Assembly: GCA_902705835.1 (NCBI GenBank) | Contig: CACSIN010000006.1 | Location: forward strand, 96,156 to 130,613 | From: BD1-7 clade bacterium | GTDB lineage: Bacteria; Pseudomonadota; Gammaproteobacteria; Pseudomonadales; DT-91 | Direction of reading: 5' to 3' | Length of the DNA stretch: 34,458 nucleotides | Part shown: positions 1 to 34,458 of the stretch, piece by piece | How positions within the stretch are numbered: the stretch's first letter is position 1 | How the letters are laid out: each line of letters begins with the position of its first letter | Translations under genes and position numbers: made by a program | Notes under the pieces: generated by a model | What the model saw: only the letters and a program-made list of their open reading frames with translations | Database searches by the model: none | Told to the model about the DNA's origin: nothing

Positions 1-561
1 CTGGCATTTGTTAGTTTCGGGTTTTATGTCGGTACCAATGAGATGCATTTGGAATCATTGGCGATTACCGATGAGGCGACTGAGCTCCACAACGAACGCT
101 TTTTCAAGCAACGACTGCCAGAAGAAGCTGCACGTGCCGGCCGGTTACGACAGCATTTTGCACTAATTTATCTAAGCCTTGATCATTTTTCTGACATTAA
201 CAGCCTGTATGGGCGTAGCGTTGGTAACAGTGCGCTGAAGTTGATCGCGAATGCCATTAGTGGTGTTGCGCGAAAAGATGAAATTATCGCGAGAGTGGGT
301 GAGGCAGAATTTGTGATTTTGCTGACGGATTGTTCTCAGGGGCAAGCGAATATCGCTGCGGCACGTTTTCTTAAATGTGTCAGCGATGTTGAGTTTCAGG
401 TTGAGAAGGGAAAGCAGATTAGTATCACTGCCAGTATCGGTTTGATCAGCTCAGAAACCAACAACAGTGATGAGTGGCAATTATACACATTTGCTGAAAC
501 TGCCATGTATCGAGCGCGGCGCGATGGTCGCAATCAGGTTGCGGCATACAATATCGATTAA
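1..561 (+). CDS. GGDEF-domain protein, degenerate, 5'-truncated by window edge
   Basis: The reading frame is open from the first base, so the gene begins upstream; the first visible residues (LAFVSFGFYVG) look like the end of a membrane segment. What follows is a complete GGDEF fold: an N-terminal TDEATELHNERFF stretch matching the usual LTGLxNRRxF, a YLSLDHFSDIN stretch matching the metal- and GTP-binding DxDxFKxxND region, the signature loop, SIGLIS, and the closing MYRARRDGRNQV. Diguanylate cyclases make c-di-GMP from two GTP. Here the signature reads GEAEF instead of GGDEF, and the first metal-binding Asp of DxDHF is Ser. Catalysis is therefore unlikely, and the domain is more likely a GTP or c-di-GMP sensor or an allosteric partner. 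It is convergent with dgkA, with a 19-bp gap. Family assignment is firm; loss of activity is inferred from residues. Confidence 0.88.
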   Translation: MAFVSFGFYVGTNEMHLESLAITDEATELHNERFFKQRLPEEAARAGRLRQHFALIYLSLDHFSDINSLYGRSVGNSALKLIANAISGVARKDEIIARVGEAEFVILLTDCSQGQANIAAARFLKCVSDVEFQVEKGKQISITASIGLISSETNNSDEWQLYTFAETAMYRARRDGRNQVAAYNID

Positions 562-580
562 CAATATCTGCGGTATTCTC

Positions 581-991
581 TTAGGATGTCAGCGCCATGC
601 CGAAGCGCTGCCAGCCGATCATTCCCCAGCTGATCATCACCAGTAACAGGCTACACAATACCGCGGCAGACCCCATATCTTTGGCTTGACCTGATAGTTC
701 GTGTTTTTCTACCCCTATGCGATCGACAACGGCTTCGATGGCAGAGTTAATTAATTCAACAATCACCACAAGAATACAGGGAGCGATCAGTAGGATTTGC
801 TGTTCAGCTGTCTCACCTAGCCAAAATGCCAGCGGCAGCATGGCCAGCATGGCGGTAAGCTCCTGGCGAAATGCAGCTTCATACTGCCAAGCCGCACGAA
901 ACCCTTTAAAAGAGTAGTAAAAAGCAAAGAGCATACGTTTAATGCCTCTGCGTCCGGGTTTGTTCATTGTATCAGCGTGCAGTTTAGTCAT
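581..991 (-). CDS. dgkA: Diacylglycerol kinase DgkA
   Basis: This is a small integral-membrane kinase that phosphorylates diacylglycerol to phosphatidic acid, recycling the diacylglycerol released when membrane-derived oligosaccharides take head groups from phospholipids. The protein carries the hallmark AAFRQE near the first helix, then VELINSAIEAVVDRIG and HELSGQAKDMGSAAV, which contain the family's catalytic and metal-binding glutamates. Three hydrophobic segments are visible, as in E. coli DgkA. The ATG used here gives 136 residues; a GTG three codons upstream (base 1000) and an ATG eight codons downstream (base 967, 128 residues) are alternatives, since none has a strong ribosome binding site. 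E. coli DgkA is 122 residues, so the shorter start is plausible. It stands alone, divergent from nadE with about 125 bp between them. Confidence 0.95.
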   Translation of the reverse strand: MTKLHADTMNKPGRRGIKRMLFAFYYSFKGFRAAWQYEAAFRQELTAMLAMLPLAFWLGETAEQQILLIAPCILVVIVELINSAIEAVVDRIGVEKHELSGQAKDMGSAAVLCSLLLVMISWGMIGWQRFGMALTS

Positions 992-1117
992 GGTCACCAC
1001 ATCGGGTTCATGAATGAAAATGTCGGCGGTAAGTGTATAAAATTTAGCGCCATGTTGCTTTATTCGACGCGTTAAATCACCGACAATAGCGCTTTTTTAC
1101 TGCAGGATTGCAAATTT

Positions 1118-2770
1118 ATGCCCCAGACAATCATAGCCATGGCGCAAATTAATACCTTGGTCGGTGATATTAGTGGCAATACTCGTAAAACCATCGATGT
1201 CACCCATCAGGCTATTGCCGAACATCAGGCGGATATTGTGCTGTATCCGGAGCTGACACTCATTGGTTACCCACCAGAAGACCTGTTATTGCGGCCAAGT
1301 GTTGGGCGACGTATCCAGCGTGCGCTTGATGAGCTTTTACAGGCTAGTCGCGAAATGAGCGCAGCGATGGTTGTGGGCGCCCCCATTGTTGAAGATGGCG
1401 TGCTCTACAACGCCGCTTTGGTGATCTACCAAGGCAAGGTTATTAATACCTACTACAAACAAGCCCTGCCCAATTATCAGGTGTTTGATGAGCAGCGTTA
1501 TTTTGCAGCGGGTGATGAAGCGGCGACGTTCGAATTGAATGGAATTACCTTTGGTTTGAGTATTTGTGAAGATATTTGGCATCCGGAACCTACGGCGCAG
1601 TCGCAGATGGTTGGCGCTGATATTTTGTTGAACCTGAATGCTTCGCCATATCATCGGGGCAAGCCTTCCGAGCGTCAGGAATTACTGCAGAAGCGTGCCG
1701 AAGAAACTGGCCTGGGTATCATTTATACCAATGCTGTTGGCGCTCAGGATGAACTTGTTTTTGATGGTGGTTCGATGGCCGTTGGCGGTGATCAAACATT
1801 GTGTGTCAAAGCACCGGGTTACAGCGAAGCGCTGGTACCCGTTGCTGTAGAGAAAACAGACAGCGGAATCATTATGCATCAAGGCGAAGTTACTGAGCCT
1901 ATGGCGCCGCTGGCCTGTGTTTACCAAGCATTGGTGATTGGGCTGCGTGATTACATCAACAAAAATGGTTTTAAAGGTGCACTGCTGGGGTTATCAGGCG
2001 GTATTGATTCTGGGCTGACATTAGCCATCGCTGTGGATGCCTTGGGGCCTGAACGTGTAATGTCTGTCATGATGCCGTTTAAATGGACATCAGAAATGAG
2101 CAAAGAAGACGCTGGGAAGCAGGCAGAGACGTTAGGCGTCGACTATGCCTCGATCGCAATTGAGCCTATGTATGACGCCTTTATGAGCGGGCTTGAGGAT
2201 CAATTTGTTGGAACCGAGAAAGATACTACGGAAGAAAATTTGCAAGCGCGCTGCCGCGGCGTGTTGTTGATGGCGATGTCGAATAAGAAGGGCTATCTGG
2301 TAACCACAACGGGTAACAAATCAGAAAATTCGGTGGGTTATTCAACTCTCTATGGCGATATGGCCGGTGGCTTTAACGTGCTGAAAGATGTGCCGAAGAC
2401 GTTGGTGTATGAATTGGCCCAGTTCCGTAATAATATGGCACGAAAATGTGGCGATGCCGATGCGATTCCACAGCGAGTGATTGATCGACCACCGTCAGCT
2501 GAGCTCGCACCGGATCAAGTTGATGAAGACAGCCTGCCCCCATACGATCAGCTTGATCGTATGCTTGAGCTTTATATCGAGCGCGATTATAGCGCCGATG
2601 AAATTGTTGCGGACGGGTTCGATAAAGAAACGGTTTATCGTATAACGCGATTGGTTGATATTAACGAATACAAACGCCGACAAGCGCCAGTAGGCACACG
2701 TATTACCAAACGTGGTTTTGGTAGAGATCGACGTTACCCGATTACCAATGGTTGGCGCGCGGGCGAGTAA
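1118..2770 (+). CDS. nadE: Glutamine-dependent NAD+ synthetase NadE
   Basis: It catalyses the last step of NAD biosynthesis: ATP-dependent amidation of deamido-NAD+, with ammonia released from glutamine by its own N-terminal domain. The first half is a nitrilase/CN-hydrolase domain with the catalytic triad visible as Glu45 (YPELTLIGYPPEDL), Lys114 (YYKQALPN) and Cys150 (SICEDIW). The second half is the synthetase domain, with the ATP pyrophosphatase P-loop SGGIDSG starting at residue 293 and the TTGNKSE segment that follows in this family. At 550 residues it is the fused two-domain type, unlike the short ammonia-dependent enzyme of E. coli. The ATG is preceded by AGGA about ten bases upstream. 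It is monocistronic, with a long non-coding stretch after it. Confidence 0.97.
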   Translation: MPQTIIAMAQINTLVGDISGNTRKTIDVTHQAIAEHQADIVLYPELTLIGYPPEDLLLRPSVGRRIQRALDELLQASREMSAAMVVGAPIVEDGVLYNAALVIYQGKVINTYYKQALPNYQVFDEQRYFAAGDEAATFELNGITFGLSICEDIWHPEPTAQSQMVGADILLNLNASPYHRGKPSERQELLQKRAEETGLGIIYTNAVGAQDELVFDGGSMAVGGDQTLCVKAPGYSEALVPVAVEKTDSGIIMHQGEVTEPMAPLACVYQALVIGLRDYINKNGFKGALLGLSGGIDSGLTLAIAVDALGPERVMSVMMPFKWTSEMSKEDAGKQAETLGVDYASIAIEPMYDAFMSGLEDQFVGTEKDTTEENLQARCRGVLLMAMSNKKGYLVTTTGNKSENSVGYSTLYGDMAGGFNVLKDVPKTLVYELAQFRNNMARKCGDADAIPQRVIDRPPSAELAPDQVDEDSLPPYDQLDRMLELYIERDYSADEIVADGFDKETVYRITRLVDINEYKRRQAPVGTRITKRGFGRDRRYPITNGWRAGE

Positions 2771-3429
2771 ATCTTGAATGGTCAGCAGCGTATGCATAAA
2801 ACACGTTTATATCGTTAGTGTGTGCTGCTGTATTTTATCCCTCTTAGCTTTCTTATTATCAATAATCGTCTCACTTCATAACGTTTTATCACTTTATGTC
2901 GGTTTGCGAGCTGAGTCTAAAAAAGTGAAATGACGACCTTTTTGGTGCAGGCGTGTATCTATGCTCCGATGTTCGGACTAGCGCCAGTTCCCCCTCCTCT
3001 GTTTATCATTTTACAGGTTTTACGGTTGCCCAATACAACCACTCCTTTCGACGCGCTTAAGCCTATTACTCGCGGGCGTTAGCATATGGGCGTAGTGATA
3101 GCTAACAGCTCTAAATAGTCGACGCTATAGGCTTCATATGTGCCGCAGGTATATCGAGCACTTTCGCCAATGATAGCGACAAGCCCGACATTGATCATTT
3201 CTTGATAATTTGAAACACATTTGTGACTGATGTCGATGAAACTTCTGAGCGCATGCCGGGCCGAAGGAATATCCGCATTGAGGAAACCATAAGAGCATCG
3301 TCAATATGATGATGTTGTTCACAACAGTGGAGTGGACAAGTGTGTTCAGTTGTGAAGTTTCAAAGCAAATCACATAACAGCAGCAGTATGCGATTTGTAT
3401 AATAAGTAATAACTAAGAATGGAAATGGA
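2771..3429. other. Long non-coding stretch between nadE and the sulfotransferase gene
   Basis: About 660 bases hold no convincing gene. The only longer open frame (3134-3373, minus strand) has no family resemblance and no ribosome binding site, and I treat it as chance. A 7-bp inverted repeat (CAGCAGC at 2783-2789, GCTGCTG at 2824-2830) encloses a smaller AAA-CACG-TTT hairpin just after nadE; it could be a weak terminator but lacks a good T-run. A second inverted repeat, GTTAGC (3078-3083) and GCTAAC (3101-3106), has no assigned role. A likely promoter lies at the right end. Confidence 0.6.
3374..3403 (+). promoter_or_regulatory. Probable sigma70 promoter of the sulfotransferase unit
   Basis: A perfect -10 hexamer TATAAT (3398-3403) lies 27 bases before the ATG. 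ATAACA (3374-3379), which matches the -35 consensus at four of six positions, sits 18 bases upstream of it. The position fits transcription of the two-gene unit starting at 3430. No transcript evidence is available. Confidence 0.45.
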
Positions 3430-4104
3430 ATGACACTACAGGTAATTGGAGCCGGTTTTGGCCGTACAGGAACAGTATCACTAAAGCTGGCGTTAGAACA
3501 TTTGGGCGAAGGCCCTTGTTACCATATGTATGAAGCCATGAAACGCCCTCAGCATGATGTCATTTGGCACAATGCAATTAGGGGTAAAAACATCGAATGG
3601 GAGCATATATTTTCAGGCTTTAAGGCTGGAGTGGATTGGCCCGTCGCTTATTTTTGGGAAGATCTATCTCGCTATTACCCGGAGGCAAAATTCATACTCA
3701 GTGTGAGGGATCCAGAGCAATGGTATCAAAGTATTTCCAGAACCATCTTTAAGGTACTGCAAGAAACACCGCTAAACTCTGTTGCCTTGGTGCATCGTAC
3801 GATGACTCGAGCACTAATAAAAGATGGTGTATTCGAGGGAACGATTGAAGACAAATCGCATGTCATAGATATCTACGAAAAACATATCGAAAAAGTTAGG
3901 ACAAGCCTTTCGCCTGAACGGCTGCTTATATTCGATACTCGAGATGGTTGGGAGCCTTTGTGCTCGTTCTTGAATCGTCCCGTTCCTCCCATCCCCTTTC
4001 CTTGTCAAAATGGAAAAAGTGATTTCGATACCATTATGCAATCATGGGAGGGAAATACACTTGCGTACTCAAAACAAATTACAGCAGCAGTTGGTGAATA
4101 TTAA
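3430..4104 (+). CDS. Sulfotransferase family protein
   Basis: The 224-residue product matches the PAPS-dependent sulfotransferase fold (the Sulfotransfer_4 type often found in marine bacteria and eukaryotes). The N-terminal GAGFGRTGTVSLKLALE is the 5'-phosphosulfate loop, a P-loop-like motif, and KFILSVRDPEQWYQS is the 3'-phosphate-binding region with its conserved Arg and Ser. Such enzymes move a sulfuryl group from PAPS to a hydroxyl or amine of a small molecule, lipid or sugar; the acceptor cannot be told from sequence. There is no signal peptide, so it is cytosolic. Its last 44 bases overlap the next gene, suggesting translational coupling. The two genes sit between housekeeping genes, with long non-coding DNA in front and a terminator behind, and by eye are slightly richer in A+T than their flanks, consistent with acquisition as a block. 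Confidence 0.82.
   Translation: MTLQVIGAGFGRTGTVSLKLALEHLGEGPCYHMYEAMKRPQHDVIWHNAIRGKNIEWEHIFSGFKAGVDWPVAYFWEDLSRYYPEAKFILSVRDPEQWYQSISRTIFKVLQETPLNSVALVHRTMTRALIKDGVFEGTIEDKSHVIDIYEKHIEKVRTSLSPERLLIFDTRDGWEPLCSFLNRPVPPIPFPCQNGKSDFDTIMQSWEGNTLAYSKQITAAVGEY
4046..4052 (+). promoter_or_regulatory. Ribosome binding site that decides a TTG start at 4061
   Basis: GGGAGGG lies inside the end of the sulfotransferase gene, exactly eight bases before a TTG in the frame of the next gene. The upstream ATG (4010) and the downstream GTG (4094) have no comparable site, so TTG at 4061 is the best supported start. Confidence 0.6.
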
Positions 4105-4840
4105 TTCTCTTTCAGTGATTGAGCGGCAGCACTTAGCGCGGCGACTACATGCGGAAGTTCATGAAGGTGTGATTGACAATGCTGATGTATCGCGGTTTAC
4201 CCAGAATGTTTTTGAACGAGATAGAGATGTTAATCTGATCCAAACGTTATGTGATGGTGATCGATACATTGGTTATGTAGCGGTAGGCATAGAAGCTATC
4301 GCTATGGATGCAAATGCTCAACACTTTGCGGGCCGAAAGATCGCGCTGGGAACGTTGAGAGTTATGGTTCAACCGGAGTATCGTGGGAAATGGTCTCCGA
4401 GCCCTGTGTTGGCATTTACTATCGTTAAATATAAATGTCTGCATCCATTACGAGTATTCGTTTTATTCAGTGCAGTATTGTCGCCGACGGCATACAGCTT
4501 GCTATTCCGTTTGACTGATGAAATCTATCCTAATTACAAATTTGAAACGCCAAAACTTCAGGCCGAATTCATGAGGATATTTGCTAAAAATGAATGGGGG
4601 CAGGACTATTCTGCATGCTACCCACCTTTTACGGTAGACCTTGGTTCATCCATAAAAAATGAACAAGAGCGTATCCACAGTAAGCGATTTCGAAACCCTC
4701 ATTTCAATTACTACGTTAACACCGGTAATCCAGAATTCATGCATGGCAAGGCGCTGATTATTGTTGCTCTGCTTCCTCTTTCGCAACTTTTCGTGATAGC
4801 AAAGAAGATGTTGCGGTCTAGGAAGCTGTCTCGGCGGTGA
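4061..4840 (+). CDS. Uncharacterised protein, GNAT acyltransferase-like
   Basis: I do not recognise a named family. Read from the TTG at 4061 the product has 259 residues. A central segment, LGTLRVMVQPEYRGKW followed by a helix and then FVLFSAVLSPTAYSLL, resembles the GNAT core: a beta strand leading to an R/Q-x-x-G-x-G/A-like acetyl-CoA pyrophosphate loop, then a strand with an Asn/Ser-Pro-x-x-Tyr pattern. The loop is not canonical (PEYRGKWSPSP). Near the C terminus a hydrophobic stretch (ALIIVALLPLSQLFVIA) followed by basic residues suggests a membrane anchor. Because it overlaps the sulfotransferase gene, the two products probably act on the same metabolite, for example a lipid modified at the membrane; this is inference. 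An ATG at 4010 would give 276 residues but has no ribosome binding site. Confidence 0.6.
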   Translation: MRTQNKLQQQLVNINSLSVIERQHLARRLHAEVHEGVIDNADVSRFTQNVFERDRDVNLIQTLCDGDRYIGYVAVGIEAIAMDANAQHFAGRKIALGTLRVMVQPEYRGKWSPSPVLAFTIVKYKCLHPLRVFVLFSAVLSPTAYSLLFRLTDEIYPNYKFETPKLQAEFMRIFAKNEWGQDYSACYPPFTVDLGSSIKNEQERIHSKRFRNPHFNYYVNTGNPEFMHGKALIIVALLPLSQLFVIAKKMLRSRKLSRR

Positions 4841-5021
4841 TTGATAGGACATGGCAAGCTCCTCGTATGCCATGAGGGTGAGCGTGAGTTCTTTGGCTGG
4901 TGTTGTATCTTGGGTAAAACGGAATGGACACAAGGCGGCGGTTTGTTTTCGTTTTGGTGCTGTTCGATTGATACTTGTGCCAATAAGGCAATGATATGCC
5001 ATTGCTGGAAATTGCGCAGAC

Positions 5022-5063
5022 GCACAAAAAAACGAACCGTAAATAGTTCGCTTTTTTATGTGC
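5022..5063. terminator. Bidirectional Rho-independent terminator
   Basis: The left arm GCAC-AAAAAAA-CGAAC (5022-5037) pairs almost perfectly with GTTCG-CTTTTTTAT-GTGC (5046-5063) around an eight-base loop. A/T runs on both sides give U-tracts in both directions. It lies between the converging sulfotransferase/GNAT unit (plus strand) and bamD (minus strand), so it can end both transcripts. Confidence 0.75.
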
Positions 5064-5107
5064 GCTTGATGTAGCCGTAAGGTATTTGCTAAACCACACG
5101 ATACTAC

Positions 5108-5947
5108 TTAAAGCTTGTTCTTCGGACGGCTATAACCTGAAGTACCATCTTCAGCAGCTTGAAGCTCAGACGTTTTCAGTGTGTATTCCGGGTTAAACTT
5201 GCCGTTTTTCAATGAGTGGTGCTTAGGGAAGTTGACTCGCAGCACTTCCAAGCTGTCTTCTGCCAAATCGGGTAAGCCCATGGCATTGTAGCCTTGAACC
5301 ATAATGGCCAGTGCATCACCGACGGCAGGTGTCTCCTGGAAATGCTCAACCACGTATGAACCGCGGTTTACAGCAGCCATATATGCGGCACGGCGCATGT
5401 AGAAATCAGCAACGTGTACTTCGTGACGTGCAAGAATATTACGCAAGAAGATCATACGGCCGCGCGCGTCGGCAGCAAAACGGCTATCGGGGTATTTGGA
5501 CAATAATTCGGCAAAATCGTTGAAAGAGTCACGTGCGGTACCGGGGTCACGCTTGGCCATATCCATGTTGAAAAAGCGGTCAAATAAGGTCCGATTGGCA
5601 TCAAAATTTGCCAGGCCCTTGTAGTAATAGGCATAATCCGCTTCCGGATGTTGCGGATGCAGTCGTGTGAAACGGTCTGCAGATGCAATTGCAGCTTCGT
5701 ATTCCTGCGATTGGTAATAAGCCGTAATGATTTCCAGCTGGGATTGTTCAGCGTATTTGCCAAATGGGAAACGTGTTTCCAGCGCCTGATAGGCTTCGAC
5801 CGCTTTGTTAAACTTGCGGTCAACCATGTAAGAGCGAGCTTTTTGATAAAGCTGATCTTCACTGAGGTTATCGAACTGGTTCTTGGATTGGCCTGCACAG
5901 GCCGCCAGAAACAGGCAGCTGAAGATAACAAGGAGGAAGCTCCGCAT
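5108..5947 (-). CDS. bamD: Outer membrane protein assembly lipoprotein BamD
   Basis: BamD is the essential lipoprotein subunit of the BAM complex that folds and inserts beta-barrel proteins into the outer membrane. The chosen ATG (5947) gives MRSFLLVIFSCLFLAAC, a typical type II signal peptide with the lipidated Cys at residue 17; an in-frame ATG ten codons upstream (5977) would put charged residues in front of it and has no ribosome binding site. The mature part is a series of tetratricopeptide-like helix pairs, with YQKARSYMVDRKFNKAVEAY, RFPFGKYAEQSQLEIITAYY and KYPDSRFAADARGRMIFLRN characteristic of the family. The mature C terminus is slightly longer than in E. coli (279 versus 245 residues in total). 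It is divergent from rluD, as in E. coli (yfiO-rluD-yfiH). Confidence 0.96.
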   Translation of the reverse strand: MRSFLLVIFSCLFLAACAGQSKNQFDNLSEDQLYQKARSYMVDRKFNKAVEAYQALETRFPFGKYAEQSQLEIITAYYQSQEYEAAIASADRFTRLHPQHPEADYAYYYKGLANFDANRTLFDRFFNMDMAKRDPGTARDSFNDFAELLSKYPDSRFAADARGRMIFLRNILARHEVHVADFYMRRAAYMAAVNRGSYVVEHFQETPAVGDALAIMVQGYNAMGLPDLAEDSLEVLRVNFPKHHSLKNGKFNPEYTLKTSELQAAEDGTSGYSRPKNKL

Positions 5948-6049
5948 GAATGGATCTCTTTTATTATTAATCTGCATTAGAATAACGGCTATTTAATCAC
6001 AAAGTCGTTTTAAACCCAAATACCGGCAATCTCTAAAAACAGGGCCTTT

Positions 6050-7021
6050 ATGCCAACGCAAGAACACATACACCTGACAGCCGTTGTTTCTGAAGAACAT
6101 GATCTTGAGCGTTTCGACGTGGCAACCTCACATGCATTTCCTGACTATTCGCGTTCGCGCCTGCAACAATGGATTAAAAGCGGCGAGATTACGCTAGACG
6201 GCGCTAAGGCTCGCCCGAAGGATAAGGTCTTTGAAGGGCAAGCGATTTTACTGGATGTCACCATTGAAATTGAGGATGAGGCTGATAGAGCTCAACCAAT
6301 TGACCTTGATATCGTTCATGAAGATGACAGCTTGATTGTGATCAACAAGCCCGTTGGGCTTGTTGTGCATCCAGCGGCAGGGCATTCCGACAGCACACTT
6401 ATGAATGGCTTGTTATATCACGCACCGGAATTAGCTAATATTCCCCGTGCTGGCATTGTTCACCGATTAGATAAAGATACTTCAGGTCTGATGGTGGTCG
6501 CCAAAACCTTGCCTGCTCACCATTCCTTGATTGGGCAGTTGCAAGAACGTTCGGTATCCCGACAGTACTATGCGATTGTGCAGGGGGTGATGACCGCAGG
6601 AGGCACTGTAGAAGAACCCATCGGGCGTCACCCCCGCGATCGCCAAAAGCAGGCTGTGGTCCCATTTGGTGGTAAAGAAGCTATCACGCATTACCGTGTA
6701 GTCGATCGCTTCAGAGCGCATACGTTGGTGCGTTGCCAGCTTGAAACAGGGCGTACTCATCAGATTCGTGTGCATATGGCGCACATTCGTTATCCGCTGT
6801 TAGGTGATAAAACCTATGCTGGGCGCCCAAAAATTCCGAAAGCCTCGTCACCTGAGTTCACGCATGCGCTGCAGCGCTTTCCGCGTCAAGCATTGCACGC
6901 ATTTCGCCTAGGTTTAAATCACCCGGAAGATGGCGAATATTGTGAGTGGGAAATTGATATGCCCGACGACATGCAAGCATTGCTCGGTGCCATGGCTAGT
7001 GATCAGCGCGAGCATTCATGA
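6050..7021 (+). CDS. rluD: 23S rRNA pseudouridine synthase RluD
   Basis: RluD converts three uridines in helix 69 of 23S rRNA (1911, 1915 and 1917 in E. coli numbering) to pseudouridine, needed for proper 50S maturation and termination. An N-terminal S4 RNA-binding domain (RSRLQQWIKSGEITLDG) precedes the catalytic domain. The signature HRLDKDTSGLMV contains the catalytic Asp141, and the later GRTHQIRVHMA motif is also present. Its length of 323 residues is normal. A weak AGGG sits five bases before the ATG. The stop overlaps the start of pgeF by four bases (ATGA), so the two are translationally coupled. Confidence 0.97.
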   Translation: MPTQEHIHLTAVVSEEHDLERFDVATSHAFPDYSRSRLQQWIKSGEITLDGAKARPKDKVFEGQAILLDVTIEIEDEADRAQPIDLDIVHEDDSLIVINKPVGLVVHPAAGHSDSTLMNGLLYHAPELANIPRAGIVHRLDKDTSGLMVVAKTLPAHHSLIGQLQERSVSRQYYAIVQGVMTAGGTVEEPIGRHPRDRQKQAVVPFGGKEAITHYRVVDRFRAHTLVRCQLETGRTHQIRVHMAHIRYPLLGDKTYAGRPKIPKASSPEFTHALQRFPRQALHAFRLGLNHPEDGEYCEWEIDMPDDMQALLGAMASDQREHS

Positions 7022-7830
7022 GTGTGATTACTGCTGATTGGCCGTTGGCTGATCGAGTGATTGCAGGATGTACTTCGCGAATGAACGGGGCTAGTGTCGC
7101 GCCCTTTAAGTCAAATAATTTGGCTTACCATGTGAATGATAAGCCAGCGGCCGTTACTGCAAATCGACAGGCTCTGGATGCTCAAGTTCAGCGTATTGCC
7201 GGTGTAGGTAGCCCTTTCAACTGGCAATGGCTAAATCAAGTTCATGGCACCTCAGTGGTTGAAGCTTCCGCGACTAATTCACAAGACTTATCGCAGTCAG
7301 ATGCTCCGGCAGCCGATGCCTGCTGGGCCGACAAGCCTTATCATGTTTGTGCGGTGATGACGGCTGACTGCCTGCCTGTGCTGATTTGTGATGAAACGGC
7401 AACGGTAGCTGCGGCCATTCATGCCGGGTGGCGTGGGCTTGCCGCGGGCGTGATCGAAAATACACTAACGGCAATTAAACAACGTCACTCGGAGCTGAGC
7501 TTGATGGCCTGGCTTGGGCCGGCAATTGGCCCTTCAGCATTCGAGGTTGGCGAGGATGTTCGGCAGGCGTTTGTGGCAGATGCGGATATCGGGCCTGTTG
7601 AACATAAAGAAGCAGATGCTGCCTTTAAACCGCTGCAGGTTGCTGGCAAGTATCATGCAGATCTCTATCAATTGGCGAGACTGCGTTTAGCGCGGGCGGG
7701 TATTTCTGCTGTCTATGGCGGTGATTTTTGTACGTTTACCGAGCTCGACCGGTTTTATTCCTATCGTAGAGACGGTCGAACTGGTCGAATGGCAAGTTTT
7801 ATTGCTTTGCTGCCTCCCTCAGGCAGCTGA
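7018..7830 (+). CDS. pgeF: Peptidoglycan editing factor PgeF (YfiH, laccase-like domain)
   Basis: This family of cytosolic enzymes, formerly annotated as laccase-like polyphenol oxidases, is linked in E. coli to removal of wrongly incorporated L-Ser from peptidoglycan precursors; related proteins act on purine nucleosides. The three zinc ligands are visible: His76 (NQVHGT), Cys118 (TADCLPV) and His135 (IHAGWRG). LGPAIGPSAFEVG and the C-terminal FYSYRRDGRTGRMAS are further family signatures. Its length of 270 residues is close to the E. coli protein. It overlaps rluD by four bases, preserving the rluD-pgeF order. The clpB gene that follows in E. coli is not here; a lipoprotein gene converges instead. 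Confidence 0.94.
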   Translation: MSVITADWPLADRVIAGCTSRMNGASVAPFKSNNLAYHVNDKPAAVTANRQALDAQVQRIAGVGSPFNWQWLNQVHGTSVVEASATNSQDLSQSDAPAADACWADKPYHVCAVMTADCLPVLICDETATVAAAIHAGWRGLAAGVIENTLTAIKQRHSELSLMAWLGPAIGPSAFEVGEDVRQAFVADADIGPVEHKEADAAFKPLQVAGKYHADLYQLARLRLARAGISAVYGGDFCTFTELDRFYSYRRDGRTGRMASFIALLPPSGS

Positions 7831-7845
7831 TTTAAATCCTACCCG

Positions 7846-8571
7846 TTACTGGGCAAACGCCTTACGCCAGGAATCAACAAAGCAGTTGCCCAAACCATCC
7901 TCTCTGCAGTTGGCGTCCGGCCATTGATCGCCTACATCACTGCCTAATGCGATTAACATCTGTTCGAATGTTTTTGCGGTAACAAACTGTGGGTTTGGTG
8001 ATGCCTGATTGGGTGTTTTAATCAAATCGAAGGTTACTGTCTTTTGAATGCCCGTATGTCGGCAGCTTTCGCTGAAGCAGCCAGTTTCCAACCGGTTGTC
8101 ATCCACATCTGCGACGGTTAAATCCCCCGCCCAAAGTCGAGTGCCACTATGAAATGCAATCAAGGTGGCGTTGGTTTCTAGGCGTGTGATTGTCTCATGC
8201 AGCGTGTATTCGGCGCGTCGAGCGGCTAATTCTGGGTCGGGAACATAAATCACATCAGGGCGTGTTTTGTAATCCACACTGTATTCGTTGATCACGACAA
8301 CCAGTATTGCATCGGGCTCGGTTAGGTCTTCAGGATACAATAAAGTGACTTCCGGCCAGCGCTTCTTGATGCCTTTAGCGATGTCATAGGCTGCTGTTTC
8401 TGTATTAATTTGCAGCTCTGGGCGTGTCGACGTTACTCGAATTTGCAGGCGCGCGTTTTGAATATCCTTGTATTTAAAATCATTTTGATTAGCGTCTGCG
8501 GGCGTTGAAGGCGCTTGTGCGCAACCAGCAAGAGCGGAGATGACCATAAAAAGGGTGAAGAATCGCAGCAT
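7846..8571 (-). CDS. Uncharacterised lipoprotein
   Basis: I do not recognise the family. From the ATG at 8571 the protein has 241 residues and begins MLRFFTLFMVISALAGC, a clear lipoprotein signal with Cys17 as the lipidation site. An ATG two codons upstream (8577) is also possible; the longer frame reaching 8649 would bury the signal peptide and is unlikely. The mature part looks like a soluble alpha/beta domain, with a strand pair around DAILVVVINEYSV and TLIAFHSGTRLWAGDL, and two cysteine pairs (GCFSESC, and NCREDGLGNC near the C terminus) that could form disulfides in the periplasm. It converges on pgeF with a 15-bp gap and has no evident partner. Confidence 0.75.
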   Translation of the reverse strand: MLRFFTLFMVISALAGCAQAPSTPADANQNDFKYKDIQNARLQIRVTSTRPELQINTETAAYDIAKGIKKRWPEVTLLYPEDLTEPDAILVVVINEYSVDYKTRPDVIYVPDPELAARRAEYTLHETITRLETNATLIAFHSGTRLWAGDLTVADVDDNRLETGCFSESCRHTGIQKTVTFDLIKTPNQASPNPQFVTAKTFEQMLIALGSDVGDQWPDANCREDGLGNCFVDSWRKAFAQ

Positions 8572-8709
8572 GTTCATTATCCAACTAGACTGAATGGGAA
8601 TTGGAATAAGAGGCAGAGTATAGGGAATGCGGCGACTGCACTCCAGCATTGCTCAAGCCTCTGGTCATGATTGAATTACCAGCAATAAAATAATTATCTG
8701 GAGATTGTC

Positions 8710-8973
8710 ATGTTAGAGAGCGGGCATTTTGGCAGATTAAACATACATCAAGGTGAATCATTCCCTAAATCCTGCAGTTGCTGTAGAGCCACTTATCGGG
8801 ATGTAGACGCATTTTTTAAAAATACTCGACCTAGCGGTACCCATCAAACCGGGTTGCGACAGGCATCTGATGATGACGGTGTTATTGTCGAGGCATATCG
8901 CAATTGTGCGTGTGGTTCGACCTTGTTGGTATTTTTTGAAGACCGTCGAGAAACACTACGCCCAGTTACTTAA
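8710..8973 (+). CDS. Small Cys-rich protein, possible metal-binding
   Basis: This 87-residue protein of unknown family has a good ribosome binding site (GGAG, eight bases before the ATG). Five cysteines stand in two clusters, KSCSCCRAT (Cys22, 24, 25) and NCACGS (Cys66, 68), with a hydrophilic middle. This looks like a zinc ribbon or a redox-active metal site, and no signal peptide is seen, so it is probably cytosolic. It ends 39 bases before the first adaptor gene on the same strand, so the two could be cotranscribed. No function can be given. Confidence 0.65.
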   Translation: MLESGHFGRLNIHQGESFPKSCSCCRATYRDVDAFFKNTRPSGTHQTGLRQASDDDGVIVEAYRNCACGSTLLVFFEDRRETLRPVT

Positions 8974-9012
8974 TTGGCGAAAAACTCAGGTCGCTATCGG
9001 TGTAACAAGGAT

Positions 9013-10281
9013 ATGTTGAAGAGAATGGACAAAGTAGCCAAACGATTAGGTACATGCGCGTGCCGAATACTGCTGATAGTCGTTGCTGGAGTTACGACGC
9101 ACTTTGCCGCTGCAGAAGAGCACGATAAAGACGCGAAAAAGGATGCAGTAAAAGCAGCTAAGAAACAACAAGCTAAACAGCAGGCCGACAATCAGCAAAA
9201 ACCGGTGGATGCGCCGTATATTCAGCCATTAATTCAGGCCGTGCCAAAAACGATGCGATTTGCGGCTAATTCTGCGCCTTATGAATCTGTTGATATTGTT
9301 GCCCGAACCCGCGGTTTTATCGAATCGTTAAATTTTATCGACGGCCAATTTGTTAAAAAGGGTGATCTTCTCTATGTCGTTGAGAAGACCTACAACCAAG
9401 CCGATGTGGCTGAAGCCCAAGGTGCTCTGCAAGTAGCGAATGCAAGAGTTGAACGGGCCTTGCTGGAATACAAGCGTCAGCAAACGCTACTGAAGCAAAA
9501 GCTGACCTCCCGTGAGAATGTCGACAAGGCTCGGCTCGAATACCAATCCGCAAAAGCACAACGTCAGCAAGAAGAAGCTTCGCTGACTCAAGCGTTGCAA
9601 GAGCTCAAGTACACGCGCATTATCTCACCGTTCTCCGGGCGGTTAAGCAGAACACTGCTTTATCCTGGAGAATTGGTAGACCCCGATAACCTCACTGGTA
9701 CGACAGTTCTTACCTCCCTGGCGAAACTTGATCCGTTATACGTTTACCTGCATGTGCCCACAAACTTGGTCCAAAAAATTGTTGAAGCACGGCAACAACA
9801 GGGCACACTCGCGGTGCAGTTTTTTGTCTCGTCAGATCAACCGGTGCGTTTGTCTGGTCAGTTGGAGTTTATTGCCAACCAAGCTGATACGGCAGCAGGC
9901 ACGTTGGAAATGCGAGCACTGGTGAAAAACCCGGATTTACATGTGTTTCCTGGCCAATTTGGTTATTTACATATCCAAACAGGTATAGAGGAAGACGCTA
10001 TGTTGGTGCCGAAGTCCTCGATTCATGAGGATTTTAATGGTTATTTCGTCTACCTGATTGACAAAAAGAAACAATTAAAACGCGCACCCATTAAGCGGCA
10101 TGAGCCTTACCAAGCGTGGTATCGAATTGAAGGATTAAACCCAGACGATCGGGTTGTCTATGGCGATATGCCCGCACTTTATCCCGGTTTGGCTGTACGA
10201 GCGAGGGAGGCCACGGCACCGAAATTGCCGGTTCAGCCGTTTGTGAAAACCCAACCCGCAAAGCCGTCGCAAACGCAGTAA
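9013..10281 (+). CDS. RND efflux periplasmic adaptor (MexA/AcrA type), first copy
   Basis: This is a membrane fusion protein that links an inner-membrane RND pump to an outer-membrane channel. A signal peptide (KVAKRLG, then a hydrophobic core ending FAAAEE) is followed by a Lys/Ala/Gln-rich stretch. Next come the half lipoyl domain (VDIVARTRGFIE, DGQFVKKGDLLY), a long coiled-coil hairpin, the second lipoyl half (YTRIISPFSGRL), the beta-barrel domain and a membrane-proximal C terminus ending in a Pro-rich tail. There is no lipobox Cys, unlike the second copy. The ATGs at 9013 and 9025 are both possible; AAGGA at 9007-9011 is near both. No pump follows directly: an SGNH hydrolase gene on the other strand intervenes before the second adaptor and the pump. 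The shared ARTRGFIE and the similar ends (IKRHEPY versus VKRHEVF) mark the two adaptors as paralogues. Confidence 0.9.
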   Translation: MLKRMDKVAKRLGTCACRILLIVVAGVTTHFAAAEEHDKDAKKDAVKAAKKQQAKQQADNQQKPVDAPYIQPLIQAVPKTMRFAANSAPYESVDIVARTRGFIESLNFIDGQFVKKGDLLYVVEKTYNQADVAEAQGALQVANARVERALLEYKRQQTLLKQKLTSRENVDKARLEYQSAKAQRQQEEASLTQALQELKYTRIISPFSGRLSRTLLYPGELVDPDNLTGTTVLTSLAKLDPLYVYLHVPTNLVQKIVEARQQQGTLAVQFFVSSDQPVRLSGQLEFIANQADTAAGTLEMRALVKNPDLHVFPGQFGYLHIQTGIEEDAMLVPKSSIHEDFNGYFVYLIDKKKQLKRAPIKRHEPYQAWYRIEGLNPDDRVVYGDMPALYPGLAVRAREATAPKLPVQPFVKTQPAKPSQTQ

Positions 10282-10290
10282 CGGCTTTTT
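10260..10290 (+). terminator. Rho-independent terminator after the first adaptor
   Basis: AAAGCCGT (10260-10267) and ACGGCTTT (10281-10288) form a perfect eight-base stem with a 13-base loop and run into TTTTT (10286-10290). The stem overlaps the stop codon of the adaptor gene. The arrangement implies that the adaptor is transcribed separately from the pump genes further right. Confidence 0.75.
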
Positions 10291-10309
10291 CGTATTTAAA
10301 TGTGTGTGG

Positions 10310-11347
10310 TTACAGTGCAGAACGATTTGTCAGGCTTAACATTTCTTCTTCGGTGAGCAGAGGTACATTCAGTTGGTATCCCTGATTTAACGCGTTAAGT
10401 ATCTGATTTGCCATTTGCGCTTGTACCAAGGTATTTGGATGTAGCTCGTCATCGGCAATGAAATGACTTTTATGTGTTGGCCCAGCGCACAATCCGTCTG
10501 AACGGCACTTGCCTGCACCTTGTGTGCCTTTAGGAACTAAATCTGCAGATTTAGCCACGCCTTTCAGCGCGACGGTAACGTCTCCGACAGTGATGCCGCC
10601 GTCTTTGTTTTTGGCGAAATCAAACATTTTTACCATAGGAATACCGCGTTTCAGGGCTGCGGTTTCGAGTGTCTTATTGGCATAGACGATGGAATCTAGA
10701 ATGGCTTTATCGGCACCGCCGGCCGTACCCATTGGAATATAAGCTAACAGGACTTTCATGTCTTTTTCCTGCAGGCGATCAACGTGACGTATCAGGCTGC
10801 TGACAACATCGTCTGCGAATTTTTGATCGACAGCCTCATCGTTTCTTGACGGGTTTCCGAACAAGCTAATGTCGTTAGATTTAAAAAAATAATCGTTAGA
10901 GCCGGCAGCGACGACCACGAATTCGACGGGTTCATTCAGTAACCCAGTCACTTGGTCGTCTACATAGGTAGATTCCATTGCTGCACTATCGATCGGCATA
11001 TCGTACGTCGTTATCCACAAATCCAGCGAGACCCTCGCTGCAGGAGATGCGGTAGCGGCAACTTTCGCAAAGTTATACTGGTAGCCCGCCGCGCGGTGAT
11101 CTGGCCAGCCGTTTTTGAGCGTGGGACGATATTCACCAAAGTTCAGATGTTGGCCACGAAGCCCCGCAAGGATTTCAACCCAGTTGTAGGCAGCAATATC
11201 GGTGTTTGCGTTAGTGCCCGTGTCTAGATATTCGTCCGTCATACTATCGCCAACTGCACCGATTATGATCGGATTGGCGAGCATTGTCGGGCTTGCGATC
11301 ATTGCTGACAGCGCCAGTGGATAAGCCATTTTTTTAAGATAGTGCAT
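10310..11347 (-). CDS. Secreted SGNH/GDSL-family hydrolase
   Basis: The 345-residue protein begins with a type I signal peptide (KKMAYPLALSAMIASPTMLA). It then shows the SGNH blocks: GAVGDSMTDEY with nucleophile Ser35 (block I), a Gly-containing region, VVAAGSNDYFF with the Asn of block III, and DDELHPNT near the C terminus with the Asp and His of block V. Enzymes of this superfamily hydrolyse esters of lipids, sugars or peptidoglycan substituents in the periplasm or outside; the substrate is not predictable. A GKCRSDGLCAG segment could form a disulfide. The gene lies antiparallel between two adaptor genes, and it is convergent with the first and divergent from the second. Confidence 0.88.
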   Translation of the reverse strand: MHYLKKMAYPLALSAMIASPTMLANPIIIGAVGDSMTDEYLDTGTNANTDIAAYNWVEILAGLRGQHLNFGEYRPTLKNGWPDHRAAGYQYNFAKVAATASPAARVSLDLWITTYDMPIDSAAMESTYVDDQVTGLLNEPVEFVVVAAGSNDYFFKSNDISLFGNPSRNDEAVDQKFADDVVSSLIRHVDRLQEKDMKVLLAYIPMGTAGGADKAILDSIVYANKTLETAALKRGIPMVKMFDFAKNKDGGITVGDVTVALKGVAKSADLVPKGTQGAGKCRSDGLCAGPTHKSHFIADDELHPNTLVQAQMANQILNALNQGYQLNVPLLTEEEMLSLTNRSAL

Positions 11348-11644
11348 GGTGATATTCCGATTTTCGCGACAATTATTGTTGTCAGGGGCGGCCTTAAGCC
11401 GGAACGACTTGTTGAGAGTATTTGTCGACGGCTGTCTGGCGAATTACCCAATACAGCATTTTCAACGCCCCAATATTTTTATGGCGAGGAAATTACCAGC
11501 CTCGCATCTGTCTTGCAATGATAAAGAGCATACGCTTCAAAAGGTCCATGACGCTTTGCGTAAACCCAAGTTGAAACCTACCTTTTAGGGGTGTGCGTTC
11601 GGCGTCTTGTGTCGACGACTTTTCAAGGATGAGGTTTTTATTTC

Positions 11645-12883
11645 ATGACGGCAGTTGACGTCGCGTTCCTGCAGCGGTTTTTGAGCCATCTCTGTCCCTT
11701 TCTGAGGTCAATTCGGATTGTTGCCATTCTTTCTGTTTTTGCGGTAACTGCTTGCTCAAAACCTTCACCTCAGGCAATTAAAAAAACTGTGACAGCAGGG
11801 TATATCGAGCCGTTGGTCACAGAGGTGCCTCAACAGCTTTCATTCAGTGCAACGACTGCCGCTCGGCAAACCGTTGACGTTGTTGCCCGTACGCGGGGCT
11901 TTATCGAAAAGGTTGTGTTTACCGATGGGCAGATGGTGAAACAAAACGATTTGTTATATCGGCTCGAAGCAGTGGTTAATCAAGCTGAATTGGAGCGGGC
12001 CACCGGTCGACGTGATGAGGCTGTCGCTGAAGTGGCTGAGAGCCGAATTGAATTTACGCGTTATCAACGATTGGTAGATCTCGGCTCGACCTCAGAAGAT
12101 ACACTGGATCAGGCACGTCAGAATTATCAAAGTGCCTTGGGTAGCCTTGATCAGGCCAATGCCAACCTGCGTAGAATTCGACAGGATCTGACATACACTG
12201 AAGTGCGTGCATCATTTGCCGGAAAGATGGGGCGCACTCTCTATTACCCGGGGCAATTAGTTGGGGAACTCAACAGCACTGCTGCAACCGTGTTAACCAC
12301 GATTGCCCAGTTAGATTCTATGTATGTGTATTTCAATGTACCGTCGAAATACCTTCAAACGTTGATGGCTGCACGCCATAAAAACCCTGTTATGCCGTTG
12401 GTTTTTGAAACGCAGGGTGAACATCCAATTCGTTTTTCCGGGCAACTGGATTTTATTGATCGAGGTGTCAATCCAACGACGGGAACCATTGAAATGCGTG
12501 GATTGATATCGAATTCCAGCTTGCTGTTGTACCCCGGTCAAGTTGGTAAGCTCACCCTACAGTTTGGTGTTCAAGAACGTCAGCTGATGGTGCCTTCCGA
12601 GAGTATTTTACTCGATGGCCTGGGTAGTTTTGTGTGGTTGATCAATAAAGACAACCGCATCATTCGCCATAGCGTTAAGCGGCATGAAGTTTTTAGCCCA
12701 TGGACACGGGTATCCGGGTTACAGCAGCGTGATCGTGTGCTTGCTAGCCGACTAGGCACAGTGCGCGCTGGTCAAAAAGTAAAGCCACATAAGGTCAAAC
12801 CTAATCTGCCGATGATTGATATCTTGCAGCAAGCGATATCACATAGGCCCTATTCGGTCGATCTTGATCGGGGTGATAACTGA
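11645..12883 (+). CDS. RND efflux periplasmic adaptor lipoprotein, second copy
   Basis: This second membrane fusion protein has 412 residues. The N-terminal hydrophobic stretch ends in AVTACSKP, so it is a lipoprotein with Cys37 as the likely anchor, as in AcrA and MexA. The rest follows the family plan: VDVVARTRGFIE and DGQMVKQNDLLY (lipoyl), a coiled-coil hairpin, YTEVRASFAGKMGRTLYYPG, the beta-barrel and a membrane-proximal domain. AAGGATGAGG stands about ten bases before the ATG. Its stop overlaps the start of the pump gene by one base (TGATG), so both are made together. No outer-membrane TolC-type gene occurs in the window; it must be supplied from elsewhere. Confidence 0.94.
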   Translation: MTAVDVAFLQRFLSHLCPFLRSIRIVAILSVFAVTACSKPSPQAIKKTVTAGYIEPLVTEVPQQLSFSATTAARQTVDVVARTRGFIEKVVFTDGQMVKQNDLLYRLEAVVNQAELERATGRRDEAVAEVAESRIEFTRYQRLVDLGSTSEDTLDQARQNYQSALGSLDQANANLRRIRQDLTYTEVRASFAGKMGRTLYYPGQLVGELNSTAATVLTTIAQLDSMYVYFNVPSKYLQTLMAARHKNPVMPLVFETQGEHPIRFSGQLDFIDRGVNPTTGTIEMRGLISNSSLLLYPGQVGKLTLQFGVQERQLMVPSESILLDGLGSFVWLINKDNRIIRHSVKRHEVFSPWTRVSGLQQRDRVLASRLGTVRAGQKVKPHKVKPNLPMIDILQQAISHRPYSVDLDRGDN

Positions 12884-15800
12884 TGTTGACTCGATTTTTT
12901 ATAGACCGCCCGATATCAGCGATTGTTATTGCCATCATGATGATTGTTGCCGGGTTGATTGCATTGCCGATCCTGCCGATTGCTTTATATCCTGATATCA
13001 CGCCACCGGTTGTGCGAGTGACCGCAAGCTACCCCGGGGCAAATGCTGAAACCATGGTGGACGCCGTCACTACACCGATCGAACGCCAGATTAATGGCGT
13101 TGAAGGCCTGGTGAGTATTGCCAGTACGTCTAACGATAGTGGCAATATGACTATCGATGTGACGTTTGAGGTAGGGTACGACCTCAATATTGCTGCAGTA
13201 GATGTGCAGAACCGAGTAGTGCTTGCTTATCCTTATATTCCAGCAGAGGTCATACAGAACGGCATTAATGTTCAAAAGGGCACCCAAGACCTCGTCATGT
13301 TTGTAAACCTGGTATCTGCGGATGGCAGTTATTCCCCTGAATACGTCAGTAATTATGCCTCGATCAATATTGTCGACCCCATACGGCGTATTCCCGGGGT
13401 TGGGTCTGCCAACCTGTTGGGCGATAGAACGTATGCGATGCGGATCTGGCTTAACCCGCAAAAACTTGCGGGTTATAACCTCACAGTAAATGATGTTATT
13501 GATGCCATTACTGACCAAAATACACCAGCGGCAGTTGGGTCGTTGGCGGGAGTACCCACCAAGCCTGGGCAAACTGTCGCCTTAACTCTGCACACTAAAG
13601 GCCGGCTGGATACACCCAGCGAGTTCGAAGATATTGTTGTGTCGCGTGCCGATAACGGTAGCCTTATCTATATCCGCGATATTGGCAAAGTTGAGTTGGG
13701 GTCGTCGAGCTATTCAACCTTGCTGCAGGTGGACGGCAAAAACTCCATTGGTATCGAAGTGAATCAATTCCCGTTTGGTAATACGCTGAATATTGCCGAT
13801 CAAATATTTTCTATTCTGAATGCCGAGCTGGCGAAATTTCCAGAAGGTCTCGATTACTGGATTGCGAGAGACTCAAGCGGGTTTATTAAAAGCGCCGTTA
13901 AAGAAGTCGCATTGACCTTGTTAACCGCTTTGTTGCTGATTGTATTGGTCTCTTATCTATTTTTGCAGGATCTCAGGGCAACCCTGATTACGCTTGTTAC
14001 GATCCCGGTGTCGTTGATCGGAACCTTCGCATTGATGGGGTTCCTCGGTTTTTCGATCAACATGCTGAGTTTATTTGGCATGATTCTGGCGATTGGTCTG
14101 GTGGTTGATGATGCGGTTGTTGTTATTGAGAACATCAGCCGCATTATGCGTACTGACGGTTTGCCGGCGCGGGAGGCAGCAGTTAAGGCCATGGACGAAG
14201 TGCGGGGGCCGATCATCGCTTCAACGTTGGTGATGATGGCGGTGTTTATTCCAGCCTCTTTTGTTCCAGGGATCTCCGGGCAGTTGTATCAGCAATTTGC
14301 ACTGACAATTGCGTGCTCGTTGGGGTTGTCGTTGATTAACGCACTGACCTTCACGCCCTCTCTCGCCAGCTTTATGTTGAGTCATGGTCCGACGCAAAAA
14401 CCATTACGAATTTTTGATTGGTTTAATCGTGCATACGACATATTGCTCGAATATTACGATGGTGTGGTAAAGCGTGTGATTCGTCGGCCCGTGATGATGT
14501 GTATTACCTTGTTAGCACTAATATCGGTGACTGTAATGCTACTGATTACGGTGCCGCGCGGATTTATTCCAACAGAAGATCAGGGGTTCTTTTACGTCAA
14601 TCTGCAATTACCCGAGGGCAGCACATTAGAGCGAACGCAGATGGCGCTAGAGAATGTTGCTGCTGAAATGAAAAAGCTCCCTGATATTGATCGGGTGGTA
14701 ACGGTCGCCGGCTTTAGTATCTTGACCGCTACTCGTCATACTAACGATGGTTTAGTAGTTGTTAACCTAAAAGATTTTAGTGAGCGTAATGTATCGGTAT
14801 TTGATGTTATTCCCATGGCAGAAGAACGTCTAGAGCGGTTAGATGCTGCTGAATATCTCGTACTTAACGCGCCACCGATCAATGGGTTGTCTGCCGCTGG
14901 CGGTTTTGAGTATATTCTCGAAGACCGTGCGGCGCAGGGGTTAACGGCCCTATATAGCAATACCGAACGCATTGTAGACACTGCCCAACGTGATTACCCG
15001 CAGCTCGATACCTTGTTTTCAGCGTTCAAAGTCGATACCCCGAATCTCTATCTGGATATCGATCGTGAAAAAGTGCTTCGCCAGGGTGTTGAACTGAGTG
15101 ATTTGTATTTGTCGTTGCATGCCAACCTGGGCGGTTACTACGTCAATGACTTCAACAAGTACGGTCAGGTATATCATGTTTATGTACAGGCTGAGAAAGA
15201 TCAGCGTAATGATCAGACGGCCCTAGATTCCATCTATGTGCGTAACAGCGATGGCGATATGATCCCTGTTCGAGACTTGGTAGATTTTGATTACCGTGCG
15301 GGGGTTAGCTCGATATCACGTTACAACCTATACAATGCTGCGCATATTATCGGCTCAGCCGCACCAGGTTATACCAGTGGTGAGGCGATCAAGGCGATGG
15401 AGAGTATGTCGGAAGACTTGCTCAGCAATGGCTTTAGCTTCGAGTGGACTAGCACAGCTTATCAGGAAGAAAAGGCCGGCAATGTAGCGCCGATTATTTT
15501 TGCACTGTCGCTGTTAGCGATATTTTTTATTCTCGCCGTGTTGTACGAGAGCTGGTTGTTGCCCTTAATGATTCTTCTCGCGATTCCTTTGGCAGTATTG
15601 GGTGCACTGACGTTTCAGTCGCTACGCGGGCTCGCAAATGACACCTTCTGTCAAATTGCTCTGATTATGTTGATTGGTCTGGCAGCCAAAAACGCCATTT
15701 TGATTGTGCAGTTTGCCAACGATAAATATGCAGAGGGTGCAGATATTGTCGAATCGGTGATCTATGCCTGTAATACCCGTCTACGCCCGATCGTAATGAC

Positions 15801-16035
15801 GGCAATGGCGTTTGTGGCGGGCATTTTTCCACTGGTGATTGCGTCGGGTGCAGGGGCAGCAGGGCGCCAATCATTAGGAACAGCAGTGATGGGCGGGATG
15901 ATTTTTTCTACGGTGCTAACTCTACTGTTTATCCCGGTCATATACGTCATTGTGCAGACATTTCGCGAAAAACGAGTGCCAGATCTGCGTGAAAAAACAC
16001 GCAAGCACAGCATGAACAAAGGTACGAGTGAATAG
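12883..16035 (+). CDS. RND multidrug efflux transporter (AcrB/MexB, HAE1 type)
   Basis: The 1050-residue proton-driven pump is full length. It starts with the typical FFIDRPISAIVIAI helix, followed by the first large periplasmic loop (ALYPDITPPVVRVTASYPGA), transmembrane helices 2-6, the second large loop and helices 8-12. The proton relay residues are intact: the Asp pair Asp409-Asp410 in helix 4 (GLVVDDAVVVIEN) and Lys936 in helix 10 (LAAKNAILIVQF). Family members take amphiphilic compounds from the periplasm or inner leaflet and pass them to an outer-membrane channel through the adaptor. Substrates cannot be told from sequence. It is coupled to the upstream adaptor gene and ends 16 bp from the convergent response-regulator gene. 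Confidence 0.96.
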   Translation: MLTRFFIDRPISAIVIAIMMIVAGLIALPILPIALYPDITPPVVRVTASYPGANAETMVDAVTTPIERQINGVEGLVSIASTSNDSGNMTIDVTFEVGYDLNIAAVDVQNRVVLAYPYIPAEVIQNGINVQKGTQDLVMFVNLVSADGSYSPEYVSNYASINIVDPIRRIPGVGSANLLGDRTYAMRIWLNPQKLAGYNLTVNDVIDAITDQNTPAAVGSLAGVPTKPGQTVALTLHTKGRLDTPSEFEDIVVSRADNGSLIYIRDIGKVELGSSSYSTLLQVDGKNSIGIEVNQFPFGNTLNIADQIFSILNAELAKFPEGLDYWIARDSSGFIKSAVKEVALTLLTALLLIVLVSYLFLQDLRATLITLVTIPVSLIGTFALMGFLGFSINMLSLFGMILAIGLVVDDAVVVIENISRIMRTDGLPAREAAVKAMDEVRGPIIASTLVMMAVFIPASFVPGISGQLYQQFALTIACSLGLSLINALTFTPSLASFMLSHGPTQKPLRIFDWFNRAYDILLEYYDGVVKRVIRRPVMMCITLLALISVTVMLLITVPRGFIPTEDQGFFYVNLQLPEGSTLERTQMALENVAAEMKKLPDIDRVVTVAGFSILTATRHTNDGLVVVNLKDFSERNVSVFDVIPMAEERLERLDAAEYLVLNAPPINGLSAAGGFEYILEDRAAQGLTALYSNTERIVDTAQRDYPQLDTLFSAFKVDTPNLYLDIDREKVLRQGVELSDLYLSLHANLGGYYVNDFNKYGQVYHVYVQAEKDQRNDQTALDSIYVRNSDGDMIPVRDLVDFDYRAGVSSISRYNLYNAAHIIGSAAPGYTSGEAIKAMESMSEDLLSNGFSFEWTSTAYQEEKAGNVAPIIFALSLLAIFFILAVLYESWLLPLMILLAIPLAVLGALTFQSLRGLANDTFCQIALIMLIGLAAKNAILIVQFANDKYAEGADIVESVIYACNTRLRPIVMTAMAFVAGIFPLVIASGAGAAGRQSLGTAVMGGMIFSTVLTLLFIPVIYVIVQTFREKRVPDLREKTRKHSMNKGTSE

Positions 16036-16051
16036 ATTTGGTTAGATCGAA

Positions 16052-16726
16052 TTACTGCAGAGTCGTTGTGGTGGCGTTGAGTACCCGATGTAAATAATTA
16101 ATAGATACTATGGCTTGCTTGCGGGTTCGAACTTCGAGCTTACGGAGAATAGAATCCAGTTGTTTTTTAAACTGCACCTTGGTCAGATTCAGCTTTTTCA
16201 TGATATGAAGGTTGGTAAGCCCTTCGGCCATCTCGGCGGCGATATGAAATTGCTGAGGCGTCAAGCGCCCGATCAATTGTGCAGCTTTAGCTTCTGAATC
16301 ACTCAAGTGGCCTTGTGATAGGCCAACGTCTGCCGGGATCCAAACACCATCTTTCAAAATACAGCCAATGGCGCTGGAAATTTCCTCGCTGTCTGAATCC
16401 ACTGACAAAAAGCCCGATGCGCCGTGTTCTATGGCTTTAGATATCACTCTGGGTGTTGTATTGGCTGATATAACGAGTACAGGTACTCGGCGGAAATTCG
16501 CCAAAAGCATAATCAGGCCGCTGAAACCTGCGCTCTCGGGCAGGGTCAGATCCAAAATTAATAGATCTGGCTTTAACCCGGCACCCATAACACGATTGAG
16601 AGTGCCGAAACTTTCGGGCAGCTCGATTGTGGCATCCGGGTAGTATTCCGTGATAGCGTTCATTAGTGAAACACGGAAGAGTGGATGGCCATCGGCAATA
16701 ACAATTTGGTGCGATTTAGTAGGCAT
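16052..16726 (-). CDS. NarL/LuxR-type response regulator, atypical
   Basis: A receiver domain (residues 1-125) is joined to a C-terminal LuxR-type helix-turn-helix (about 155-215: RLTPQQFHIAAEMAEGLTNLHIMKKL, shown by the LTP start and the AEGLTN turn). The phosphoacceptor Asp59 (LLILDLTLPE) and the Ser of VISAN are present. The usual acidic pair is reduced to one Asp (IADGHPLF), and the conserved Lys after the fifth strand is replaced (GFLSVDSD, Val where Lys is expected). Phosphorylation signalling may be altered or lost. GGTGAG stands six bases before the ATG. No histidine kinase lies nearby. It is convergent with the efflux pump gene; whether it controls that locus is open. Confidence 0.87.
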   Translation of the reverse strand: MPTKSHQIVIADGHPLFRVSLMNAITEYYPDATIELPESFGTLNRVMGAGLKPDLLILDLTLPESAGFSGLIMLLANFRRVPVLVISANTTPRVISKAIEHGASGFLSVDSDSEEISSAIGCILKDGVWIPADVGLSQGHLSDSEAKAAQLIGRLTPQQFHIAAEMAEGLTNLHIMKKLNLTKVQFKKQLDSILRKLEVRTRKQAIVSINYLHRVLNATTTTLQ

Positions 16727-16887
16727 CTGTGACTCACCACCGTTGGATGATATCGTGATTTGTTATTATCCCGTAGAATTCGGATGTTTGATGTTGATTG
16801 TTCAGTCAATCGGTCTCAAACAGTAAGGTACTCAGTTGTCGTTTTAAGGCCTCTCGTTGTATTGCCTCATGGTTCGGCAGACAGGAT

Positions 16888-17586
16888 ATGGATACTCTCA
16901 CAAAATCATTACAAGAATTTGTCGTTTTTGATTTCGACAATACCATCGTTGCCATGGATACGGCGACGAGCTTTCACGAGTGGTTGATTCGCCGCTCTGT
17001 GTGGCGTTCTGCGGCCATTGTTCCTGCATTTCCGCTGATGCAAATGCTGCGTCGATTCGACACTTCTCGCAAGTGGGGACTGAATATCGGCTGCTATCTT
17101 GCCACTGTGAATCAAGCTGGGGCGTTGGCGGATTTGATGAATGAGTTTATTGCCGATGTCTTTGTACCCAAGCGCCCTGTATTTGTAGACGCGTTGGCGG
17201 TGATTGATGAACATCGCCAGGCAGGGCGTCATGTTGTCGTGATTAGTGGTTGCCCTCAATGGTTGTTGGATCCAGTCGTTGAAGCATTGGCATTGCCAGT
17301 CGATCAGGTTATTGGCAGCACTAGCGCCGAGCAGAACGATGCCCGGCTATTAGATATCTTGTGTTATGGCGAGGCCAAATTAGATTTAGCACGCGATGCG
17401 GGGCTTAATTTTTCCTATTGCCATAGTTGCTATTCAGATTGTTTGTCAGATTTACCTATGCTGCTGCAGAGCCGTTACCCATTTTTGGTAAATTTGGCGG
17501 AAGAAGATCGCGTCGCGCTACCCGACGATATTGCAGCGCGGATCAAATGCCTAGCATGGCAAGAGACATATCAAGGCAGCGCCTGA
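16888..17586 (+). CDS. HAD-superfamily (subfamily IB) phosphatase
   Basis: The 232-residue enzyme belongs to the SerB-like HAD hydrolases. Motif I is [11 protein letters not shown] with nucleophile Asp15 and general acid Asp17; motif II is VVISGCPQW; a Lys follows in [12 protein letters not shown]; motif IV is [12 protein letters not shown], with the magnesium-binding Asp residues. The helical cap between motifs I and II fits subfamily IB, whose members dephosphorylate phosphoserine, phosphorylated lipids or similar small molecules. The ATG at 16888 places motif I at the usual distance from the N terminus; a longer frame from 16798 has no support. Its last 16 bases overlap, tail to tail, the end of acsA on the other strand. 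Confidence 0.88.
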
Positions 17587-19523
17587 CGCCCTTCAATAAG
17601 CGCATCGACCACGCTTGGGTCTGCTAGTGTGGATGTATCACCCAGTTGATCAAATTCCTCCGTTGCGATCTTTCGAAGAATACGTCGCATAATTTTACCG
17701 GACCGGGTTTTGGGCAAGCCTACGGCCCATTGAATGGTTTCCGGTGTCGCGATTGCACCGATTTCGTTTCGTATCCAAGTTTTCAATTCGGCCGCCAATT
17801 CATCAGTGACTGCGTAATCGGGGTTTGTGGAGACATAAACATAGATGGATTCCCCTTTGATATCGTGTGGAACTCCGACCACGGCGGCTTCGATAACGGC
17901 ATGATGCGAAATCAATGCACTTTCGATTTCAGCAGTGCCGAGCCGGTGACCTGCCACATTCAGCACATCATCCATGCGACCATTGATCCAATAGTATCCA
18001 TCGCTATCCCGGCTGGCGGCATCAGACGTGAAGTAAACATTATCAAACGTGCTGAAATACGTATCGGTAAAACGTTTATGATCGCCCCAGATGGTTCGCG
18101 CCTGCGATGGCCAGCTATCGGTGATTACCAATCCTCCTGTCGCTTCACCCTCGAGAACATTGCCGCTGGCGTCAATCAACGCAGGCTGAATACCAAAGAA
18201 CGGTCGTGTTGCCGAACCTGGTTTTAAGGCCGTCGCTCCTGGTAACGGAGTAAGCATGACGCCACCGGTTTCGGTTTGCCACCAAGTATCCATGATAGGA
18301 GCGGATTGTTGACCGACAGTTTCGTGAAACCACCGCCAGGCCTCGGGGTTGATCGGCTCACCTGCGGTTCCTAGAACCTTCAATGTTGAAAGATTACACG
18401 CCTCAGTGGCGGCATCACCGTCGGCCATCATGGCACGAATCGCAGTGGGCGCTGTGTAGAAGATATTCACTCGGTATTTATCGATGATTCGTGCGGCACG
18501 GTTCGGTGTTGGCCAATTAGGAATGCCTTCTGCGATCACGGTTGTCGCGCCATTACTCAATGGCCCGTAGATGGCATAGCTATGCCCGGTAATCCAACCG
18601 ATGTCTGCGCTGCACCAGTAAACGTCTTTAGGCTGGTAGTTGAATACTTTTTTGAATGTCAGGTGTGTATAAACCGCATATCCTCCTTGGGTGTGCACCA
18701 TGCCTTTGGGTTTGCCTGTGGATCCGGAGGTATACAGAATAAAAAGAGGATCTTCCGCATTCATTGCTGCTGGTTCACATTCGGTTGATTTGTCTTCAAT
18801 CAGATCGTGATAGCTGTGATCTCTGCCATTTACCCAAGTCACATTGCAGCGAGTATGCCGAACCATGACGACCGCCTCGACCTCAGTGCTGTGACAATGC
18901 TGTACAGCGACATCGACACAGTCTTTTAGCGGAATTTGTTTGTCGCCACGCAAACCCGCATCGGCAGTAACCACGAACCTAGAATGGCCGTTTTCAATAC
19001 GATCAGCCAACGCTTCTGCAGAAAACCCGGCAAAAACAACCGAATGCGGCGCGCCAATGCGTGCACAGGCCAAAATGGTGATGATGGCTTCCGGGATCAT
19101 TGGCATATAGATGGTAACGACATCGCCTCTGTCGACTCCCAAGCTTTTCAAGCCATTCGCACAGCGGCATACCTCATCGTGTAACTGTTGGTAGGTGAAA
19201 CTACGAGCATCGCCGCCAGGGTCGTTCGGCTCCCAGTGAATGGCGATGGTATCAGCGTTGTCGGCTAGGTGCCGGTCTAAACAATTGTGTGAGACGTTCA
19301 GTAAGCCGTCTTCAAACCACTTTATTGATACACCCTCACGCGAGAAATCAGTATTCTTGATTTGGGTGGGCGGTTTTATCCAGTCGATTAGGCCTGATTG
19401 GGCCTGCCAGAAATCATCAGGATCCTGGATGGAGTGCTGATACATTTCCAGGTAGGTATCGTTGTCCATAGCACCATTGTCGATGGCGGCTTGCGAAGGG
19501 GGATAGGTTGACGCTGATTTCAT
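17571..19523 (-). CDS. acsA: Acetyl-coenzyme A synthetase
   Basis: It activates acetate with ATP and CoA to acetyl-CoA through an acetyl-AMP intermediate. The ATG at 19523 gives 650 residues, almost the length of E. coli Acs (652); the longer frame reaching 19589 adds an unrelated N terminus. Signatures are [19 protein letters not shown] (AMP-binding P-loop), [10 protein letters not shown], which binds the adenylate, and the C-terminal hinge and lid, with the catalytic, acetylation-controlled Lys610 in [11 protein letters not shown]. The preceding W in the DxxWWQTE motif and the small acyl pocket agree with acetate rather than longer acids. It is monocistronic and could feed acetyl-CoA to the fatty acid pathways, but no direct link to the pfa genes can be claimed. 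Confidence 0.96.
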
Positions 19524-19731
19524 GATATTGGCCCATATAATAAGAGTCAGTGAGTGACCTGCAAATCGAAGTCTACGCTTGCTTATCACTATGCAACAAT
19601 GATCAGGCGCAGGATCACTAACGCCATAAGCATTAGATCACTGTTTAGCAAAATATTGCGAACTCCCCCGTAATTGCGGGAACTTAATCCAAATAAGCCG
19701 GGGCTTGCCGGTTTTCTGAATGAGGAAAGGT

Positions 19732-20331
19732 ATGAAACACCCAGCTGACAATGCGCTTGTTGGATTACTCGACGATATTGCCCAATGCCGATTATGTGAA
19801 ACTGATTTCGGATTTACGCCGCGCCCGGTTGTTCAAGTTAGTCCGAACGCTAAAATTCTGATTGCAGGGCAAGCGCCTGGGCGAAAAGTCCATGAGTCAG
19901 GTATTCCGTTTAACGATGCCAGTGGTGAGCGTTTACGTGATTGGATGGGAATCGATAAAGACACGTTTTACAGCGATGCGATCGCAATTGTCCCCATGGC
20001 TTTTTGCTTCCCGGGCACGGGTAAATCCGGTGACCTACCACCCCCTGCAATATGTGCAAAAACATGGCGCGGTCGCGTACTGGAGCAATTACCTGAACGT
20101 CAGCTGACCTTGCTAGTAGGCCATCATGCGATGAAATGGCACTTGCCGGAACTCAAACGTTCGACGTTGACTGATATCGTTAGCCAGTGGCAAAGCTTTT
20201 CGGACGGTACGCTTCCGCTGCCGCACCCGAGCCCAAGAAATCAATATTGGCTAAAAAAACACCCCTGGTTCGAGCAAGAATTACTGCCGCAGCTTAAAGT
20301 ACAGGTACAAAAGGCGTTGTCAGCCGACTAA
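19732..20331 (+). CDS. Uracil-DNA glycosylase family protein
   Basis: The 199-residue protein has the uracil-DNA glycosylase superfamily fold. GQAPGRKVHESGIPF is motif 1, with the residues that activate water and stack on uracil, and LPHPSPRNQYW is motif 2, which inserts into the DNA minor groove. An N-terminal CRLCE plus later Cys residues in AFCFPG and AICAKTW recall the four-Cys iron-sulfur cluster of family 4 enzymes. A few bacterial members of this group remain uncharacterised, so substrate range is open. The start at 19732 is chosen because GAGG stands six bases upstream; an ATG four codons earlier lies before that site. It is flanked by divergent acsA and a 229-bp gap before the oxidase genes. 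Confidence 0.85.
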   Translation: MKHPADNALVGLLDDIAQCRLCETDFGFTPRPVVQVSPNAKILIAGQAPGRKVHESGIPFNDASGERLRDWMGIDKDTFYSDAIAIVPMAFCFPGTGKSGDLPPPAICAKTWRGRVLEQLPERQLTLLVGHHAMKWHLPELKRSTLTDIVSQWQSFSDGTLPLPHPSPRNQYWLKKHPWFEQELLPQLKVQVQKALSAD

Positions 20332-20560
20332 AGCGGTAAACGAAATGAATGATTTAACTTCTAACCTGATGGTCAATAGCCCGTGATATCGTCTTGTGCG
20401 GTGCTAGTGCTCTTAAAAAGATCCATCTGTAATAGGCGCCGTATAAATCAATGAGCTAGATCAGATGATATTTGATGGGTTCTGCCTATACTCAATTCAA
20501 CTACAACAGGCGGTTATCAGTGCTTTTCGGCACAATAGATAACAAAAAGGGGAGGTTTCC

Positions 20561-21916
20561 ATGGATGCCTTTATGCTGTCGAGAATTCAGTTCGCGCTGA
20601 ATATTAGTTTCCACATTTTGTTTCCTGCCTTAACCATTGCCATGTGCTGGTTCCTTCTGTTTTTCAAGATGCGTTATGACTATACCGGTGATGAGAAATG
20701 GCTGCGGGCCTATCGTTTCTGGGTCAAATTATTCGCGCTAACATTCGCCATTGGTGTTGTTTCGGGTATTACTATGTCTTTCCAGTTCGGCACAAACTGG
20801 CCGGGTTATATGGAAAAGGTCGGTAATATTGCAGGGCCACTACTGGGTTATGAAGTGCTCACAGCGTTCTTCCTTGAGGCCACATTTCTTGGGGTTATGC
20901 TGTTTGGCCAGGGGCGTGTTCCGAACTGGCTGCATACGGTTGCCGCCGCCTTGGTTGCAGTTGGAACAACAACCTCTGCGTTTTGGATACTGGCGTTGAA
21001 TTCATGGATGCAAACGCCGCAGGGGCATGAGGTGATTGACGGAGTTGTGCACGCGAAGGATTGGTGGGCAGTTATTTTTAACCCCTCATTCCCTTATCGC
21101 CTGACACACATGCTCTTGGCGTCAGGGCTTACCGCTGCGTTCTTTATCGCGGGGATATCAGCCTATCGAATACTGTTTGGTGATAGGAAAGAAGACCCAC
21201 GGTTAACGCTGAAAGTCGCATTAGGCTTTGCTGCCTTGCTGATTCCTATTCAGATTTTTGTTGGTGACCTTCATGGTCTTAATACACTCAAGCACCAGCC
21301 AGCCAAAGTTGCAGCCATGGAAGCCGTATGGGATAGCGGCGAAGGTATCCCGCTATTGCTGTTCGCAGTACCTGACGAGAGCGCTCAGAAAAACTTTCTG
21401 GAGATTCCGATTCCTCACGGCGCTAGTTTGATTCTCACTCACTCGACTGATGGTTACATCAAAGGCTTAAAAGATTTTGAAGGTGAGCACCCACCCGTTG
21501 CGCCGGTGTTCTACGGATTCCGGATCATGGTCGGGATGGGTATGCTCATGTTGGCGGTTTCGTGGTTCGGTGTGTATCGATATATCCGCCGCAAAGAAAT
21601 GCCTGTGTGGTTCCTGAAAACCTGTGTCGGTATGACATTCGCCGGTTGGGTGGCCACGCTCGCAGGTTGGTATGTGACTGAGATAGGCCGCCAGCCTTGG
21701 CTCGTGCATGGCTTCTTACGAACGAAAGATGCGGTAACAACGGTGCCGCCGGCCAATATCGGGCTGTCATTGGCACTCTATGTGATTGTCTATACGGTGC
21801 TGTTTGGGGCCTATATCAGCACGATATTTCTGATGGCGCGGCGTGCCAGTCGTGAAGAGGCAATTGATACCAGCAAACCGACCGACGAACATCCATTGCA
21901 AGGATTCTCATCATGA
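20561..21916 (+). CDS. cioA: Cytochrome bd-type quinol oxidase subunit I (CioA type)
   Basis: This is the haem-bearing subunit of a bd-type terminal oxidase that passes electrons from quinol to oxygen without pumping protons. The haem ligands are visible as His18 (ISFHILFPA), His183 (YRLTHMLL) and Met323 (FRIMVGMG). The quinol-binding loop after GDLHGLNTLKHQPAK is short, as in cyanide-insensitive oxidases (Cio), rather than the long Q-loop of E. coli CydA; hence the name. Nine or so membrane segments can be counted. A very strong ribosome binding site (GGGGAGG, six bases before the ATG) indicates high expression. It overlaps subunit II by four bases (ATGA). Such oxidases help under low oxygen, cyanide, sulfide or oxidative stress. 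Confidence 0.95.
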   Translation: MDAFMLSRIQFALNISFHILFPALTIAMCWFLLFFKMRYDYTGDEKWLRAYRFWVKLFALTFAIGVVSGITMSFQFGTNWPGYMEKVGNIAGPLLGYEVLTAFFLEATFLGVMLFGQGRVPNWLHTVAAALVAVGTTTSAFWILALNSWMQTPQGHEVIDGVVHAKDWWAVIFNPSFPYRLTHMLLASGLTAAFFIAGISAYRILFGDRKEDPRLTLKVALGFAALLIPIQIFVGDLHGLNTLKHQPAKVAAMEAVWDSGEGIPLLLFAVPDESAQKNFLEIPIPHGASLILTHSTDGYIKGLKDFEGEHPPVAPVFYGFRIMVGMGMLMLAVSWFGVYRYIRRKEMPVWFLKTCVGMTFAGWVATLAGWYVTEIGRQPWLVHGFLRTKDAVTTVPPANIGLSLALYVIVYTVLFGAYISTIFLMARRASREEAIDTSKPTDEHPLQGFSS

Positions 21917-22911
21917 GCGAAGCCGAATATCTACCGATTATTTTTGCGGGCCTCATGGCGCTGGCGGTGATTGTGTATGCCATTCTTGATGGTTACGACT
22001 TAGGCGTTGGCATTCTCTTTCCCTTGGATGACACGCACCAGCGAGATGTGATGATTGCGTCGATTGGGCCTTTTTGGGATGCGAATGAAACTTGGTTAGT
22101 GTTGGGGATCGGTATTTTGCTGATTGCCTTTCCGGAAGTTTATAACACGGTATTCCACCATCTATATTTACCCACAGCCATTATGCTGACGGGTTTAATC
22201 GCGCGTGGCGTTGCTTTTGATTTTCGCAGTAAATCAGCCTCAAGATACCATTATGGCTGGGATAAGGTTTTCAAAATAGCATCGATTGTGACGTCGGTAG
22301 CCCAAGGCTACATGTTGGGAATGTACGTGGCCGGTTTTGAGCAAACGACAGCGGCATATTGTTTTGCGATTCTCAGTGGTTTTGGTGTTGCCTGCGCTTA
22401 TAGCTACATTGGCGCATGTTGGTTGGTAATGAAAACCGAAGGTGAACTGCAGAAACGCGCGGCGAATTGGGCACGTAAGGCCGGTTATGCAACGGCGCTG
22501 GGGGTTGTTGCGGTTTCTTTGTTCAATCCTTGGGTTAACGCAGAGGTCTATAACTTCTGGTTCTCCATGCCTGCAGCGTTGCTCTTGTTAATGATTCCGC
22601 TAATTTGTGCGGTGATGTTTGTGATCAACGACCGCTTGCTGAAGCAAATTCCTTTACCTAATGATTTCGCCTGTTGGGTGCCGTTTACCTGTGCGATTGT
22701 TATTTTTCTATGTTCTGCACAAGCGTTGGCAGTCGGTTTCTATCCGTATCTGATTCCGGGCAAGGTCACGATATTCCAAGCCGCGAGTGCGCCTGAGTCG
22801 CTGAGGTTCGTGCTTTATGGGGCCGTGATTGTGGTGCCTGTGATCTTGATATACACCTTCTTCGTCTATTGGGTTTTCTGGGGTAAGGCAACCAAGCTCA
22901 AATATTATTGA
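21913..22911 (+). CDS. cioB: Cytochrome bd-type quinol oxidase subunit II (CioB type)
   Basis: The second membrane subunit, 332 residues, forms a heterodimer with subunit I. The N terminus YAILDGYDLGVGILFP and the following GPFWDANETWLVLG are the family signature, and eight or so hydrophobic segments follow. It carries no haem ligands itself but stabilises the complex. Translational coupling to cioA is seen from the ATGA overlap. A strong intrinsic terminator stands 29 bases after the stop codon, so cioAB form a two-gene operon. No cydX-like small subunit gene is visible between the stop codon and the terminator. Confidence 0.95.
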   Translation: MSEAEYLPIIFAGLMALAVIVYAILDGYDLGVGILFPLDDTHQRDVMIASIGPFWDANETWLVLGIGILLIAFPEVYNTVFHHLYLPTAIMLTGLIARGVAFDFRSKSASRYHYGWDKVFKIASIVTSVAQGYMLGMYVAGFEQTTAAYCFAILSGFGVACAYSYIGACWLVMKTEGELQKRAANWARKAGYATALGVVAVSLFNPWVNAEVYNFWFSMPAALLLLMIPLICAVMFVINDRLLKQIPLPNDFACWVPFTCAIVIFLCSAQALAVGFYPYLIPGKVTIFQAASAPESLRFVLYGAVIVVPVILIYTFFVYWVFWGKATKLKYY

Positions 22912-22939
22912 GTACTCGGTCTACTCATGGCAAAAACGT

Positions 22940-22962
22940 AATGCGCCTTCGGGCGCATTTTT
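22940..22962 (+). terminator. Rho-independent terminator of cioAB
   Basis: A perfect eight-base stem AATGCGCC / GGCGCATT closed by a TTCG tetraloop runs directly into TTTTT. It is the clearest terminator in the window and separates cioAB from the peroxiredoxin gene. Confidence 0.93.
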
Positions 22963-23044
22963 GTTATTTGGGTGGTCAAAGCGGTTGAGATTTCATGCGG
23001 ATAGAACTGTCGAACAGGTTTATCAATGCAATGGGAGTCAGACG

Positions 23045-23590
23045 ATGATTGCTAGCAGCAAATTGCAGGCAGGGGCCTTATTCCCTTCGATTGAATTGCT
23101 TACGGTACAAGATGAGCTGGTAGACCTAGGGTATGTCCTGACACCGGAACATTGGAAGCTCATTGTGATATATCGAGGTGTTCATTGCCCACTATGCCGA
23201 AATTATCTTGAAACGCTTAATTGTCATCTACAAGACCTTGAAAAGCTCGGCGTTAGTGTGATCGCAGCCTCTGCAGATAGCGAACGCAAAGCGCGGCGGC
23301 AGGTGGAGCAGAGCGAGCTTGATTTGATGTTGGCTTATGGGCTGAACCCCGAGCAGATGCAAAGTTTGGGGCTGTATATCTCCAACCCGGGGGCTAACCC
23401 GCAGGGGGAGCGCCCGTTTGCCGAACCAGCGCTGTTCTTGATCAATGAAGAAGGTCATATCCAGCTTGTTGATATTTCTAACTCGGCCTATTGCCGGCCT
23501 GCAATACCGATGCTGATTCAAGGTATTCAGCGGATGCGCGAGCATGAAACTCCAGTACAAGGTACCTATGAAATTTATGCTCAGATATAA
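23045..23590 (+). CDS. AhpC/TSA-like peroxiredoxin
   Basis: The 181-residue protein has a thioredoxin fold of the AhpC/TSA type: a PGALFPSIELLT-like opening, then YRGVHCPLCRNYLETL with Cys48 and Cys51 in a CxxC pair, and a cis-Pro-like region (FAEPALFLIN). Members reduce peroxides or act as thiol oxidoreductases. The canonical PxxxTxxC of typical 2-Cys peroxiredoxins is replaced by GVHCPLC, so this is the atypical, AhpC-related branch. GGGAG lies seven bases before the ATG at 23045; the frame extends further upstream, into the cioAB terminator, where a TTG start would make no sense. It is followed 11 bases later by the DUF1971 gene, with which it is probably cotranscribed. Confidence 0.85.
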   Translation: MIASSKLQAGALFPSIELLTVQDELVDLGYVLTPEHWKLIVIYRGVHCPLCRNYLETLNCHLQDLEKLGVSVIAASADSERKARRQVEQSELDLMLAYGLNPEQMQSLGLYISNPGANPQGERPFAEPALFLINEEGHIQLVDISNSAYCRPAIPMLIQGIQRMREHETPVQGTYEIYAQI

Positions 23591-23601
23591 GGATAAGCTG
23601 T

Positions 23602-23877
23602 ATGCGTCAATTACCCGATAACGTTACTTATTATGATGAAACCGACACCTTCACCGAAAAAACCGTGCCTCTGGGGTTGTTGAATAGCCATCGAACCAAG
23701 CCCGGTACTTGGGGAGAAATTGTTGTCGATGAAGGCCATCTCTACTATCGCGTTCTAGAACCGATGATTGAACTGCATCATTTATCGGATGGCGATCACG
23801 CAGTGATCGAGCCAGACAAACTCCATGAGGTCAAACCCGATGGCCCGGTTAAGTTCAGGGTACGTTTTTACCATTGA
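23602..23877 (+). CDS. DUF1971 / TehB N-terminal-like cupin protein
   Basis: This 91-residue protein matches the small cupin-like domain found alone or at the N terminus of some TehB tellurite-resistance methyltransferases: TVPLGLLNSHRTKPGTWGEI, a Gly-rich turn with YYRVLEP, and the HEVKPDGPVKFRVRFYH ending. Stand-alone members have no proven function; binding of a small ligand or metal has been suggested from the fold. AAGGAT stands eight bases before the ATG. The close spacing to the peroxiredoxin gene suggests a shared role in oxidative or metalloid stress, which is inference. Confidence 0.83.
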   Translation: MRQLPDNVTYYDETDTFTEKTVPLGLLNSHRTKPGTWGEIVVDEGHLYYRVLEPMIELHHLSDGDHAVIEPDKLHEVKPDGPVKFRVRFYH

Positions 23878-23894
23878 TGTGACTGTGATAAACC

Positions 23895-25208
23895 TTAGAA
23901 AAAGGGCATGACGTTGAGTTGCCGACGCATTTCCAGCCCTAGCCAAACGGCGACTCCCGTCATCGATAGTGTGGTTGCCAAGGCTGCGCCGGTCATGCCG
24001 TAAAGTGGAATCCAGTAGAGGTTCAGAACGATGTTTGTCGCTACCGCAAGCGTAAGGGCAACCATAACGCCTTTTTGGTGATCGCTGTACTGCAGCCAGT
24101 TCATAGGTAAAATCAGTAACGTTGTAATCACATAGCCGGGAATCAATATCAGCAGTGCTTCATAAGCAATATCGTAGCTGTCGCCAAAAAGCATGAGTAA
24201 ATGATCGCCAAAATAACCGATAAAACACCCCATCGGTATTGTAAGCGCAAGTAATTGCAGTAGCCCACGGCGGTTGGTGCTGCGAATTTCTGATGGACCA
24301 TCGAGAATGGCTTTGCGCATATACGGTGCAACCAATCCATTGATGACGATCTGAACCAGATACACACTGTTGACGATGGTAATGGCTGCAGCGAAATAGC
24401 CGACGTTCTCTTCTTCGCCATAGATTTCGAGCATGTAGAGATCGATCTGCTTGACCAACTTCTGTAACGCGATTGCCACCATGATCGGAATGGACACGTT
24501 TAGCCATTTGCGTAACGTGCGAATGCGGGTTGGCTGAAAGGTCAATTTAACTAAACGCAGGCGAAACACTTCGATCAGAAGATACAGCGTGGTCGTTGCA
24601 GAAGCCGCCAGATTGAGCCATATCGCATCAACGGCGTCGATGGTGCCATAAATCATAAAGAAGGCGTTGATTAAAATCAGTCGAAGAATCGGATTGCAAA
24701 TCTTCCAGGGCACATAGCCTTTGAGCAAGTAATGTGCAGCGAGCAAAATTGAGCCAAGTACAGCGCTAATGGATGCAAATGGCACCACAAGCCACGCATA
24801 AAATACCGGGTGCACCAGCATGGGGTCGAGAAAATGCAGGTTCAACGATAGCAGCAGCAGATGGATAAGAATAACGACAGCTGCAATCAGCACAGACACA
24901 ATGCTGTAAAAACGAACATAGCGCCAGATCGCTCTGTGATCCTGTCGATAGAGCATTTTGGGCACAAAGCGCATTGCACCCGCTGCGCCGCCAAGAACAA
25001 AAACGACGCCACAGATATTAATCACAGCTTCAGCGACTTTGTAGCTACCGTACTCCCCGGGAGGCATCAAGCGGGCGAGGCTTAAGTTAAAAAGCACACT
25101 GGCCAAGTATCCCACTGAGGCAATCAATATGGCATGCAACAACCCTCGCCGTATTTTGCGACGATGTTCGGGGTCAGAAGCAATGCTGTGTGTATATTTT
25201 CGTTCCAT
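23895..25208 (-). CDS. Polysaccharide flippase-like membrane protein (MOP superfamily)
   Basis: The 437-residue polytopic protein has about twelve hydrophobic segments and resembles Wzx/MurJ-like flippases that move lipid-linked sugars across the inner membrane. The N-terminal part has a charged stretch (RRKIRRG), then GYLASVLFNLSLARLMPPGEYG, typical of the first helix pair in this family. The C-terminal part has WLQYSDHQKG and the paired ITTLLILPMNW helices. There are no glycosyltransferase genes nearby, so the substrate is unknown and it could serve a distant surface-polysaccharide locus. It converges on the DUF1971 gene with a 17-bp gap. No strong ribosome binding site is seen before the ATG. 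Confidence 0.84.
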   Translation of the reverse strand: MERKYTHSIASDPEHRRKIRRGLLHAILIASVGYLASVLFNLSLARLMPPGEYGSYKVAEAVINICGVVFVLGGAAGAMRFVPKMLYRQDHRAIWRYVRFYSIVSVLIAAVVILIHLLLLSLNLHFLDPMLVHPVFYAWLVVPFASISAVLGSILLAAHYLLKGYVPWKICNPILRLILINAFFMIYGTIDAVDAIWLNLAASATTTLYLLIEVFRLRLVKLTFQPTRIRTLRKWLNVSIPIMVAIALQKLVKQIDLYMLEIYGEEENVGYFAAAITIVNSVYLVQIVINGLVAPYMRKAILDGPSEIRSTNRRGLLQLLALTIPMGCFIGYFGDHLLMLFGDSYDIAYEALLILIPGYVITTLLILPMNWLQYSDHQKGVMVALTLAVATNIVLNLYWIPLYGMTGAALATTLSMTGVAVWLGLEMRRQLNVMPFF

Positions 25209-25520
25209 AAAACACTAGATGAGCGCGATTCTTACTGCTAGAGAATAGCCGCTGGTGGTGAATGCTGGAGTATTTACCGTAATTTATGCCGGTGGAGAGA
25301 TTTCTGGGCGTTTCGACGCTGTTGATGTGGCGTTAGGTTCGCCAGTAAGGCTGGAGCAATGGATAAGCAATTAAAAGGGGGGAGATAAGAGCTGCAAACG
25401 AAAGGACAAGACTTAAAAGGGGGAGGGCGTGTTTGCAGGCAAGAATGTTGTGGAAGCGCCCACCCATGAGCCTGTATGGCACCAAAGGTGGGAGCGTAAT
25501 AGCATCTCTACTGGCACAAA
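25209..25520. other. Non-coding stretch with G-rich repeats
   Basis: About 312 bases hold no supported gene. Two copies of TTAAAAGGGGG (25371-25381 and 25413-25423) lie 42 bases apart, the first followed by GGAGATAAGAG. Further right, CGCCCACC and GGTGGGAGCG (about 25457-25498) form an imperfect inverted repeat downstream of the minus-strand lipoprotein gene, without a T-run. It may hold the promoter of the flippase gene, but I cannot point to one. Confidence 0.5.
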
Positions 25521-26150
25521 TTAGTTAATGTGCTTGAGAACCACTTTCGAAACGTCAGACGTTACGCGAGAAATGCTGTTGGCTTCAAAGGTGGATGAGC
25601 GACCTGTCCACTCGATATCACCCGTTTCGGCGTTATAGATAGATGTCACCAAAATGGTTTTGGTGGTCTCATCGAAGTAACCCGGAGTTGTAATCGTGTT
25701 TACTGAACCTGGGCCCCAGACGCTGCCCAGTGTTGGGTAGTAGTATCCACCGTATGATCCGTAAGGGTATCCGTAGCCGGTAACAACGGTTGATACTGTC
25801 GGTTTGATGTAAGTCTTGTCGACTTCTTGGTTAGACACATAAGTGATCAATACGTATTTGGTTGGATGATCTTTCAGGTAGCTGATGATGGCTTCTTCAT
25901 CCGGTGTTTTACGACCCAGTACGGTGTAGCTTGGGGTCGCCTTAAGACCTTGTCTCATCAGCGCCGCAACAAATTCGCGTTCGAATACCATGCGGTTAGT
26001 GGCATTGGCTGTCATACCGACAATCAATACATCATTCAGGTCAGTTTTATGGAAGTTTGGTGCTTGCCAAACGTCTCGCATATTGGTGGTGCCGCAGGCG
26101 GCAAGCAGCAAACTGGCGGTCAGTACCAGAATCAGTTTCAAGTGAGTCAT
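25521..26150 (-). CDS. Uncharacterised lipoprotein, Gly/Tyr-rich middle
   Basis: The product is a 209-residue lipoprotein with the signal HLKLILVLTASLLLAAC (lipidation Cys19). The rest begins with DVWQAPNF and VLIVGMTANATNRMVFERE. It has a central segment very rich in Gly, Tyr and Pro (GYGYPYGSYGGYYYP) and a C-terminal beta-rich part with YNAETGDIEWTGRSST. The shape recalls the DUF4136-like lipoproteins seen in proteobacteria, but I cannot confirm it. The ATG at 26150 has AAGG directly adjacent, too close to use; a TTG at 26141 has AAGGA eight bases upstream and gives the neater signal peptide MKLILVLTASLLLAAC. Both starts give the same mature protein. It is monocistronic. Confidence 0.8.
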   Translation of the reverse strand: MTHLKLILVLTASLLLAACGTTNMRDVWQAPNFHKTDLNDVLIVGMTANATNRMVFEREFVAALMRQGLKATPSYTVLGRKTPDEEAIISYLKDHPTKYVLITYVSNQEVDKTYIKPTVSTVVTGYGYPYGSYGGYYYPTLGSVWGPGSVNTITTPGYFDETTKTILVTSIYNAETGDIEWTGRSSTFEANSISRVTSDVSKVVLKHIN

Positions 26151-26321
26151 CCTTACGTCTCTTATTGTGTCGTTGTCGATTGAATTATTGGTTTATCAGC
26201 GAGCTCTACATTCATCGTCACCCTGACGAAAAATGCGGAGCTTCATGGCTGTGATTATTGAGAGCAGTGAGAACATCATAATGGTTCTACGCTCGAACAC
26301 GAAATAAACTTTAGCTCCCTC

Positions 26322-27113
26322 TTATTGCCAGGGCAGACTGATCGGCTCATGCGAGATCAACGGAACACTTTGCATCAATGTCAGCCGGTAGTCGGTTGTT
26401 TTGCGGTCGCTGTTTGTTCGCAAAGATAACGCCATGCGGTGTTTTTCTGACGGATAGAACAACCAACTGCGCCAAACATGCGGAAAGTCGACACGATGTG
26501 GGGCAAAGCTCATACGGATATCCGGATTTATCGGCGTATCCGTACGTGGGGCGATATGAAAACTGAAGTCATCCAGTGGAATTGCCAGACCCAATCCCCA
26601 CGCTTTGATATACGACTCTTTTAATGTCCAGTAGTCAAAAAAGCGGCAGCGCTGCTGATCTGCAGGCAAACTGAAAAGTTCGCGTGTTTCTATGGGGGAA
26701 AAATAGCGATCAGCAATCGAAAGCACATCGTTATTTCTCTCGATATTTTCAACATCACACCCGATATCATCGTTGAGTGTTACTGCGCAGGCAATCAAGC
26801 CGTCGGTGTGGCTGAGGTTAAAGCGCAGCGGCAGTGGGGCGTTAACCAATTCGGGTTTATCTTTCTCACCCTTTTCAAAACGCCAGTCTTCCGGGGCGAC
26901 ATCCGCATAGCGAGATAGCAGGTCGCGAACAAAAGCACGCGTTACGAGCGCAGAGTGTTGATCTTTGGCAAATTTATAACGCTGTTGCTTAGCGGTTTCT
27001 TCCGCGGTTAGCAGTGTTTTATAGCGTTCTAGCAGCTCGCTGGATTGAATTTTATCAGCAAAACATACCCAAAGATGTATGTCGCCTTCCGTCAGGGTCA
27101 AATTGGGTTGCAC
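26322..27113 (-). CDS. pfaE: 4'-phosphopantetheinyl transferase PfaE (Sfp type)
   Basis: It transfers the phosphopantetheine arm of coenzyme A to the conserved Ser of acyl carrier protein domains, here most likely the six domains of PfaA. The Sfp-type motifs are present: IGCDVENIERNND (Asp and Glu bind magnesium) and FFDYWTLKESYIKAWGLGL, the WxxKEAxxKxxG signature. The start was chosen at a GTG (27113) because AAGGA stands six bases upstream; a GTG nine codons earlier (27140) has no site. At 263 residues it is slightly larger than Sfp, as usual for PfaE. It is divergent from pfaR, with about 280 bp between them. The location next to pfaA, rather than the sequence alone, supports the PfaE name. 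Confidence 0.92.
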   Translation of the reverse strand: MQPNLTLTEGDIHLWVCFADKIQSSELLERYKTLLTAEETAKQQRYKFAKDQHSALVTRAFVRDLLSRYADVAPEDWRFEKGEKDKPELVNAPLPLRFNLSHTDGLIACAVTLNDDIGCDVENIERNNDVLSIADRYFSPIETRELFSLPADQQRCRFFDYWTLKESYIKAWGLGLAIPLDDFSFHIAPRTDTPINPDIRMSFAPHRVDFPHVWRSWLFYPSEKHRMALSLRTNSDRKTTDYRLTLMQSVPLISHEPISLPWQ

Positions 27114-27214
27114 GTTTTTTCCTTTTGTAACAGGTATCACCAGTTTGTTGTGATATAGACGCGTTTTATCGCTAATACGAATAGATGCTTAGATACTTAT
27201 ATGTATTTGTTTTT

Positions 27215-27276
27215 GGGTGATTGTAACAAGTTAATGTGTTTTTGGTTTCGGGTGATTGTTTCGGGTGTGAAACCCG
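27215..27276. promoter_or_regulatory. Spaced repeats and inverted repeat in the pfaE-pfaR promoter region
   Basis: GGGTGATTGT occurs at 27215-27224 and again at 27251-27259 with one leading base (27250). GTTTCGGGTG occurs at 27245-27254 and 27258-27267, repeated every 13 bases. CGGGT (27262-27266) and ACCCG (27272-27276) form an inverted repeat around GTGAA. Together they look like operator half-sites, perhaps for PfaR itself. No -10/-35 pair could be placed with confidence. Confidence 0.4.
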
Positions 27277-27395
27277 TGTATTCTTCCCGCCGGTGCCACA
27301 ATTTGTTCAACTGCATCCGAGACATTGGTCGCCAGTTTGCCATCAATGATCGACGAATAACAACAATAATAAAGCCCTGGTTTTGAGTTCAGCCT

Positions 27396-28187
27396 ATGCC
27401 TAAGCGGCAACATGTGAATGCAACTACCACGCCGGAAATGCGCGCGTTTATCCGTGAGTCTGATTTACCCACGGCGGTACTTGCGCGCCTGCTGAAAATC
27501 TCCGAGGCAACAGTTCGAAAATGGCGTAAGCGCGACAACATCGAAGACGCCTCCCACTGCCCCAAGACCCTCAAAACCGCACTTAGCCCAGCGCAGGAAT
27601 ACGTTGTTGTTGAATTGCGTAAGCGCCTGTTGATGTCGCTTGATGAGTTACTGGAAATTTGCCACGAATTTATTCACCCGACCATTTCACGCGCAGCAAT
27701 GCAACGCTGCCTGAAACGTAATGGTGTATCCCGTCTGGCCGATATGGACGCCAGAGGGCAAAGCGCTGACGCAGATCAATCTGTGCAAGTGACGCTCGAA
27801 GATTGCAAAGAACACCAAGCGGTATTTTCTGAAATTTCGCCAGAAGCCATGAAAAGTGTACTTAGCCATGTTTCAGACGTTGACGAGAGTGAAATCGTTA
27901 ACGTCAGAGTAACCAAGCTACCCGCCTTTGACAGCGATGAAAACGACGCGACGCAACAGCGTTTGCTGGTAGCTACCGACCCACAAAGCCGCTGGGTCTA
28001 TGTCGATATTTATGACGGCGACGAAAAAGAAGCCGCCAGCCGTTATATGAGCCATGTGCTCAACAAAGCCCCTTTCCATATCCGCCGGATTCTGGCGGGC
28101 AACTACAACGAATTTTTAAGCAGGTTTCGTCTATTGGACGACGAAGCCGTCATGGATGACGGTGAAACTTGTGATGCGGACATCTAA
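27396..28187 (+). CDS. pfaR: PfaR regulator, domesticated IS481-type transposase
   Basis: PfaR is known from pfa clusters as a positive regulator of pfaA. This 263-residue protein has an N-terminal helix-turn-helix (residues 24-47, ending ISEATVRKWRKRD). A second HTH-like region follows (LSPAQEYVVVELRKRLL, then FIHPTISRAAMQRCLKRNGVS), and then a core resembling the RNase H-like catalytic domain of IS481 transposases: LLVATDPQSRWVYVDIY, then IRRILAGNYNEF. In IS481 enzymes the first catalytic Asp stands in a DxKxLP context and the second in TDNGKEF. Here these positions are Arg171 (NVRVTKLP) and Gly235 (LAGNYNEF), and the region with the third, Glu, is absent because the protein stops at 263. 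It is thus DNA-binding but not a transposase. Its stop is 17 bases before pfaA. Confidence 0.88.
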   Translation: MPKRQHVNATTTPEMRAFIRESDLPTAVLARLLKISEATVRKWRKRDNIEDASHCPKTLKTALSPAQEYVVVELRKRLLMSLDELLEICHEFIHPTISRAAMQRCLKRNGVSRLADMDARGQSADADQSVQVTLEDCKEHQAVFSEISPEAMKSVLSHVSDVDESEIVNVRVTKLPAFDSDENDATQQRLLVATDPQSRWVYVDIYDGDEKEAASRYMSHVLNKAPFHIRRILAGNYNEFLSRFRLLDDEAVMDDGETCDADI

Positions 28188-28204
28188 CCGGAGTATTTTC
28201 GAGA

Positions 28205-31200
28205 ATGTCAAAATCGAATGACAAAGCCGCTGCAGCCGTGACGGATGCGGAAATCCAGTCGCTTAACTCGCGCATGCAGGAAACCCCGATTGCTATCGTC
28301 GGTATGGCCAGCGTTTTTGCTGATGCCACTAACCTTGATCAATTCTGGGACAACATCAGTGAAGGTCTTGATTCCATCATTGATGTTCCCAAGTCACGCT
28401 GGGCGATTGACGATTATTACTCGGAAGACAAAACCGCTGCAGACAAATCGTACTGCAAACGTGGTGGCTTCATGCCAGATATCGATTTTGACCCAATGGA
28501 ATTTGGCCTGCCGCCAAATATCCTTGAAGTAACTGACATCGCACAGCTGATGTCACTGGTTGTTGCGCGTGAAGTATTGAACGACGCCGGCATCGGCGAA
28601 GGCTCAGATTACGACCGCGATAAAGTCGGTATCACGCTGGGTGTGGGCGGTGGCTTGCAGCAGATCGTGCCATTAACTGCACGTTTGCAAACACCGATTC
28701 TGAACCGCGTATTAGAAAGCTGCGGCATCGCCGAAGACGATCGCGCTGCGATCACCGAAAAATTCAAGAAAGCCTACATCCCATGGGAAGAAAACTCCTT
28801 CCCAGGCATGCTGGGTAACGTTATCGCTGGCCGTATCGCCAACCGTTTTGACTTCGGTGGCACCAACTGTGTGGTCGATGCTGCTTGTGCAGGTTCACTG
28901 GCTGCGATGAAACTAGCAGTTTCAGATCTGTTGGAATACCGCTCAGAAGTCATGATCTCTGGCGGTGTGTGTTGTGATAACTCACCGTTTATGTATATGT
29001 CGTTCTCCAAAACACCGGCATTCACCACCGACGACAACCTGCGCCCGTTTGATGATGAATCAAAAGGCATGATGGTCGGTGAAGGTATCGGCATGATCGC
29101 CATGAAACGTTTGGAAGATGCCGAACGTGACGGTGACCGTGTATACGCCGTATTGAAAGGCATGGGCACCTCATCGGATGGTCGCTTTAAGTCAATCTAC
29201 GCACCACGCCCTGATGGCCAGGCAAAAGCTCTAAAACGCGCTTATGATGATGCGGGCTTCCCTGCAAAAACTGTGGGTATGATTGAAGCGCACGGTACTG
29301 GCACCATGGCTGGTGACGCTTCTGAATTCCGCGGTTTGGCCAAGTATTTTGGTGAGCACAGCGATGAGGCACAACACATCGCATTGGGCTCCGTAAAATC
29401 GCAGATTGGTCACACCAAATCGGCAGCAGGTTCTGCCGGTATTATCAAAGTCGCTTTGGCACTGCACCATAAAGTACTGCCACCGACTATCAATATTGAT
29501 AAACCCAGCGAATCGCTGGAGATGGAAAACACCCCGTTTTATCTGAATACCGAAACACGTCCGTGGATGCCACGCCCTGATGGCGCGCCGCGTCGTGGTG
29601 GTATCAGCTCATTCGGTTTTGGTGGCACCAACTATCACTTCGTGATGGAAGAATACAAACCTGAGCACACTGAAGCCTTCCGTTTGAAGCATGTGCCAGA
29701 AACCTTGATTCTGACTGCTGACGACGAGCAAATGCTAAAGAGCGAACTGAACCAGTGGCGCTCACGTCTGGATGTTGATGAAGACGACAAACCGTACGTC
29801 TTTAACGATCTGGTTGTATCGTGCGGCTTGCACACACCAGCGGCTGATCAAGTACGTGTAGGTTTCACCGCCGTCAACGCTGACGATGCCATTGAAACCA
29901 TCGACAAAGCCCTAGCGCAACTTGAAAAGAACGCTGGTGCAGCAAGCTGGAGCACTCCTGCAGGTATCAGCTATCGCAAGCACGGCTTGAAAGTTGATGG
30001 CCAAGTGGTTGCATTGTTCTCTGGTCAAGGTTCACAGTACGTGAACATGGGTCGTGATCTGGCCTGTAACTTCCCAACAGTGATGGGCGCTGCCGCCGCG
30101 ATGGACACCGAGTTCACCACGAATGGTTTGGCGCAGCTCTCACAAGCGACATACCCGATTCCGGTATTCAGCAAAGAAGCACGCGTTGAGCAGGAAAACA
30201 CCCTGCGATTGACCCAGCACGCCCAGCCTGCGATCGGTACTTTTAGTGTCGGTTTGTACAAAACGTTAGAGCAAGCCGGTTTTAAAGCCGACTTCACCGC
30301 TGGTCACAGCTTTGGTGAGTTGACTGCACTGTGGGCCGCTGGCGTATTAGACGATGCGGATTACATGATGCTGGCACGTAGCCGTGGCCAAGCCATGGCA
30401 GCACCGGATGATGTGAACTTTGATGCCGGCACCATGGTGGCGGTTGTCGGTGAGCCTGAGAAGGTTGCTGCGGATATCGCTAACATCGCTGATGTAACGA
30501 TTGCTAACTACAACTCAAACAACCAAGTGGTTGTTGCGGGTGTTACCAAGCAAGTTGATGTGGCGTTTGATGAGCTGAAAGCTAAAGGCTACAAGGTTGT
30601 TAAATTGCCTGTGTCTGCGGCGTTCCACACACCGCTGGTTGGCCATGCGCAAAAGCCATTCGCTAAAGCGATTGATTCGGCCAAGTTTAATGCACCAAAA
30701 GTACCGGTATTCTCCAACGCCTCCGGTGAAGCGCATTCAAACAAGCCAAAAGACATCAAGGCGGCGATGAAGAATCACATCCTTGAGTCTGTTCACTTCA
30801 ATAAAGAAATCGATAACATCTACGCAGCCGGTGGCCGTGTATTTGTTGAATTCGGCCCGAAAAACGTATTGACCAAATTGGTTGATAACATTTTGTCGGA
30901 TAAAGACGACGTTGTTGCTATTGCGTTGAACGGCAATCCGAAAAAATCGTGTGATCTGCAATTCCGTCAGGCAGCGGTTCAGCTGGCTGTATTGGGCTTG
31001 CAATTGGATGATGTTGATCCATACAGCTTGCTTGAGCGCCCGACTGAAGGCCGCAAGATGTCACCTATGGCGATGAAACTGAACGCCGGCGGATATGTAT
31101 CACCGAAAACTGAAAAAGCCTTTGAAGATTCACTGGTAGATGGTTACCAAGTGAAAGGTGCAGCGTCTGCTCAACAACCTCAAGTGATCGAAAAGATTGT

Positions 31201-34200
31201 TGAAGTTGAGAAAATCGTCGAGAAGATTGTTGAAGTGCCGGTATACCGTGATGCACCTGCAGGTGGAGTTCCGGCTTCTGCACCTGTTGCTGCAGCGCCT
31301 GTTGCGTCTGCTGCATCTGCAAACAGCGGCGCGGTTGTTGATTCCATCGAGCGTTCTGTTGAACAGTTTATCGATCATCAAAACGAACTGTTAGACGTTC
31401 ACGAACAGTTTATGGAAGGCCCGCAAGATTACGCGCGCACCGTACAGAAAGTGGTTGATGCACAAAGTGCCGATCAACTGCCAGAAAGCGTTAATCGTAC
31501 GCTGGGTATGTACCATGACTTCCAGACCGACACCTTGCGTGTTCACGAAACGTACCTGAACAAACAATCAGACAACATGAGCGAGATGATGCAGTCAGTG
31601 ACTGATCAATACCGTTCCGCGGCGGGTGCAGCACCGGTCGCGCCTGTTGCAAAAGCAGCACCAGCAGCACCAGCAACCCCGGCAGCACCAGCAACCCCGG
31701 CAGCACCTGCACCGAGCGCCCCCGTCGCGCCAGCAGCACCGGTTGCAAAAGCGGCCGCGCCTGTAGCGGCTGCGCCCGTTGCTAAGCCTGCAGCAGCTGT
31801 TGTTAAGCCAGCGGCACCGGTTGCACCTGCACCTGTTGTAGCGCCTGTAGCTGCAGCACCGGCATTGGATCTCGGCAAAATCCAGAAAGTGATGATGGAT
31901 GTTGTCGCCGACAAAACCGGCTACCCAGCAGAAATGTTAGAGCTTGAGATGGACATGGAAGCCGACCTCGGCATCGATTCCATCAAGCGCGTAGAAATCT
32001 TAGGTTCTGTACAGGAAGAAATTCCAGATCTGCCAGAACTGAACCCAGAAGACCTCGCAGAACTGCGTACGCTGGGCGAAATCGTTAACTACATGCAAAG
32101 CAAGACGCGCGTAGCAGTGCCTGCAGGCAGCGCAGCACCGGTTGCAGCAGCATCTGCATCGGCTGGCGTAGACCTGGCGAAAATCCAAAGCGTCATGATG
32201 AGCGTCGTTGCGGATAAAACCGGTTACCCGGCAGAAATGCTCGAGCTTGAAATGGACATGGAAGCCGACCTCGGCATCGATTCCATCAAGCGTGTAGAAA
32301 TCCTTGGTGCCGTGCAGGAAGACATCCCAGACCTGCCAGAGTTGAACCCAGAAGATCTCGCAGAATTGCGTACTTTGGGCCAGATCGTTGATTACATGCA
32401 AGACAAAGCCGGCGCAGCTGCTCCAGCGGCACCCGCAGCACCTGCTGCTGCAGGCGTTGATCTCGGTCACATCCAAAACGTCATGATGAACGTGGTTGCG
32501 GACAAAACCGGCTACCCATCAGACATGCTGGAACTCGGCATGGATATGGAAGCCGACCTCGGCATCGACTCCATCAAGCGTGTTGAAATCCTTGGCGCCG
32601 TGCAGGAAGAAATCCCTGATCTGCCAGAACTGAACCCAGAAGACCTCGCAGAACTGCGTACTCTCGGTCAGATCGTTGACTACATGCAAAGCAAGGCCGG
32701 TGCAGCCGCACCTGTTGCCGCCGCCGCAGCGCCACAAGCCGCTGTTGCAACTGCACCTGCAGCGTCAGGCATCGACCTTAGCCACATCCAAAACGTCATG
32801 ATGAACGTGGTTGCCGATAAAACCGGCTACCCATCAGACATGCTGGAACTCGGCATGGATATGGAAGCCGATCTTGGTATCGACTCCATCAAACGTGTTG
32901 AAATCCTTGGCGCCGTGCAGGAAGAAATTCCAAACCTGCCAGAGCTGAACCCAGAAGATCTTGCTGAACTGCGTACCCTCGGCCAAATCGTTGAATACAT
33001 GCAATCTAAGGCGGGCGGTTCTGCACAAGCTGCAGCACCGGCTCAAGCAGCACCTGCAGCAGGCATCGACCTCGGTCACATCCAAAACGTCATGATGAAT
33101 GTCGTTGCTGAGAAAACCGGTTACCCATCAGACATGCTTGAACTGGGCATGGACATGGAAGCCGACCTCGGTATTGATTCCATCAAACGTGTTGAAATCT
33201 TAGGCGCCGTACAGGAAGAAATTCCGAACTTGCCAGAGCTGAACCCAGAAGATCTCGCAGAGCTGCGTACCTTGGGTCAGATCGTTGAATACATGCAGTC
33301 TAAAGCGGGCGGTTCTGCGCCAGCGCCAGCACAAGCAGCAGCTCCCGCAGCGGCAGCGCCTGCAGCCGGTGGTGTTGATGTAGCAGCCTTCTCTCAAGCA
33401 CTGCTGAATGTTGTCGGCGAGAAAACCGGCTACCCGGTTGAAATGCTTGAGCTTGAAATGGACATGGAAGCCGACCTCGGCATCGATTCCATCAAACGCG
33501 TAGAAATCCTCGGCGCGGTGCAAGACGCCATGCCAGGCCTGCCAGAAGTAAACCCTGAAACATTGGCAGAGATGCGTACCTTAGGTGAGATCGTAAGCAC
33601 CTTTACAGCCACCACCGGTGACGCATCCGCTCCGGCTGCTGATTTTGAACCAGCGCCGAGTGCGGTGGTAAAGCTTGAGCGCCTGCCGTCAGTAACCCGC
33701 ATTGCCCAGTCTGTTGACGGTGCTAGTGCGTTGGTTGTGGACGATGGCACCGGTGCTGCTATCAAACTCAGTGACACCCTGACCAAGGCTGGTTGGAATG
33801 TTACCGCGATTCGCCCAAGCTGGGTTGAGATCAGCTCGAAGAAAGCCTTCAACAAGGCCGTGAATCTGGTTGAACTTGGCGCGCTGGAAGAAGCCGCAGT
33901 ACAACAAATCATCGCCGATGCCGGCCAGCTGGATGCCGTGATCTACGTGCACCCTAAAACCAGCATCGACGGTATCGAATACCCAGAAGCCTCCAAACAA
34001 GGCCTGATGTTAGCCTTCTTGCTGGCCAAACTGTGTGGCGTGAAAGGCGCAACCCAAGCCCGCGCAAGCTTCCTGGCGGTAACCCGTCAAGGTGGCACCA
34101 TTAATATCGATGAAGCTGCGGCGGATTTGGTACAAGGTGGTTTGAACGGTCTGGTTAAAACACTGGCGCAAGAGTGGGAGAATGTCTTCTGCCGCGCTAT

Positions 34201-34458
34201 CGACATCAACGGTCGTACCGGTGCTGATAAAGTCGCCCAAGCGATTGAAGACGAACTGCTGGATGCTGACACCAACACCATCGAAGTCGGCTACGACAGC
34301 GAAGGCCGCTTCACCTTGGTTGGTGAGCTAACCGACAGCTACGCACTTGAAGCGGGCAACAGCATTGATGCGGATTCTGTCTTCCTGGTTTCCGGTGGCG
34401 CCAAAGGTGTAACCGCCCATTGTGTGATTCGCCTGGCGAAGGAATACAACAGCAAGTT
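28205..34458 (+). CDS. pfaA: Polyunsaturated fatty acid synthase PfaA, 3'-truncated by window edge
   Basis: PfaA is a giant iterative polyketide-synthase-like enzyme for EPA/DHA-type fatty acids. From the ATG (GGAG eleven bases upstream) the frame is open to the window end, covering at least 2084 residues. Domains in order are as follows. The ketosynthase spans about 28-480, with Cys228 (DAACAGS), His363 (EAHGTGT) and His403 (IGHTKSA). A malonyl transferase lies about 590-900 (FSGQGSQY, Ser702 in GHSFGE, His808 in AAFHTPL). A helical and Ala/Pro-rich linker runs about 980-1220, followed by six acyl carrier protein domains (1222-1800) and the ketoreductase domain, whose NADPH loop GGAKG begins near 2064 and is cut by the edge. 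pfaB, pfaC and pfaD are expected downstream. Known PfaA proteins have about five to nine ACPs; six is usual. Confidence 0.97.
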   Translation, partial: MSKSNDKAAAAVTDAEIQSLNSRMQETPIAIVGMASVFADATNLDQFWDNISEGLDSIIDVPKSRWAIDDYYSEDKTAADKSYCKRGGFMPDIDFDPMEFGLPPNILEVTDIAQLMSLVVAREVLNDAGIGEGSDYDRDKVGITLGVGGGLQQIVPLTARLQTPILNRVLESCGIAEDDRAAITEKFKKAYIPWEENSFPGMLGNVIAGRIANRFDFGGTNCVVDAACAGSLAAMKLAVSDLLEYRSEVMISGGVCCDNSPFMYMSFSKTPAFTTDDNLRPFDDESKGMMVGEGIGMIAMKRLEDAERDGDRVYAVLKGMGTSSDGRFKSIYAPRPDGQAKALKRAYDDAGFPAKTVGMIEAHGTGTMAGDASEFRGLAKYFGEHSDEAQHIALGSVKSQIGHTKSAAGSAGIIKVALALHHKVLPPTINIDKPSESLEMENTPFYLNTETRPWMPRPDGAPRRGGISSFGFGGTNYHFVMEEYKPEHTEAFRLKHVPETLILTADDEQMLKSELNQWRSRLDVDEDDKPYVFNDLVVSCGLHTPAADQVRVGFTAVNADDAIETIDKALAQLEKNAGAASWSTPAGISYRKHGLKVDGQVVALFSGQGSQYVNMGRDLACNFPTVMGAAAAMDTEFTTNGLAQLSQATYPIPVFSKEARVEQENTLRLTQHAQPAIGTFSVGLYKTLEQAGFKADFTAGHSFGELTALWAAGVLDDADYMMLARSRGQAMAAPDDVNFDAGTMVAVVGEPEKVAADIANIADVTIANYNSNNQVVVAGVTKQVDVAFDELKAKGYKVVKLPVSAAFHTPLVGHAQKPFAKAIDSAKFNAPKVPVFSNASGEAHSNKPKDIKAAMKNHILESVHFNKEIDNIYAAGGRVFVEFGPKNVLTKLVDNILSDKDDVVAIALNGNPKKSCDLQFRQAAVQLAVLGLQLDDVDPYSLLERPTEGRKMSPMAMKLNAGGYVSPKTEKAFEDSLVDGYQVKGAASAQQPQVIEKIVEVEKIVEKIVEVPVYRDAPAGGVPASAPVAAAPVASAASANSGAVVDSIERSVEQFIDHQNELLDVHEQFMEGPQDYARTVQKVVDAQSADQLPESVNRTLGMYHDFQTDTLRVHETYLNKQSDNMSEMMQSVTDQYRSAAGAAPVAPVAKAAPAAPATPAAPATPAAPAPSAPVAPAAPVAKAAAPVAAAPVAKPAAAVVKPAAPVAPAPVVAPVAAAPALDLGKIQKVMMDVVADKTGYPAEMLELEMDMEADLGIDSIKRVEILGSVQEEIPDLPELNPEDLAELRTLGEIVNYMQSKTRVAVPAGSAAPVAAASASAGVDLAKIQSVMMSVVADKTGYPAEMLELEMDMEADLGIDSIKRVEILGAVQEDIPDLPELNPEDLAELRTLGQIVDYMQDKAGAAAPAAPAAPAAAGVDLGHIQNVMMNVVADKTGYPSDMLELGMDMEADLGIDSIKRVEILGAVQEEIPDLPELNPEDLAELRTLGQIVDYMQSKAGAAAPVAAAAAPQAAVATAPAASGIDLSHIQNVMMNVVADKTGYPSDMLELGMDMEADLGIDSIKRVEILGAVQEEIPNLPELNPEDLAELRTLGQIVEYMQSKAGGSAQAAAPAQAAPAAGIDLGHIQNVMMNVVAEKTGYPSDMLELGMDMEADLGIDSIKRVEILGAVQEEIPNLPELNPEDLAELRTLGQIVEYMQSKAGGSAPAPAQAAAPAAAAPAAGGVDVAAFSQALLNVVGEKTGYPVEMLELEMDMEADLGIDSIKRVEILGAVQDAMPGLPEVNPETLAEMRTLGEIVSTFTATTGDASAPAADFEPAPSAVVKLERLPSVTRIAQSVDGASALVVDDGTGAAIKLSDTLTKAGWNVTAIRPSWVEISSKKAFNKAVNLVELGALEEAAVQQIIADAGQLDAVIYVHPKTSIDGIEYPEASKQGLMLAFLLAKLCGVKGATQARASFLAVTRQGGTINIDEAAADLVQGGLNGLVKTLAQEWENVFCRAIDINGRTGADKVAQAIEDELLDADTNTIEVGYDSEGRFTLVGELTDSYALEAGNSIDADSVFLVSGGAKGVTAHCVIRLAKEYNSK
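31664..31699 (+). repeat. Tandem 18-bp microrepeat in the Ala/Pro linker
   Basis: Two perfect copies of an 18-base unit (GCAGCACCAGCAACCCCG) adjoin at 31664-31681 and 31682-31699 and encode APATPA-type residues in the linker between the malonyl transferase and the first ACP. A partial third copy follows. Such repeats change linker length by slippage without shifting the frame. Confidence 0.8.
31868..33606 (+). repeat. Array of six tandem acyl carrier protein domains in PfaA
   Basis: Six units of about 80 residues, each with the signature LGIDSIKRVEIL, are joined by short Ala/Pro linkers. The Ser codons that receive phosphopantetheine begin at 31979, 32282, 32570, 32885, 33179 and 33488 (residues 1259, 1360, 1456, 1561, 1659 and 1762), so units repeat every 288-315 bases. 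Approximate unit spans are 31868-32103, 32171-32406, 32459-32696, 32774-33010, 33068-33304 and 33377-33606. Units 3, 4 and 5 share IQNVMMNVVA and PSDMLELGMDMEAD and are nearly identical in DNA. Units 1 and 2 have PAEMLELEMD, and unit 6 is the most divergent (AFSQALLNVVG, VQDAMPGLPEVNPE). Confidence 0.95.

Follow-up and report, generated by a model that had tools for sequence, protein, structure and literature searches.

In Shewanella putrefaciens W3-18-1, PfaR is reportedly a positive transcription regulator, to go by the title of Wei et al. 2023 (AEM 89:e0002123). The PfaR of Colwellia psychrerythraea 34H was modelled in 2016 on MuA (4FCY), its catalytic residues were found not to be conserved, and it was judged to be a regulator and not an active transposase; the same study reported more than 100 PfaR homologues and a conserved PfaRABCD cluster (PMC4744452). 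The idea of PfaR as an inactive transposase turned regulator is thus already published, and the accessible part of that paper does not name IS481, a single origin or a repeat-derived operator. The PfaR studied here shares with both proteins its gene name and its position before pfaABCD. A further parallel is TldR, a TnpB-like, nuclease-dead and RNA-guided repressor (PMC13418256). According to the accessible text on TldR, it resembles PfaR in being an inactivated transposon nuclease that has kept DNA binding (which PfaR probably has as well) and has become a transcription factor tied to host genes; in contrast to the RNA-guided repressor TldR, PfaR would read DNA by helix-turn-helix (HTH) domains and is a reported positive regulator.

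IS481 transposases (for example ISGlo3, WP_012471725, L073) consist of a tandem HTH and an RNase H-like core, as does PfaR, and their upstream site GTCCCGGATGATT has the same orientation as that of pfaR, whereas PfaR lacks the catalytic Asp residues and the C-terminal part, shows neither a right end nor a TGTC tip and occurs as one copy in its source genome. The transposases IstA and MuA also have HTH domains. IstA (IS21), MuA (PMC4744452) and retroviral integrases have a core fold like that of PfaR, but are active enzymes with just remote sequence similarity to it. In the literature searched, no paper was found on an IS481 transposase turned transcription factor, and none on a repeat-derived pfaR operator; Wei et al. 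2023, which lay outside the reach of the latter search, may report a PfaR binding site. What is added here is the assignment to IS481 with one origin and, above all, an operator that resembles a terminal repeat. How new regulators find their targets is an open question in regulatory evolution, and in this case protein and site may stem from one mobile element.

The window, by which we mean the whole 34,458-nt stretch of DNA from a BD1-7 clade bacterium that was analysed, holds pfaR in the following setting:

26322–27140, minus strand: 4'-phosphopantetheinyl transferase gene (pfaE-like), divergent from pfaR (Pfam ACPS, E 2e-18)
27396–28187, plus strand: pfaR, a C-terminally truncated IS481-type transposase without catalytic residues, 263 aa
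28205–34458, open to the window end, plus strand: pfaA, the presumed target (TIGR02813 omega_3_PfaA, 3372 bits)

The 263-aa reading frame of pfaR starts with ATG and was confirmed as real; 17 nt separate it from pfaA on the same strand. The pfaE-like gene and pfaR diverge from a common intergenic region, which could therefore control both directions. The preliminary description had read PfaR as a domesticated IS481-type transposase and had proposed a profile search, structure prediction with superposition, and a phylogeny as checks; the reading finds support in the profile match, the alignment, the tree, the fold and the gene's place in the genome. The NCBIfam IS481 profile NF033577 matches PfaR with E 2.9e-25 and 89.4 bits, over residues 19–245 on profile positions 9–208 of 284. 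As the curated cut-off of this profile is 224 bits, PfaR is, on profile evidence, homologous to the IS481 family and outside its curated membership rule. Aligned with six IS481 transposases, PfaR is 35–41% identical to them. Pfam gave HTH-type and other matches, all under cut-off, and the sole match in a sequence search of solved structures was a chance-level ribosomal protein.

The homology extends over two HTH domains and a core, in which the following features were placed, all on the plus strand:

27432–27533: first HTH domain, residues 13–46 (model helices, Pfam HTH_23, IS481 identity)
27588–27725: second HTH domain, residues 65–110 (model helices, IS481 identity)
27882–28142: RNase H-like (DDE-type) core without catalytic Asp, residues 163–249 (fold matches, IS481 identity)
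27906–27908: Arg171 codon, in the place of the first catalytic Asp (alignment)
28098–28100: Gly235 codon, in the place of the second catalytic Asp (alignment)

Between six PfaR and six IS481 proteins, mean identity is 61% in HTH2, the highest among the five regions compared, 45% in HTH1 and 30% in the core, where IS481 proteins are 69% identical among themselves; judged by sequence identity, the DNA-reading part of PfaR is better kept than the catalytic part. An AlphaFold model was made from 14 PfaR and 4 IS481 proteins from viral contigs and is weak overall (mean pLDDT 61, pTM 0.31); an earlier model from 20 PfaR rows was poorer (pLDDT 53.7, pTM 0.30), and the mixed input improved the HTHs while the core remained at pLDDT of about 50–65. 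Two three-helix HTH units are modelled confidently, at residues 13–45 (helices 13–21, 26–33 and 37–45, with block pLDDT 82–92 over residues 11–50 and an HTH_23 match of E 4.7e-4, under its cut-off) and 65–108 (helices 65–78, 82–93 and 99–108). The two-part DNA-binding N terminus named in the preliminary description is thus recovered in the model and in the identity to IS481. The core, modelled at residues 167–244 with lower confidence, runs strand-strand-strand-helix-strand-helix. For the PfaR model, Foldseek placed chains of the transposase IstA in the first four ranks (E 5.7e-5 to 2.8e-4, with large whole-chain rmsd), and in a second fold comparison residues 163–249 matched retroviral integrase cores with Z up to 8.0, integrase cores making up most of the matches listed. 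The first integrase row has an rmsd of 2.4 over 73 residues, and its alignment ends at integrase chain residue 131, before Glu152, which we take to be the catalytic Glu of the matched integrase. A Z of 8 is not high by the tool's own note, so the claim to an RNase H-like core rests first on sequence homology; with that proviso, the superposition of the core on retroviral integrases, from a model of mean pLDDT 61, agrees with what had been expected.

The loss of all catalytic positions can be read directly from the alignment with the six IS481 transposases, in which Arg171 and Gly235 stand exactly in the two Asp columns, as previously described: VHIDVKYLPQM in IS481 faces VNVRVTKLPAF in PfaR (Arg171), and ILTDNGKEF faces ILAGNYNEF (Gly235). 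The catalytic Glu of IS481 lies in a C-terminal part (NGMVERFNGR) that is missing from PfaR; PfaR ends before this region, and the third acidic residue is indeed missing by truncation, so that PfaR contains no intact DDE triad. Across 82 PfaR rows, position 171 is K in 33, V in 10, S in 8, N and Y in 7 each, R in 5, A and E in 4 each, M in 3 and L in 1, and position 235 is G in 38, R in 17, A in 11, K in 7, E and S in 4 each and N in 1. Asp was found at neither position in any of these 82 rows (Glu in four rows at each), nor did the pattern NG.[VALI]ER match any of them. Residues that are varied and never Asp fit the expectation for a dead active site.

Close relatives of PfaR were found at 29 loci in genome contigs, among them a 100% identical protein in BD1-7 clade bacterium SB11_3 and others in Colwellia, Pseudoalteromonas denitrificans and metagenome-assembled genomes. 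In the order to which a Colwellia genome (G369) belongs, 67 of 394 genomes match PfaR at E<=1e-20; the 59 that match at about 1e-65 or better were counted as PfaR, and the remaining ones are a genome with IS481 elements (G388) and seven with another lineage (L146–L152). The 82 PfaR rows include eight repeats of counted loci, and L113 is the gene of the window again. pfaA lies downstream on the same strand in 81 of the 82 rows, the remaining row ending 2 nt past the gene at a contig edge, and the median gap is 22 nt. In a tree of 58 proteins (20 PfaR, 31 IS481 and 7 others), all 20 PfaR rows group in a single clade (support 100/100). Placement of this clade deeper within the IS481 tree is ambiguous, so we claim one origin and name no sister element. 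At one locus (L013), the first pfaR codons and the preceding stretch seem to be tandemly repeated, at least twice.

A regulatory mechanism is proposed that involves the following features upstream of pfaR, all on the plus strand:

27245–27259: proposed PfaR operator GTTTCGGGTGATTGT, like the inner part of the IS481 left terminal repeat (motif searches)
27256–27261: predicted -35 hexamer TTGTTT, overlapping the operator 3' end, 17 bp before the predicted -10
27262–27276: inverted repeat CGGGT-GTGAA-ACCCG in the promoter spacer, a possible second half-site
27279–27284: predicted -10 hexamer TATTCT, at motif position 35

PfaR derives from one IS481-type transposase whose active site and C-terminal part were lost, whereas the two DNA-reading HTH domains and a portion of the RNase H-like core were retained. 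PfaR most likely binds 27245–27259, a site still resembling the inner IS481 left terminal repeat; that it binds DNA at all is suggested by HTH conservation and by the operator resemblance. Because this site overlaps a poor -35, bound PfaR would occupy the position of a class II activator, from which it would help RNA polymerase to transcribe pfaR, then pfaA and presumably the remaining synthase genes. We consider it probable that PfaR, derived from a dead IS481 transposase, is an activator of pfaR–pfaA that binds a repeat-derived operator; binding, activation, autoregulation and co-transcription are what we infer from the arrangement.

The proposed operator (also written GTNNCNGGTGATTGT) is a 15-bp motif with the core GGGTGATTG. 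A 12-mer, TCGGGTGATTGT, is common to 26 of 28 close pfaR upstreams. A de novo search of 56 non-redundant pfaR upstreams, a set that excludes L004 and L081 (N-rich upstream), L028 (cut at a contig edge) and proteins that are 90% or more alike, returned GTaTCGGGTGATTGT, which is directed towards the gene in 55 of them, at 72–318 bp before the chosen start codon, and has no copy in L084. No imperfect terminal repeats emerged at 75% identity; left ends of IS481 elements were then sought by reading upstreams and by de novo motifs. From this separate search of 23 non-redundant IS481 upstreams (the number after exclusions), extended by reading 19 of them, came the left end TGTcgcgTCCCgGATGATt, with its outer end 80–125 bp before the chosen start codon in the 19 elements; the 19-element matrix omits L038, L043, L076 and L158, which show no clear TGT end. 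The left end of ISGlo3 reads TGTCAGGTCCCGGATGATTCC.

The pfaR and IS481 motifs, both read on the same strand, can be matched along 13 columns with a mean column correlation of 0.74; the shared sequence is roughly GT(C/A)(C/T)C(G/A)G(A/G)TGATT. This match was equalled by 2 of 20,000 column permutations and by 10 of 20,000 base-and-column permutations, offset and strand having been optimised for real and permuted motifs alike. The window site ranks second of 68,892 positions with the 13-column IS matrix and third of 68,880 with the 19-column matrix, which includes the TGTC tip. With the 13 columns, which were picked after the overlap was seen, the upstream score is equalled in 43 of 56 loci by no more than 1% of random 350-bp windows drawn from that locus; with 19 columns, just 11 of 56 loci pass this test. 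Shuffles that preserve dinucleotides on average were as good in at most 15 of 300 cases for 45 of the 56 upstreams and in at most 3 of 300 for 26, the window upstream standing at 4 of 300, and reversing the columns of the matrix lowered the score in 52 of 56 cases with 13 columns and in 47 of 56 with 19. Some relatives match the IS matrix poorly (L091, L095, L101, L119 and L127, for example). The deep PfaR branch is the most repeat-like (GTCCCAGGTGATTGT; in L109, GTCCCAGATGATTGT), and several of its members, such as L121, L124 and L130, carry an extra motif copy closer to the start codon. At about 47–78 bp before the start codon of L120, three operator-like 15-bp units follow one another head to tail (AGTCCCAACAGATTG, AGCCCCAACAGATTG and AGTCCCAGTAGATTG).

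The earlier observation that pfaR has no terminal inverted repeats needs correction on one side: an inner core like that of the IS481 left end lies at 27245–27257, directed towards pfaR. The observation stands for the outer TGTC tip (the outer six columns), which is not recognisable at the pfaR upstream site, and for the right end, which was not recognised among 19-column minus-strand matches across the window, where the top matches at 25953 and 29511 (inside pfaA) score 8.3 and 7.0, near the next ones. Of the two terminal repeats (TGT...ACA ends) that would bound an element, a left-end core alone was recognised, and a much decayed right end may be present. Exact TCGGGTGATTG occurs at eight sites in the source genome, of which that of pfaR alone lies outside open frames of at least 100 codons; the other seven fall within frames that measure 130–1003 codons from stop to stop, in a census of exact sites and in which an open frame need not be a gene. 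This genome-wide distribution would suit a dedicated regulator. It had also been suggested that a transposase origin would explain how PfaR came to recognise a specific site by this operon; the likeness of the conserved upstream motif to the left terminal repeat of IS481 lends this idea support at the level of sequence.

Loss of the tip is expected if cleavage no longer matters, but a chance likeness could look no different; we therefore lean only slightly towards the pfaR operator being, in fossil form, the left end that came with the founding insertion of IS481, and not a later-acquired site, with transposase and repeat captured together, the active site then lost and the repeat now used as an activator site. 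PfaR could also be domesticated as proposed and yet stand beside a motif that is not its operator or not related to the terminal repeat, one that serves as a promoter element or is bound by another factor and resembles an IS end by chance. A resemblance of just 13 columns, a missing outer tip (11 of 56 loci in the 19-column test) and a conserved block that runs into the promoter would all suit such a coincidence. We nevertheless regard it as rather unlikely, as so few permutations (2 of 20,000) reach the motif–motif match, which keeps the same strand relative to the gene, the distances to the start codon overlap (IS481, n=19; pfaR, n=55), HTH2 is the best conserved region and the motif is the top-scoring 15-mer of the pfaR upstreams. 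If the operator is indeed a fossil left end, a single insertion gave a complete, self-wired regulatory circuit to an omega-3 lipid synthase operon, and the repeat-like operator would offer a concrete way into the promoter for bacterial EPA/DHA synthesis. Since IS481 relatives whose ends can be read still exist, the path from transposase plus repeat to regulator plus operator can be tested step by step.

The promoter layout bears on the direction of regulation. Of the 55 motif-bearing pfaR upstreams, 53 agree with TATAAT in at least four of six letters, and their best match begins at motif position 35 in 35 rows and at 33 in 18. This near-constant spacing was judged solely by comparison with IS481 ends, where a -10 stands there in 5 of 17 elements and is scattered (L033 and L035, whose upstream ends at a contig edge, were omitted). 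As IS481 ends have no common -10, the promoter is not recognisably inherited. The consensus at motif positions 35–40 is TATATT in two PfaR groups, and the deep group reads gGTAaTCT from position 33; a TTGTAT-like -35 at positions 12–17, 17 bp from position 35, overlaps the motif 3' end, and the block at 27262–27276 is kept in relatives. Class II activation typically combines a weak -35 with a conserved neighbouring site whose phase hardly varies. Some transposases repress their own promoters, and PfaR could do the same, limiting pfaA expression instead of driving it; the site overlaps the predicted -35 and the spacer holds an inverted repeat, and both -35 overlap and spacer positions are used by repressors too. 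We hold repression to be improbable, since Wei et al. 2023 name PfaR a positive transcription regulator in their title and a poor -35 with an abutting motif at near-fixed spacing suits an activator.

PfaR might also be taken for an IS481 copy that is decaying, or can still move, and serves no host function. The source genome contains 16 IS481-profile matches including pfaR (on contigs C1, C5, C11, C18, C22 and others); three of these carry internal stops, none of the 16 exceeds the family cut-off, and in this company pfaR might pass for one more remnant. PfaR itself has a single match in that genome, an open frame of 244–337 aa adjoins pfaA in 81 of the 82 rows, and none of the 82 rows keeps Asp at either position, so that an active or recently decayed insertion sequence was rejected as extremely improbable. 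Equally hard to credit is an ordinary tandem-HTH regulator that is transposase-like in its HTH part alone, for which the Pfam matches to that part, below cut-off, might speak: the IS481 profile match reaches residue 245, the core aligns through both Asp regions and most listed fold matches of residues 163–249 are integrase cores.

PfaR may not be the only such case. In viral contigs, neither the ISGlo3 transposase nor the PfaR alignment retrieved relatives. A second truncated IS481-like lineage of 272–280 aa was seen at L146–L149, L151 and L152 (possibly also L150; wider stretches L165–L170), with an NF033577 match of E 1.2e-13 and 51 bits at L165:2977-3795 and no match in the lineage to the pattern of the second catalytic motif. 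Upstream of its genes (L146–L152), no convincing end-like site was found, perhaps except in L151 and L152 (best in locus, 6.8). This lineage may represent an independent domestication. In the four neighbourhoods that were translated, Pfam identified Asparaginase_2 in L165 (with an M17 peptidase) and L167 (with a PTS EIIC), and L169 and L170 contain Asparaginase_2 look-alikes as judged by eye.
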